Positions 1-64,000 of a stretch of 64,000 nt of DNA are shown here, piece after piece. Within the stretch, counting starts at the first letter, position 1, and the number at the start of each line of letters is the position of its first letter. The notes under the pieces were generated by a model that was not told the origin of the DNA, ran no database searches, and saw only the letters and a list, made by a program, of their open reading frames with translations. Made by a program: the position numbers and the translations under genes. Source of the DNA: Polytrichum commune (taxonomy: Eukaryota > Streptophyta > Polytrichopsida > Polytrichales > Polytrichaceae); the NCBI GenBank assembly GCA_950295325.1, contig OX485806.1, positions 15,064,001 to 15,128,000 on the forward strand. The letters run 5' to 3'.

Positions 1-589
1 ATGACGGTTTTTTCATCCCTTATCATTCAAAAGTGGATAGATATTAGTTGTCCCACATCATCTCCCACCAATTCTTAGCTGGGTCGCTTGAGGGTATTTT
101 CAGTTATATCCGACTCTCAGATTTGAAATGCGGTTCTCAGCCTTGTACTGGGAAAATACCATGTGGATTGTAAATGAAACTTTCACAGTGTATTGTGTCA
201 ATTTGAACTCTTGGCGACTTGGCTTTTTACATTCTCTCTTCAATTCACTCTTTTCTTTTTATGAGCGCTCTTACGTTCTTTTTCTCTCAATTGCTAAGTT
301 TGAGACTCTAAGTTCGTTTTCAATTATGTCACACGTTCACTTCCAATTATGATCACTCTCGCTCAATTTATTTATTTATTTTTAAAAGAATCTTTTTATG
401 AAGGTTTGTTTCTTTGAGACTTTTGGTTCTTATTTTCACTGAAATCATTTTACAGTAAAAAAAACAAAATATCCGCTATAAGACAAAGAACTATGAGAGA
501 TATGTTCTTAAGCAAAATGCAATCTGATTTGGTTGTGTTAGAAGTAGCTGCCCTTTTACAATCAGTCTTATCAAATTCAAAATAATAGC
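1..589. other. AT-rich intergenic DNA, no gene seen
   Basis: Short open frames occur here, but none has recognisable protein motifs and all are shorter than expected for a gene. I see no repeat shared with the rest of the window. Confidence 0.5.
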
Positions 590-2300
590 TATTTAATGTT
601 AAAGTGGCAAAAAAAGCTTGGAAAAATGTATGGTATGAACAATTTAATTAGATATAATATACTTCAAAGTTGGGCAAATTTTATTTGGTAAATTTTATAG
701 AGATAAAAATGCTAAAAATGTATATGGTAAGGATGGATTTGGTAATATTAGAGTTATATTTTTTAAGACCATCAGAACTCTAAGAAACACAAAATGTAAG
801 CTGGATAGTAATACAACAAAGTGAGAAAGTTATGGACAAAATATTAGAGCAACTAATGAATGTTGTGATGAACCCCTTCTAACCCTATTCAAATAATTTT
901 TTTCAAAAAATATCTAGCTCTATGTGAATTTTTAGTTGCAAGGACGTTAAGTTGTACTGAATCAATGTATCATGATGAGAGTTCTTACGCTGAAATGCTA
1001 ATTTGCATCTCAAACGTTCTCCAAAAATCAATTTTAGATGAGATTAGAAATTCAAATTTCTTTGGGTTGATGATAGATGGGTCTATTGATATTAGTGTAA
1101 CATACTTTGTAATGGTCTTTGCTACTTTTATGAAATAAATAAATACCTAAAACTATCTTTTTGGATTTACTTGACATTCTTGATGGTAAAAAAAAATACA
1201 AATTATTTACGATTATTTGCTGAAATCGATTGAAGAGTGAAATTTGGACATGCAAAAGTGTGTTGGATTTGAATACAATAAAGCAACCCCAATGTTTGGG
1301 CAAATATTAAGTGTAGCAATTATCCCATTTGTCACATCTGTCCATTGCATTACTCATAAGACCAACTTAACAACTTTAGAGGCTGCAAAGTCTATAGAGC
1401 GCAAGTCTTTGCCTACTAAAATTGATGCTATGGCTAAATTTTTAGCTGTTTATTTTTAAAAAATTGGAAAGAAAATTGTGCCATTCATGAAATTAGGAGA
1501 AAATAAATGACGCACAAAAGACCATAAAAAGATATTGTAAGATTAGATGGTTGTCTAGATTTCAGGTAATTTCCACATTATATGATTTTTTGGAATTTAT
1601 GATTGCGTATTTTCATAATGTGCTTAAAACAAAGATGATAAAATAATCCCTCTTCTTTATGAAAAATTGAGAAATTTCGGGTTCACTTATATTTTTATTT
1701 TGGTTGAATTTATTCATGGTTTGACTATTTTGTCTAAACTTTTTCAGTATAAATTTGTAGATGTGACAAACATTGGATTACTTGTCAAAACATATATTGA
1801 GTTTATTCGCGGTATGTTCAATGTTGTGGACAACACTGACCTAAATGAAGATACCTTCTATAATTTTTTTGGATATCATATTATTTCATACCATGGCTCT
1901 CAAGGTGGATATATTTAGGGATTGTCCTTTGATATTAGAGGTGCAAAGTTTCATGAAAGATGACATAATAAGAAATATAATATATGATGATTTGGAAAGT
2001 ATATTGTTTTTTAGAAGTTATATGCTAAATCAATTATCAAAGCCTTGAAGACGCGTTTCTAGGATAATAATCTAATATCCGCTTTTAAAGTTCTTAATCT
2101 TTTTAACATGCTTTCAAGGAGCGTGAACTTGGTTTTATGGGGTGTGACAAATTTAGAAGTTTTTTTAAAGTATTATGATGTGCAAAAATATATTGGGAGT
2201 AAGAGTCTTTCATCCCTTGTAAATTCATATGCATGTGAAAATTTATTTTTTGATTTCAAATTGCAATGAATGGTGGATTAGATTGGTGTAACATTTAGAG
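590..2300 (+). pseudogene. Decayed hAT-type transposase (ZNF862/ZMYM-like lineage)
   Basis: Conceptual translation across several frames gives the ordered hallmarks of hAT transposases of the ZNF862/ZMYM-like type. Near 1040-1100 there is an FFGLMIDGSIDISV block holding the first catalytic Asp. At 1325-1460 follows SVHCITHKTNLTTLEAAKS, the usual SVHCIAHRTNLAALEA block. At 1650-1860 comes LYEKLRNFGFTYIF and then FQYKFVDVTNIGLLVK. Near 2040-2110 lies a block resembling the AFKVLNLFNM segment. Multiple stops and frameshifts separate the blocks, so no functional protein can be made. The C-terminal dimerisation region was not identified with certainty, although AT-rich sequence up to about 2620 may belong to it. 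Terminal inverted repeats and an 8-bp target duplication were not found. The family assignment rests on motif order recalled for this family and is fairly secure; the exact borders are not. Confidence 0.7.
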
Positions 2301-3170
2301 ACCTTTGGGCTATGGTAACATGAGTTTTTATTTATTTATTTATATATTTTTAAAAGTGAAGTATGCTAATATTTTGGTTTTGATCACATTTTGGTTGAGC
2401 TATGGCAAAATTCGACTAAGTGGAGGTATTTATATTATCACCTTGGAAAAATTATTTTAGTGGCCAACCTTATATGGAGGATGAACATGATATTATGGTT
2501 TCACAATCTTGTATGTATATTTGTGGTTACTTTGTTATTGTATTCATTTTTTTTCAGCAAACTTCAAATCAAATTTCAATTCATCTAAATGTGATGAGGC
2601 AAGAATCATTGGCCTTCTAATGGAGAATAGCTAAGCCAATCTAATTCATGCCAAGGATATTTTATAATGTTCATTTTATACATAAGTGTGTGCATTTCAG
2701 TTTTTTCCCTGTCATTGTCTTTTGTTAAGTGTTATTTTAAATGTTTTGGAGTGCTCATTTGATGTTAAAGGGTATTGAATTCATACTTTTAAATGTTGAT
2801 TTGATGTTTTTTTAGTATTGTTTTCATGTATTATTGGGGGTGTTTTATATTTTCCTACTTGAATATTTTTGATTTTTTGATTTTAAATGAAATTTTATCA
2901 TATATAGTAATCAAAGGTGTAATAATGCGCAAATTCCCTTAAACTGATGAATGGCCTTCAACTTAGTATTTGAACCGAGTTCTTATTTGATTTGTCGGTT
3001 TTGTAATCGATTGGTTATACAAACTTAGGGAAAATGATTGGGAAGCCAAAACCGTTAGGTTTTCTTATTGAATTAAGTGACTAAGCTTAGGCATCAACTG
3101 GATGACCATGGTGAACTACAAAATATGCAGCGGTTGATTGTGGAAAGAGGGGCAAAAATCTAAGTCAACT
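2301..3170. other. AT-rich intergenic DNA, possibly the tail of the hAT remnant
   Basis: Two overlapping short frames at 2391-2620 show no motif I recognise. The rest is T-rich low-complexity sequence. Confidence 0.4.
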
Positions 3171-3427
3171 ATCATTATATTCATTAATTTGGGATTTTTT
3201 TGGCATTTTGAGACAGTTACAAATATAAGAATATGGATAAAATCACACAGATATTGGAGAATGTTGTAAGATGCAAATACTTTGAAGCGGGTGTTCATAT
3301 CAAGAACCCAATTAAGAACTCATATCAAGATGGTTTAATAAGGACGACCCAAACATTAGACCATGTTGTTGTGGTCCATATATTAATTTGAGACTAGAGA
3401 ACGTCTCAAATTAACGAATATTATGAT
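3171..3427. mobile_element. 257-bp MITE, copy 1
   Basis: The element is bounded by terminal inverted repeats starting ATCATTATATTCATTAATTT and ending in the complement of ATCATAATATTCGTTAATTT. A second copy lies in opposite orientation at 28005-28260. Near its right end is a 10-bp palindrome (AATTTGAGAC, 8-nt loop, GTCTCAAATT) that is also present in copy 2. No coding capacity is seen. Confidence 0.7.
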
Positions 3428-3764
3428 AACTCCATAAACTCCTTGTTCCTTGACACTCATAAATGCAACATAAGTTAAATAATATTTTATAACATTAAAT
3501 GAAGTTTCAAAATACAAGAAAGGAGTTTCACTCCATTTTCACTCTTCTAGGATGGACGAAGACATCTATAGAGGTTTGCTGGAGCTGTTTCACATGGAGG
3601 AGATCGATCTCTTTCTCAAACTTTTCTAGTTCCTTAACTAGATGCATAACATTAGTAAACCTTTGCTTAAGATAATGACGTGAAGTTTGAAGAGAAGAAT
3701 GCACATGCTGTAACGCATAGGGGTTACAAATTTAGATATAAGAGGTTTAGTGTCATCTTCTTCC

Positions 3765-4150
3765 TCAAGAAAACTATAAACCATTGCAGGAGACTTGGAA
3801 GTCAAATTTTGGACAAACACAACTCACTTGTTAGATGTCAAATTAAACAAAAAATACCACCGTTGGAATTGTCTTTTAATTGTCTTTATGATCATATGTG
3901 ATTTGACCTACAAATATGAAAGTTGCAAGTAACATACTCAAGAATTTGAGCACTCTTAAGATAACTCTCAACTCATGTAGGAGACTTGGAAGGTAGATTT
4001 GGAACAAGCATAACTCACTTGTTAGATGTCAAATTCAACAAAACTATTATCTTTGGAATCGTCATTTTGGTAGCTTTCTAATGGGATGCGATTTGACCTA
4101 CAAATTCAAAACTCAAAAGCATCATTTGGAAGAATTCAAGCATTGGTGCA
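3765..4150. repeat. Two-unit tandem repeat, about 191-bp period
   Basis: The block around GGAGACTTGGAAG, ACTCACTTGTTAGATGTCAA and GATTTGACCTACAAAT occurs at about 3790-3920 and again at about 3981-4110. The copies have diverged, mainly by substitutions. No protein is evident. Confidence 0.65.
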
Positions 4151-7100
4151 CTATGATTCAAGCAACTAGGGCAAACTGAGTTGATGAGACTTGTGAGGAA
4201 CTTGCAATCAGTATCTTGGGACTTTATCATTTTTATTTGGGGGTTTCATTGATGTTCTATATGATATGTTATATTGTATGGTATTATATAGTATGATAGT
4301 GTATTAGCAGATATAGAGGACAAATATACAAAGAAGGGAGTAGACATTTAGGTAACACTTAACACTTAACGTCTTTGTAGTCTCCGCAAAGTAGGTAGTA
4401 GAAAAAATGTTGACACGTATAATATGTTAACACTTATAGAGGGCAGACTGTACCCACCTAGACTTGGTGGTCCACATGTTTGCTTAAGATTTCTATAACT
4501 TCAACACTTTCCCTTACCAAATGGCGATAACGAATTGGAAAGCCCGTAAGGTTCGTTATGGAGGAGAAGATTAGATGAGTTTGAATGTGTGTTGTTACAA
4601 GTAGTTTCTAAATACAATAGTAGTTTATGTATGCACATGTGGGGCAACTAGCAGCAACTAAGTAGTGGCTTGGAAAATGAAAGAGTAGTGCACTTCTCAA
4701 TGGGAGGTATCCAATGTACTGAACCTACACTTAATTTTTGGAACATGATGAGGTAGGGTATGAATTTATACCTCAAGATTGTAGTGTCCTTTTTGAACCA
4801 TGTGTGGCATGGTTGGGTGCAATTTTTTAAGACTCATTGTGTAAGGTTACTGATCATGTTTTGAAGGAGCCATTGGGGAAAGGTGTTGATGGGCCTGACC
4901 TTCATCACATGTGCGGTGCTTTGTTTTACTAGTTTTTTTGGGGCCCAGGGGGGGGGAGGCACTCATAGTAGATTACTGGAGACACCTGCGACAAACACTT
5001 ATTTTCAAGGGGGGTATTATCTTTAAGAATTATAATATTAGGAGTCCTTGAAGTAGAAAAAAATCTACTGAGCTTAAAATTTTAATACCCTATTGGTAAT
5101 TAGAAATCTAGAATGCATTCATGATTCCCTTATTTTCTTACAATTTTTCAATAGCCTTTAATTTTTAGCCAAGGGTGGGGGGGGGGGGGTTGAGTGCATT
5201 GTGAATTGGCATTTTAACAACAAGATTGTGTTGTTGTGGTACAACAAGAAGAAATCACAATAGAAATTAATTACACCAACAAGATTGTAATGGAGAATGG
5301 AAGTAGAGTGCAACCTTAAACTTTAGTGTGTTAAGAAACACAACTATCCAACATTTGCAGGATAGCAAGAGTTCGTACAACATTTGCAAAAGAATTTCAA
5401 ACACCAAATATTGTCTCAAATATACCCCTTCGTGTCAACGTTTAAACATAATGGAGTTCAAAGTATCCTTAATGAAGAGAAACCTCCATGGAATAAAATT
5501 GAGCCCTTCATCTTCTTTGATGAAGCAAAATGTGGTCCCTTACACATGTTATATTACATGGTACTTTTTATTATTTATTAAAATTTTAAAATTTTAAAAT
5601 AATATATTTGGTTTCCAACATTAATTTGCCCCATGTATTTTATACAAAAATCTTCAAAATTTTACCTTGAATGAATATTAAATACCTTATATTTTATTGC
5701 ACGTCGTTTCTAAAATACTGCTATTGCCCCCCCCCCCCCCGGCGGGTGTTTGGGTGATAGATGGGTTGTGTTGATGTGTGATTTTGTAGGCCATTCCATG
5801 CTGCAGTGGGCATGGTCGAAAGACCCTTCGTTTCCCCTGTGCAATCATTTTTGTATACATTGAACCTTAGATGTAGCCAAATTTTGATGTACCTTGGATT
5901 GTATTCGCCACATTTACGTTAACACCTTAGGAACTGGAAACCATGTTTCAACTCTACGTTGGCAAAACATAGGCACAAAACTGTGCCCAAACAAACTATA
6001 TCTCATCACATACTTAGACCTTCTAGGACATGTCATCGCATTCACCATACCCGAAATCATCCCACCTTGCCAATTTGGACTCCTTTGAACCTTCTAAAAG
6101 TGCCAAAGTAGCTAGCCAACACATGGACCAAGAGCTAACGAAGACACCCACCCTCTTCTTCCTTTTTTAAAAACATTGACCCTAGTACCTAAGTAAGGCT
6201 TTAGCAATGTCGAAAGAGATTTTTGGGCGTAATCGGTCAAAATTCTAGTGTTCATGTTGTAATCTTCCGGGCCGTCTTGACTAATTCAAGGTATATTCCA
6301 TAGATTCTCTTAAAATGAGGGGTAATATTCTTGAAGCCTTGAACTTCAACCGGTAATTTCTCAAACTCAATGGGTTCATTTGTAACTAGCGGTTGGTACT
6401 TCCGGTTCGTTCATTGGTCATAATTCATACCTTAGGGAATGAGGGCACTTGGTCAATGGTCCAATGTGTGTACGACCGGTCCATGTTAATTCTAGCGAAT
6501 GGGATTTAAGACGACCTCCGTACTTGGTGGATGTGGCCCATGGCTTTGTCCCTTGGATGAATGTGGAGACCCAACCCCTTTTTCATCTCGAACCTGCTCC
6601 TAGAGTAGTATGGGGTTTTAGGGTCTAAAAGTTACCGAGCATCTATGAGAAAAATAGTCGTCCATTGACACTTTTGGAATGGGATGCGAGTTTCATTGTG
6701 TAATTTTCCTTATCCACTTACAACAATTTATGTGCATTTATGAGAGCAAGACAATTGCTTGCTTTTGATCAAACTTGAGAAGACCCAAAGGTCGCAACGA
6801 AGAAGGTTTCGAAACGAGAGTCATTGTCAATTTGGATGACGAGGTGATGAATAGATTAATATTTTGACAAATGTGTGAGAGGATTTGAGATTTGAGATTT
6901 GGAGTTTGTATGCCTCTTTTAAAGCAGGTTAAATTTTTAGTGAGCATGTGATGGATGTCACACATATTGGGCCTGGGTGCCATGTTTGGACATGTTTGAT
7001 TTGGGGTGTTGCCCACATTGATGGAGGTGCTCTATGCATTTCATTTAATCTAATCTAGACTATTCATCATCTATCCATGTTTTTTTTTTGGGGCAATCAT

Positions 7101-7382
7101 TAGATGATGTCAACCATAGATGGGATGCATGGGATGCTTGCTACCACAAGACATATATCATACACGCCACTCTAATCAACATGGCACATTCATTTTGAAG
7201 CCACACCAAATCAATTATGTGAGTTGGTTGATGCTTGTAATGGACAATCATTCAGGGTGCCAAACAAGCCTCAATGAGCTCTCGTGAGCTCCAACAACAC
7301 ATTGTATGATCATATTCCTTCGTTTCAAAGTAGAACCACATGCATTATTTACATGTCAAATCTTTCTTCAATCATGCATGAG
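4151..7382. other. Intergenic DNA with long G and C homopolymers
   Basis: No gene is recognised. Pure G or C runs occur at about 4948-4956, 5177-5189 (13 G) and 5727-5740 (14 C). Open frames at 5328-5597, 5894-6088 and 6738-7016 carry no motif I can name. Confidence 0.4.
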
Positions 7383-7441
7383 GCCACATGACACGACAAT
7401 GAGGTGTCAAGTCTCGAGACCTCATTGTCATGTCATGTGGC
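7383..7441. repeat. Short near-perfect inverted repeat (foldback)
   Basis: Arms of about 23 nt (GCCACATGACACGACAATGA outward) pair with one visible mismatch. Imperfect pairing continues about 10 nt further out. The size and pairing resemble a MITE or a miRNA-like foldback. Expression is unknown. Confidence 0.6.
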
Positions 7442-7990
7442 TTCCATGAAGTTGGAGGTGCCCACAATAAGACCGCATACTTTTTAGCAGGGTGAATTGA
7501 CTTCTCTTTCATGAAGACACATATATATATATATATATAGCATTTATATCTACAATATGTTTGTAATGGAACTGCCAACCCACTTCAAGAATTGGCACAA
7601 ACTTACACAACAAAATAATAATAAATACCCTTGACGTAGCCCCAACACCATGGTCCCACCCCAGGGGGTGGACTCTTCATTAGAACCCTAAATGATGTGC
7701 GTGGGTCACTACAAAATTAAACTCCCTATATACCAAAAGTTTATAGAGAAAAACAAATGTATACATACTAACGATAGGCTAGAAAATGGACTCATGTATT
7801 ATACTAAGCTTTTCAATTTAGTGTGGTAAATACATCCATTACATATACATAATATAGAACATGAATGAAATGTGCCTTTTTTGCATACAAAATCCACTTT
7901 CAATTTCTATTTAAAATGTCATTGAACATTTTTTCATCCATAGCATATAACTCAACGATTGCATCAAACAAACAAAGACAAGAGCACAAT

Positions 7991-8328
7991 AGAGTTATCC
8001 TTTAACTCAACCGGAGTTTTAGTAGGGAGTTGGTTGTTTCGCATGCATAACTTTCCATGTTCGGTAAGTTGTGGGTGCATGCTTGGAGTCAATGTGGAGG
8101 TTTGAACGAAGAACCTTCCATATTAGTTCATTGGGTACCAAACTCATTGTGGCATCTCTTGGCATGCCAAAATGAGTTTGGTACCCAATGAACTAATATG
8201 GAAGGTCCTTCGTTCAAACCTCCACATTGACTCCAAGCATGCACCCACAACTTACCGAACATGGAAAGTTATGCATGCGAAACAACCAACTCCCTACTAA
8301 AACTCCGGTTGAGTTAAAGGATAACTCT
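7991..8328. repeat. Long near-perfect hairpin, 164-bp arms
   Basis: Left arm 7991-8154 and right arm 8165-8328 are reverse complements with only two differences that I can see, separated by a loop of about 10 nt. Diverged sequence matching the right arm recurs once as a single arm at about 46735-46935. The family is therefore a dispersed repeat, and this copy has been duplicated in inverted orientation recently. A transcript through it would form an almost fully paired double-stranded RNA. Confidence 0.85.
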
Positions 8329-8447
8329 AATAGCTTAGCCTTAATCTGGAAAGAAAAACTCAAAGGAGCTCATGAGTGCTCAAAGGGCCTCCAATTTTGT
8401 AAATACCTAGAACACTTATGCAAACCCTATAAAAATTGAAGAGGATA

Positions 8448-8690
8448 TAGTCATTTAGGACTATTACCATAAGATAACAATGGATGAAAACGTGAATTGG
8501 ATGCTTGCAACCAACATTTACATTGTTAGTTAATTCTCTAAACCTCAGAGCCCCCTTTTGTACATCTACCTTACTTAAAAAATCACATTAAAAAAAATTC
8601 TTTTTAAATATACACACTAGAAAGAATAAACACCTCTTCCTTAGTGTTCATATATGGCATGAAAAATCCACCCCTTGAGGGCCAACTATG
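8448..8690. repeat. Dispersed repeat, copy 1 (partner at 9335-9545)
   Basis: The block shares the order GACTATTACC, ATGAATTGGAT-like sequence, TCTCTAAACCT, TTTTTAAATRTACACACTAGA and ATACCTCT-like sequence with 9335-9545 in the same orientation. A related start, GGACTCTTCATT then GCGTGGGTCA, occurs at 7660-7715 and 9270-9310. The copies are diverged and non-coding. Confidence 0.6.
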
Positions 8691-9334
8691 CAATGACTTA
8701 ATCGGCTACATAACATTACTGAACTAATGAGCTGTGTTCATGGGCCCAACAATAGATTCAAAAATAAAGACTCCAGGTGTCACTATCCCACTACTTCAGA
8801 TTGAATTTGAAATTAGGGTAGTTGAACACAATTCGTCAGCTGAGTAATGTTATGTAGACCTCTACATTGTTTTTGCTATTAATAAAATATCACCAGATGC
8901 ACAAGTTACATTCGGCAAAAACATGTTTTTTTCAATTACTAAGTATTTTGGAATATTTCTCAAACATATTACAAATTTTGAACGTTTTTTGAGCACTGAG
9001 TTTGCCTAATAGCAAGAAATCCATATGATGTGTCCAATACATCTACCGTAAGGTGCTTCTTGGTTTCTCTTTATGATGTTCAACTACAATATTGACGTGG
9101 AATTGTGAGTGGAACTCGACGAATGTAAGATTTCCGTGTGTCAAAAAATGAAGAATACTTGTATATTAAGTATCATAATAAGAAGCACTCTAGAATATCA
9201 AACCATAATTAATATCTATGAACGTGCAAAATAATGGTTGACAACATCAACCTCCCTATCCCTTGGGTGTGGACTCTTCATTGGAAACCTATACGATATG
9301 CGTGGGTCAGTCACCATATGGATTTGACAGTTAT

Positions 9335-9545
9335 TGAGGACTATTACAATATGACAACCATGGTTAAAAACATGAATTGGATGAAACTAACACATTAGTT
9401 GTCAAGTTTTTCTCTAAACCTTAGGACTCTCATTTAGACATTTAACTTTGCTTCAAAAATCTTAATAGCTTTTTTAAATGTACACACTAGAGAGAAAAAT
9501 AATACCTATCCCTTCTGTATATTATGTATGGTAATGCCTCAAATA
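9335..9545. repeat. Dispersed repeat, copy 2 (partner at 8448-8690)
   Basis: Same family and orientation as 8448-8690, about 890 bp downstream. The hairpin at 7991-8328 abuts the first copy, so these sequences may once have been one larger element. No coding capacity is seen. Confidence 0.6.
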
Positions 9546-9685
9546 GTACCTCTTCTTACACTCACATTAATTCATACATTGTATGCAGAGTCCACCCCCC
9601 GGGTTCCCTTCAAACAATTTACACATATTTATCTTGTCCAGGATTTCAACATCTTTAAGTTATGTTAAGAATGTCATAAGAATGT

Positions 9686-9687
<2 letters not shown>

Positions 9688-9718
<31 letters not shown>
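9688..9718. repeat. (CA)n microsatellite
   Basis: About 15 uninterrupted CA dinucleotides. Confidence 0.95.
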
Positions 9719-9719
<1 letters not shown>

Positions 9720-9883
9720 CATGAAATCTTAGGTCCACGTGTGTAAACTTTTCAATATTTTAATTGAAGTGCTTAAGACATCTAGACCTTACGAAATCCA
9801 ATGATATAAAAATTGAAGTTGCCAAATAATTCTACGTGCACATTGAGCAGTTGAGAAAAGCTATGAAAGTGCATAACTATTAT

Positions 9884-10026
9884 GCAGTGTGCGTTCGTTC
9901 GTGTGGACCCAAAGAATATAACCATGGGATGCGATTCAAACTTAACATGATGAGTCTTTGTGCATCCCATGGCTGGGCCATCCCATGATTATATTCTCAG
10001 GACCCACATGAATGAACGCACACTGC
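9884..10026. repeat. 143-bp foldback, MITE- or miRNA-precursor-like
   Basis: Outer arms begin GCAGTGTGCGTTCGTTCGTG and end in the complement of GCAGTGTGCGTTCATTCATG. Pairing continues for about 48 bp with roughly seven mismatches. Inside, the block CATCCCATG occurs twice near the turn. The size and mismatch density suit a young foldback; no target can be named. Confidence 0.7.
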
Positions 10027-12757
10027 TTGATCATGTCACGTTAGTGGCATGATTACCTAAGACTTTGAATTCTTCGCTATCGTTTATTATTTCCATTTAC
10101 TCAATCCGACGAACTATCTTCTTGTAACTTTGGTTGATCTTGTAGAACTCTGAATATATATATTTGAACCAAGAATGATTCTAAAACGACTCCGACATAT
10201 GACAAAGATAAAAATGATGATTTATGAAAAGTAAGTGGAATCTAGAATCTATCATTCATAATTCTCTTTGTATGTTGGCGTTGAATCAACTTGTTTTCAC
10301 ATCATGCTTTGATCTTAGACTTCCTTGGCCATGGGAAGAAGAAAGTGATTACTTTATTAGGGATGTTGAATACGGATTGATAAGGTGAGTGCAAATACGG
10401 CATTTAGGGTGGTCACTAACTTCTTGTCATTTGTTGTAGGTTTCAATGTGTGCATGTGTCATGGACCCATGCCTTTATAAAAAGGTGTTGTGGTACATTA
10501 CAACCTAGTTTTAACAACCTAGTTATATAACAACCTCATGTGGTCTTGTCCTATCCCCCGGCGCACACTCGACAATATCTTGCTCATTTAGTACAACGGG
10601 AGGTTACTCCATAGCTTCTTATGTTCTAGAAGTAGCCCTTATTTTTTGGTTTTTTGGAGAGTAGTATGTTTGGCTACACACTAAGTTCACAAGCGGTCAA
10701 GGTGGTGAGCTTGAGATTTTTTGTGGAGTTTAGGGTGGTTACCTTTAGATGAATTTAGGGGGTATTTGACGAATGCACAAAACTGAAGTGTCGATTTGGG
10801 TCATGACTTCTAATTGTACAGAGTAGAAATCTAATGCTATATGTATGTTTTGATAAGGTGAACAACGGCCTCTCATATAAAACAATGTCAATAAGCAATC
10901 TTAGGTTTATATTTGGAGTCTACATGTGGCCACAAACACCACAAACTAAGGGGAAATTGGAAATGTATTGAAAATGAACAAGCCCATTCAAATTGGCGAC
11001 ACATTAAATTTCACTAGCCCATAAAGCTCCTATGGGCCACTGTTTGATATACAAGGAGTGGACATCCAGGATCCGAGTTTTGCCGAGACGGCCATACCCT
11101 ACATACAAGTTCCAACTCCAATTGAATTTCTTCCTTCCCATTCACAAGAGAACTTTACACAAATAATATTGTTGAGAGTAGATTCTCATAACCAAATCAA
11201 GCAAATCAAGCGAATCTGAACTCAGAACTTGGTTGAAAAGAGAACTCAAAATTTGAGCTTCAGAAGGTGCAACAAGCTTAACTCAACCATGCATGAGGCC
11301 TTAGCGCACTGTGAACAAGCCTCAACCTCCATTGTCCCTCAAGCCACCTTCAAACCCCATCAACTCCATTCCCCTTCTAGACTTCAAGTATTGTACCCAA
11401 ATCACTAAACTCCACTAAAATCACAAGGAGGCGTCATTAATCACCACTACATCCGCAAGGTGGTGTCACTAATCACCACTACGAGAGCAAAGAGGCTACA
11501 AGGTACAAGGTGAGAGAGCAAGAGGGTGGCAACCAAAGGGTTGGAGAATAGAGGAGAAAGTAGCGACACCACTCACCCCACCAGACTAAACTTAAAGCGA
11601 CGTGAGCCCTTGGATGGGAGGATGGGCTCCATCCATGGCTCGTAATGGATCACACTGCCTACTCCCAATAATGGAGCTTAGTGGTGGGTCCCAATTCTTA
11701 GGTGACTCCACTCTGCCTATGTGAAGCTAGTTGGCACCACCTCGTACCCACTAAGAGTGGAGGTGGCACCTTTCAAGGCATAAATCCGATTTTTTAACAA
11801 GTATGTGTAAATCTATTCACTTCACTGTAGCAAAGTGGCTATTACAGTAGATATGGTATCTAGTGTCACCAATTCTAATTGTCTTGCTCACTACTATTTT
11901 AAGCTACGGTATAGTGTCACTAACACTAAATGTCAACCCAACATTATTTGTCATTGCTTGTAAAGTTTTTCGAGGATTATGGGAGCAAGCACGATGAAGT
12001 ATACAAAAGAGTGCTCCAGTATACTAAAACCATAAATATTTTGGGTAAATGCCTAAAAGTAGTAGCAAACTATTTTTTAAAGTGGATTTTTGTTTCATGG
12101 CGCCTTTTTTTGTTGTGTAAGGTACTCAAATATTGAATATGTAGATGAGATCTTGAAAAATTATAATTAAAAATATAGCTCAAAAGGTAATGGCTAAATC
12201 TAGTTTTGGACATAAATTTCATGACCTTAAATATTTTGAAGTCGGATTTTTTCTCTCTCTTCATATTCCTTGAATTCATTTTAAAGTTGAAAGCATCATC
12301 ATAAAAGGTTGTAGAAAAACATAAGATCATTATAATTTTATCATGTTTTAAATTTTTTTTAGACAATTACATGTACAATATATCTACTTGTACAGTACTT
12401 GCACCGTCTTTTACAATATGTAGAATTTTTATTCAAATAAATTCATAAAAAAAAATTGCTTGGCTTTGTAGATCAATGAATATTTCAAATGTTTAGGATT
12501 TTTTCCTTCACATAATTTAAACTTAGGATATAGTTTTAAATCACTCTCACTTAAATATATGCAAGGTAATGGAGTTGTGTACTTGACCCATGCTTGTGCC
12601 CTTGTAGAATTATAGTGTTCCAATTAGTGTCACTTACCAAGTCATTTTTCATCCAAATTTCAATCATCCATGAAAGTTCACTTATTCATAAGAAGTGTCA
12701 TCCGAAAAGTTCCCATAGGGACATAAAATACCATTTTGACGCTAAGTATCAAATTTA
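10027..12757. other. Intergenic DNA, no gene recognised
   Basis: The block near 11834-11950 contains sequence related to the CTACAC...AGTGTCA element family (see 29705-29876) but clear borders could not be set. The rest shows no conserved motif, and the open frames at 11930-12136 and 12070-12366 look spurious. Confidence 0.4.
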
Positions 12758-14149
12758 GGGCCACTTTATACTTGGGGCCGGATTGAGGGCCGGCCGGAAC
12801 TCTGAAAATTTGAACCAATAGGATCGCTCGATTTCATCAAATCGGGCCCAAGGGCTTTATACTTGGGGCCGGCCCGAACACTCACCTATCCCATGTGGCG
12901 TCTTAGGTGGCACAATTTTTGCGCCAAACCATTGGGCCCTAGATGAGATTTCGGGACGAGCTTTTCCTCGTCCCGAACTCCCATCTAGGGCCGGATGGGG
13001 CTCCTCCGTTGGATTGTTCCAATCTTGTCCGTCAATCAATAGGAGGGGTAAAAGCATTTCCTCTCCTCCTTACTACTCTCCCCGCCACCTTCCCCTTCTC
13101 ACCTTCCACCTTCCCCTTAATTATTTTTTCATAGAATTAGTGTTAGACATAAATGCGCCGCCACCTTCCCTACTACCATGTCCCTTCTCTTTTTCTCATT
13201 GTTAATTTTTTTTCATATCCTTCCTAACACTAAATTCGTGCATGTAACTTTCACATATTACCATGGATGATATTTAGTGTTTGATTTTACATTTAATGTT
13301 ACGTACTTTCATAGGGTTAGTGATATTTAGTCTAGTGATCGTATTTATAGTATCTCACACTAAATATCATGTTTAGTGTAGTGACTCCACAATTTTAACC
13401 ATAACAAACACATTCCAAAAATAAGCCAAAGATAATTTCCAAGTGGAACCATGCTCAAAAGTTTACACGCACTTAGATCCAACAATAATGTAAACTTATA
13501 CTATGGTTAGAATTATTAATTTTAAAATAAAATCTCTTATCTATAAAGAGAAAGTTAATTGAGGCTTTAGAAAGGTTGATTAAGTCTATAAATTTATGTA
13601 GCTTGAAAAATAAAAAGCACGACAACAATGTTGGCGCAATGCCTACTTACAATCAATAACCCACACCAAAATATATGCTCAATGTCGTCATGTTCCCGAA
13701 CGGAACGAAGCCAATTAATATCTACAAACATAGATTACTCTATAATGAATATTGTATCATTGCAACTCTGGTTTTTTTTTATTATTACCGGGTACATCGG
13801 TTATTCCATTGTACATGGTAAGTGAATTTATATGAGCATTTTGACACCGGAATTAGATTCAAAGGGCTCGATATAGTCTAATGGGACCCAAGGTTGACCC
13901 CCTAATCATAAGCCTATAGAGATCATCCCCCATAGTAAAAGCCGTGTAACTAATGCTCAAGAGCACCGGGCATTGACCATGGTAAGTTCCATGAAACTTA
14001 ACCCTCTAGACCATCGGGCCCTAGAATCGGGCCTCACCACTTTACATGCGACAAGGTTGGGCCGGAAAAAAGTTCATAAAGTGCGTCCCGATTGAGGCCT
14101 CAATCGGGCTGGTGCTCCGGCCGGCCCCAGGCCGTGTATAAAGTGGCCC
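12758..14149. mobile_element. 1.4-kb TIR element with TTA target duplication
   Basis: The left end reads GGGCCACTTTATACTTGGGG and the right end is the complement of GGGCCACTTTATACACGGCC. TTA flanks both ends (12755-12757 and 14150-14152). A 3-bp TTA/TAA duplication is typical of PIF/Harbinger elements. The interior has no transposase and contains a truncated member of another family at 13133-13381. The right 320 bp match 29025-29358. Confidence 0.8.
13133..13381. mobile_element. Truncated CTACACTAAA-type MITE nested in the 1.4-kb element
   Basis: It matches 22880-23202 from the block TTAGTGTTAGACATAAATG to the right terminus TTTAGTGTAG. The left terminus is missing. It lies inside the element at 12758-14149. 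Confidence 0.7.
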
Positions 14150-16315
14150 TTAGTGTAGTAGCCGGGAAAAAAAGAGGCTGTCTAGAAGTGTTTCAAATCA
14201 ACTATAGAATTCAAATGGCACTTATGATAAGGGATTTGAGTCAAATTGACCTAGTCAGTTTTTCCCTTGTTGTAGTAACACTCATTGCTCGGAGTTATAT
14301 TTCCCATAAATATATACTTGGATGGGTTCATAATTTTATCAACATAGTAAGTTTGACTTCAATTATCTAGCATGTACACATGTTAACTCCTAAAGATCAA
14401 GATGGATGTTTCCTCCTAGGCAACTGTTGCTGCCCAACAATATCAACGTAGACAATCACATGATAATCTTTTGATTGTGGACACATGGACGGCTGAAAAT
14501 ATGTGTGAACAATTCTAACTACACATAACTGCCATCCTCATCGTCAGATTTATGAAAAGAGGTGCCAATTTTCTTTAATAAGCTCTTGAAATGGACTGAA
14601 TTGTTTTAAACAATATTATTATTATTATAATTTTCTTAGTTTTTAGGGGTTAAAAAGTAAGACTCGTACTTGCTACCCACATTCAAAGCTGAGAAGATAT
14701 TTGTTGTGGACTATGTTCAAGAAATCATACACCTCAATGTAAACACATGCTAATCCTCTTAAATCATTCTTTCTTTGCACTCACGAATTGGACGACTTGT
14801 ATGTCGTGGTGGCCACTTCATGGTACCTAGGTACTTTGCTCACAATGTGGGGGACAAGGGGACAAATTAATAGCCTTTTCTTTGTTGTATGGCCTTTATG
14901 TATGTGCTTGTGGTAGGGGAAATTGTGTGTGTTGTGGGGTTTGTCATCTGTGAATCTTGAAATCTATAGGGATTTAAGTATTCAACAAAGCTGCTCACCG
15001 TAGGCAAGGGATGTGTGTGAGAGAGAGACTTATTAGGGGATTTGTATGTCCCGTGTGATCGAGGGGTATTTTGATGTATAGGAGATATTAAATAGACAAT
15101 TGCAGTATCAAATTTTCTTCTTCTTTCAATTAGTGATGTTTTGGATTACCAGAGCATTACTTAAATTTGAGGGGGGATAGTAATATTTTATACACTTCCT
15201 TCGTTGTATATAAAATAGCTTTGTGTAAAGGATAAACTAAAAGACCACAAGTTGCACCAATCATCACAAGTTTAACCCTACCCAAACGACCAATCATTGC
15301 AAGTGACATAGATAACTAGACCCAAACAAACGACAGAGAAACATCATTAAGCAATGGATGCATAACATGTATTCACATAGGATCCATTTTCATCCATCCA
15401 AACAGGTTGGACCACGAGGTGCATGTGTAGTACATTCTTCATTATGAAGCATAAATTAGATCTAAAACAATAGAATTGGCCATATTATGCATAACAATTC
15501 ATTTATTATAATTTGCAATTTCCTATATTGTAGACAATGATTTACCTCCAAGAAATTTCAAGTTTTTTGGCTTTATGAATAAAGCACACAATACCTTTGG
15601 CTGCACTTTGTTTCATAATGTTTGATAACTCAACCCCCCCCCCCTTCAATACCGTAGGTGACAAGCCAAAATATATGGAATGGGACTGACATACTATCCC
15701 TTCAAAACAAAGGAGTTGCAATAAACGGTTATCTAAACTAGGCCTCAGGTAAATTTGGACCTATGCATTCAACCACTCTTTATTAGTTTGAATGTGTATA
15801 AATATTTGTGGAAATAGAAGGAATTAATCAAAATATTATAAAATAAATCATAATAAAAACAAAACACAAATTTAGTTTCCATTTTAGAATGACAAAGACC
15901 CTTTCAATGGTAAGTTACAAAAATTAGGACCTTGGTGTTAGTGAGGGTTTTGTAATATTTTTGACTTCCAAGTTAATTACATGTTTTATAGACGGTTTCA
16001 CTTTGAAATTGAAATCCCAATCAATTGCTTGTTTACTCAATGGAAGTGGGCATATACATTGGATTTTGGACCTTGAAGATGAAGTGCACTCAATATGGGT
16101 TATATGGACAAGTGGCCTTCAAGAATGCAAAGGCAATTTTATTTTTCAAAGTCGGATGGAGCAGGCAACAATTTTTGGTCGGGATCTAAAACGTTTAGAT
16201 TTGTTTTGTGGGGGCTGCCCGGAAGTGCCGGATCGCGGGCCCCGGCCCCTATCCACCTCCCCCTGAAAGTTCGTAGGGGGAGCTTTAGTGTCCGCTGTGT
16301 GTAGGTGTTAATCGA
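14150..16315. other. Intergenic DNA, no gene recognised
   Basis: It contains a run of 11 C near 15634-15644. No open frame with protein motifs was found. Confidence 0.4.
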
Positions 16316-16700
16316 TTACTTTCTCAATTAGACCCCCACATTTGATTGGTGTTGGGTAGGTGAAATTCAAAGGAACAAGTTACGCCATAAAGACACATGT
16401 TTAAAAGAGATTGGATTATGTTTTCAAATTTTCATTTAACTCCTCCACACTCAACGTCAAAGACAATCGGGAGAACCTATGTAATCAGTTAAAGGAATCA
16501 ACAAAGGTGCACTTATGATAAAGATAATTACATCTTTGAAGGTCCGCTTTTCAAACCGATGTTTGCTCATGCTTCATCATCGATTTGTTGATGCAACAAA
16601 AGTTTTGCTGGTTAAATCTAATCGGTATAAATTGGAGTTCACAAAAAAAAAACAACCAAATAACACCCACATACCTTAGATTAACTCCACATACCTTAGA
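16316..16700. repeat. Dispersed repeat family member (five related copies in window)
   Basis: It shares the order CACATTTGATTGGTG-like start, AAAGACACATGTTTAAAA, ATTGGATTATGTTTTCAAA, CACTCAACRTC and AACACCCACATACCTTA end with 27555-27905 and 48536-49046. The 5' parts of 36614-37000 and 49350-49560 are also related. No coding capacity is seen. It lies about 0.8 kb upstream of the first phytocyanin start codon. Confidence 0.6.
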
Positions 16701-16909
16701 TTGGACTCTTGCTTGGACTCGACGCCCTAAGTCCAACTTAAGCATCGTAGTCCAGACTCCACACTTGGAAGATCCATAGCCTCGAACGACTGGCCCGGAT
16801 TTCAAACGCATGCGCAATCAATTATCTGGCAACTTCAAACTTCAGTCGCACCAGGTGAGAAGCCGTGACTCTGCATTTCTCCCATCCATCCATCCATCTC
16901 CCAACAACG

Positions 16910-16925
16910 ATTAATTATAAATTAC
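16910..16925 (+). promoter_or_regulatory. Possible TATA box of the first phytocyanin gene
   Basis: TTAATTATAAATTA lies about 560 bp upstream of the chosen start codon at 17473. If used, it implies a leader of about 0.5 kb or a leader intron. Only the motif and position support it. Confidence 0.25.
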
Positions 16926-17472
16926 CACGCACATCTACATGGACTGTCGGATAACAGATGGTGATTTCGAGTACAAGCTCGTCGACACCAATATGATTAA
17001 ACAAAACCGATCTGGAAATCGAGGAGAACTGGTCATCCGAAGCTTCAAGAATGGCTCCTTAACCTAGTCGGTAGCCATCCATCGTGGAACTACGTACTCA
17101 TTCGATGCGCACTCAAGCATCACATCATCATCTCTCCCAAATTGGTTGCTCGGTCTTCGAAACCACCACCTCCAGTCTAACGGGTTGAGCTGATTGCAGC
17201 TGTTGTGGAATTTCAACATTCAAGTTAATTGCAAAACTTTGAAGCTCAGTTCGCATCAATCACAGGCTCGTTCCTGTTGAAGGAGCTGAATTTCAAGACA
17301 GGGATTATGGATTGGGTTGAATTAGTTCTAGCTGCTGTACATGGTTACCAAGATTGCTTCTTCTGAAATCAGTTGGAGATCGGGTTTTTGGATCCATACT
17401 AGCTGCATCCGGGATTTGAAGAGTAAGCAATTGGGGGGAAGGTTGGGGTTTTCCTCGAGTTTGCGGGTCGAA

Positions 17473-19689
17473 ATGGCTGGCCATGGAAGAAGTAGTGCGT
17501 ATGTTGTATTGATAAGTTTTGCGGCTTTGTTGCTCTTAAGTGCAGCTATGGCAGTGGAGGCGGCAAGTTATATTGTAGGTGGGTCGGAGGATGAGTGGCA
17601 AGCACCGGGAACTAATAATGGATTCAACAGCACCTACTTGCAGGATTGGGCCAGGGCACAGACATTCTTCATCGGTGATATTCTCAGTAAGTGCATGAAA
17701 GCTCAGATCTCAATCTGCTCACTCTAAATCCATCTTATTCTTCTCAATCGACCAGGCCTATAGATTTGAACTCAATTGCCACTGTCCGTGTGAGTAAGTT
17801 CATCCACTTGTGTCTGCAGAATTTGTCAGCTTGGGTGGTGGGTCAATGATAGAGGTCGAGATTCAAGTTTGGTTGCAATCGGAATAAATTTGATTACATC
17901 AGCACTCAACTGATTTCATACATGTAATTGATTAAAGCTCTTCAGTAGCCAGTAACCACCATTTAGTGTTATGTAATTAGTTGAGTTTTTGGTGATCTGC
18001 AAAAGGCTTAACCCTATTGATGTTTCTGGATATGGCTGTTCACCCGTTTATCATTAGTTCACGATTCTCAACCATTTTTTTATTACATCTGTGATGAGTT
18101 GACACAGTGGTTAATCAGGTCCTGCTTGTGTGAAAGATGCAAAGTGATAAATTTTTTATTTGAATAACTTGGTCGATAATTAGTCGATTCCACGGTGATC
18201 TGCACAGACATAGTCCCAAATGATGTTTCTTGACATGCTTGTTCACCTGTTCAAATTAGTTCAGAATTCTCAACAATCTTGAAGGAACGTGCTACTAGTT
18301 GACACAGTTAATTAGGTCGAGGATGTGCAAAAATGTGCTCACATGATCTCCGGGTGCGCAATGGTAACTTGTTCGATTAATATTAGTTAATTTCTTGGTC
18401 ATTTGCACAGATGAAGCCCTACTGACGTTTCTTGGACATGGTTATTCACCTGTCCATCATTATTAGGTTCACGATTCCCAACCACTTTCAAACGAATCTG
18501 CAGCTATTTGTTCACAAAAGCTGTTAATAAGGTCAAGCTATTTTGCAAATTCGTACTCCCATGAAGCACGGATGATGCAAAGTGGTACATAACATATAAC
18601 TTCTTCGATTAAATTTTGCTCCATATTCTTTCATTTTCTTTAAATGCCATCTTCACATAAACAGTGACTGTGATTGTATGAGTATGTCTGTTGGTGATCT
18701 GCACAGACTTACATTAGTCCTATCAACATCTCTGGACACAGTTGTTCACCCACCCACCTTTAATGCACGATTCTCAGACCAATTTCAAACAAATCTGCAG
18801 CTATGAGTTGATGCATGTAATTACGTCAAGCTGGATGTGCGAATCCGTACTACTTACATGAGGTGCTGATGCCGTGAAGCCTCGATATATAACTTGCTTG
18901 ATTGATTTTCTTTCTTCTATTTGCTTCCTTTTGTAGCCCAAGGTGGCAACTATCTCTAGCACTCGCAGGGGTCACCGTCTTTAGAAAATGGTTTGGAGCT
19001 GCTAAACTATTTCTAAGAAGCAGCATTTGGGAGCTACTTTCGCATTATAAGCATACCCAAGACTATAAATTCGTAGAAGTGAAATTCAACACCTGGATGG
19101 TGACCCCTGTTTTAGAAATTAAACTTGCTTCCAATTAGTTCTCAAAATGACATTTGAAAGTGCAACCCTTTTCTAATTCCGACACAATTCGTATCAATGG
19201 ATTCCTGTCAATGCTCTCTTTCTGAATACGTTTCTCCCATTTGTCAAAGAAAATCTTCAATCCACTAAAAGTGTTAGAAGTGCCTTCAAAACAACTGATT
19301 TAATAGGGAGAGTGGCCACCCCGGGTTTTGCAGTCTTCAAGTACGACAACACGGTCCACGACGTGTGGCAAGTGAATGCCACGAGCTATGCAAACTGCGT
19401 GACAATGGATCCCATCAAGAGTTACACCTCTGGGAACGATTCTGTGCCTATCAACGCGACCACCACCTACTTCATGTGCAGCACTCCGTACCACTGTGAG
19501 GCGGGCCAGAAAATGGCCATCACCGCCACACCATCAAATGCTTCAACAACTCCACCATCTCCGTCTCCGTCTCCACCTCCACCTCCTTCAAGCGAGGCTT
19601 TCCGACATGCCAGCACTAGTACCGCGGCTGCCACCGTTTTTACAGCCCTGATTGTGCTCTTCTCCACATGGGGCTTGGGAGATGTGTGA
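17473..19689 (+). CDS. Stellacyanin-type phytocyanin, GPI-anchored (2 exons)
   Basis: Exons are 17473-17686 and 19334-19689, joined at A|GTAAGT and TTTTGCAG|TC, giving 189 aa with a phase-1 intron. Phytocyanins are small blue-copper proteins of the plant cell surface with proposed redox or cell-wall roles. Residues 1-30 form a hydrophobic signal peptide ending VEA. The plastocyanin-like domain spans about 32-136. Expected copper ligands are present: His80 (VHDV), Cys120, His125 (YHC) and Gln130 (GQK). Cys93 and Cys126 would form the family disulfide. Gln rather than Met as the fourth ligand marks the stellacyanin type. A Pro/Ser tail (145-158) suits arabinogalactan glycosylation. Residues 168-186 are hydrophobic, as in GPI-anchor signals. 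The start at 17473 was chosen because MAGHGRSS aligns with MGDQGRSS of the second gene; an in-frame Met upstream at 17341 would bury the signal peptide. The intron carries repeats and a MITE. Confidence 0.9.
17992..18900 (+). repeat. Four-unit tandem repeat in intron of first phytocyanin gene
   Basis: Units start with GTGATCTGCACAGA-like sequence at 17992, 18195, 18398 and 18693 and share GATGTTTCTGGACATG, TGTTCACC and CACGATTCTCAACCA. Two periods are 203 bp and one is 295 bp. The units are diverged and the array is wholly intronic. Confidence 0.8.
18966..19109. mobile_element. 144-bp MITE in intron of first phytocyanin gene
   Basis: The ends are CAGGGGTCACCGTC and the complement of CAGGGGTCACCATC. 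A terminal CAGGG is common in hAT-derived MITEs, but no 8-bp target duplication was found. It lies 225 bp upstream of the exon 2 acceptor. Confidence 0.6.
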
Positions 19690-19784
19690 TGATGTGTATG
19701 TAGCTGATTGACTCGGAGATCCATTTATGAGTCTTGAATCTAGGATTTGTGAATGTTAGGAAGAGGCTCCTGCGGCAGGCTGGT

Positions 19785-19824
19785 GATAGATAGATAGATA
19801 GACAGATAGATAGACAGATAGATA
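19785..19824. repeat. (GATA)n/(GACA)n microsatellite in 3' UTR
   Basis: Tandem GATA with interspersed GACA units just past the stop codon. A shortened copy recurs at about 20120-20140 inside the duplicated 3' segment, as expected if the microsatellite was duplicated with its flank. Confidence 0.9.
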
Positions 19825-19898
19825 TGAATGTCGGGTTCTTGATGAAGCAAGCATAAATGAAGAGCCTCTTCCCCCAAAAGCTACTGCCACCGAGGCTC

Positions 19899-20740
19899 AA
19901 AACAGACCAAAAAGTGACCATCAGCGCCACACCTTCAAATGCTTCAAACCCGACTTTCCGACATGCCAGCATTACTGCAGCCCTAATCGTGCTGTTTCTA
20001 ATCTTGGGCTTGGTAGATGTGCGATCATGCGTGTATAGCGGATCGACGAGGAGGTTCATTTATACTTGAATCTAGCATTTGGGAGCGTTAGTGAAACACA
20101 CATGTGACAGGGTAGTGATTGATAGATAGACAGATAGATATGCCGGCTTCCTAAGGCTATTGCAACCTTTCAGTGTCAGGTTCAATAATAGCAAGGGGTG
20201 TTAGGCCAAAAAGTGGCCATCACCGCCACGCCATCAAACTCTTCAACAACTCCTTCACCTCCTTCCAGTGCGACTTTTCCCAACAGCAACAATGGTGCTC
20301 TTCTCGTGGGCTCGGTAGATGTGTGATGTAGAGCAGATTGACGAGATGTATTGAACTTACTTGAATCTACGATTTGGAGATGTTAGTAACAGACTCCTGT
20401 GGCGGTGGGATGGTGATCATAACGAGGATTGAACCTCCGTTCCTTGAGGAAGCAAGCATATTTAATGAACATCCTCACTCTTTGTCCCAAGCATAATAAT
20501 GAAGAGCATTTTCACTCACAGGTTACTGCCACGTTCCAAGGGGGGGTTCTATGACATCAAGGGACACACATAGCCATCACTACCACCATGCTGTTAAATT
20601 TCTTCGTCAAATACTCCACCTCCACCTCCTTCAATCCCTAGTCGCGCTCCTTTCATGAGCTTTGTAAACATGTGATGTAGAGCCGATTGAGGACATTGGC
20701 TATATACTTTGACCCTAGTATTTGTAAATGGACTATATTC
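19899..20740 (+). pseudogene. Three partial tandem copies of the phytocyanin C-terminal tail and 3' UTR
   Basis: Blocks beginning near 19903, 20209 and 20567 repeat, with increasing decay, the end of the first phytocyanin gene: GCCATCACCGCCACACCATC, the Pro/Ser-rich tail, the FRHAS segment, the hydrophobic anchor, and the 3' UTR landmark TTGAATCTAGGATTTG. Original counterparts start at 19507. The first extra copy still encodes TPSNASNPTFRHAS followed by a hydrophobic stretch ending GLVDV in open frame. None has a copper domain or start, so they are broken gene ends rather than genes. Unit lengths are roughly 300-400 bp. Confidence 0.8.
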
Positions 20741-21093
20741 ACAGCAACAACAAAATGGACGTTGAGCTGCGATATGGTCGTGGACATGATCTGGAGGTTA
20801 TGGATGAAGTGTTCTCTATATGGATAGAAAAGCACAAGGGAATTATTGGAATGGCCTCTCCACTTGGATGTATAACTGGTTATACCATGAAGAAGAGGCT
20901 CTTGCTGCGACAGTTACATGTAGCGCCTAGAAAAGATCTAGGAATCGTTGCTCATCTCGGCACTATTGGCTAAAATTATTATTCATAGTGGCACTATTCA
21001 TAGCAGCTCACTCACTTTAAGCCTTGGCAAAATAGTGTGTGTTTCGGAAATAGTCCACACACTCTAATTGAAATGATTAGTGTAGTCGCCTAA
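20741..21093. other. Spacer with one 81-codon open frame of unknown meaning
   Basis: A frame at 20728-20973 encodes no motif I recognise and has no homologue elsewhere in the window. It is most likely chance. Confidence 0.35.
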
Positions 21094-21270
21094 AGGGTGA
21101 GTTTCCATGCAGGCCAGTAGCCCACCAGACTTTAGTGTGAATAAGGACAAACCTTGGCCGAATGTAGAGGAATCTACTAGGGTAGGGTTGGTATATGCCA
21201 ACTAGCTACTCTCATCTTCTCAAATCTAGGCCCACCTACTAACCTTTGTACTACATGGAAACTCACCCTT
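21094..21270. mobile_element. MITE with AGGGTGAGTTTCCATG ends, copy 1
   Basis: The left end AGGGTGAGTTTCCATGCAGG pairs with the right end, the complement of AGGGTGAGTTTCCATGTAG. Inside are TCTACTAGGGTAGGGTTGG and TGCCAACTAGCTACTCTCAT. A second member begins at 21276, right next to it, and a third lies at 46270-46613. Confidence 0.7.
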
Positions 21271-21598
21271 TCTTAGGGTGAGTTTCCATGTAGGCCGTTT
21301 GCCCACTAGACTCTAGAAAATAGTGGGTCAGAGGTGTTCGCATGTACTTAAGCACAAGCTGCCAACCAACCACATTTTGGTGGCCCACTAGAATGTGGAG
21401 GGCCATGGACATGGGCCACTAGACTTCCATGCGCTCACTAAAGCACTTTTTAACTTACAAGTGCCGGTCACTGAAGGATTGAAGAAGGAAGGTCCACCCT
21501 TGGTAACATGGAGGAGGAGGTTAGTAAGTGGGCCTGGATTTGAGAAGATGAGAGTAGCTAGTTGGCACATACGAACCCTACCCCACCAAATTTCATCT

Positions 21599-22408
21599 AC
21601 ACTCTAAAGTCCGTAGTATCACTGTGGCAACCACAATGCACGTGATATTACAGAGTTTTGTAGTGTTAACATGGATGCTTGATACTATAGATTAAGTGTA
21701 GCACGTGACACTATGGAATAACACAAATTGCAACATTTCAGAGCCCAACATTTTCCTTTTTAATTGCACCCATACCCAGACCATGCCCATCAGCAGTGAC
21801 CTATGCCCACCCATGCCCACCCATGCTATTCAAATTGCGCCCATGTATTCAAAAATTGTGTAATGTGTCTTGTATGATTGTGTAATTGTGCCCCACCCAT
21901 GCCCACCCATGCCCACCCATTATAATATCAAACCCATGCCCACCCATGAACAATAATATCGTAGTCATGCCCACCCATGCCCACCCATGAACAATAATAT
22001 CGCAGCCATGCCCACCCATGGGCATGGGTGGGTATGGGCATGGGCATGGGTATGGGCACCCAATGTAGGGCTTTGCAACATTTTAATGGTGTGGTGTGGT
22101 CCACTCCACTTGGCCTTCCCGGGCGATGTGGCACATGCATGCACCAACATTCAACAAGTGGCATAAGAAGAAGAAGTAGAATAAGAATAAGAAGATGACA
22201 CTCCACATATCGGCACATGGCGCAATGCGAGGGTGTGGGTTGACTTCTTTGGTGGTTTGCATTAATGACAAAATTCATGATATAAGGGAGAGAAATGTGA
22301 TAATGAGGAGTGAGATTTGAACCACAAACATCCGTTCCGTAGGGTTTCGGGATATTAGAGAGTGAGTGACATTATGGAGGTTGAAATTACGGAGTTTAGG
22401 GTGTAAAT
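21599..22408. mobile_element. Nested TIR element carrying a decamer minisatellite
   Basis: The ends read ACACTCTAAAGTCCGTA and the complement of ACACCCTAAACTCCGTA. It interrupts the MITE described at 21276-22480. No transposase is encoded. It holds the CCCACCCATG array. Confidence 0.55.
21800..22060. repeat. CCCACCCATG decamer minisatellite with internal inversion
   Basis: Blocks of one to three ATGCCCACCC units are separated by short AT-rich spacers such as AACAATAATATCG. At about 22020 the array flips to the complementary GGGTGGGTATGGGCATGGG. The two halves can pair. Confidence 0.85.
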
Positions 22409-22879
22409 TTGGACGAGTTTGTCCTTATTCCCACTAGGATGTGATGGGTGAGCGGCCTACATGGACACTCACTGCAAGCCTTCTAACAAACTAAGTTAAA
22501 CTCGATTTGAATGTGGTAGCATATTGAGATATGTTCCTCTTGATCCCTAAATTAGAATTTATACCCGCCATATTGGTGGGCCCAAAAAAAGTTATTCAAT
22601 TGAGTATTGTTAATGAACCTTTCACTTTTGCAACCTTCTAACTTATTTCATCCCGACTAGAACATGTGCCTAAAATTTGGGCAGTTGTTGGGTTATGGGT
22701 AACATTCCTTGATGGTATATTTTTGAACCTTCCATTTAGGAAAAAAATAAAAAATAAAAATAAAAACTACTTGTAATATGAGCGTACTGACTCCTGAGCC
22801 TTGACTCTTATCTATCCAAACCAATTACAGGAACTTCTTTACAGGATTTTGGATCATTAATTCACCACAATTGGGTTCA

Positions 22880-23202
22880 CTACACAAAATATAATATTTA
22901 GTGTTTGATTATATTTAGTGTTGTTACTATCCTACCATGTTCAACACTAATTTTCAATTCTTTGACAATTAGTGTTAGACATAAATGTGTTGCTATCTTC
23001 CCTACTGCCTCTTCCTTTATTATATCTTTTTTTCATATCCTTACTAACATTAAATTCAAACATGTAACTTCCACATATTATCATAGTTGATATTTAGTGT
23101 TTGAGTTTACATTTAATGGTACTTACTTTCATAAGGTTATTGATATTTAGTGTATGCGTTGATATTTAGTGTATCAAACACTAATTATCATATTTTGTGT
23201 AG
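22880..23202. mobile_element. 323-bp MITE with CTACAC ends, copy 2 of its family
   Basis: The ends are CTACACAAAATATAATATTT and the complement of CTACACAAAATATGATAATT. Related elements are at 13133-13381 (truncated) and 33146-33465 (opposite orientation). Short ORFs inside are not genes. Confidence 0.75.
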
Positions 23203-24409
23203 CTAAATCAGTTCCAGGATTTTGTGTTGACTCAATTTGAAATAGTAACTTTCCGGGCACGAATGTCTCCCCATTAGAGTTCAATATTGAAGTCTTCAAA
23301 ACCTGTCTAATGCCATTTTGGTTGTCAAAGAAGTTTTTCTTTTTTCTTTTTTTTTTGGGGGGGGGGGGACTTCACAAAAATGTGCTTTGCAAAGTTTGCA
23401 CTAGTCACATTGAAGGCCTCTCCGAGAACTTCATGTCACAAAATACAGTGGTTGCCATTTGCAAATAGGAACATAGTTGGACTCCAATCTTGGCACTCTA
23501 GCAGATACTTCCAAATTTTAATAACTCCTGCAATTTCGACTCTGCAACTTTGACTCGGCACTAACTGCAACTTCGGCTTGGCAAGCACACTCTATGTGAA
23601 CATGGATTTTCCAAACTAAATTTGTTGAAGAGTGATCGCAGAAGCCGATTGAAACTTGAAACATGGGATGCATTGATGCGAGTGTCATTATATGCGGTCT
23701 TCGGATGGAAAATATGGATTGGGCTAGAATTTTTGACACTTGGAAATTGACCCAAGCCTGGAGGGCTTTGCCTTTGGAGTTGGATGATGGTTAAGTGCAT
23801 TATGTATGGAATCTAAATGATTTTAGTGCATCATTTTATTGCATGTCCTTCTTCAATATAGTGTGACATCATATTATTTTCATGTTCAATACAAAACGGC
23901 CAATATGAAGTTTTTTTCAGTGAGGTGTTGCAAAAAAGCTTGAAAGTTTGAGTGAAGTGTGATTATTTTGAAGCCCTTCACATTGAAATGCATGTTCACA
24001 CTTGAAACTTGAACACTGGCTCCCCATGTCTTCACAACAACATAAATGTCGCATACAATAGATGGAATGTACTCAAAATTTAGCTTACTTCTTTAAATAG
24101 TCACTGAAAAAACATATTTGGGTAAATTATAGGTGCATTTCTAATATTGCAATTTTGCACTTACAACTGAAAATCCCTTAATGAATTATTAAAATGGATA
24201 AGTAAATCCTTAATCACTTATATGGCAACCTACTACTTCAATGCACCCTGTATAGTGGTAGAGATAGTTGTAACCACCAATTTAACCATTTCAACCGGGT
24301 TTCTCAAAAGGCATTTGTTGATCAACAAACGCACCCAAAACATTATAATAATGTCATATGCAATATTCAAAGGAGAGAACCCTAGGCTCCTATAGCCATT
24401 CCCTAGGTC
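23203..24409. other. Intergenic DNA, no gene recognised
   Basis: A T-rich run followed by 12 G lies at about 23340-23368. Two overlapping minus-strand frames at 23518-23800 show no motif. Confidence 0.4.
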
Positions 24410-24874
24410 GTGCATTGTTATGCATGCTCCGATCCCACCAACTTTCCATCAACTTTTGGATGTGAAATATATAGTTGGGGATGCCACGTACTACAGCCGG
24501 ATGCCAAGTTGTTCACACCAACATCTCGGTTTGCACAACACTTTGGCGGTTGGTGGGCACTGGTCAAACGAGGTAATGTAGACTTTTGGGGGACAGTTAT
24601 TCTTTCTTCTTCCTATAATGAACCCTTCCTTGACTTTCAACACCATAACTTTTTGTCTCAAGTTCTTCACCATACTGAAGACTCTCTTCAAGTGTTCATT
24701 TCATCAAGTATTGGGCACAAAATTGTTAAAAGCGTAGTGTATCCTTCAATGAATCCATTAGAGTTTCTTATGATGTCCCCTTGGTTCCAAAATGATGGAG
24801 AGTGTTGTAGCATTATTATTTTTCCATTTATTGCGAATATTGTGAGTGAGGATATCCAAAACAATTTACTGTGA
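24410..24874 (+). pseudogene. Unrecognised 154-codon open frame, possible transposon gene remnant
   Basis: This is one of the longest open frames outside the LINE, but I do not recognise it. Its first codon in the open frame is CAT-TG-like context rather than a convincing start. The segment PDAKLFTPTSRFAQHFGGWW faintly recalls the Y-x-P-x-R-x-A-x-Q-F-G core of plant mobile domain (aminotransferase-like) proteins carried by some plant transposons. No second motif confirms this. No splice signals or neighbours suggest a host gene. Confidence 0.25.
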
Positions 24875-25611
24875 GTGGTGGAAATTTCTTCGTTCAAGTC
24901 ATATGCAGAGGGTTTTACAAAAAGATGTGTGGAATTTTAACTCACAAGTTTGTGATACTTTATGGATTCAAGAATATAGAATGACCTACACATCTTTTTG
25001 AATCTAGTTGAATTTTTGAGGTCCTACGTAGAACACGAACCTACCAATGATAGAGCAACTATTGAGGTTGATCGTGCTACTTGGGGAGGTCACTCCCTCT
25101 TATATTGATGCATACACGTACACTCACGACTTATTTATCGGGGGGCTATTTACCTTGCAGAAAATATTATAAGGCATGGTATTTTTTAAAAATAAAGGTA
25201 AATGCCTGTATTTTAATACACCTATCAATATTTATATTTTTTGGGGGGAATCATTTAGAAATTTTTTTTTTTACTTATACAGCCAAAGAAAATTGGAAAA
25301 AAGATTGCAATTTAAACAACGCGTTGAAATTTTCCCTCCCGGCACGTAGGTAGAGAACATTAACTCCACATTGGATATGTTGGTTTAGTAACATTCAAGC
25401 CAACCAGCCTGCGCAATCATCAATCCAAGCTTTTTCAACAAAAAATTACCTCTTTTCATCCACTAGCACAAACCCTACCCTAGACCCGCTACCCCTAGTA
25501 ATTGTTTCCACGTTATTTTACATGTACTGACTAGATAAAAGAGGCCATTATATGTGATGGTATTTTACATGTAAATATGTTTTATTATTTTGAAACCCCT
25601 ATATTATATGC

Positions 25612-26500
25612 ACATTTTTGCAAAATTTATCTACAATGAATATACTAGACCCTATTTTTTTATTGCATGTTGTTTCTACGATTTTCTCCCCGAATTGTGC
25701 TATAGCTATAGTCTTGTATAAGTTAGCATTTGGATATTCCAATAAACACGTTGCCAACATTTATTGTGTTGGACAATGTATGGTTTGGAAATATGCTTTA
25801 ATTGTTACAGAGGTTTTGGCTAATCCAAAAAATATATATTCTTATTTCATTAATGTTTCTCAAGGTGAAAGATTGGCATCAATTATAGAAGATTTTAAGA
25901 ATTCAACTAGGTTAGAAAATATGTCTGGGGCCATTCATGGCACCCACATCAGATTAGTTAAAAATCCTCTTATAAATTTAAATCATGTTGATTATTGGAA
26001 CCGGCATGATTATCACTTAGTATTATTATAAGGTGTTTGTGATGCTAACCTTTTGTTTTGGGATGTCTGTGTCAGGGCACCTGAAGGAACTTACGATGCT
26101 ATTCACTTTCATGATTCAATTTTGTACAAGGATTTTTTGGAGACATCTCTATAACAAGAACCAACTATTCAACTAGGCTCTCAGCTAGTTCGATCTTACA
26201 TTGGGGGTGATTTTGCCTATCCTTTGATGATCTATATTATGAAGGCATTTTTTTTTTATCAGGGCAATGGTGATATTTATAAAGATGCTTTTGAGAATGC
26301 ATTTAGAAATGATAGGGGTAAACTTGAAAATATTTTTGCTCATCTCAAGAATAGTTGTAAATTTCCTAAGTGACTTAATTTCATTGTCCCATATGCAACC
26401 CAAATTATTGTTGTGTGTTGTATTCTACGAAAAAATTATAGGATTTATAATGAATGACTCGCAAGTGGAAAATTGGTGGATGCCCATCCAAACTTTAATG
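25612..26500 (+). pseudogene. Decayed PIF/Harbinger transposase (DDE_Tnp_4 type)
   Basis: A 137-codon frame (25618-26031), continued past a stop to about 26460, reads as a Harbinger nuclease. Blocks in order are ALAIVLYKLAFGYSNKHVAN-like sequence, NMSGAIHGTHIRL, DYWNRHDYHLVLLQGVCDAN, then VRAPEGTYDAIHF, GGDFAYPL and KDAFENAFRNDRGKLENIFA. In active members the first block is GAIDGTHI, so the first catalytic Asp is replaced by His here. The second Asp is kept in GDFAYPL. Stop codons follow VLL at 26029, after the ETSL block near 26152 and after FPK near 26372. The companion Myb-like ORF and TIRs were not found. It could have mobilised the TTA/TAA-flanked MITEs of this window, but their ends cannot be compared because its own are not visible. 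Confidence 0.8.
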
Positions 26501-27554
26501 ATTTGAGGGTTCCACAAATACTAACTATTGAGAGAGCATTTAGCTGTAATTGCCATTTAATATGTTATTTTAAAGAAATGATTAGATTTCATTTTAGATG
26601 ACTGAATATATTTTGTGATTCATTTTATTATATTATTATTATTTTGAAATTCACATACTTTATGTAATACATATGTGCATATGTCAACTTTATATACTTT
26701 TTTATCTCATTCTTTGCCTTGTGCACCTAGCTCATGTAGCCGTAGCTACCGTGTTTGATTCTCATAATGCATTTGGACAGCTAATACTAAGTATTTTTTT
26801 GTTATTAACATTTTGGTTTCCTCTAAAGATTTATAAAAATCTAGAAATATACTCAAAGAATTTGCAATAGGTTTACTAGAGGTGTCGTTACACTTGGAAT
26901 TCAATTTACCCTCCATATTGGATAATTTGTAAGCTCTCCTCCATGAAAATTCTATAGTTACCACAGAAGGTGTAGTATTAATAACCTTTACTTCGCGATT
27001 TGTTGGCGTCATAAGCACTCAACTTGTAAGGATCTCCTGGGTTGAATTCAATGTCTCATATGGATCCAAATCAATATTTATGCTTGTGTAAGGCACTTCA
27101 TCTCGATCTTGTGATCATGGTAGACTAGAGCATTTCAGTGTAATCGCCCACATTTGAACGCATTCCTCATGCCAAACCCAAGTTAAAGGTGTCCCACTTG
27201 AAGTTTTGACAACCTCTACATGCTCTCTTTGTATTTTCTTTCTAAATTATCAATTTTAATTTTGTGTGATGATTTTGTTAATTGAGTCATTGCTTCTTCA
27301 TTAAACGAAGCGGTTAGTTTATCCCAATGATAATCTTTCGCATTGCCTTATCTTAATAAAAATATTGGTTTAAGGAAGGAGACAATAAAATCATAATCCA
27401 CGAATCTAACCAATAGGTGGCAGGTCCCTTAGAACTTGACTCGGTTGCGTGGTGCAATATATTTATAATAAGTCACAAGTTTACTTTGTGCATGATTATG
27501 GTACACTGCTTTGCAACTACTAAGGTAGATGAATCTTAAGTGGCTCGTTTTCAT
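26501..27554. other. AT-rich intergenic DNA, no gene seen
   Basis: Frames at 26673-26870 and 26746-27018 lie on opposite strands over the same DNA and carry no motif. Confidence 0.4.
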
Positions 27555-27905
27555 AATCGGACCCCTAGATTAGATGGGTATGAGGTTCGGTGAGGATCAC
27601 AAAGCAAACATCACAAAGACACATGCTCAGTACAAATTGGACTATGTCTTCAAATATTAATAACTATTCTACACTCAATAACACTTGCAATTGGGAGGAC
27701 ACATGTATCCAGTTAAGAAATCAACGAACATGCACTTCCAATGATTACAACTACATCAGGGGAGGTCCAATTTCCAATCCGATTTTTGCAAACATTTCAT
27801 CGTAGATTTGCTAATGCAGCACAAATCTATTGTGTAAATATAGTTGGTAGAAGTTGGAGAACATGAAAAACAAACCAAACAACACCTGCACACCTTAACG
27901 TTTAT
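27555..27905. repeat. Dispersed repeat family member (see 16316-16700)
   Basis: Shares GAGGTTCGGTGAGGATCA, AAAGACACATG, ATTGGACTATGTCTTCAAA, CGTAGATTTGCTAATGCA and an AACACCTGCACACCTTAA end with 48536-49046 and 16316-16700. Confidence 0.65.
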
Positions 27906-28004
27906 AATTTGAAGGTGGAGGGGCCTTCAGGATGGTTGCAATAAGTTAAGTCAAACCAAGTTGCCAGTATTAACAAAATAATCAGCTGAACCATTTGACC
28001 TAGA

Positions 28005-28260
28005 TCACTATATTTGTTAATTTGAGACTTTCTCTTGTCTCAAATTAATATATGGACCACAACAACATGGTCTAATGTTTGGGTCGTCCTACCTAAACCA
28101 TCTTGACATGAGTTCTTAATTGGGTCCTTGATATGAACACGTGCTTCAAAGTATTTGCATCTTACAACATTCTCCAATATCTGTGTGTTTTTATCCATGT
28201 TCTTATATTTGTAACTGTCTCAAAATGCCAAAAAAGTCCCAAATTAACGAATATAGTGAT
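28005..28260. mobile_element. 256-bp MITE, copy 2 (see 3171-3427)
   Basis: The ends ATCACTATATTTGTTAATTT and the complement of ATCACTATATTCGTTAATTT are well matched. It is inverted relative to copy 1 and keeps the same subterminal hairpin, AATTTGAGAC...GTCTCAAATT. Confidence 0.75.
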
Positions 28261-28564
28261 TCATATGATAAGGTTCCGAATGATATGAATGGAACTTTAG
28301 AATATTAATACACCTCTAAAACATCTTTTATCTTAGTTATTCTCACGATCAATGAGCCTTACATTGAGTGTGAAATTAATTAAGATTGAAATTGTTTAAC
28401 TCCAATTAATTATATTCAAATCATAAGGAGGAAGAGAGGTTACTAAATTGGGATCGAACATATTAATGAGGCATGGTAGTTCTCAAGCGAATATAAATGT
28501 ACATAATGTGATACCGTGAGACTTCCTAAGTAATTTTGCAAAGGAACAACCCACGGCGTTCATC

Positions 28565-28985
28565 AATTTAATCAAGCGTATAATATGGCTTAGGCTACGG
28601 GTTAGTCTAATAACGTATGATTTAACATAAATATGATAGCATTAGGCTAATAACACAACAATTAGGGTGCTAATTACACACTTAAAATAAAAATGAAACA
28701 TTTAAGCATTTAATCAAACACATGGTATGGCTTAGGCTATGGGTTAGTCTAATAAGGCAACAATTAGTATAAGTATGTTAGCAATAGGGAAATAACACAA
28801 TAATTCAGGTGTTAATCATGCACTTAAGATTAAAACAATGAAACATTTAAGTCGTTAATCAAGAGTTTGGCGTGCATTAGGTAATGAGTTAGTCTCATAA
28901 CACACTAATTAACACAAATATGGTAACATTGGGCTAATAACACAACAATTAAGGTGTTAATCAAGAATTTGGTGCACCTCCTAAA
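28565..28985. repeat. Three-unit tandem repeat, about 145-bp period
   Basis: Each unit contains TATGGCTTAGGCTAYGGGTT-like sequence, AGTCTAATAA, GGCTAATAACACAACAATTA and GAAACATTTAAG. Units are diverged. The array directly precedes the element at 29020-29358. Confidence 0.75.
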
Positions 28986-29019
28986 CCGCACTCATCAGCT
29001 AATCCATTGAACATGGTTG

Positions 29020-29358
29020 ATAGATTTATAGGAGCATTTTGACGCCGGAATAGATTCAGTGGCCCCAATTTATTCTAGCGGGACCCAATTTCAATTCACT
29101 GAACCACAACTCTATAGAGGTCATCCCCCATGGTAAGTGTCGTAAAACTTAATTGTCGAGAACACGGGGCATTGACCATGGTAAGCTTCATGAAACTTAA
29201 CCCTCAAGATCATCGGGCACTAGAATCAGGCCTCATCACTTTACATGTGACAAGGTTGGGCCCGAAAGAAGTTCATAAAGTGGGGCCGGATTGAGGGCTT
29301 AAAGGACATGAATCGGGCTAGTGCTCGGGCCGGCCCCAAGCCGTGTATACAGCCGCCC
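29020..29358. mobile_element. Right part of a GGGC...TATAC TIR element (partner 12758-14149)
   Basis: It matches 13826-14149 closely in order: GAGCATTTTGACGCCGGAAT, GACCATGGTAAG, CATCGGGC, CTTTACATGTGACAAGGTTG and CGGGCCGGCCCCAAGCCGTG, ending GTATACAGCCGCCC before TAA. The left terminus was not located. Confidence 0.65.
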
Positions 29359-29704
29359 TAAGATATAATAAGGTAAAATAAACCATATTGAGGCATATCC
29401 TTATATTTCTATTTCTATTTTTGAAAAGTCTTATTATATCCTAAGACCCATGCATAATGAATTTCCTTAATATGAACTTTTATTATCCATTGCTTGTGGA
29501 AAATACGGAGGTCAACTATGTCAAATAAGATACCAATGAATTCAACTTATTGAGTTCTTTACAACGAGACCATATTCATTCGGAGGACAAGACTTTAGCA
29601 AGAAAAATAAGCATAACAAATTAAGATACAAATCTTATAATAAAAAGCATGTCACCGCCCTAGGGTCACAGTAGCATTACAATATTGACTAGATACACTA
29701 CCCA

Positions 29705-29876
29705 CTACACTTATCATTGTAGTTGGTGTCATACAATAATTTATGTCTTTATGGTAAATTTTCTAGTGACACTTCTTGTGTTACATTTCTTGTTAGTGAC
29801 ACTACATGGACGGTTTACAATTAGAATTGAGCAAGGCAAATAGAATTGGTGACAATAAATACAATGTTTAGTGTAG
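29705..29876. mobile_element. 172-bp MITE with CTACAC...GTGTCA ends
   Basis: The left end is CTACACTTATCATTGTAGTT and the right end is the complement of CTACACTAAACATTGTATTT. Related elements are at 30965-31334 and 54918-55460. Confidence 0.7.
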
Positions 29877-29935
29877 TACTATGTGGAATGGCACACAAGA
29901 GTAAAATTTGATCTCCATTGATGTATGTATATTAA

Positions 29936-30535
29936 GGGGTTGTTTACATCATGGGCCATGAAGTTGTCCCTTGCTCCTTTAAAATATGTGGTTGGCTGTT
30001 GAACTCGTCTCGGGACTGCTTTGGTTTACATCAAGAAAAAAAAATGTAAGAATTGACCATGGAACTTGACGTCCCCAAAGGCCTATTTTCAGGCCTACAA
30101 TATCCACTGTCATGGTGCAGCTGATAGTGTAGTGGGAGAGGCAAAAGAGGTTCTCTTGCCGCAACTGTAGGGGACCATGGCAAAGAAATGCCGCTTTAAT
30201 ACTTTTTAATCATTTTTTTCTTTTTGTTTTTTGCCAAGCTCTTTTCATACTTACGAGGAAAGAAGGGAAGAAGAAGGGTAGAAGGTCAAACATGCAAAAA
30301 AATCCCAAAATTGTCCTTTTTGGACATATACTAGGAAAATCAGCACATCCACTTTTTGGTGCATAGTCACTTCTCTTTGTCCACGTTCGGTTTCCACCTA
30401 GTCAGGGGCCCAAAGGCTTTAAGAATGCACTTTTTACAAATCCAATCATGGGAGTGTTACCATGAAATGTGACCATGAAGTGAAAAATGTCCTGTGACAT
30501 GGGACAACTTCATGGTCCATGATGTAAGCAACCCC
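29936..30535. mobile_element. 600-bp MITE with GGGGTTGTTTACATC ends, TAA duplication
   Basis: The left end GGGGTTGTTTACATCATGGG and the right end, the complement of GGGGTTGCTTACATCATGGA, continue as an inverted repeat of about 40 bp including CCATGAAGTTGTCCC. TAA flanks both sides (29933-29935 and 30536-30538). The second copy is at 40436-40997. Confidence 0.85.
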
Positions 30536-30964
30536 TAAATGATTCTCAAGTTCAGCATATGAAGAGCAATTTGCATTTCACTTCAAAATCCAATACTGAG
30601 GTATAATAAGTACCCAATCTTCAGATACAAGATAGGAATGATTTTTGATTTTTTTATATAAAACTTAATCACCATATGACCCCCAAAAAGGCAAGATTAC
30701 TATATATAAACAAATGTGATTCCATGAAGGTTTGTTTTCCCTTCAGCCTTCACTGTGAAATGCTTCAAGTGGAAAGTATAATTGTATACTGTTATGACAT
30801 GTTATATATATATAGAGATAAACTTCTTTTATAATCAAAATTTTGCATTTGACAGTCAATGAAGGAGCAGTATATTGAAGCTTTCAAAACATAAAACGCA
30901 GAGTATGACCTACATTAATTACTTCCCTCCTTAAATTGGAGGTTGAGTCAGCTCATAAGAGAAA

Positions 30965-31334
30965 CTAAACTAAATATCGTTCGTATTTAGTGTCATATGG
31001 TATTTTATGTCACTGTGGTAATTTTTTGAGTGACACTTCTTATGGAAGAGTTACAAATAACACTGTCATTCCAATTTACGTTGATCCATTTTACAACTTA
31101 ACATTTTTGCAATGACTTACTATCATGGATGATTGGAATTTCGATGAAAAATCACTTTGTGGGTTACAATGATTGTAACCTTGTAAATTTGTAATGCCCA
31201 ATTTTTTCTACAAGGAATGACAAACTATGTTGTGTTTACATTTAGTGTTGATGATCACACGACATGGGCGGTTTCCAATTGGTATTGAGCAAGAAAAATA
31301 GAGTGGGTGACATTAAACACAATCTTTAGTGTAC
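30965..31334. mobile_element. 370-bp MITE, CTACAC...GTGTCA family
   Basis: The left end CTAAACTAAATATCGTTCGT is followed by ATTTAGTGTCA. The right end is the complement of GTACACTAAAGATTGTGTTT. Inside, GTATTGAGCAAGAAAAATAG matches ATTGAGCAAGGCAAATAG of 29705-29876. Confidence 0.6.
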
Positions 31335-33145
31335 TTTATTTTTTACTCTCACAACATGGCATTGGTCATACTCGAAACATAAAATACGCTCAAAATTGGT
31401 GTTCATTGATTTGAGTTTCATCGTAATTTGAGAGAAAATGTTATGACTTGTCAAGACCCAAGAGGGGCTCAATAGTACTCATTCATCCTACATGCCACGA
31501 GGGCTTAAAGGTGAAGAAAACGGGGACAAAGCAATGTACTATCTTTGGTGCAACTTTGAGTGGGGATGGGAAGCGAGTTCCAATGGGCAAGCAACATGTG
31601 TTTAATGATGAGCAATTCTTCTTGTTTTATTTATTTATTTATGCTTATTCTTCTTTCAAAATCCTTATATTCTCTCAATCCCAAGAACTTGGTCTTGTTG
31701 CGAAGATCCCAAGAAGAGGAATCCATAGGTATCTTGTTTGATATAACGAGTGTTTCACCTCCACATTTTCCGTGGGCGATTGATAGTAAGAGATGAATAA
31801 GAAATTTATCATGCATGGGTTTTAAATATAAAAAAGTGATTTTTTACATTTGATACTCTTATTATAATATTTTCATGCTCTATTACGGTATGCACTTGAG
31901 TATAATTTTTAGAACCTCATTTTGCCAATGACCCTTGCTTATTATACACGCATTATACATGTGTAGTTGCTCAGAGCGAGCACTTGATAAAGTCAAGAAT
32001 TGTAGTGGATTTCTACATAACGTCCAATCAGTTCCTAGGAGGAAAGATTTTTATTAAAAAAGATAAATAGAGTTAACATAGGGTCCCTTATTGATGACAA
32101 ATGGCCATATATAAAGCACAAGGATGTCCTTAATATCATCTACCATTATGTGACATTAGAAATAAGAAGAAAATAGCCTATAAAGAACGGGTAAGTGAAA
32201 TCCCTAAATCCCAAAGATGTCACCAAACGACTTTGTGAAATTTCAGCGTTGAAATGCATCTTGGAGTCTTTACGGATGTGCAATCAACAACTGTGAATAC
32301 GACAATATGATGAAAGTGCACTTTTTTGCATGCATTCAATGAGTTATTGAAGAGACTACACCTTGTGCATGTTGGCGTACTTGTTTTTGGGTGGCCACTT
32401 GAACAATATGCATGACCCCCGTGCACGCACGCACCAGGGGGGGTGACTTAGATATGTAGCTGGAATGGTGTGACCACAGATATGGTGTAACTTTTTATTT
32501 ATTTGTAACTAAAATTTTGAAATTCTTAGAGGTAAAATGTGATGGATAAAATATATCATTTGGATTATAAGTAATATAAGGTCCTACATAACATATTAAG
32601 TTTAGTTTTTGTAGATATAAAATATCATGTGGGATACATGGTCCGGGTGACGATTAAAATAAGATATGTATATTGGCAATTAAGGCATGGATGAAAGTTG
32701 GCTTTTAACATGGGTTATGCTGGTAATGTTGGTTACTAAGGATTCACACCCCCCCCCCTCCCCACTCTCATGTGGCATAACCTCAAACCATAAATACTTG
32801 AATTTGAGGTTAAGATGTTGATATTGTGTTTCATGTGGGCTTATTTGAATTGATAAAATGCTAGGTTGCAACGCGTATAAACACAAGACAAGTACATGTG
32901 ACATTTTATTGGAAATTGTCTTACCGAGTTTCATCCCCAAACATTTGCAATATATATATATATCAATATATATATCAATATATCATTTGAAATCAACAAC
33001 CATGCATGTTCTAGTGGGATAAGGTTGCAAGATGTCTGACCTTTAGTGTGAGATATGCTTGTTGTTTGCTTAGGGTGGTGTAGGAAAGTTTGGGAAAGGT
33101 TCTCATTTGTTAATTATACATGTTTGAGAATTTGGGTGACCGCAA
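31335..33145. other. Intergenic DNA, no gene recognised
   Basis: Open frames at 31448-31796 overlap in two frames and show no motif. A run of about 10 C lies near 32750. Confidence 0.4.
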
Positions 33146-33465
33146 CTACACTAAATATGATATTTAGTGTTTGATACACTAAATACAAACGCATACACTA
33201 AATATCACTAACCCTATGAAAGTAAGTAACATCAAATGTAAACTCAAACACTAAATATCAACTATGGTAATATGTGGAAGTTACATGCACGAATTTAATG
33301 TTAGTAACGGTATGAAAAAAAACATTAACAATGACAAAAGGAGAAAGGAGGTGGCGGTAGGGAAGGTGGCGGCGCATTTATGTCTAACACTTATTATCAA
33401 AGAATTGAAAATTAGTGTTAAGCATGATAGGGTGGTAACAACACTAAATATCATATTTAGTGTAC
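33146..33465. mobile_element. 320-bp MITE with CTACACTAAATATGATATTT ends
   Basis: The left end CTACACTAAATATGATATTT and the complementary right end GATATTTAGTGT-type sequence are each internally palindromic. Alignment with 22880-23202 is good in inverse orientation. The interior frame is not a gene. Confidence 0.8.
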
Positions 33466-33888
33466 TAGATTAAACAATATTATGCTACTTATGATTTTTC
33501 ATTCATATATATATATATATAAAAATTACGTTATGTGTACAGTTGTTGGATTTGGTGATGCATGTTTTGGTACAACCAATAAATTTTGCCAAAATTTGAC
33601 TTTTCAAATAAACATACTATGTTATGCATTCATGTCTCCTAGACCGTATTAGTAACATTAGAGGTGTATTCAAATAAGGATCCCGTACATAATACCCTTA
33701 AATAACTACTCTCTTACGCACGTGTATAGTGGTCACAAAATACACGAAAGTACCCATTCCAAGTAAAGTGTTGTTCCCATGAGATATGTTCAAAGACTTC
33801 AACTGTATGGATGTTAATAATGGCAAGTGTGGAATATTTGTGTATTTTGGAACAAAATTCAGTTTGTCAAATTCACTTCTCTTGTGAA

Positions 33889-34396
33889 GGGCCACTTCAC
33901 ACACGAGACTGAGAGCCCGTGACCATTACACTTCAAGCACTCTCATTGGTGGGAAAGGCGGAGCCAGTCCAAGTTTGCTACTTCACACTACGCTTGAGGG
34001 ACCAACGGAGTATGTGAATGCAACATGGACGTAAAGTCTACATGGATTCCTACATGGCATCGAATGGACCGTGTTTCATGGTCACTTGGATTATTTTCAA
34101 AACCTACCTCTTGGAGGTAGGCTTAATACAGAACCGGGAGACCATGGCACTCCGAACGCTCACAACCGTTGGTTTATTCTATTTTACCATGTGTGAGGAT
34201 CCGCGTGAATAGAAATTCATTGAAATAGCATTTGGTTGAGGGCCCGGTCACATATGGCTTCACACTACTCTTGAGGGTCCGTGACCACACTACGTGATGT
34301 TGGAGGTGTGTTGGGACGGCCTTTGGACACTCTCTTTTGGGCTCTCACAATTTCATGGTCACGGCTCTTGGCTCGTGTGTGAAGTAGAAGTAGCCC
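33889..34396. mobile_element. 508-bp MITE with GGGCCACTTCACAC ends, copy 1
   Basis: The left end GGGCCACTTCACACACGAGA is followed by GAGAGCCCGTGACCA. The right end is the degenerate complement. Internal sequence matches 55767-56264 over nearly its full length. Flanking triplets (GAA, TAA) have diverged. Confidence 0.8.
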
Positions 34397-34904
34397 TAAG
34401 TTGCCATCAGCAATTGTGTAGTGTTATAATGTACAATTGATTATGGATGAAATACATAAAAACAAAAACAAAAACACTTCTCATAGCAGGTGTAATGCTT
34501 ATAGGGGATAGACACTTTTTGAAGCTAAAGATGACATTGTTGGTAAGAAAGCACATTAATTCCTAGCACAACACTTATTATACCAATACACATAATTCCA
34601 AATGGGAACCTGTACCCATTCCCAAATTTGGTGACCTACAAAGTCTTACAAAACGATCCTCACTCATAGTACATCTATCGATACAACTAGTGCATGTAAC
34701 GGGCATGAATAAATAGTGTGGGTCCTATGAAATTTGGGAGTAGCTTGGATTTTGAGGTAGACCACTTGTTGTTAACGAACGAGTTTACCATCAACATCTC
34801 ACCACTCCCAAGTCACTCGAGTTGCACGAAGTTCACAATGTTCCGCTTGTGCCACCAAACAATGCATGTCCTATGCACTTAAAAATCATAAATCATCAAA
34901 TAGG

Positions 34905-35675
34905 TGAGGTCGAACCTCGTTAATAGGACACTCGTTTATATGGCACCCTCGATATATATTACGACACATTCTTGCATGCGGATACCCAACTTTTGAGTCC
35001 AAAGCTCCCTCTTTTATATATACGACTATGACGCTCAACAATGCGACATTTGGAGTCTCCGTTTTGTCATATTAAAGAGGTAGTGAATGCTAAAATTTCT
35101 TTCATCTATGTAATGTACATCTAAAATACATCCATCTTCGCTTGGGAACTACTTGGGAACTTTACTCATTGTTGGGAACTTAATGAGAATTAGGGTTACT
35201 AGTGTAGAATGGACATGGTTCGGGTTAGAGTGGCCTCCTGCCTAGTAGGTTGCCTTGTACCCACCCATGATGTTGCTCCACCTAAAACAAAGCTTAGTGA
35301 TGCTAAACATCATGCATCATTGTTGTCTAATTTCATATTAGACAACTCTTTTTATTTTGATGTTAATGAAATTTTAAAAGTTAGTAGGAAGTTTAGATAA
35401 GATGACAGTTGGGTAGGCAACACTGAAGATCTTAAGAATATTTGTATTTATTTGAAGTTATAGGTTATTATTTCATACCATCTATATTGCTTAAACTTGT
35501 TATATATATATATATATATAAAGCTCATACTACTTATGATCTTGTTTACCCTCAATAGTACGATGATTTTATGCCATTTGTCATATTAACGAGAAGACGA
35601 CACCTCAATAATACGACCTTTTTTGTTTGTGTTTCCCGAACGTGTCATACTAAAGAGGGAGAACAGTACTAACAA
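34905..35675 (+). mobile_element. Pogo/Tc1-mariner-like element remnant
   Basis: The left end GTCGAACCTCGTTAATAGGA and the complement of the right end, TGTTCTCCCTCTTTAGTATG, align as degenerate TIRs of the GAACCTC-TTAATATGACA kind found in pogo/Tigger elements. Internal repeats of the same phrase (GTCATATTAAAGAGG, GTCATATTAACGAG) support this. A frame at 35209-35400 with FILDNSFYFDVNEILKVSRK could be the tail of a transposase, followed by a frame break. No DDE core is visible. The superfamily call is based on recalled TIR style. Confidence 0.4.
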
Positions 35676-35989
35676 ACTAAAAAGTTTGTACCCAACTGAT
35701 TTCTTTTTCCTAGTTGGCAATGCAAAGAAGTTGATGCGATGGTTATTTATGCTCATTGATTATCTTAGTCACATATTTGATAGAATATCAACCTAAGATT
35801 AGGGTGAACCACAATAACTATGAAATATCACATGCTCCCGAATTAGTGTTACTAGCACTATTCAAAGATTTGGTGTACCCCCAAAGCCGATATTTCAAGA
35901 AAAAAGTTTGAATTGACTCCAAGTACGTTACGTTATATTGACCCACCTTAAAATGTTCATACATCTCAATATCAAGCTCAAGCACCTAA

Positions 35990-36582
35990 AGGCCACTTCA
36001 CACGCAAGACTGAAGGCCCGTGACCATTGCAATCTAAGAGCTCTCATTGGTCGAAAGGGCGGAGACCGTCTAAGTTCACTTCACACACAAAGGTGAAGGC
36101 CTAAAGGCCCAAAGAAGACTTCATGGATGAAAAGTCTACATGGAGTCCTACATGGCGGACTATGAATAAGGTTTCATGGTCTCTTGGAATTTTTGTCATG
36201 TCTACCTCCAAGAGGTGGGCTTGACGCGAATTCCGGGAGACCATGACTTTTTTAATACATTTTTTTCCAGCAAGATAGGTTTTAGGACAGATTGCAGGGC
36301 AGATTCCAGAATAGATTCTAGGATAGGCAAACACCACCAAGTAATTCTCTTGAATTGATAAAGTCTGAGACATATTATATTAAACCAAATCCTCCCCTCT
36401 TCTTTTGCCAACAAAATGTGCAATGATCCTGCAACATGGTCCATTCTCACTTCACACAATGCTTGAGGGCCCGTGACTACATAAAACGGCTTTCCCAACA
36501 CCCATGGTACGGCCTTTGGATGAGAGTCAAGGGTCCTCACCATTACAAGGTCAGAACTCTTGGCTCATGTGTGAAGTGGCCC
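35990..36582. mobile_element. 593-bp MITE with GGCCACTTCACAC ends, TAA duplication, copy 2
   Basis: The ends are AGGCCACTTCACACGCAAGA and the complement of GGGCCACTTCACACATGAGC. TAA flanks both sides (35987-35989 and 36583-36585). It is the same family as 33889-34396 and 55767-56264, with a diverged centre. Confidence 0.85.
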
Positions 36583-36613
36583 TAAGGTAGATTTTTTCTC
36601 ACTCAATTCCTAT

Positions 36614-37000
36614 TCTTATGAGGACACCGATATTTAAGTGGTATGTGCCTACGATGCTACGTGCAATGCCTCCAACAACAAATACCAAAAGATATATGTC
36701 ATTAAAAGAAATTGGACTACATGTTGGAATTATGATAACCATTCTAGGCTCAATAATTTTCGACATGCTTGAGGAAACCTAACTGATAATTCAATGAGCA
36801 CAAGAATCTTCACTTTGATCATCAATGAAATACTCATATGAGCTTTGAAAACGATGAGGCAAGTGGCTACGGCCTCGCTTTGGATATGCGAACCATCTTG
36901 TAGTAATAATCGTGTGTTTCATATATATATATATATCCATGGAGAAGTGGGCTAGTCCGAAAAAGTAACCACTTCGAGACCCATATATCTAGGCTTAATT
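36614..37000. repeat. Dispersed repeat related to 49350-49700
   Basis: It shares GATATTTAAGTGGTATGTG, CACAAGAATCTTCACTTTGA, AGTGGCTACGGCCTCG and GGAGAAGTGGGCTAGTC with the segment that feeds the exon-2 array of the third phytocyanin gene, so that segment is a transposon-type repeat and not native intron. Confidence 0.65.
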
Positions 37001-38859
37001 TCTCAAACTTCCACATAGTAAGGAGGTCCAAGTCTAGACTAAGTTAATGAGAGTCAATGTGGGAGGTTGGAACTTGGAACTTGTGTGGCTTGACTTTGAA
37101 GACCTCCGTGGATTTCCGAGAACTTCAACCTAAAGTGTAGGAATAAAGTAAATTGTTGCCAACCTTTTCCAAGCCCTTTTGACCCCACTTTATGCCAATA
37201 AGATCGGCCATCGACCCGACCAATTGTGTCAACTGAAGGCATAACGTATCTTGATTGTTTATTAGGCATATTCAAAAATACTATATTCCGCCTTATTACT
37301 ATTATTATTCAAAGTGGGGCAAGTGTACATAAAAGAATATCAACCTCCATGTTGTCACTTGGGACTTGGGACTCTATGTGGACCGGCCATTAATATGCGG
37401 TCACCATTCTTAATTGGACATTAATATGTGGTCACCATTCTTAATCACTTATATTTGAGTGGTGGATGGCAAGGCTTGTACTTGAGAATGGACACCCAAA
37501 AGACATGTGTTACGATGAGCTTGGACCATATATATACTCAAAATAGAATCTTCAGTTTTGGTTCAATAGTTAAACACAGTTTGGGAGGTTCTATGTGATT
37601 GTTCAAAGAGAAAGAGGATCTCCATCACGACTTCTTATAGCTAGCATATCAACTTTGATTCTCAAATTGGAAATGACAATCTTTGTGATTGGCAAATTTT
37701 TATTTAACCCAAATGTGACAATTCCATATATTATCCAACAACTAAAGTTGTAGGCAAGGTGAATTATATTACTTCCAAAAAAGATACAAAGGTCTAAGTG
37801 TCCACAATAGCGCTACATATTCCCAAACAATACAAAAGTGAACCCCAAATGCCATGCATGTTTCTTTTACAAAACACCGTTTTGCATATCGAGGAGGTAG
37901 TATATAAAATTGGATGTAGGTCTGAGGAAGGGACCATTTGAATTCTTGAAGTTCTGAATAGGCCGAATGGCCAAAAAATGGTTTGTGGTCCAGGTTGGGT
38001 CTACACTTGGGCCAAGCCCCATGCTAGTCTTCCAAGATGACAATTCCACTCGGACTCCTAACACGAAAAATTTAGATGACACATGTATTCCTAGTTTCTA
38101 GGAGCATACATTTGACCACCTCTTTGAGGTAGGTGTAACATACTTCTAAGATAGCATGACACCTCACAATTTTAGACGCAGTCAACTTGATTAGTCATGC
38201 GATTCACATTGTTGAGTCTAAAAGTAACTGAATACAATCCCCCGCTATGGTCTCTCTTGAGTTTTATCGAGGAGCCATGCAAACTACCATTGCATTGTTT
38301 TCTGGAATCTTGCAACCCCCCCCCCCCAATGGCACTCCTGAATAACAAAGGAAGATCTACCATGTTGAGGTTGATATATGTGACAAATGAACTTCAACAT
38401 GCAACTGAAATCTCAAGGGCGTTATTAGATCTTAGACAAAACTTTGGCCCCACACTATATATGATTCAACACTTTTGCTTCGGCTCTCCGGAAGTTACCA
38501 TGCAAGTCGGTGGTGACCCGGTCGCTCAAAAGTCTTTGAGCCATATATATCCACGACATGCATTGATTGAGATCTCATGAATTGGAAAAATCGACACCCA
38601 ACTTTGATCCCACGATCCTATCTATTGGATTTATTAACACAACGTTGTGTTGTTAGTGTGGACTTGGACTCCCCCAAAGTCCAACTTCCCTAGTCTTGGC
38701 TAGTAAAAGTCTAACGTATAAATTTCACGATGAACATGCAAGCCTCCGAGATCACGGGTGAGTCATGGCTTCTTTGTAGTAGTTGTAGTGGGTGTGAATC
38801 TTGCACTTTAAGCGGGCCCTCACCGAGATCAAAGGGAAAGGGCCCTTGAAACAATGAGA
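37001..38859. other. Intergenic DNA, no gene recognised
   Basis: A 127-codon plus-strand frame at 38197-38580 spans a run of 12 C (38316-38327) and has no motif; I treat it as chance. Confidence 0.4.
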
Positions 38860-39310
38860 AGGAGGAGAACCAACCGTGAAAATAGCGTGATTCGCATTGA
38901 AGGCATGGTTTTAGAATCAGGAGATTATTTTTCCAAGATAGAAGAAGCAAAGGATTCGTGAAGAACGCAAGTTGTTTCATATTTTTGTTCTTTGTAAATA
39001 AATTTTTACAATTTCTTCAAAGTGGAAAGTTTGTCGAACCTCCTACTCGACTTACACTGAACATGGTAATGGTTATTTTCACACTGAACATCGCCTAAAC
39101 CAGTTGAATCATGAGTATAATTGAACTGTGATTGATGGTAGTCAAATATGACTAAATTTGGCTAAAGTGATTGTACGTGCATTTGGAGCTGCTAGCCTCG
39201 CAATTATTGGTTTCAGAAATGGCACCTCACTATTTTGACGGAAGTCTACTGCACGGGTAGAGGGTAGTTCGCCGGTTTGGGTATTTCTACCTTAGTTATT
39301 ATAGATGAAC
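38860..39310 (-). repeat. Dispersed repeat, inverted copy of the interrupted repeat at 55600-56640
   Basis: Read on the minus strand it contains AAGGTAGAAATACC, GTGCCATTTCTGAAACC, GGCGATGTTCAGTGTG, ACTTTCCACTTTGAA, ATATGAAACAACTTGC and TCAATGCGAATCAC in order. The same order occurs on the plus strand at 55638-55750 and 56310-56540, where a MITE has split it. Frames inside show no known domain. Confidence 0.65.
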
Positions 39311-40435
39311 CCGTCGAGTTTAGGGTTTAACCGATGGGATTCCAAGACTTCAAGAAACTTATAGATCATTTTAGAGGAATTTAGAGAATCTACCTCACGA
39401 TAATAAAGGAAAAATTGAAAGATGTCAACATGTAACCAATTGGACTTGGAATCACTAGGATCTCCAAACTTGCAATTGTCTTGAAAGATGTCCAAACTTG
39501 GTTGTAGCATGGGAATTAGAAATCCAATTTTGTAGTTGATGGGCCCTCAAGCTTATAAGTATAAAGTGGAAGTGGACCATGTTGAGGAACCGCCACATAT
39601 GTTACTGATGATCCATAATGGTAGGTAGTTTGGGACCTTGTCATGGTAATATGATATTTCTAGGAGATGTTGGTGATTTCATTATTTGTCACAACCCCTA
39701 GTTATGTGTTGGACCCACCTCGTTTTGATGGGTGTAATGCAATATCCGGTAGACCACAAAGCATTATCCACTTGGTGTCATATAGGGCATCAAGTTGATT
39801 TTCCATCCATTTCAGTTTGTTTGGTCCATCATGCCCTCAAGGTCTAGTGTAAAGTGACCCTGGACCGTCTTTGACTTCTCGACCAAGCACATAATTTGTA
39901 TATTATGGGACGAGGGTCCTCAAGCTCTACTTTGAAGTGGCCCTAAGGTGAAACTACAATCAATTGTTTTAAATTAACATGGGGATTATTGGTGCTATAA
40001 TATTTCCAATAAATAGTGTGGGCAACACTATAGACAAGGAATCCAACAATTAAAACATCAAGAATAGATTGCCTCTTTATCCATGAAAATTACCTTGGGT
40101 CAAAATAAAATTATGAATCTTTTAACTTCATTAATTCATCCATATGGGAACCATGGTAAAATAATATATACTGTACTTTTGGGTACCGTGATAATAAATA
40201 CACAAAATAATGTGGAATGTGGACATATTAGCGTGAGGCGTTGACCTAATTGCACACATATCAATGCAACTAAGTAGACTATGGGATTAGCATATGATAA
40301 ACTAGTCTTAAAGAATTCAACTAGAATGGAATAACCACAAACTTAAGAGAGATTTTTTTTTTAAAATTTTACAAGACCTCTTTTACCTTGGTTAAACTGA
40401 TTGTGGGCTCAACTCGAAAACAAAAGTCCAACTAT
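39311..40435. other. Intergenic DNA with a possible further member of the GGGCCACTT MITE group
   Basis: The phrases AAGCTTATAAGTATAAAGTG (39550) and CTTTGAAGTGGCCCTAAG (39930-39950) look like weak TIRs, but the element cannot be delimited with confidence. Confidence 0.35.
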
Positions 40436-40997
40436 GGGCCGGTTTACACCATGGACCATGAAGTCGGATAATGGAAGATGGTCTTTTTCATGATCCAACA
40501 TCATGGTATGATTTCTTAAAAAAACAATTTACAAAGCCTTTGGGCCCCTCACTAGGTGTAAACCAAATGTGGACCAAGAGGAACGACCATGCACCAAAAA
40601 TTGAATGCGCTAGTTTTTTTAATATATATCTAAAAAGGGCAGTTGTGAAGAATTTTTTTTTAAGATTGACCATTCTTTTGTCTTTGGTTGTCTTCATCAT
40701 TTCTTCCCCCAAAAAAAATTCATTAAAAAAATATTATAACATCATTTCTCTATCATGGGCTCTTGCCTTTTGTCTACAAGAGCACCTCTTTTGCCTCTCC
40801 CACCGCAAATCCCATTGGACCATGTCAGTGGATAATGTAGGCCTTAAAATGTGTCTTTTGGGGACCTCGAACTCCATGGTCACTCTGATATTTTTTCCTT
40901 GGTGTAAACCGAAGTGGTCTAAGGACAAGTTCAACAGCCAATCACAAATTTTACAGGGCCTTGGGACGACTTCATGGTCCATGGTGTAAACAACCCC
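40436..40997. mobile_element. 562-bp MITE with GGG...GTTTACACC ends, TAT duplication
   Basis: The left end GGGCCGGTTTACACCATGGA and the complement of the right end, GGGGTTGTTTACACCATGGA, match the family at 29936-30535. TAT flanks both sides (40433-40435 and 40998-41000). A 172-codon frame inside is a by-product of the repeat. Confidence 0.85.
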
Positions 40998-41480
40998 TAT
41001 GTAGCCCTTGCTTACGGTTTTCCAAATCTCTCATACTATCTGAAATAAACTATAGGTCATGATTTTGAGGAACTAGATTATATTCTCTGATCTTCAACCT
41101 CTATAATGGTCAATTTGTTCTTCCAAAGGTTTGAAATTTGAGTCAGTTTTTTTTTTTTGGAAATGTTCTGCGATTTCAACTAGATGGCTTGTCACTTGAG
41201 GAATCCGATTCTTTAGTCACCCCCCCCAAAATGGAGAAGTTCTCAGAAAGTCACCACCCCCATGGCAGGGGATAGTTGGTTTGGAGTAGATTTTTTGGGG
41301 CAAATGCAGCTTGAGTATCAAGGAAAATGTGCAACAATTCTGGAGATGACGAAGTTGGAGAAGTTGAATTGGTCGGCAGCTTGAATTCCTCATAAACCTT
41401 GTGGTCGCTATCGGCACCGGACTCATTCATCAGTCATCGCCACCTCCCAGTCTGGCAGATAGTTCAACTTTGCATGGAAT

Positions 41481-42215
41481 CCTGCTGTTGTGGCAATTTA
41501 TATTCTTCAAAGTGTTTGGAGTTCAAGTAAGGATCAGGTATGCAATATACAGCCGTTCTTCGTTGGAGGCCCAGAGGTAGATTGGGAATGTTTGGATTTT
41601 TCTGCAGCTGTGGATATCTGTTATCAAAAGCTTCTGGAGTCCAGGTAACTGGGATCAGACAAAGCTATATTTGTTGTTGGAGGGGTTTTGAAGGAGAGTC
41701 TGGAGATTCTGTTGGTGATGTGAAGAATTTTCATTGAGGTTGTGGAGATTGGAATGACATGATCACGCGTAGCACCTGTTTGTTGTTGGAAAGATCTCAG
41801 AGAGCCTTTTGGAGCTAAAATGCTACCATAGATCACTTGAACTAGTTGCCTAGTTTGTGGATCAGTTTGCATCGATGGTAGCTGCTTAATTATATTGTTG
41901 TTGGAGATAGTTTGAAGAATAGGCTTGGGAGTGTTAGGTTCATCGCAGCTGTGGAAAATTGTTTTTAAAAGTTTCTGGAATCCAGGTAACCTGGATCAGA
42001 CGCAGCTAAATTTGTCGTTAGAGGAATATTGAAGGGAAGTCTGCCAGAGACTCCGTTGGTGCGTTGAAGAATTTTGATGAGGTTGTGGAGATTGATATGT
42101 CATCACGTGTAGCAGGTGTTGTTCTTGGAAAGATTTGAGAGAGCTATTTGGAGCTCAAATGTTAGTAGTTGCCCAGTTGTGGCCCAATTTGCATCGACTG
42201 ATAGCTCGCTCTTGT
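41481..42215 (+). repeat. Tandem repeat in the leader region of the second phytocyanin gene
   Basis: A unit of about 340 bp (CAGCTGTGGA, TCTGGAGTCCAGGTAACTGG, ATCAGAC, TTTGTTGTTGGAGG, GAAGAATTTT, GAGGTTGTGGAGATTG, ATCACGYGTAGCA) occurs at about 41605-41930 and 41945-42215, with a shorter diverged start at 41481-41580. Each unit carries a CCAG|GTAAC donor-like site (41644|41645 and 41985|41986). An acceptor-like TTGGTGCAG ends at 42223. Confidence 0.75.
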
Positions 42216-42256
42216 TGGTGCAGGGATTTGGGAAAGAGTTCGGTGTGTAGTGGTGG

Positions 42257-43541
42257 ATGAAAATGGGCGACCAGGGAAGAAGCAGTGCTTATATTTGTGC
42301 AGCAATGGTGATGCTGGCGTTGTTGATGAGCATGGCGGTTGCAGTGCAAGCTACAACTCATATTGTGGGAACGTCGACGAATGAGTGGGAAGTGCCAGGG
42401 CAGGGGAATTCCTTAAACTCCTCCTACTATCAGGATTGGGCCAGTTCGCAGTCATTTGCTGCCGGAGACATCCTCAGTAAGTACTTGATCTTCATGTTCT
42501 AGGTCATCCTGTCCATTGGAGGTGGTTGGAGCTAGATTCTATCCCAATCACCCGGCTCACTTTGTCTTTTAAGACAGAGAGTATCAGAGATCGATGGAAA
42601 TTGGCTATCATCAAAATATCATGTGAGTGCTACGGTGATGTTGATGCATAGTAAAAACATCAGTATAAACATTGCGTATACCTATCGATTGAATGATCCA
42701 CAGTGCTTGTAACCATCGTAATTGAAGGTTTAAGCGATCTCGGAATAGTAAACGACCGTGACATGAATTCCTCTGCAACCTGCAGACAAAAGGCCATAGA
42801 TGATGAGTATTGAGTGGGTAGCTCAATTGCAGAAATTGGCCACCCATTTTTGTGAGATTTTTGAAAAAATTGACATGGTTAGGTTGAGAATATCGGCACT
42901 TTTGCAAATTTCTTGCTCGTTAGATCCTCCCTGCCCGGGAGGGCTTAGAGTTTACTGGTAATCTGGTCTGGCAGTGATCGGCCTCTTGCAAAGGAATGGT
43001 ATACGCTGACATGAAGTTCTTCACGACCTGCAGCCTCCAAGCCATAGATGATGAGTAGTGAGTGGGTTAGCTCCATGGCAAAAATTGGACACCGCTTTTG
43101 TGTGAACTTTGGAGGAAATTGACAGGGGTAGGTTGAGGATATGAACAATTGACACATCTGATGCGAATTATTTGCTGTAATGTTTTCGCAGTCTTCACAT
43201 ACAGCAATTCGACGCATGATGTGCTGCAAGTGACCTCGACCAATTATGATAGCTGCACCACCACCAGCCCCATCAAGACTTACAACTCCGGCAACGACTC
43301 CATCAGCATCACCGCGGGTACAACCTACTTCATCTGCGGCACGCCCACACACTGCCCATCGGGCCAGAAAGTCGCCATCACGACCACAAATTCTACAGCT
43401 ACAAATTCCACTTCTTCCTCACCTCCTCCACCTTCTCCACCTCCTCCCAGTGGTAGTGCCGCTTTCCGACATGGCACCACTTATACTCCCCCTGCTTTCG
43501 CAGCCATCGTCTTTGCTTTGCTCTCCGCGCTTGCTTCGTAG
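42257..43541 (+). CDS. Stellacyanin-type phytocyanin, GPI-anchored (2 exons)
   Basis: Exons are 42257-42476 and 43192-43541, joined at A|GTAAGT and TTTTCGCAG|TC, giving 189 aa. The intron is phase 1 at the same codon as in the other two genes. Residues 1-32 form a signal peptide with a hydrophobic core. The copper domain spans about 35-137 with His82 (THDV), Cys122, His127 (THC) and Gln132 (GQK). Cys95-Cys128 is the expected disulfide. A NST- and Pro-rich stretch (about 140-160) is a likely arabinogalactan-type linker, and the last 20 residues are hydrophobic, as in GPI signals. The product should sit on the outer face of the plasma membrane. A second Met at 42263 starts MGDQGRSS, closely matching the first gene, and may be the true start. 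Its leader, intron and 3' flank all contain tandem duplications. Confidence 0.9.
42660..43170 (+). repeat. Two-unit tandem repeat in intron of the second phytocyanin gene
   Basis: The block GACATGAATTCCTC-like sequence, CTGCAGACAA, CCATAGATGATGAGTA, GAGTGGGTAGCTC, AAATTGGCCACC and GGTTGAGAATAT occurs at about 42760-42890 and again 249 bp later at 43005-43145. The second copy ends about 50 bp before the exon 2 acceptor. Confidence 0.75.
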
Positions 43542-43599
43542 AGTCACACCATAGTACCCGTTTGCAAGGCATTGGAGAAAGGAATCCATTTTCAAGCAT

Positions 43600-45040
43600 G
43601 AAAAATGATGTATAGCTAATGGTTAGGGTTTGGGGTTTGGGTAGAGTCTCATAAGATCCAAATTGCCATTTGTGCAGCTCTACATTGATAGGGAGCCGCA
43701 GATTCTTGTGTGTGTGTTGTTGAATGAGATTGTGGTTACTGCAGCGGAACTTTGGATGCTGATCGTTTGCAAATCGTAGGTTGTGCAGAATCATCGCAGT
43801 TTGGTTCTTGCATCTATACAAATTTCCAGAGCTTTTTTTTCCAACTAATCCACTCACTTGTAGGAGATGAACTACTCTCCATTTTGATCGTTGTTGTATT
43901 AAGATGCCTAATTGTGATGCACGGACGTTGATGTATAGTGATGCCTACTGGTTAGGTTTTGGGGTTTTGGTAGAGGCTCGATCGTTCCTAAGATCCAATT
44001 GTCGTTTATGCAGCTCCACATGGATAGGGAGCCGCAGATTCTAGTATTGTGTGTTTATTGTGTGTTGTTGAATGATATTATTGTGGATACAGCGGACCTT
44101 TGGATGCTGATCGTTTCTAAATCCCAGATTGTGCAGAATCGTAGTTTGGTTCTTGCATCTATACGAATTTGCAGAGCTTGTCTGTTTGAAGCTTAGTTTT
44201 TCGACTAATCTACTAAATTGCAGATGATGACGTTCTCTCGAGTGTCAGGTCGATCGTCGACCGTCGGTTAACCCTTAAATGCCAATTTCCTTTGCAAATC
44301 TATGAAGTATTGCCATTTATATAGCTCCACATGGTTAGCAAGCCGGAGGTCCTAGTGTGAATAGGTGCGTCACCTTGTTGAATGAGATTGTGGCTGCAGC
44401 TATGAAAATTGGAAGCTGATCGCTTGCAAATCTTAGTTCTGGACGTTGTGCAGGATTGCAGTTTCATTCTTGCATTCATGCAAATTTCCAGAGCCGCTTA
44501 TTTGAAGCCTTATTTTTCGCCTAATCCACTGACATGTAGAAGATGAAATACTCTCCATTTTGAATATCAGGTCGATCGTCGACTGTCGGCTAACCATAAA
44601 ATGCCAAATTCCTTTGGAAATCTCCGAAGTATTACCATTCATGTAGCTCCACATGGATAGCAAGCCGGAGGTTCTAGTATGAATACCTGCATCACCTTGT
44701 TGGATGAGATTGTGGCTGCAGCTGTGAAATTTGGAAGCTGTTCGTTTGCAACTTGTAGAAGATGAAGTACTCTCCATTCTGAATGTCAGGTCGGTTGTCA
44801 ATCTTCGATTAACCGCACACGCCGATTTCCTCGGGAGCTTTGCAACGCATTGCCATTTATGTAGCTCCACCATGTAGCTGCGTCCCCTTGTTGAGCGAGA
44901 TTGTAGCCACTCCAGCTGTGAAACTCGGAAGCTGATCATTTGCAAATCTTTAGGTGGTTTCCAAGTTCTGCACAATAATCGTAGTTCCTTGCTTCGCATC
45001 TAAATTGTACAAATTTCCAGAGCTTGTTTGACTCAAGGCG
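43600..45040 (+). repeat. Five-unit tandem array downstream of the second phytocyanin gene
   Basis: Units share TAGCTCCACATGGATAG, GAGCCGCAGATTCTAGT-like sequence, TTGTTGAATGAGATTGTGG, GGATGCTGATCGTTTGCAAA and CAAATTTCCAGAGCTT. The GCTGATCG anchor falls near 43756, 44103, 44414, 44733 and 44928, so periods are 347, 311, 319 and 195 bp. The array starts within about 60 bp of the stop codon, so the first unit is probably part of the 3' UTR. Predicted frames on either strand are artefacts of the repeats. Confidence 0.8.
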
Positions 45041-45285
45041 GTTTCCTACTAAATGCACGAACCCTAAACTCCGGAACGCCAATGGCCTTCGGAAATTTCC
45101 ACTGAAATGGCGTTTATCGCGAAAACCCATGCAAATCAATTCCTCCTCGACCTTTGTGCCTGCGTCGTTGTCGCGGATGGTGTACCACCGGCGTTCAGCG
45201 GCGATTAATCGATGCAAACACTGTAGTAGTACTTCTCGTCACTAAAAAAAGTGTGTTGCCAAATCATCATGCCGAAGACGTGCAA

Positions 45286-45296
45286 TATAAAAAACT
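45286..45296 (+). promoter_or_regulatory. Possible TATA box of the third phytocyanin gene
   Basis: TATAAAAAAC lies 365 bp upstream of the start codon and beyond the end of the preceding array. Support is motif and position only. Confidence 0.3.
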
Positions 45297-45650
45297 TCCA
45301 CGGCGTTGAAACCTGACATCGAGCGTCCAGCATCATCCATGCCTTAATATGCGCAAAGCATCCACCCGTACTACGCACCCCTGATTCACTCTCTGCTGTC
45401 TGTGATGGTCAATGCACGGCTCACAAAAGTCGTCACATGAGGAGCTTAGCTTCATTATTCCAAGTCAAGCTGGCTTCAGTGAGGACAAAACTGTATGCAT
45501 TATCAAAACCCTACTTATGATGGAGAAATCCATTAACTCCATGCTTCCCTCCACCATCACCTCTGCAAAAATTCAGACAAGAAGGTCTACCGATCGCCAT
45601 TCGTTTGCCGTTGTTGGAGGTGATCATTGCAGCATTTTCCAGTAGCAAAG

Positions 45651-48600
45651 ATGGCTCGGGGAAGTAGTGGATGTTCAATGGCCATGGCGATGGCGGTGGT
45701 CATGGTTCTGGCCATGGCCATGGCCGTGAACGCCTCCACGGTGCATATGGTTGGCGGTTCAAATAAATGGAACACCCCGAGTGTAAACAACCTTCCGACC
45801 GATTACTTGCAGACTTGGGCCAACAATCAGACATTCGTCACCGGTGACATTTTGAGTATGTTATATCTATCCATTTCTCTTGACCACCAACTTCATCGTC
45901 CATGCTGCTTCGCTAATTTTTTGCAGATGGAAGTTTGCGGTGAAGCAAATGACAACAAAATATCCGCCGGAATCGTAAAAGACGACTGGGATCAATGAGA
46001 GGGTTGCCATTTTTGTGTCATTTTGTGAGGTGTTGGTGCATCGATATGTCCTTGATCTCAATGTCGATGTCGATGTCAGTTCGTTTCGTTTCTTCAAACC
46101 TGACCTGAGCACACCAGACGCCGATCGTTTACTTCTCTTTGATCTTCGGCATCTTGTCATACTTTTTGCAACATCATGTCAGAAGTCGGTGGTGATGTTT
46201 TGAGGCATTACATGCGAAAATTTCAGGAATTTCGTTAGAGTTATCCTTCAGTTCAATGGGACTTTCTGTGAGGAGTGAGCCTGACTTTCCATGCAGGCCG
46301 GGTGCCCACCAGATTCTAGTGGGAATAAACACAAATGTAGATGGAATATGGTAGGGCGGTGTTTCTATGTGCCAACCAACTATTACTATTTCAAGTGTTT
46401 AATATTTGTGTGGTCAACCGTAATTATTGCTATTTCAAGTGTTTAGCGGGGTGCACGGAAGTCTAGCGGTCCAAGGCCACGGCCCTTCACATTCTAGTAG
46501 GCCACCAGAATGTGGTTGGTTAGTTGCTTTGGTTTATCTACACGAGAAACACTTCCGGGCCCACTATTATCTAGAATCTAGTGGGCGATCTGCCTACATG
46601 GAATTGACCCTTAGTCCCTTATGATTTCTCCACATGGTTGTTTTGCATACAAATATCAATGTTTTCTTTCCACTTCCGTTTCATGCTTGGAGGTAGTGTT
46701 TGAATTTGAATGATTCAAGAGCAAACCCATTTTAGTGCACCTTGGCATGTTAGAGTAAGCTCAACCCTTAGTGAACTCGTATAAAATGTTCTTTGTTCAA
46801 ACCTCCACGTTATTAAGCTTTGAGTACGCATGGACCGAAAACTTATCAAACATAGAAGGTGTTGTATGCAAAACAACCAACTCCGTCCAAATAAGAGCTT
46901 TACTAAGTTAGAGGACAATGACTCTATTGTTTTGGATCAATATTTGTGGTCTGTCGGCATCTACATATTGAAACATTAACAGTTTACTTAAGAGTCCGAT
47001 TAAGATGTTGTGCCAACCATTACTATTAAGATTATTTAATTTAATATGCAAGACAATAATGGTCCAAAAGCGTCAAGTCTTTTGAATTTGGTTCCTGAAA
47101 ACAACACCATCACTTACACCATGTCAACTATCTAGAGTTTCAGTGTCTTTAAGCTTGTTATTGTTGCACTAACTCAAGTTACAAAAGACCTTGAAAGTTT
47201 GTCACCTCTAGGCTTTATCGTCCCAAGTTGTAGGATAGAGATATATATATGAATGCCGCTTCTTAAAGGAGCAAGCATGAACAAAAAGCCTCTTCATTCA
47301 TAGGCATGCTCTTTTTGGAGTGGGCTCCATCCTATGTAGCATATAAAGAACCAAATAAAGAAAACCCAATAGAGCAAAGAAACTAGTGTGTAAGGAGGGT
47401 GGATGGGTTTTTAGTAAGAAGAACTCAAAGGGGTGGTAAAATGTACGACATGTGAGCACCCCATAAGTGCATGGGTGAATTGGTGAGGTTCAAGGTTTGA
47501 TTTGGTGATGGTCCGGGTTCAGTATATAGGCCCTTGAGTAGAGCTAGTGTACGTAGAAAAACGCTCGTCCCATAATTTGAGTTGAGAGACAAGTGAGAGA
47601 GAGACTTACCAGCTATTCCATAGTACCACCAAAAACTTCATTTGCTTGACTCGTTAGGTTGGGTTGTCATCATAGATATGACCTTAATGTTTGGATAATG
47701 GACTGGTTAGCCTCGAAGGGCTAGGAAGTTTGAGCATGTTCCAAGACATGACAATCGCGCATTTCCTCGTTCGTGAATAGACATCAAGTTTATTGATGGA
47801 TCACTTATTGACACGTTTAAAAGATAAAAGATCATAGCATCTTTCTAAGTGATGTAGTGGGATTTCTCCCTAGATTAGCATCTTGGAGAGTATACACTCA
47901 GTGAGATTCAGTTGGACAAGGTATTTAAGTTGAATTTTGGTAGATGGAAGAAGACTGGTAGGAATGAGGAGTGCACTTAAGGAGAGCTTGGCATTCATTG
48001 TGTGTAATCAAGGACCTTCATACTTGGATTTCTTTTTGAAGCTAGAATAGAAAGGGAATCATCCTTACACATGCTTGTGAATGGATGATTCCCATTGTAG
48101 TAGAGTGCCTTCTACGTGTCTTTCATATCTTTGGCCCAAACATTTCCAGCATACTTAATAAGGCCCTGCCACATAGTTTGTTGAAAATGTTTCTCATCCC
48201 ATTTAATTTTGTTGAAAGCACGTTGAAAGTCAGGTCATTTTTTCAAGCCAGATAGCCGAGGTTCAAGCCAAGGTCTTGATAACTACAACACTCAGTGGGA
48301 TGCGAACAATCTCCTCTACTCTCAATCGAACTCCAAAATCCCTTGGAGTGTCAAGAGTCACTGTGTATTGGCTAAGTTTATCATGCTTGGGATTAGTTTT
48401 ACCAGTCATGAACTTCTACGTTTTTTGGTTGGTGACAACGTAAAAACGTTCATTTGTTTTGCTATGATTAACCGTAACATGGTTGTTGGGTAACTTTTGT
48501 AACGTATGCTAGTGTTATTATTCAATTGCTTTTCTTGATCGGACACCTATATTTGATTAGTGTGTGGTTCGGTGAAGATCAAAGAACAAACATTGGAAAG

Positions 48601-50547
48601 ACACATGTTAAAATAGATTGGACTATATCTTTGATTTTTATTAACTATTTCACACTCAACATGGCCAAAACAATTGAGGGGACCTATGCATTCAGTTAAC
48701 GATTCAATAGACATGCACTTCCGATTACCATAACTAAATTTTGTGGGTCTAGAGGTCCGATTTTTGTATTGTCTTGCATCACTGAAAATTTGTCCTACGT
48801 CACTGAAAATCTATAAATTTGCCACATTACTAAATTTGCGTTCTTTCATCGACGTAGGATGATTGCCTAATAGAACTCATATGTTGGTCAATCATTGGTA
48901 GCAATGGTAGTCAATGGTTGGTATTGCTCGTAGATTTGCTAATGCATCACAAGTTTTGTTGTGACGTAAATCTAATTAGTAGAAGTTGCAGAACGTGACA
49001 AAAAAACATGATCCGATTAACACCCACATACCTTATAGCTCTAGGATCTAAATCAATGACTCATGTGAGTGTGTGAAATTCATGGTTTTATTTGCTACTT
49101 CAAGGCATATTACAAAGCAAGAAAAAGCTTCATTGAGATAGTTTTTTGCAAGGAGAGCCTACTAGGTGGCAACTTATACATGACATTTAAGGCTCTGCGC
49201 TAATTGGATCAGTCCAGGGATGATCGCCTTGCACAGTGGACGACAATGAGCATTTCTGGAATGGAATCATTGGTGACAAGATGATTTTGATCAAGTTAGC
49301 TCAACAATAGCACGTAAGGTAGCTGTGTCTAATTCAACTACTTATCTTAAGCGGCCACCTATATTTGAGTGGTATGTGGTTAGGTGTGGCTCCGAGAACA
49401 CCAAAAAGGCATCATGTGTTTGAAAGAGATTAGATTTACGTGTTCAAAAAAAATGTCAACCACTCTAAGATCAATCGTCAACACAATTGGGGGGACCTGT
49501 ACGACCATTTAATAAGCACACGAATCATCTTCACTTTGATAGTGACTAAGACATTCATGTGAGCTCCGAAAACTATGAGGGAAGCGGCTACGGCTTCGAT
49601 GAGGATTTTCTAACCATCTCGTACTAACACATCATGTATTTCATATCCTTTAGGAGAACTGGGCTAGTCAGAAAATGACGAACCATTTTAAGATCCATCT
49701 ACCTTACCCTTATATAATCATATGGGTGTGCAGGATTTGTGCACACAGCCACGCTGCATGATGAGTTGGTAGTAAGTTACAGCAGCTACACGAGCTCCGG
49801 AAATCATGAGGGAAGCGGCTACGGCTTCGATTAGGATCTGCTAACCATCCCGTACTAACTTATCACGTATTTCATATCCTTTAGGAGAACTGGGTTAGTC
49901 AGGAAGAAGAATAACCATTTTAAGATCCATCTACCTTACCCTTATATAATCATATGGGTGTGCAGGATTTGTGCACACAGCCACGCTGCATGATGAGTTG
50001 GTAGTAAGTAACAGCAGCTACACGAGCTCCGGAATTCATGAGGGAAGCGGCTACGGCTTCGATTAGGATTTGCTAACCATCCCGTACTAACTTATCACGT
50101 ATTTCATATCTTTTAGGAGAACTGGGCTAGTCAGGAAGAAGAATAACCATTTTAAGATCCATCTACTTTATCCTTATCTAATTATGTGTGTGTGCAGGAT
50201 TTGTGTACACAAACAGTCTGCATGATGTGTTGGCAGTAACTAACAGCAGCTACACGAGCTGCTCGACCTCGGTGCCCCTCAAGACGTATACTACCGGCAA
50301 CGACAACGTCATCCTACCACTCGGCGTCAGCTACTACATTTGCGGTACGTTTGGCCACTGCGACGGCGGCCAAAAGTTGTTTGTCAACGCGACGGCGCCC
50401 GCCGGCGGCAGCTCGCCTCCCCCCGTGGCGACGCCCACCACCACCCTCGCCAGCACCGCCCACCGCGACCGTAATTTTGCGGCAAGCTGCGGGTTCGTTG
50501 TTGTTGCTCTCGTTGCTTCGAGCTTCGTCGTCCTGCTCACCTCCTGA
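45651..50547 (+). CDS. Stellacyanin-type phytocyanin, GPI-anchored (2 exons, 4.3-kb intron)
   Basis: Exons are 45651-45855 and 50198-50547, joined at A|GTATGT and GTGTGCAG|GA, giving 184 aa with the shared phase-1 intron. Residues 1-28 are a Met/Ala/Val-rich signal peptide. The copper domain (about 31-135) keeps His77 (LHDV), Cys117, His122 (GHC) and Gln127 (GQK). Cys90-Cys123 is the expected disulfide. The Pro-rich linker is short (about 137-150), and the last 22 residues are strongly hydrophobic, consistent with a GPI signal. Exon 2 is markedly GC-rich against its surroundings. The intron contains a MITE, two dispersed repeats and a 232-bp array that repeats the start of exon 2. Pairing of these two exons is inferred from matching phase, order and protein alignment; no other exon 1 or exon 2 lies between them. 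Two upstream decoy acceptors could give truncated products. Confidence 0.85.
46270..46613. mobile_element. MITE with TTTCCATGCAGGCC ends, copy 3, in phytocyanin intron
   Basis: The left arm CTTTCCATGCAGGCCGGGTG, CCCACCAGATTCTAGTGG and the right arm CTAGAATCTAGTGGGC, CTGCCTACATGGAA form an inverted repeat of about 45 bp. It is the same family as 21094-21270 and 21276. The right end is followed by TTA. Confidence 0.7.
46735..46935. repeat. Single-arm relative of the hairpin at 7991-8328
   Basis: GTTCAAACCTCCAC, AAACAACCAACTCC and a GAGTTA...GACTCTA-like end follow the order of the right arm at 8165-8340, with many substitutions. There is no opposite arm. Confidence 0.6.
47990..48430 (-). pseudogene. 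Possible decayed coding sequence, family not recognised
   Basis: Minus-strand translation gives a protein-like run of about 48 codons with basic and hydrophobic alternation (MTGKTNPKHDKLSQYTVTLD onward) and further readable blocks after frame breaks (ending in a lysine-rich segment). It lies in the third phytocyanin intron and is probably transposon-derived. I cannot name a family, and the codon pattern is the only support. Confidence 0.2.
48536..49046. repeat. Dispersed repeat family member in phytocyanin intron
   Basis: It matches 27555-27905 and 16316-16700, including CGGACACCTATATTTGATTA, AAAGACACATGTTAAAATAG, CGTAGATTTGCTAATGCATC and AACACCCACATACCTTA. An extra internal segment (about 48770-48930) is absent from the other copies. 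Confidence 0.65.
49350..49560. repeat. Dispersed repeat adjoining the exon-2 array
   Basis: It is related to 36614-37000 (CACCTATATTTGAGTGGTAT, CATGTGTTTGAAAGAGATTAG, CACTTTGATAGTGACTAAGA). Its 3' part, from GAGCTCCGAAAACTATGAGG at 49561, is the left portion of the tandem unit that follows. Confidence 0.65.
49561..50255 (+). repeat. Three 231-232-bp tandem units duplicating the exon 2 splice acceptor
   Basis: Units run 49561-49791, 49792-50023 and 50024-50255. Each contains a transposon-type segment (GCGGCTACGGCTTCGAT, AGGAGAACTGGGCTAGTC), an intron 3' end, and an AG|GATTTGTG acceptor plus 58 nt of exon-2-like sequence. Acceptors fall at 49733|49734, 49965|49966 and 50197|50198; only the last leads into the full exon. 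Units join at GAGCT, which is shared by the transposon segment and exon 2. The two decoy exons read in frame for about 30 codons and then meet TAG. Confidence 0.9.
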
Positions 50548-50624
50548 TGACCGATTATTTTACTTAGACCAATTGATCGATATTCCTTTCGCTACTTTAA
50601 GGTAGTTTACTTTGAAGTGAGCTG

Positions 50625-51130
50625 TGCATGCGGAGGGGCTGTAAACATCGATCGGCTTCGGATCGATTTTCATGTGGAAGTCGATGAGTAGGTGCAAATA
50701 TTAATCTAGGTATGGAGGTGGAGGTTTGTATAGTTCTTGGTTCCAGTTTTAGGTTATTTGTTTTTGGGATTCTCTGGTCATTATTCTGGCCAAGTTTCAG
50801 GAAGCTGGGTTGAGCTTTTTCTCACTCCGGATCCTTCATCGCTAGCAGTATTTTCAACCGATGAGAGAATTTGTAGGTCATGATACAGCGTTGTGCTAGA
50901 TCTGGCAAGACGAAAATATGGAAGCTTGTGTATCTTTTCACCTGCCGACCTATCTTTGATTTCTTTGTGGGCTGTGTGGAGAAACTGTGAGAATTGATCA
51001 GTTTCGGATCAATCATCATGTGGAAGTTGATGATCAGGTGCAATAAGTCTAGGTATGTGGTTGCGACGTTGCAGGTTTTTATCGTGTCTGGTTGCAGTTT
51101 TAAGGTTAGTAGTCCTGTGCGAGCCCGAGC
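50625..51130 (+). repeat. Two-unit tandem repeat in the 3' flank of the third phytocyanin gene
   Basis: CGGATCGATTTTCATGTGGA at 50655-50675 recurs as CGGATCAATCATCATGTGGA 346 bp later, each followed by AGGTGCAA, TCTAGGTATG and GGTTGCAGTTTTAAGGTTA-like text. Confidence 0.7.
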
Positions 51131-54100
51131 CAGATAAATGGCTTCTTTGCATGCTCCTTATATTAAGCCGGTCCTTTGTCCGCCCCATGCTCTGTTCACT
51201 CAATACAGAACCATTTCTTCGCCTTCTTTGTGATCCTCCCAACCAACCAACAAGTCTCTGGAGAAGACACAAAAATAAATAAAATTCCTCATTTGAGCAT
51301 TGCAGGGCACCAACGGAAGTTACACTCTCCTCAAGAGGAGTCAAGAAAAGACTCCAATGCGCTAAAAGTAGACCAGAGCCCTTATTATTGTGTGTAGAAA
51401 ATGACCTTAGACCCTCCATCCATGCAACTTACCATATATACATATGATTCACTCTCAAGAATGTTGAATCATGAGCGTAATCATCATCCGCAATAGCGTA
51501 AGAGCACGTAAAGTCTAAAACAACTTAACGAATTAGAATGTAATACCTCTTGAGTTGTTCTGAAGCTTATTTAGGCTGTGAACCCCTCTGATTTTATTAA
51601 GTCACAGATGTGCCGAAAAGACTAAAATAAAGTAAAATGTAATCCAGGAACAACGCACCCGATGGGTTGCTCTAATGTCGATTGACTTTGTTCTCAGGAT
51701 GGCAGAAACTGCAGTCAAGAAAATCGGAGCGACAGTGAGGATGACCAATGACTTGGATTCAGGGAGGTTAACGTCACAGGAAAATATCTCATATGGGTGG
51801 TAAGGATTCCCCGCTAAGCTTCTCTGTCGACATTACCGGATGATCATCCGAAATCCTTTTCAAATTCACAACCATATCGAGAATGCAAGTGTACAATGAC
51901 ATTATGTGAACCTACTACTCAACACTAGAGATCGTCTGCAAGACCACAATGGTCACCAATGTAGTTCTTAAAGAAAGAAGGAAGAATGGAAGGTGAAAGC
52001 AATGGAGCACAGAAATTCTTGGTTAGAAATCATGAGCGGAGGGATCAACAGCAAACAATAAACCTGGTAAGTGCAGTAGTCACCACTGCAGTCCTGATGT
52101 CTTGATCCCCCAGCAGCAAGAAGGAGAAGACAATGACGAATTACTCCTCTAAATGATTCACCCTAGTGAGGCTCCTCATGGGAAGGGGAAATGTGGAAAC
52201 TACCAATATTGGTCTGGAATATAGGTGAATGCATGGTACCCATACTGAACATCACAAATGATATAAGAGAACCTACCCCTAGGTATCAACATCGTAAAAT
52301 CACTCAAATCTCAACATTTGGTGGGTATCTGAACATGTGAGAATCTTTGTAATCTGACTTATTATTTGGTCCAGTATCATTCTAAACCATATTGATTCTA
52401 GAACAATTTTGCCTAGACATGAAGGTTCTTGCATGATATATAGACATGAATGGCATCGGAAAAATATATATATATATATATATATACCATCTAACACCCA
52501 CACCCCCACTGGTATCAAAAATGCGATATCCTCAATACAGATACCCGAATGGCATAAAATTAATCAATTACTTAAAACGATCTCAGACCAACACTGGAAC
52601 CTACTTGGCAGCTGATCTTGCCGTTCCCTTCCCTTCCCTTCCTTTCCCTTCCCTTCGGTGCTCCTTTGGAGCCAAGCGACAGCAGGACAGATCATCAGGA
52701 TTGAGTTAACACCAGATTGAAGAGATCAAAGGCTCTGATAACGTGTGATTGCACAGGGCCAGAAACTTACCCCCGGCTAATGCAGCAGGTCACAGATTCC
52801 CGTTGCAGTGAGCCATCAGCACCGGGCCGGGTTCACAACTACGGGCCATCATATTTTGCAACGCGTTTTGTAACAGGGCCTCAATGTTAAAATATGATGT
52901 CGGGGTTGTAGTTGTGGTTGTGGGCGACAGCAACGGCGTCGCAAGTTGCGATGGGAACAACGTCAACGGAAGAAGAAGAAGAAGAGCTGCCCTCAAAACC
53001 GAATCATGATCCCCCACACTTTTTCCAAACCTTGAAACAGGACGCGACGCACAAGTAGGCAACATTAAGGCCTGCAGACAGGATCACATGATCTCCAAGA
53101 GCAAAAATGATATTGTAAAAAGTGTAATGACCTCAACAGCCCTCGATGTTCTTCAGGATTGGAGGCTTTTTCCTGACAGACCGTTCACTACTGTAGTACC
53201 TGGGGCCCTGCTAGCAACGGTTTTTCACTTATGCCCCCTTCCCACCTGACTGTAGCCAAGCCTAAAAGTTGGTTCTAAAAACACGGCCTCCACACCATCG
53301 ACGTTATCTAGTGCCAAGCCTAGTTGGCAAATGATGTGGCATGGCTTAAAAGTGGAGGTTTTAAGCCCCAAGCGCTGACCCTCCCATCGGTACCTAGACA
53401 TGAGGCAAGAATATAGGACGTTTAAAAGTGTCGCCTCCCACCCTTGTGATTGGTGGCTTTTTAGTCTCAGCTATGAGGGCACGAGGAGCTTCATTAACAA
53501 AACCTGATGGTAAGATAGATAAGTAGTAAGGGATTTGGGGATGGGACAAAAACTATCCAACATTCATTGTTGGGTAGATAAAACCATGAACATGTGTGAA
53601 AGCTACTTAACTAAAACCTACTCAAAAATCTCCGGAGCAAGTTCTTGTAGGTGCATTGGGATAGCCAGATGCCTCCCCTATAACCGAGGGAGCTTTACCC
53701 GGGTTTTAGGAAAAACTTTGGTTATTTGGTAAAGTCGGGTGGGGAGGGGGCATTAGGCGTTTTGGGCATGCCTACTAGTTTAGAGTTTTCTAACGGTTTT
53801 GGAAGACTCTCATATGACTCATTTCGTAGCTGACTGAAGACTTGAATTTGGGTGTTCTAAGATTGAACAACTTCATATTCGATGATAAGCCACTGGGGGC
53901 TCACTATTGTGGCTGAAAACAATTATTGTTCCCCATAAGTTTGCCACTTGTCAATCCTACACTACTTGAGACTCTTTGAATCCCATGTAGAAACCATATG
54001 TTGGCGTTAGTAAAGATGAAATAGCTACCCTCTACAGTATAGAACCACTTGATGAAATTTGAAGATATTAAAATTTTGAATTGTGAATTTCTCCATAATA

Positions 54101-54917
54101 TTTAATTTCGTTAGACATGAATCGTCAATATTGCATTGTATTACAAGGATGTAGTGTAAACACATGATCTTTTACAATTACAATACACCCAATCAAAACC
54201 ATATTAAGTGTTGTTGCCACGTGATTGGTTTAGGGTGTACATGCTACTATTACATATTACACATCTACAACATATGTATTGGCCATAATTATTTTGTGTA
54301 TTGAAACATTGTGTACATTTGCTTTTTATTTGTAATATGCAAACTATCAAGTTGCCTCATTGACTAATGAATAGGTGGTTCCAGTTACATCTTTTCAACC
54401 AGCTTAATTAAAAGGCTCTTTGGTCTCTTTGGCCACCAAGCTTTTTGTCCTCTTTTTCAAGTATGCCAATATGTCTTTCTCGACAAGTTGATGGCCATGC
54501 TTTATACGTGCAAGCCCAATACCTAACATGTTTCGCCAATGATGTTGGAATATGTCTAAAGCCCTTATCCAAATACTTTTTGAGATATTTGCATGTTCTT
54601 ATTTGCGTATATCCATTTGCATATTCTAATCATGTTAGTACTTAGATTACATGATTGGAACAACCCTTTAATCTTCCCTTTACTAAGGAGTTTAGCTCAT
54701 TTTATGGGACCACCCCCAAATGAGGATTCAAAAGAACAATGGATCGGATCCATAAGCAATTAAGGTTGAATCTAAGTCACAAAGATATATGCTAAGCCTT
54801 TTATGCTGACGTACCTAGCTTTACTCATTTAGCCCAAAAGCCTTATTTAATATAATTAAAAAAAGGGTCTTAACAAAAGTTATGGTTGGTGTTGGCAAGT
54901 TGACACCTTTTTTGCAG
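51131..54917. other. Intergenic DNA, no gene recognised
   Basis: It contains a (TA)n run at about 52467-52487 and a pyrimidine CCCTT-type repeat at about 52620-52658. A GGCTCTGATAACGTG phrase at 52731 resembles the complement of a copia primer-binding site but has no LTR that I can delimit. Open frames here lack motifs. Confidence 0.4.
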
Positions 54918-55460
54918 CTACACCATTTATGGTATTTAGTGTCACCTGCGTAATAGTGTCACTTATCCTATTTTGAGGCATATGCTACACTACTAATCAA
55001 CAACTTCATCATTAGTGTCACCTCATGACACTCAGTGTTCAAGTGCGCTTACAAATATCTTGGCATGAGTATGTTGATAGTGTTACGAGGTGTATGTTTA
55101 ATTATGTTACAAAAACGGTGTACAACTTCACTAAAAGTGCACACAAATGCCATCTGGCATTAGCATGCTCGACAGTATCTTGCTCTTGCATACTAAAATA
55201 TAAACACATGACACTTGTCATTAGTATGCTCAACAATATCTTTTCCCTTGCATACTGAAACCCCAACTATCATCTCAGGTATCCCAACGTGCTACACTAG
55301 ATATCATAATGTCCATAAACTTCCACTCAAAAGATTACTTATGTTGACAAATAGTGCCATATTGACAGTTAGCGGACGCGACACTTTGAGACCTCTTGGC
55401 ATCTAGTGTAGGCCCTTTGCAAATAGTACACATGACACTAAGTACCATAAACGGTGTAAG
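54918..55460. mobile_element. 543-bp MITE, CTACAC...AGTGTCA family
   Basis: The left end CTACACCATTTATGGTATTT and the complement of the right end, TTACACCGTTTATGGTACTT, match well, each followed by AGTGTCA. The interior contains further CTACAC and GTGTCA motifs. ORFs inside are not genes. Confidence 0.75.
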
Positions 55461-55599
55461 GTCATCAACGGTGACGGTGCAACTTGGACACACTCCTTGC
55501 ACTTTTTGCCAAAAGTTGGGGTCACAGATTAAAGGCCACACAATACTTTACCTAGTCAGATCCGGGCTGGCAATGGTAGACACGTCACTTGGTTTAAAA

Positions 55600-56640
55600 T
55601 TTTGGGATATTGCATAGTGGTAAAACGCCTAGTTGTACTAAGGTAGAAATACCATAAGCCATTAATAATCACTCTCTAGCCATGCACTAGACTGCCGTCA
55701 TAATGGTGAAGTGCCATTTCTAAAACCGACCATGGCTCGGCGGCAACTTCAATGCGTGTACACTTAGGGCCACTTCACACATGAGACTGAGAGCCCGTGA
55801 CCACTACACTTCAAGCACTCTCATTGGTGGAAAAGGTGGAGTTAGTCCAAGTTCGCTTCACACTATGCTTGAGGGACCAATGGAGTATGTGAATGCAAGA
55901 TGGATGTAAACTCTACATGGATTCCTACATGGCATCAAGTGGGTCATGTTTCATGGTCACTTAGATTATTCTCAAAAACCACTTCTTGGAGGTAGGCCTA
56001 ACACAAAACTGGGAGACCATGGCACTCCAAACGCTCACAACCGTTAGTTTATTCTATTTAATCATATGTGAGGACCCGCGTGAATAGACATTCATTGAGT
56101 AGCATTTGGTTGAGGGCCCGGTCACATATGACTTCACACTACACTTGAGGGTCCATGACCACACTACATGATTTTGGAGGTGTGTTGGGATGGCCTTTGG
56201 ACACTTTCTTTTGGGCTCTCACAATTTCATGGTCACGGCTCTTGGCTCGTGTGTGAAGTGGCCCTTAGTGTAGCCAATGGGAGTCCAGTGTTAATGTACT
56301 CATGAGGTAACCGATTTAGGCGATGTTCTGTATGGAAATGCGGATTACCGTGTTCGGTGTAGGGAGAATCTAGTGAACGAGTAGGGGTTTGGACAACTTT
56401 CCACTTTGAAAAACTGTAGCATTTTTTTGTATAGGGCAGAAAAATATGAAACAACTTGCATTCTTCACGGATCATTCTCGTCTATCTTGGAAAATTGTCT
56501 CATGATTGTCAGACCAGATCGTCAATGCGAATCACCTTATTTTCATGGGTTATGGTATTTCTACCTCATTGTCAAAGTTCGCCATGTGGAAGATGAATAA
56601 TGGGTGGAGGATATTGTGTTTTTGAAGCACTATTAACCCT
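55600..56640 (+). repeat. Dispersed repeat interrupted by a MITE (copy of 38860-39310)
   Basis: Segments 55638-55763 and 56268-56570 together match 38860-39310 in inverse orientation, and the MITE at 55767-56264 fills the break. The repeat is therefore older than the insertion. Confidence 0.65.
55767..56264. mobile_element. 498-bp MITE with GGGCCACTTCACAC ends, TTA duplication, copy 3
   Basis: The ends GGGCCACTTCACACATGAGA and the complement of GGGCCACTTCACACACGAGC are flanked by TTA on both sides (55764-55766 and 56265-56267). Close matching to 33889-34396 over the whole length suggests recent activity of this family. Confidence 0.9.
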
Positions 56641-57514
56641 TTAGCACTTATAGTAGTGGGTCCCATCAGCAATCTATAGGGTATTGTAATTTCGATTCGG
56701 CTGGGATTGAATTTCAATCAAAGTTGTAACCAATGGTGGCATGACACATGTCATGGTTTTGAGTGCTAGAGTGAGGAGGAATGAGCTGTTAAAATGAGCG
56801 GTTATGGCAGACTCTAGACATTGGTAATATGTTTGGGTCAACTTTTGGCTTCAAAAATTCATAACAATTTCCAATTAAAGGAATAAAAGTACCAAAAAAC
56901 TTGGTAGTCCTCCTAATTTCCATTTTCCTACACATGAAAATTTTGCATTGCCTTATATTTCTCGAGATTTAGCGTAGAATCTTTTAAGTAATCGGCTACA
57001 GGCCTCGGGGAGGTGACTATCGGAATTTTAGAAACCACGTGAGATTAAAAAATATATATAAGATCAAAATTAATTCGTTGAGGGTAAAAATTATAATCTA
57101 GTTAGATCTACCATAGCATTGGAAATATGTCCCTTACACAATTATATGTAAAATATGGCGGTGAATAATTCCTCCATTTTAGTAATCAGTAGAAGAAGAA
57201 AAAAAATAGGGTTATAGATATTGGATCCCCCTAAAAGTGTGTAGTAGGATCAATAAAATAATTATGGCTTTTGTGTTTAGCTTTCTTGTATTTGAATGCA
57301 ATTTTTTATTTGTGTTTTGGAGTAGGTATTTTTGCATAATTCTATTTCTTGTCACAACTTATTGTAATTCTTGTTTTGTTTTATTTATGTTTACAACTTG
57401 TCTTTGTTAGCTTGTATATTTTGCCATCTCCATGTTTATTGGTAACCCTTTAACTAGTACCCAAATGCTATTGGTTGTGTTTTGAATGGTACTTTGAATG
57501 GTTTAGGATTGGTA
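56641..57514. other. Intergenic DNA beside the LINE 3' end
   Basis: AT-rich and without recognisable features up to the LINE tail. Confidence 0.4.
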
Positions 57515-57984
57515 GATAGATAGATAGAAACTCCGGTCCCTTTTAGGGGCCGGCGTGAATAGAGTGTCCGTTCGTAATGCCAACAACCCGATGCCCACAG
57601 GACATGGGGAAGCTGGGACAAAACTACTCTCCTCTTTCGAGGATGGACACTATAGTAACCGAGAAACAGTAACCGAGAAACAAATAACATGGGCCGATTA
57701 TGGCCCACGAAGGTGCATGCCTTTTAAGGATAATTAGTGTTTTTGTAATGAGAGTGAACGCCAAGTCATGATTCCTCGGTTGGTTGTGGGAGGATGTTTG
57801 AGTTAAGACGTTCCGGGTTCGATTCCCGTTGAGTCCGTATGATCGTCTAAAATGTAACACATGACTTGGTGCGCAAGTGAATAAAAGGCATGAAATTTGT
57901 ACCAACCAACCGGCACCCGTCCCTCATTCTGAGCTGTAAGTAGATACTAGGTATTATATAAGATATTATACAAGTTTTTGGGTT

Positions 57985-60756
57985 TTATGGAGGGTCTAAG
58001 TTTTGGGGGAGCGGTTGGTGGTTTTCAAGTCTCCTCTTATGTAGGAGGATGGACATGGCATATTGTATTGCAATAGTATTAATGTTTTTAAAGGTGTTTT
58101 TGATGGTAACCATGGGTATTTTGAGATTTTCTTCTAGTATTTTCATAGATGGGATGTGGGCCGTAGCTCGGGCCCCAGCTGTGAGGACAATAAGTGGTTC
58201 GATTTTCCATCCTCTGGAAGCGATACTGTCAATCAGTGGTTTGTATTTGTTGTTTTTTGCTTCAATAGTTTCTGGGGAAAACCTGTCGTTACAATATGTG
58301 AATTCAATAAATTGTATGGTGAGGTTAGGGTCAACGTCGATGGGAGGGTCCTTTTGATATGGTAATCCTTTGACGCATAGTATGTCAGGGCGAAACCTTG
58401 CATTGCAATGACATCTTTGTGTGTTACATGCGCAGGGGAGTAGCCAATTGGGGACAGTATTTTCTTGGGGATTATTATTGAAGGTACCGGCATTCATGAG
58501 GGTAAAACATCGGGATTTTTCGGACGAGATTAGGAGCTTCCTAATTTCTCCAACTGCTTTGTTATGTCTTTTAATTCGTAGTGAGTGTATATGTTGTTGG
58601 TTACATTTCAGTAGTACATGTAGCCAAGTGTCTGGTTCGTTTGAATTGCATATGGGACACGTGATAGAGGGGTACCTCTGGTGACCGAAAAACATTTGTT
58701 TTCTAGCATTACCCATGTATGTTCCTGTACGGAATTTAATAAGGCACGATTTTTGTTTGTCTGTGATTAAGGGATTTGTCCAGAATTCGTTGGACAGTTC
58801 TTTGTCAATGTCTATATTTTCTGTCCATTTACACGTGTTGGGGGTTTGTGTGGCCATGACTGCTATATTGGTTTCCCTGTCATATTTTTTAATTTGTTTT
58901 TCTAAGAATCTTACTGGACCTTTGTCTGGGACTTCTTCCATTGAGGCCCAGACGTCCTTTTGATAATAGTATGGGGTGGCGTGGGCATGTTCGTATGGGT
59001 GTATGGCGATTCTGTGTTCTAATTCTAACCCGTCTTTTGCTAGTTTATCCGCTTTTTCATTACCGTCAATGTTGACGTGTGCTCGGACTTTGTATAGTGT
59101 GATAGGCTGTGTACGGTCTTGGAGGATTTTTACCATGGAGTTGAGTGTGGTTTGGTCTGGGTGACTATTATGGAGAGTGGGGTGTTTAATTTGTGTGTTG
59201 AGTAGATATAGTATGTTTAGACTGTCTGTGAATATAAATGCGGGTTCATTAGGGAATTGTGTATTGATGATTCTTAGTGTTTTGTGTATAGCCATCATTT
59301 CTGCACGTAGTATGTTTTGATGCCCATGGAGTCTTTTGGCGATATTGAAGCCTTTGGGGCTATAGATACCATATCCAGCTCTTTCTCTTCTCCATACTCC
59401 AGGGGCAATTTCTTTGGGTTTTATAAAGGATCCATCTGTGTAGTAGCTGAATTGGGGGTGGAATTTTAGTGGTAAGTTGGTTTGGTAGTTTGGGAGTTGT
59501 GGGGTGGGGTTTTTATTGTATAGGGGTGTGTTTGGGTAGTTTGATTGAGCCCATTTTTTACTAGGGTTAACGGTGGTGTTCGGAGGGGTGGGTGGTGCAA
59601 TTTGAGTGTGGCTTTGTAATATTTGGAGGTTATTTGCTGTGTCGTGTATTAGCTTCATCTGTTCGTAGGTACCTATGTTATTATTTTGGTGATGGATACA
59701 GAATATTTGCATGGTAGATGGTTCTTTCCTTGTAGTATTGAGTTCGGGGGGTATTGTTGGTTCTTCGTATGTGATTGTGTCAGCAGCAAAATGGGCAATG
59801 ACATGTGTGTCTGGGAATGGGCCTGTGTGTGGGTTCCAGTTTTGGTACCAGTCAGTGTCTGGGGATATAATTATAGTGATTGTGTAAGGGTCATTTTGGG
59901 CCGCCATGCGTGCCCAGTGTATGGTTTGTTGTAGGTCTGTTGAGTTGTGCGGATGTGCGTATCCAATTCCTTGCCATTTATAGTCAAACACTTTTCCTAA
60001 GGATCCAAATATTATGTCTCGTGAAAATGGTGAGTAGAATTGGGTGAATTGTGTAGGACATGTAACTGGGGATGAAAAGTATGAGTGGGTAATATTGAAT
60101 GTTGTAATTAGTAGATCCAGTATTTGAGTTGGTATTGTATATTGGGCTCTTTTGAGTGGATCGTTCTTTGGGATACGGTATTTGTATCTTTGGTATAGCC
60201 AGACAATTTCAGTTTCGAATGATTGGGTAGGTGGTTCTAGACCATGTGTGGTATTTTTTGCCAATTGGTATTGTTTCCAAAGCCATGTTAGTCTAGCTTT
60301 CGGGATGGTGATGAGATGCCTTCCATTGTCTTCGTATATGTGGACGACATCGAATTGTGTTTGGATAGTATCAGAATTTGTTTCAATGTCGTTTTCTGGG
60401 TTGCATTCACTAATAGAGATATGTGCTAGCGGAATTATTGTGGATGGTGTGACGTATCTTGTATCTCGGTGTTGTTCCGTGCTGAAGTAAGCGTTAATGA
60501 TGTTTGAAAAATGATTGTGTTGTCTTTCTGTGTAATATTGGTTAAGCAGGTTTGTGTTGTGGTTGCATATGTTGGCTTCACAGTAGGGGTATAGGTCCCT
60601 TTGGGTTCGCCATTTATTATATGTGTTGTTATTTGTTGTGGTCCATTGACACATATATGACGTAACTGTTCTTTTTATTCCATTGTGGTCGTTAGATTGT
60701 TTTTGTTTGTGATCGAGTATTTTGTGTATGGGGAATTGTCGGGGGTCTTTAAGCAT
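57985..60756 (-). CDS. LINE second ORF: methyltransferase-like, RNase H, CCHC finger, restriction-like endonuclease domain
   Basis: This is an uninterrupted 923-codon frame from ATG at 60756. Residues 220-335 resemble the methyltransferase-like module seen in some algal retroelements (YSPFSRDIIFGSLGKVF, then KWQG, HPHN, IHWARMAAQ). Residues 436-575 form RNase H with the four acidic residues Asp441 (TDGS), Glu486 (RAEM), Asp511 (TDS) and Asp570 (EKAD). A CCHC finger is Cys700, Cys703, His713, Cys718. A Cys knuckle (775, 777, 782, 784) precedes a C-terminal domain at 788-880 with RPDIL (Asp791), FIEFT (Glu818), KNNKYK (834-839) and a GAR turn (861-863), matching the pattern of R2-type restriction-like endonucleases. 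The frame is -1 relative to the reverse transcriptase and is open upstream of the ATG into that ORF, so it may be made by frameshifting or by internal initiation. Confidence 0.8.
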   Translation of the reverse strand: MLKDPRQFPIHKILDHKQKQSNDHNGIKRTVTSYMCQWTTTNNNTYNKWRTQRDLYPYCEANICNHNTNLLNQYYTERQHNHFSNIINAYFSTEQHRDTRYVTPSTIIPLAHISISECNPENDIETNSDTIQTQFDVVHIYEDNGRHLITIPKARLTWLWKQYQLAKNTTHGLEPPTQSFETEIVWLYQRYKYRIPKNDPLKRAQYTIPTQILDLLITTFNITHSYFSSPVTCPTQFTQFYSPFSRDIIFGSLGKVFDYKWQGIGYAHPHNSTDLQQTIHWARMAAQNDPYTITIIISPDTDWYQNWNPHTGPFPDTHVIAHFAADTITYEEPTIPPELNTTRKEPSTMQIFCIHHQNNNIGTYEQMKLIHDTANNLQILQSHTQIAPPTPPNTTVNPSKKWAQSNYPNTPLYNKNPTPQLPNYQTNLPLKFHPQFSYYTDGSFIKPKEIAPGVWRRERAGYGIYSPKGFNIAKRLHGHQNILRAEMMAIHKTLRIINTQFPNEPAFIFTDSLNILYLLNTQIKHPTLHNSHPDQTTLNSMVKILQDRTQPITLYKVRAHVNIDGNEKADKLAKDGLELEHRIAIHPYEHAHATPYYYQKDVWASMEEVPDKGPVRFLEKQIKKYDRETNIAVMATQTPNTCKWTENIDIDKELSNEFWTNPLITDKQKSCLIKFRTGTYMGNARKQMFFGHQRYPSITCPICNSNEPDTWLHVLLKCNQQHIHSLRIKRHNKAVGEIRKLLISSEKSRCFTLMNAGTFNNNPQENTVPNWLLPCACNTQRCHCNARFRPDILCVKGLPYQKDPPIDVDPNLTIQFIEFTYCNDRFSPETIEAKNNKYKPLIDSIASRGWKIEPLIVLTAGARATAHIPSMKILEENLKIPMVTIKNTFKNINTIAIQYAMSILLHKRRLENHQPLPQNLDPP

Positions 60757-60848
60757 GTTGTTGGGGGGAGGAGGTAGATGGAGGATGAGGGGGTTAGGGG
60801 GGTGTACGGGGGCGGTCGGTGTGTGAGGTAGGATGTTGTGATTTCTTA

Positions 60849-62858
60849 TTATATATTTGTTTTTGAGGGATCTTGGTGGGTGGTGTTGTTGGCAGGGTAG
60901 GGGGCATTGATTGCAGGGGGGTGGCAGAATAGTTCATTAGCTATGTTAAGTGCGCTTTGGATAAGTTTAGAAGGAGTGGAGTGGTAGATTTTGAATTCGT
61001 CCTTGTTCATCAGAGTGGTACCATTAGGCAAGGTAATTTGGTCTAGTGTGGTTATGTTATGTATAAGTAATTTGTGTAGTAGTTTAAGTGAGGTGTTGGG
61101 GTTTAGGCCATGTAGCATTTGTGCTTCTTGCATCCATGCTGTTTCAAGTGAGGATGGGGTTAGTAGAAAGTTATTTATTGTGCTTTTTAAATGGACTCCG
61201 GCTTTATGTTTTAGCAGAAACAGTGTTCTAGTGATGGGTGATCTAACACAGTGGTGGTATTTAATGCGAGTGATTTCTTGAGAGCCCCCATGTGTGGCGA
61301 GTATGAATTGTACTAGACCGGTATATATTCTCCCAATTCTGCCTTTGTCATTGAGGGCATTTTGTAATTGTTCTCCAATGCACCTTAGATAGGCATTTTG
61401 TAATGAAAATGCTTCAATTCCAAATAGGTTGTGGGGGAGTTGCGTGGCAATATTAGATGTGCATTTAGGTATTCCACATATTATTTTATGGAGTGCGATG
61501 ATTTTTTTGTCTAGTTTTTTTATGGCTGGTATGGAGTATGGTACTGCATAAAAACTATATGCTATTCCAGCACGTATGACTGTGTCTGCCATGTTGATTT
61601 TTTGTTTCATAGTAGCTGGGCAAGCTACGAGGGCTTGACATTGTTTGATTACTTTAGTTGTGGTGGTATTTATTTGTGTTTTCCATTTGAGTGATGGTGC
61701 AAGATTTATTCCTAAGTATGTATAGGGTTCATGTTGGTTTAGGACTGGTATAGGTTGGTTTCTATAATTTATGTTAGTGGATTGGATTAGGGCTTTGAAG
61801 GTTGTGGGGTTAAGTTTAGATTTGTTTGGACATCCAGTCACTGCACATTTTGGTATACCTAGGTCCATTCCTGCCCATTCACAGAATTTGTCTAGTTTGT
61901 TTAATTGTGTTTGTAATGCTTCTAGTTTGTTGGCGATTGCTGCAAGATCATCTGCATATGCTGCTGATGAGATTTTCACTCTGGACGTACCGAAAGTATA
62001 TCCATTATTTTCTTGTTGCAGCCATCTAAGTAGGGGTTCCAAAAATATGAGAAATAGATATGGGCTAAGGGTATCGCCTTGTATTGTACCTCTTTGGATG
62101 TGGATTGGTAGAGTTTTTCCGAAGTGTTTTCCGGTAAATATGGTTGATGATTGTGAGTATATGTTTCCTATGAGGTTTATGGAGTCATTGGGATAACCCA
62201 GGTCTTTCATTATGGCTAATAGTCTGGCGTGGTCAATGGAGCCAAAGGCGTTTTTGAAGTCAATGTAAAGAATGTATATATCTTGGTTTGTGAGTCTGGC
62301 GTCTTCAAGCGCTGCAATTAGTATTTGGATTTGTCTGGAGGTGCTTCTTTCTGCTCTGAATCCTTCTTGACTATCGTGTAGTATTTGGTATTTTTCTCCG
62401 TATGCTGATAGGATAGAGGTTAATGTGCTTGTGTATAGTTTATATATAGTGTTAGCTAGTGCAATAGGTCTGTGATTTGTTAGTTGTGATGGGTTACCTT
62501 TTTTATATAGTAAAACTGTTAGACTAGTTTTCCATGATGCTGGGATTTGTTTTTGTTTATAGCAGTATTTAAAGAATAGAAACAATATTTTGTGAAAGCG
62601 TGGAGGCATATTTTTTAGAATTGAGTTGGGGATTTTGTCTGGACCTGGGACTTTATTATTACTTAGGTTTTTAAGACAGAAGTCGTATGTTTCTTGATCA
62701 AAGTATGTGTGCAAGGGAATTTGGGGTTCTCCTCGTATGTCGATTGTGTACCCATTTAAGTCGTGCCAAGGGTATTGCCTTACTCCACATGTACAGTGAA
62801 TTAGATGTGTATTTTGATGGTGACATGTGGGGACTGTTGAGCGGTTACTGATGGATTG
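60849..62858 (-). CDS. LINE reverse transcriptase (C-terminal part of first ORF)
   Basis: The open frame runs from just after a TAA at 62859-62861 to the stop at 60849. A Cys/His cluster (CHH...HCTC) lies near 62800-62825. The canonical non-LTR reverse transcriptase blocks follow. Counted from codon 62714, these are VPGPDKIPNSIL (22-33), NHRPIAL (80-86), SQEGFRAERST (115-125), LYIDFKNAFGSIDH (149-162) with Asp152, QGDTLSP (212-218), and YADD (253-256) with both catalytic Asp. The frame upstream of the TAA is the same one that encodes the endonuclease, so the two were a single ORF. The last 85 nt or so overlap an open -1 frame leading into the RNase H ORF. The catalytic core looks intact. Confidence 0.85.
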   Translation of the reverse strand, partial: QSISNRSTVPTCHHQNTHLIHCTCGVRQYPWHDLNGYTIDIRGEPQIPLHTYFDQETYDFCLKNLSNNKVPGPDKIPNSILKNMPPRFHKILFLFFKYCYKQKQIPASWKTSLTVLLYKKGNPSQLTNHRPIALANTIYKLYTSTLTSILSAYGEKYQILHDSQEGFRAERSTSRQIQILIAALEDARLTNQDIYILYIDFKNAFGSIDHARLLAIMKDLGYPNDSINLIGNIYSQSSTIFTGKHFGKTLPIHIQRGTIQGDTLSPYLFLIFLEPLLRWLQQENNGYTFGTSRVKISSAAYADDLAAIANKLEALQTQLNKLDKFCEWAGMDLGIPKCAVTGCPNKSKLNPTTFKALIQSTNINYRNQPIPVLNQHEPYTYLGINLAPSLKWKTQINTTTTKVIKQCQALVACPATMKQKINMADTVIRAGIAYSFYAVPYSIPAIKKLDKKIIALHKIICGIPKCTSNIATQLPHNLFGIEAFSLQNAYLRCIGEQLQNALNDKGRIGRIYTGLVQFILATHGGSQEITRIKYHHCVRSPITRTLFLLKHKAGVHLKSTINNFLLTPSSLETAWMQEAQMLHGLNPNTSLKLLHKLLIHNITTLDQITLPNGTTLMNKDEFKIYHSTPSKLIQSALNIANELFCHPPAINAPYPANNTTHQDPSKTNI
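60915..60921 (-). promoter_or_regulatory. Candidate -1 ribosomal frameshift heptamer in the LINE
   Basis: On the minus strand the reverse transcriptase codons read CAC CCC CCT, giving C CCC CCT, which fits the X XXY YYZ rule in the zero frame. The -1 frame is closed by TGA shortly upstream and stays open from here through the whole RNase H ORF. The reverse transcriptase frame stops at 60849. The position is apt, but poly-C heptamers are not a well-established eukaryotic class and no downstream pseudoknot was tested. Confidence 0.35.
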
Positions 62859-64000
62859 TTATGCGTAAATCTCTAAAGCAATGTCTTCAGGGTTGGTTAA
62901 TATGTTGTTTTGTCTATCAATGATGGAGTCAAGAGGTGAGGTTTCAGTGTTCTTGAAGACTTTCCGATTTATTTTCTTGGGGCTTTTTTCATACATTTGA
63001 CGGTATTTTGATACGGCTTTTAGGATGCAGTCTCTGGTGTATTTTGTGGTAATTTTTCTAGCTTCTTTATTTGCCGTTTTTGCGATAATTGCTATGGTGT
63101 CAATCCATTCGACAGGAGATGTTGTTGTAGTAGGTGGGTGCGGAATGTTGACGTGTTGGTGGTTTCGGATATCGTTTAGGATGGGGTGTACTTGCCAGCT
63201 TGGGTCATTTTATACAATGTAAATGGTTTTCCTGATGAGGTGATATGTGTTGAGGTGTCTTTTCCATTCTCTAGCTAGTTTGCGTGGTAAAAAACCACCT
63301 TGTTGTGCTGTTCTGTTTGTGAGGTTGGGTAGAGGGTCTGCTTTGCAGGTTTTTTCAATTGTTTTTGAGATTTTGTTTATAATGTATTCCAATGATGTGC
63401 AGGCATTTTGCCATTGATCAGGTGTTAAGTGTTGGTGGTCTTCTAATAGTGTGGTAAGTTCTTTAAGTTGGGTGGAGTTTTCTTCGAAGAATGTTATGTT
63501 AAATTTTTCTAGGTTTTCCGGTGGTATCGGGTTCAGTATCCTAGTTGGTGTGGTGTGTGTAGAGGGCGGAGGTCTAGCTATAAGTGTGTTGTGTGGGATG
63601 TGTAATGTGACTGGATAGTGATCTGAATTTAGATTCATGTTTGTGTTTGTAGTGGAGGTAAATTTGCTGTTGTCAAGGGAGTGAATGTAGAAACCATCTA
63701 TTAGGCTTGTGGATGTGTAGTTGTAGCCACCTTGTCTGGAGATACTAGTGTTGGTAGTGATATATTCTAAGTCGAGAGATGTGGTAAAATTTTTCCATTG
63801 GAAGTCCTCTTCTTGTGGGGGGGTAGTAGTGTTGTTATTTTGTCTACCTCTAAGTGCAATATCTCTGTTAAAGTCACCGCACAGTGTGTATATGTGATTG
63901 GGGTGTGTAGTGATTTGTTTAGTGATTTCATTCTTAAGGTGTGGGATAAGACATGTGTCTTCTAGGTGCGTAGGCATATACATGTGTATAATTAGCCAAG
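62859..64000 (-). pseudogene. LINE APE-type endonuclease region, broken by TAA codons, N-terminus outside window
   Basis: The frame is open at the right edge (WLIIHMYMPTH) and reads through GDFN (36-39 counted from the Met at 63983), LIDGFYI with Asp96, and NSDHYPV with Ser120-Asp121-His122, the conserved motifs of the APE/exonuclease III fold used for target nicking by LINEs. A TAA at 63210-63212 ends this frame after IYIV. A further 116 codons then read on in the same frame to a second TAA at 62859-62861, and the reverse transcriptase follows in frame. Only these two stops interrupt an otherwise continuous ORF, so this copy is probably inactive but young. The N-terminal catalytic Asn and Glu lie outside the window. 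Confidence 0.8.

Follow-up and report, generated by a model that had tools for sequence, protein, structure and literature searches.

The window, a 64,000-nt stretch of genomic DNA, holds on its minus strand only the 3' half of a LINE of ~14.1 kb. The LINE runs from 57515, its 3' end, to window-equivalent 71639 and is flanked at both ends by 13-bp target-site duplications. The initial annotation covered 57515 to 64000. The first of these is a true border, while past the second the LINE continues for another 7.6 kb. ORF1 is followed by ORF2, which is made up of a 2A-like peptide, an APE endonuclease, a reverse transcriptase (RT), a PCIF1-like domain, an RNase H, a CCHC motif, and a putative R2-type restriction-like endonuclease (REL), in that order (Table 1).

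Table 1. Features of the LINE and its surroundings in the window.
Feature	Position	Strand	Remarks
Target-site duplication, 13 bp, 3' copy	57502..57514	-	5' copy at window-equivalent 71640-71652
3'-terminal stretch common to LINE and tRNA-type SINE	57513..57659	-	90% identical to the SINE copy in L043
(TATC)n / (ATCT)n tail at 3' end, without poly-A	57515..57526	-	
3' hairpin just ahead of the tail	57533..57553	-	folded in 6 versions
Open frame, C-terminal part of ORF2	57985..60933	-	923-aa product from ATG at 60756
Putative R2-type REL region (RHN, RPD, E, K..KY)	58036..58593	-	borders approximate
Second Cys cluster CxCx4CxC, between RHN and PD	58405..58434	-	invariant in 9/9 rows
CCHC zinc-finger motif	58603..58659	-	
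RNase H domain	59026..59448	-	PF00075, E 8.1e-13
PCIF1-like domain	59914..60246	-	PF12237, 44.3 bits (cut-off 31.1)
One-base frame break between two ORF2 frames	60915	-	approximate place
RT domain (RVT_1, YADD)	61701..62498	-	Pfam E 4.5e-30
In-frame stop codon, window copy	62859..62861	-	
In-frame stop codon, window copy	63210..63212	-	
APE endonuclease, C-terminal part (GDFN, LIDGFY, SDHYPV)	63600..64000	-	borders approximate; PF14529, 23.3 bits, below cut-off of 27.4

Decay of the window copy and related copies in the genome

ORF2 of the window copy is spread over the C-terminal frame of Table 1 and two further open frames, 60849-62858 (RT with YADD) and 63210-63998 (GDFN, LID, SDH). What separates the frames is a pair of in-frame stops and a single frame break near 60915; this is not the normal layout. 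Three other copies, 99% alike, keep a single open ORF2 frame of 2,625 aa with all parts inside. The two-frame arrangement, earlier described as unusual, is decay instead, and the window copy is apparently full-length yet mutationally dead. Programmed frameshifting that joins genuinely separate ORF2 frames has a negligible likelihood. At their border, the ORF1 and ORF2 frames share about 22-25 nt, stop included, in a -1 relation, but this border lies outside the window and no slip site opening ORF2 was found there in the two copies examined. Moreover, the stops and the frame break within ORF2 are absent from the three open copies, which refutes frameshifting within this frame. A Pfam scan of the ORF1 parts (465 and 571 aa) returned no family.

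Two elements joined as a chimera or by nested insertion could mimic one ORF and would suit the three frames of the window copy, but this origin is highly improbable, and the uninterrupted ORF2 of other copies refutes it. The C-terminal product is encoded at no fewer than 49 genome places with 92-100% identity (all those scored, of 7,153 first-look candidates), so the element is not a product of chance, and three of the places have it within the uninterrupted frame. Relatives at 42-43% identity keep the parts in the same order, and duplications surround the whole unit in 4/4 full copies.

Between the intact copy C5 and L021, dN/dS is 0.063 for the RT, 0.091 for the PCIF1-like domain, 0.062 for RNase H, and 0.098 for the C-terminal domain (CTD). 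The LINE family is abundant and recently active in this land-plant genome. Relatives were found neither in IMG/VR nor in GTDB contigs. The assignment of the host to the land plants stands: three LEAFY loci are present in the genome, and a plastocyanin-like exon is present in the 64-kb window.

The two nuclease types and the reverse transcriptase

The APE motifs GDFN, LID, and SDH are invariant in 4/4 aligned sequences except for the L of LID, which is H in L032. The domain continues upstream to window-equivalent ~64,370 (TWN, QETKL). L033 is the sole sequence above a Pfam cut-off (PF14529, 32.3 bits; cut-off 27.4). L032 reaches 23.7 bits with PF03372, below the cut-off of 24.5, and a Pfam scan of the intact C5 ORF2 reported no APE family at E up to 1. 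By motifs, APE occurs together with RT, a feature of Dualen/RandI, in all four sequences.

The CTD is the site of the second nuclease type. A CCHC finger and an RPD...K..KY pattern had been noticed here, with residues 780-890 of the 57985-60756 product proposed as the nuclease. All 9 CTD rows, down to 44% identity, agree at the CCHC, PD, E, and K..KY positions, and the region matches the CCHC/REL of R2 by profile comparison. With alignment A5, hhalign gives Prob 94.7, E 5.9e-8, and a score of 57.2. None of 200 column shuffles scored as well (mean 13.7, maximum 24.9), and the RT, PCIF1/RNase H, and reversed controls each stayed below Prob 1. A narrower and less diverse alignment, A1, was run first and gave only Prob 23 (E 8.8e-4) against R2. 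A1 is composed of the window and 9 of the 15 divergent loci fetched, leaving out L018 and L025 (frame break in the CTD), L019 (stop in the CTD), L022 and L030 (close to L021), and L031 (partial). A5 is A1 minus L024, L027, and L028, plus L032 and L033. Alignment A2, meant as a negative control, reached E 0.0035, since two rows in it extend into the CTD.

Other searches of the CTD returned little. The A1 profile had no match among PDB chains by hmmsearch, AlphaFold gave no usable fold for the window CTD alone (pLDDT 33.5), and Pfam reported only DUF4177 (2/10 rows, best E 0.16), which is taken as chance. The second Cys cluster is absent from the three R2 sequences aligned. At the level of sequence comparison, the homology of the CTD to the CCHC and REL of R2 holds, a combination that marks both Dualen/RandI and the R2 clade. 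The proposal of two nuclease types in the initial annotation is supported: by sequence, one ORF2 has both an APE and an R2-type REL.

The YADD-bearing RT has R2 as its closest solved relative (PDB 9nl2, E 4.6e-31) and scores 111 bits with R2 versus 66 bits with L1. In a tree of R2, L1, and group II RTs, with L1 as the only APE clade, it is R2 that the RT joins, with moderate support (89/90), and the program flags long branches. The RT thus appears nearer to R2 and apart from L1, with moderate support. As far as the comparisons were run, neither of them contradicts the dual-endonuclease reading, because the region of residues 780-890 matches R2 and the RT does not fall inside L1, the one APE-only clade in the tree.

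Plant L1 LINEs have an APE and target-site duplications, and most end in poly-A; to our knowledge, they have no REL. The moss LINE has an RT in ORF2 in common with six plant L1 LINEs from the same genome, but the RTs are only 21-27% identical and lie on opposite sides of the 89/90 branch. R2-type elements are target-site specific, and we know of none with an APE, RNase H, PCIF1-like domain, or second ORF. The moss LINE resembles R2 (PDB 8gh6, 8ibw, 9dou, 9nl2, 9nl3) in its RT and in the C-terminal order CCHC-RHN-PD-D/E-K..KY. It differs from R2, a clade defined by a fixed site and no APE, in its APE motifs, its unrelated insertion sites, and its ~12-bp duplications.

Those duplications at non-specific sites resemble APE-type insertion and would fit an ordinary APE-type LINE of the L1 or I group, where the APE is the sole DNA cutter and the CCHC and RPD...K..KY residues are chance or vestige. 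This reading is unlikely, given the profile homology of the CTD to R2, the invariance of its motif residues in distant relatives, its low dN/dS, an RT that groups with R2 rather than L1, and the lack of poly-A.

Additional modules and the 3' end

The initial annotation had spoken of extra modules without naming them; these prove to be the PCIF1-like domain, the 2A-like peptide, and the second Cys cluster. The RNase H that it had listed occupies aa 437-577 of the 57985-60756 product and is also found in C5 (PF00075, E 7.3e-13).

The PCIF1-like domain exceeds the PF12237 cut-off in 150/150 loci scored (of 697 candidates) and falls below it in L032 (26.1 bits) and L033 (27.4 bits). The catalytic motif of PCIF1/CAPAM is NPPF. 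At this site, the window copy has HPHN (59944-59955), and 20/20 further loci, hand-picked from 150 listed and mainly those with longer profile coverage, have HPHN/T, HPPN, or HPYN. L032 has HPKD and L033 has FPTD, and N/D-P-P-F/Y/W occurs at the position in none of the rows examined. The moss domain and PCIF1/CAPAM are alike in PF12237 homology and in the SSP-(x)-TC/NC and FGS-G motifs, but differ in the replacement of NPPF in every locus examined. An active adenine methyltransferase, whether cap-adenosine (m6Am) or of another kind, with the role of labelling element RNA as self, would agree with the profile score, the SSP-TC and FGS-G motifs, and the purifying selection on the domain. The loss of NPPF throughout argues against such an enzyme, which is decidedly unlikely.

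The StopGo/2A core is given as (D/G/C/N)(V/I)ExNPGP in the available text of PMC12846837. DIESNPGP in the window copy and DIEPNPGP in C5 fit this consensus, and DIHPNPGP in L033 lies outside of it. DIExNPGP sites number 267, versus 0 for a reversed-pattern control. Among the matches listed on C1/C2, 37 of 68 PCIF1-like loci have, on their own strand and 4.0-6.3 kb upstream, a 2A-like site; the 37 sites are all different, controls gave 0, and the remaining 31 loci have none among those matches.

The 3' hairpin folds with z of -2.1 to -4.4 in six versions (5 LINE, 1 SINE). Twenty-four insertions were examined for duplications, and 17 had one of ~12 bp that begins with T in every case. The 17 target sites are unrelated, and no fixed site is used. 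A strict-seed search found no duplication in the other 7, although a separate look at one of these, L057, showed one. Insertion W had two seed matches, of which the longer was used.

Relation to known elements and proposed mechanism

Dualen/RandI elements combine an APE with a restriction-like endonuclease (PMC4640811, PMC3636483) and carry RNase H (PMC4640811). RandI ends in a short tandem-repeat tail without poly-A, and SINEs with RandI tails exist (PMC3747384). The moss LINE is alike in all of these features, as far as they are described in the available texts, but its tail unit is ATCT rather than ATT or CTATTT. Its host is a land plant, whereas those texts name hosts among the green algae (PMC8226300, PMC3747384) and mention Dualen as a repeat label in cryptophytes (PMC12747079). 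The PCIF1-like domain, 2A-like peptide, and extra Cys cluster do not appear in the Dualen/RandI descriptions in open-licence PMC texts, and it is by those descriptions only that they set the moss LINE apart. The same body of texts yielded neither a PCIF1 domain in any LINE nor a Dualen in a land plant. Three ORF2 proteins were scanned with Pfam, and none showed a protease family. The original Dualen description, by Kojima and Fujiwara in 2005, reportedly includes a cysteine protease-like domain.

The window copy is probably a dead, apparently full-length member of a Dualen-like dual-endonuclease LINE family that was recently active in a land plant, likely a moss. The 2A-like peptide would act during translation and detach the enzymes of ORF2 from the N-terminal portion of the polyprotein. 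The RT may recognize its RNA template by the 3' hairpin and tail, whether this is the element's own transcript or, in trans, that of the SINE. If the target is nicked beside a T, the exposed 3'-A would pair with the final U of the tail and prime reverse transcription. The duplication would come from a second nick ~12 bp away, and RNase H would remove the template. The two nucleases may divide these nicks between them, on whichever strands, and shared nicks would fit the narrow range of duplication length. Since NPPF is missing, the PCIF1-derived domain is suggested to bind RNA, perhaps a capped 5' end, rather than methylate it. A more specific version is possible but doubtful. Here, every insertion would employ both nucleases, each on a different strand with a constant ~12 bp between the cuts, the non-methylating PCIF1-derived domain would grip the element's own capped 5' end so that both RNA ends are held, and a plant 2A would free the machine from the polyprotein.

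A switch from restriction-like to APE nucleases has been proposed in LINE evolution (PMC4640811), and behind it is the question of why a LINE retains two nucleases. A recently active land-plant family with three 99%-identical open copies is a good setting for this question. L1 and RTE are the only land-plant LINEs named in the available text of a 2022 review (PMC9033089), and that of a 2026 survey records no use of 2A by plant viruses (PMC12846837). With the moss LINE, a 2A-like peptide of natural origin becomes available from a mobile element of plants, and a retrotransposon is seen to contain a conserved domain that descends from a cap methyltransferase.

The LINE also has a tRNA-type SINE partner, and the defined 3' hairpin of the pair makes the copying step testable. 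SINEs account for 14 of 20 3' ends, taken as the first 21 plus-strand matches on C1 less one; this slightly overstates the SINE share because the end removed belongs to a listed LINE. Rfam and ARAGORN gave no match in 11 SINE loci and the window (57000-64000 for Rfam). Like the algal SINEX SINEs with RandI tails, in the available text of PMC3747384, the moss SINE is short and shares its 3' end with such a LINE. It differs in its land-plant host, its length of ~370 bp, and the 144-151 bp plus (ATCT)n tail that it has in common with the LINE 3' end.

Extent, copies, and state of the family

The window LINE belongs to a family of dual-endonuclease LINEs that is real and has been active recently. 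The window occupies C4:15064001-15128000 in a genome that comprises 407.8 Mb in 64 contigs, and nearly all of the assembly is in seven contigs of 42-78 Mb. Following the contig beyond position 64000 and comparing other copies reveals the complete element, with the same 13-bp direct repeat on both sides. Whole copies on contigs C5, C2, and C1 (n = 3) are 12.0-12.7 kb, each with its own 12-bp repeats, and are mutually 99% identical over 10.7-12.0 kb. Over 7.9 kb, the window copy shares 88% identity with the C5 and C2 copies. The initial annotation described an unusual split into two frames. This split is instead decay because a frame break and two in-frame stop codons interrupt ORF2 of the window copy. 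An open 2,625-aa frame without a stop is found at 3 of 49 places scored, which were taken from 7,153 first-look candidates.

Coordinates of features (window-equivalent numbering continues past 64000 along the contig)
Feature	Location	Detail
LINE, window copy	57515-71639 (window-equivalent)	~14.1 kb; all features on minus strand
Direct repeats	window 57502-57514; window-equivalent 71640-71652	13 bp, TACCAATCCTAAA
3' end shared with SINE	window 57513-57659	
B-box-like sequence	window 57816 (57740-57830)	GGTTCGATTCC; 3' UTR, strand opposite to LINE
18-bp minisatellite	L001 (window-copy locus) 3342-3671	YHTQTK-type repeats, 18.3 copies; ORF2 N-terminus
ORF1/ORF2 overlap	L001 ~3884-3905	-1 frame
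Relative L032	G000 C2:36080000-36088500	two complete 2A-like cores
Equal-score copies	C1:70158272-70161040(-); C1:70187761-70190529(+)	third at C1:70150198
Equal scores and frames	C3:874345-874734 (chromosome); C24:11558-11947 (small contig)	
Plastocyanin-like (phytocyanin) exon	window 19177-19689	PF02298, E 1.6e-15; proline-rich C-terminus

Fifteen further loci were compared with the intact C5 copy by longest match. L021, L022, and L030 have 89-92% identity, the other 12 have 58-66%, and the pieces keep the same order throughout. The dN/dS values between C5 and L021 are as follows: reverse transcriptase (RT), 0.063; PCIF1-like part, 0.091; RNase H, 0.062; and C-terminal CCHC/REL part (CTD), 0.098, where REL is the R2-type restriction-like endonuclease. 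Linkers give 0.27 in one and 0.076 in another. The APE value, 0.30, comes from a comparison with L033 only, with near-saturated synonymous sites. The low ratios between C5 and L021 indicate that selection has maintained the predicted enzymatic parts of ORF2, including REL and the PCIF1-like domain.

Two equal-score copies on C1, on opposite strands and ~27 kb apart, look like a recent inverted duplication. Contig C24 is possibly redundant in the assembly, given its equal scores and frames with a stretch of C3.

Domains of ORF2

In ORF2, APE is followed by RT, the PCIF1-like domain, and then RNase H, CCHC, and REL, an order also found in relatives L032 and L033 (42-43% identity). The APE motifs TWN, QETKL, GDFN, LIDGFY, and SDHYPV are invariant in 4/4 sequences, except the L of LIDGFY. 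PF14529 is above its cut-off in L033 (32.3 bits vs 27.4) and below it in the window piece (23.3 bits). L032 matches PF03372 only, just under its cut-off, and a Pfam scan of the C5 ORF2 protein reports no APE family. The putative APE assignment rests on the motifs and the PF14529 match of L033.

A CCHC finger and an R2-type restriction-like nuclease were also proposed at the C-terminus, and profile comparison upholds them. The widest-spread CTD alignment (A5) has nine rows, the most distant of which is 44% identical to the window. All nine keep C-x2-C...H-x4-C, RHN, PD, E, and K..KY without exception. A further CxCx4CxC cluster is also kept in 9/9 rows but is lacking in the three R2 sequences aligned. 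With hhalign, A5 matches the CCHC/REL of three R2 PDB chains at Prob 94.7, E 5.9e-8, and score 57.2. Column-shuffled A5 (n = 200) has a mean score of 13.7 and a maximum of 24.9, so that 0/200 reach 57.2, and controls (reversed alignment, RT, PCIF1/RNase H part) give Prob <1. With the narrower alignment A1, an earlier run aligned the same motifs but reached only Prob 23 (E 8.8e-4). An hmmsearch of the A1 profile against PDB chains had no match, and AlphaFold of the CTD without an alignment gave no usable fold. The REL of the window family, a predicted nuclease, is established by homology.

Among PDB chains, the window RT matches R2 best (E 4.6e-31, 111 bits), compared with 66 bits for human L1. 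Of the 20 rows in the RT tree, eight are from the family and six are L1s of the same genome; the others are human L1, three R2, and two group II RTs. The family rows form a single branch (100/100) that joins R2, separate from L1 and group II RTs, with moderate support (89/90); the output flags long branches and possible false joins. The results support a family RT that is probably not L1 and is nearer R2. This agrees with the proposed dual-endonuclease LINE as far as L1, the sole APE-type LINE group in the tree, is concerned. The link to the Dualen clade is one of architecture only, the references in the RT tree being R2, L1, and group II RTs, with none of Dualen, CRE, R1, I, CR1, or RTE.

Excerpts of PMC4640811 describe Dualen as the group carrying both nucleases and mention RNase H in it, as in the window LINE. 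Excerpts of other papers describe Dualen LINEs as comparatively obscure and present in Chlamydomonas relatives (PMC8226300), use the label LINE/Dualen in cryptophytes (PMC12747079), and give L1 and RTE as the only LINEs of land plants (PMC9033089). Among matches listed as excerpts from the open-licence PMC literature, none reports a land-plant LINE of Dualen type or a LINE with a PCIF1 domain.

The PCIF1-like domain of the window ORF2 scores 44.3 bits with PF12237 (cut-off 31.1). It has SSP-TC/ASPLNC and FGS-G in common with two PCIF1 PDB chains; the assignment is supported by the Pfam score, not by this PDB match (E 0.11). NPPF is the catalytic motif of PCIF1, whereas the window family reads HPHN. 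The position is HPH, HPP, or HPY, then N or T, in 20/20 additional loci, HPKD in L032, and FPTD in L033. Because NPPF is replaced at every locus looked at, a derived, non-methylating role would be expected, the simplest being binding of RNA or cap.

ORF1 and the 2A-like peptide

The ORF1 frame is 617 aa in the window copy and 747 aa in other full copies, and the parts scanned have no Pfam match. ORF1 and ORF2 overlap by about 22-25 nt including the stop. In the two copies examined, this overlap has neither an early ATG of ORF2 nor a slip site able to open it. ORF2 begins with a long N-terminal stretch, which contains a coding 18-bp repeat in the window copy, followed by LLKCGDIESNPGP, a predicted 2A/StopGo core. 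The open frame upstream of this core is 925 aa in the window copy vs 277 aa in C5.

The pattern DIExNPGP has 267 genome sites vs 0 for the reversed pattern. Of the PCIF1-like loci listed, 68 are on C1 or C2, and at least 37 of these have a same-strand 2A-like site 4.0-6.3 kb upstream (37 distinct sites), a lower bound because the matches listed cover 100 of the 267 sites and 150 of 697 PCIF1-like loci. Opposite-strand and shifted controls give 0. In L032, the cores DIELNPGP and DIEINPGP are 267 aa apart, as if the putative 2A module were duplicated.

Insertion and the partner SINE

The LINE 3' end is made up of the hairpin GCCGGCCCCTAAAAGGGACCGG, with core variants including CCTCGAAAGAGG and GGTCCCTAAACGGGACC, and a (TATC)n tail after it; poly-A is absent. 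All six hairpin versions folded are stabler than the shuffle mean (z -2.1 to -4.4; 0-6/200 shuffles as good). Insertions examined (n = 24) comprise four full copies and 20 3' ends from the first 21 plus-strand matches on C1. In 17, the duplication is clear and measures 12.2±0.9 bp. Its first base is T in 17/17, the preceding base is G in 9, A in 5, T in 3, and C in 0, and the target sites are otherwise unrelated. At least one base at the duplication start is also readable as tail in 16/16 copies with a unique seed. This overlap fits priming by tail-target pairing, where the tail would pair with the nicked target and prime reverse transcription.

With ≤2 mismatches allowed, the genome has 1,213 matches to the 3'-end pattern (control 0). 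Among the 20 3' ends fetched (L042-L061, C1), 14 match the LINE over the last 144-151 bp only. Eleven of these are a 365-380-bp element (~370 bp) between duplications, with 93% mean per-column similarity. This SINE family has the LINE 3' end, hairpin, and an (ATCT)n tail. In 6/6 copies checked, TGGCTTGGTGG is followed 44-52 bp on by GGTTCTAYTCC, which we take to be tRNA-type A and B boxes. The LINE may mobilize the SINE. Excerpts of PMC3747384 list SINEs with RandI tails in green algae, and the LINE and SINE here are therefore a parallel pair.

The B-box-like sequence of the LINE 3' UTR appears as if it were an antisense tRNA-like piece; ARAGORN and Rfam found nothing around it. Elsewhere in the window is a phytocyanin-like exon. 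The LEAFY DNA-binding domain, to our knowledge found in streptophytes only, is present at three loci (L062, L063, and L064). Two have KMRDYVH, the moss form, which suggests a moss as host, and one has KMRHYVH, the form of flowering plants.
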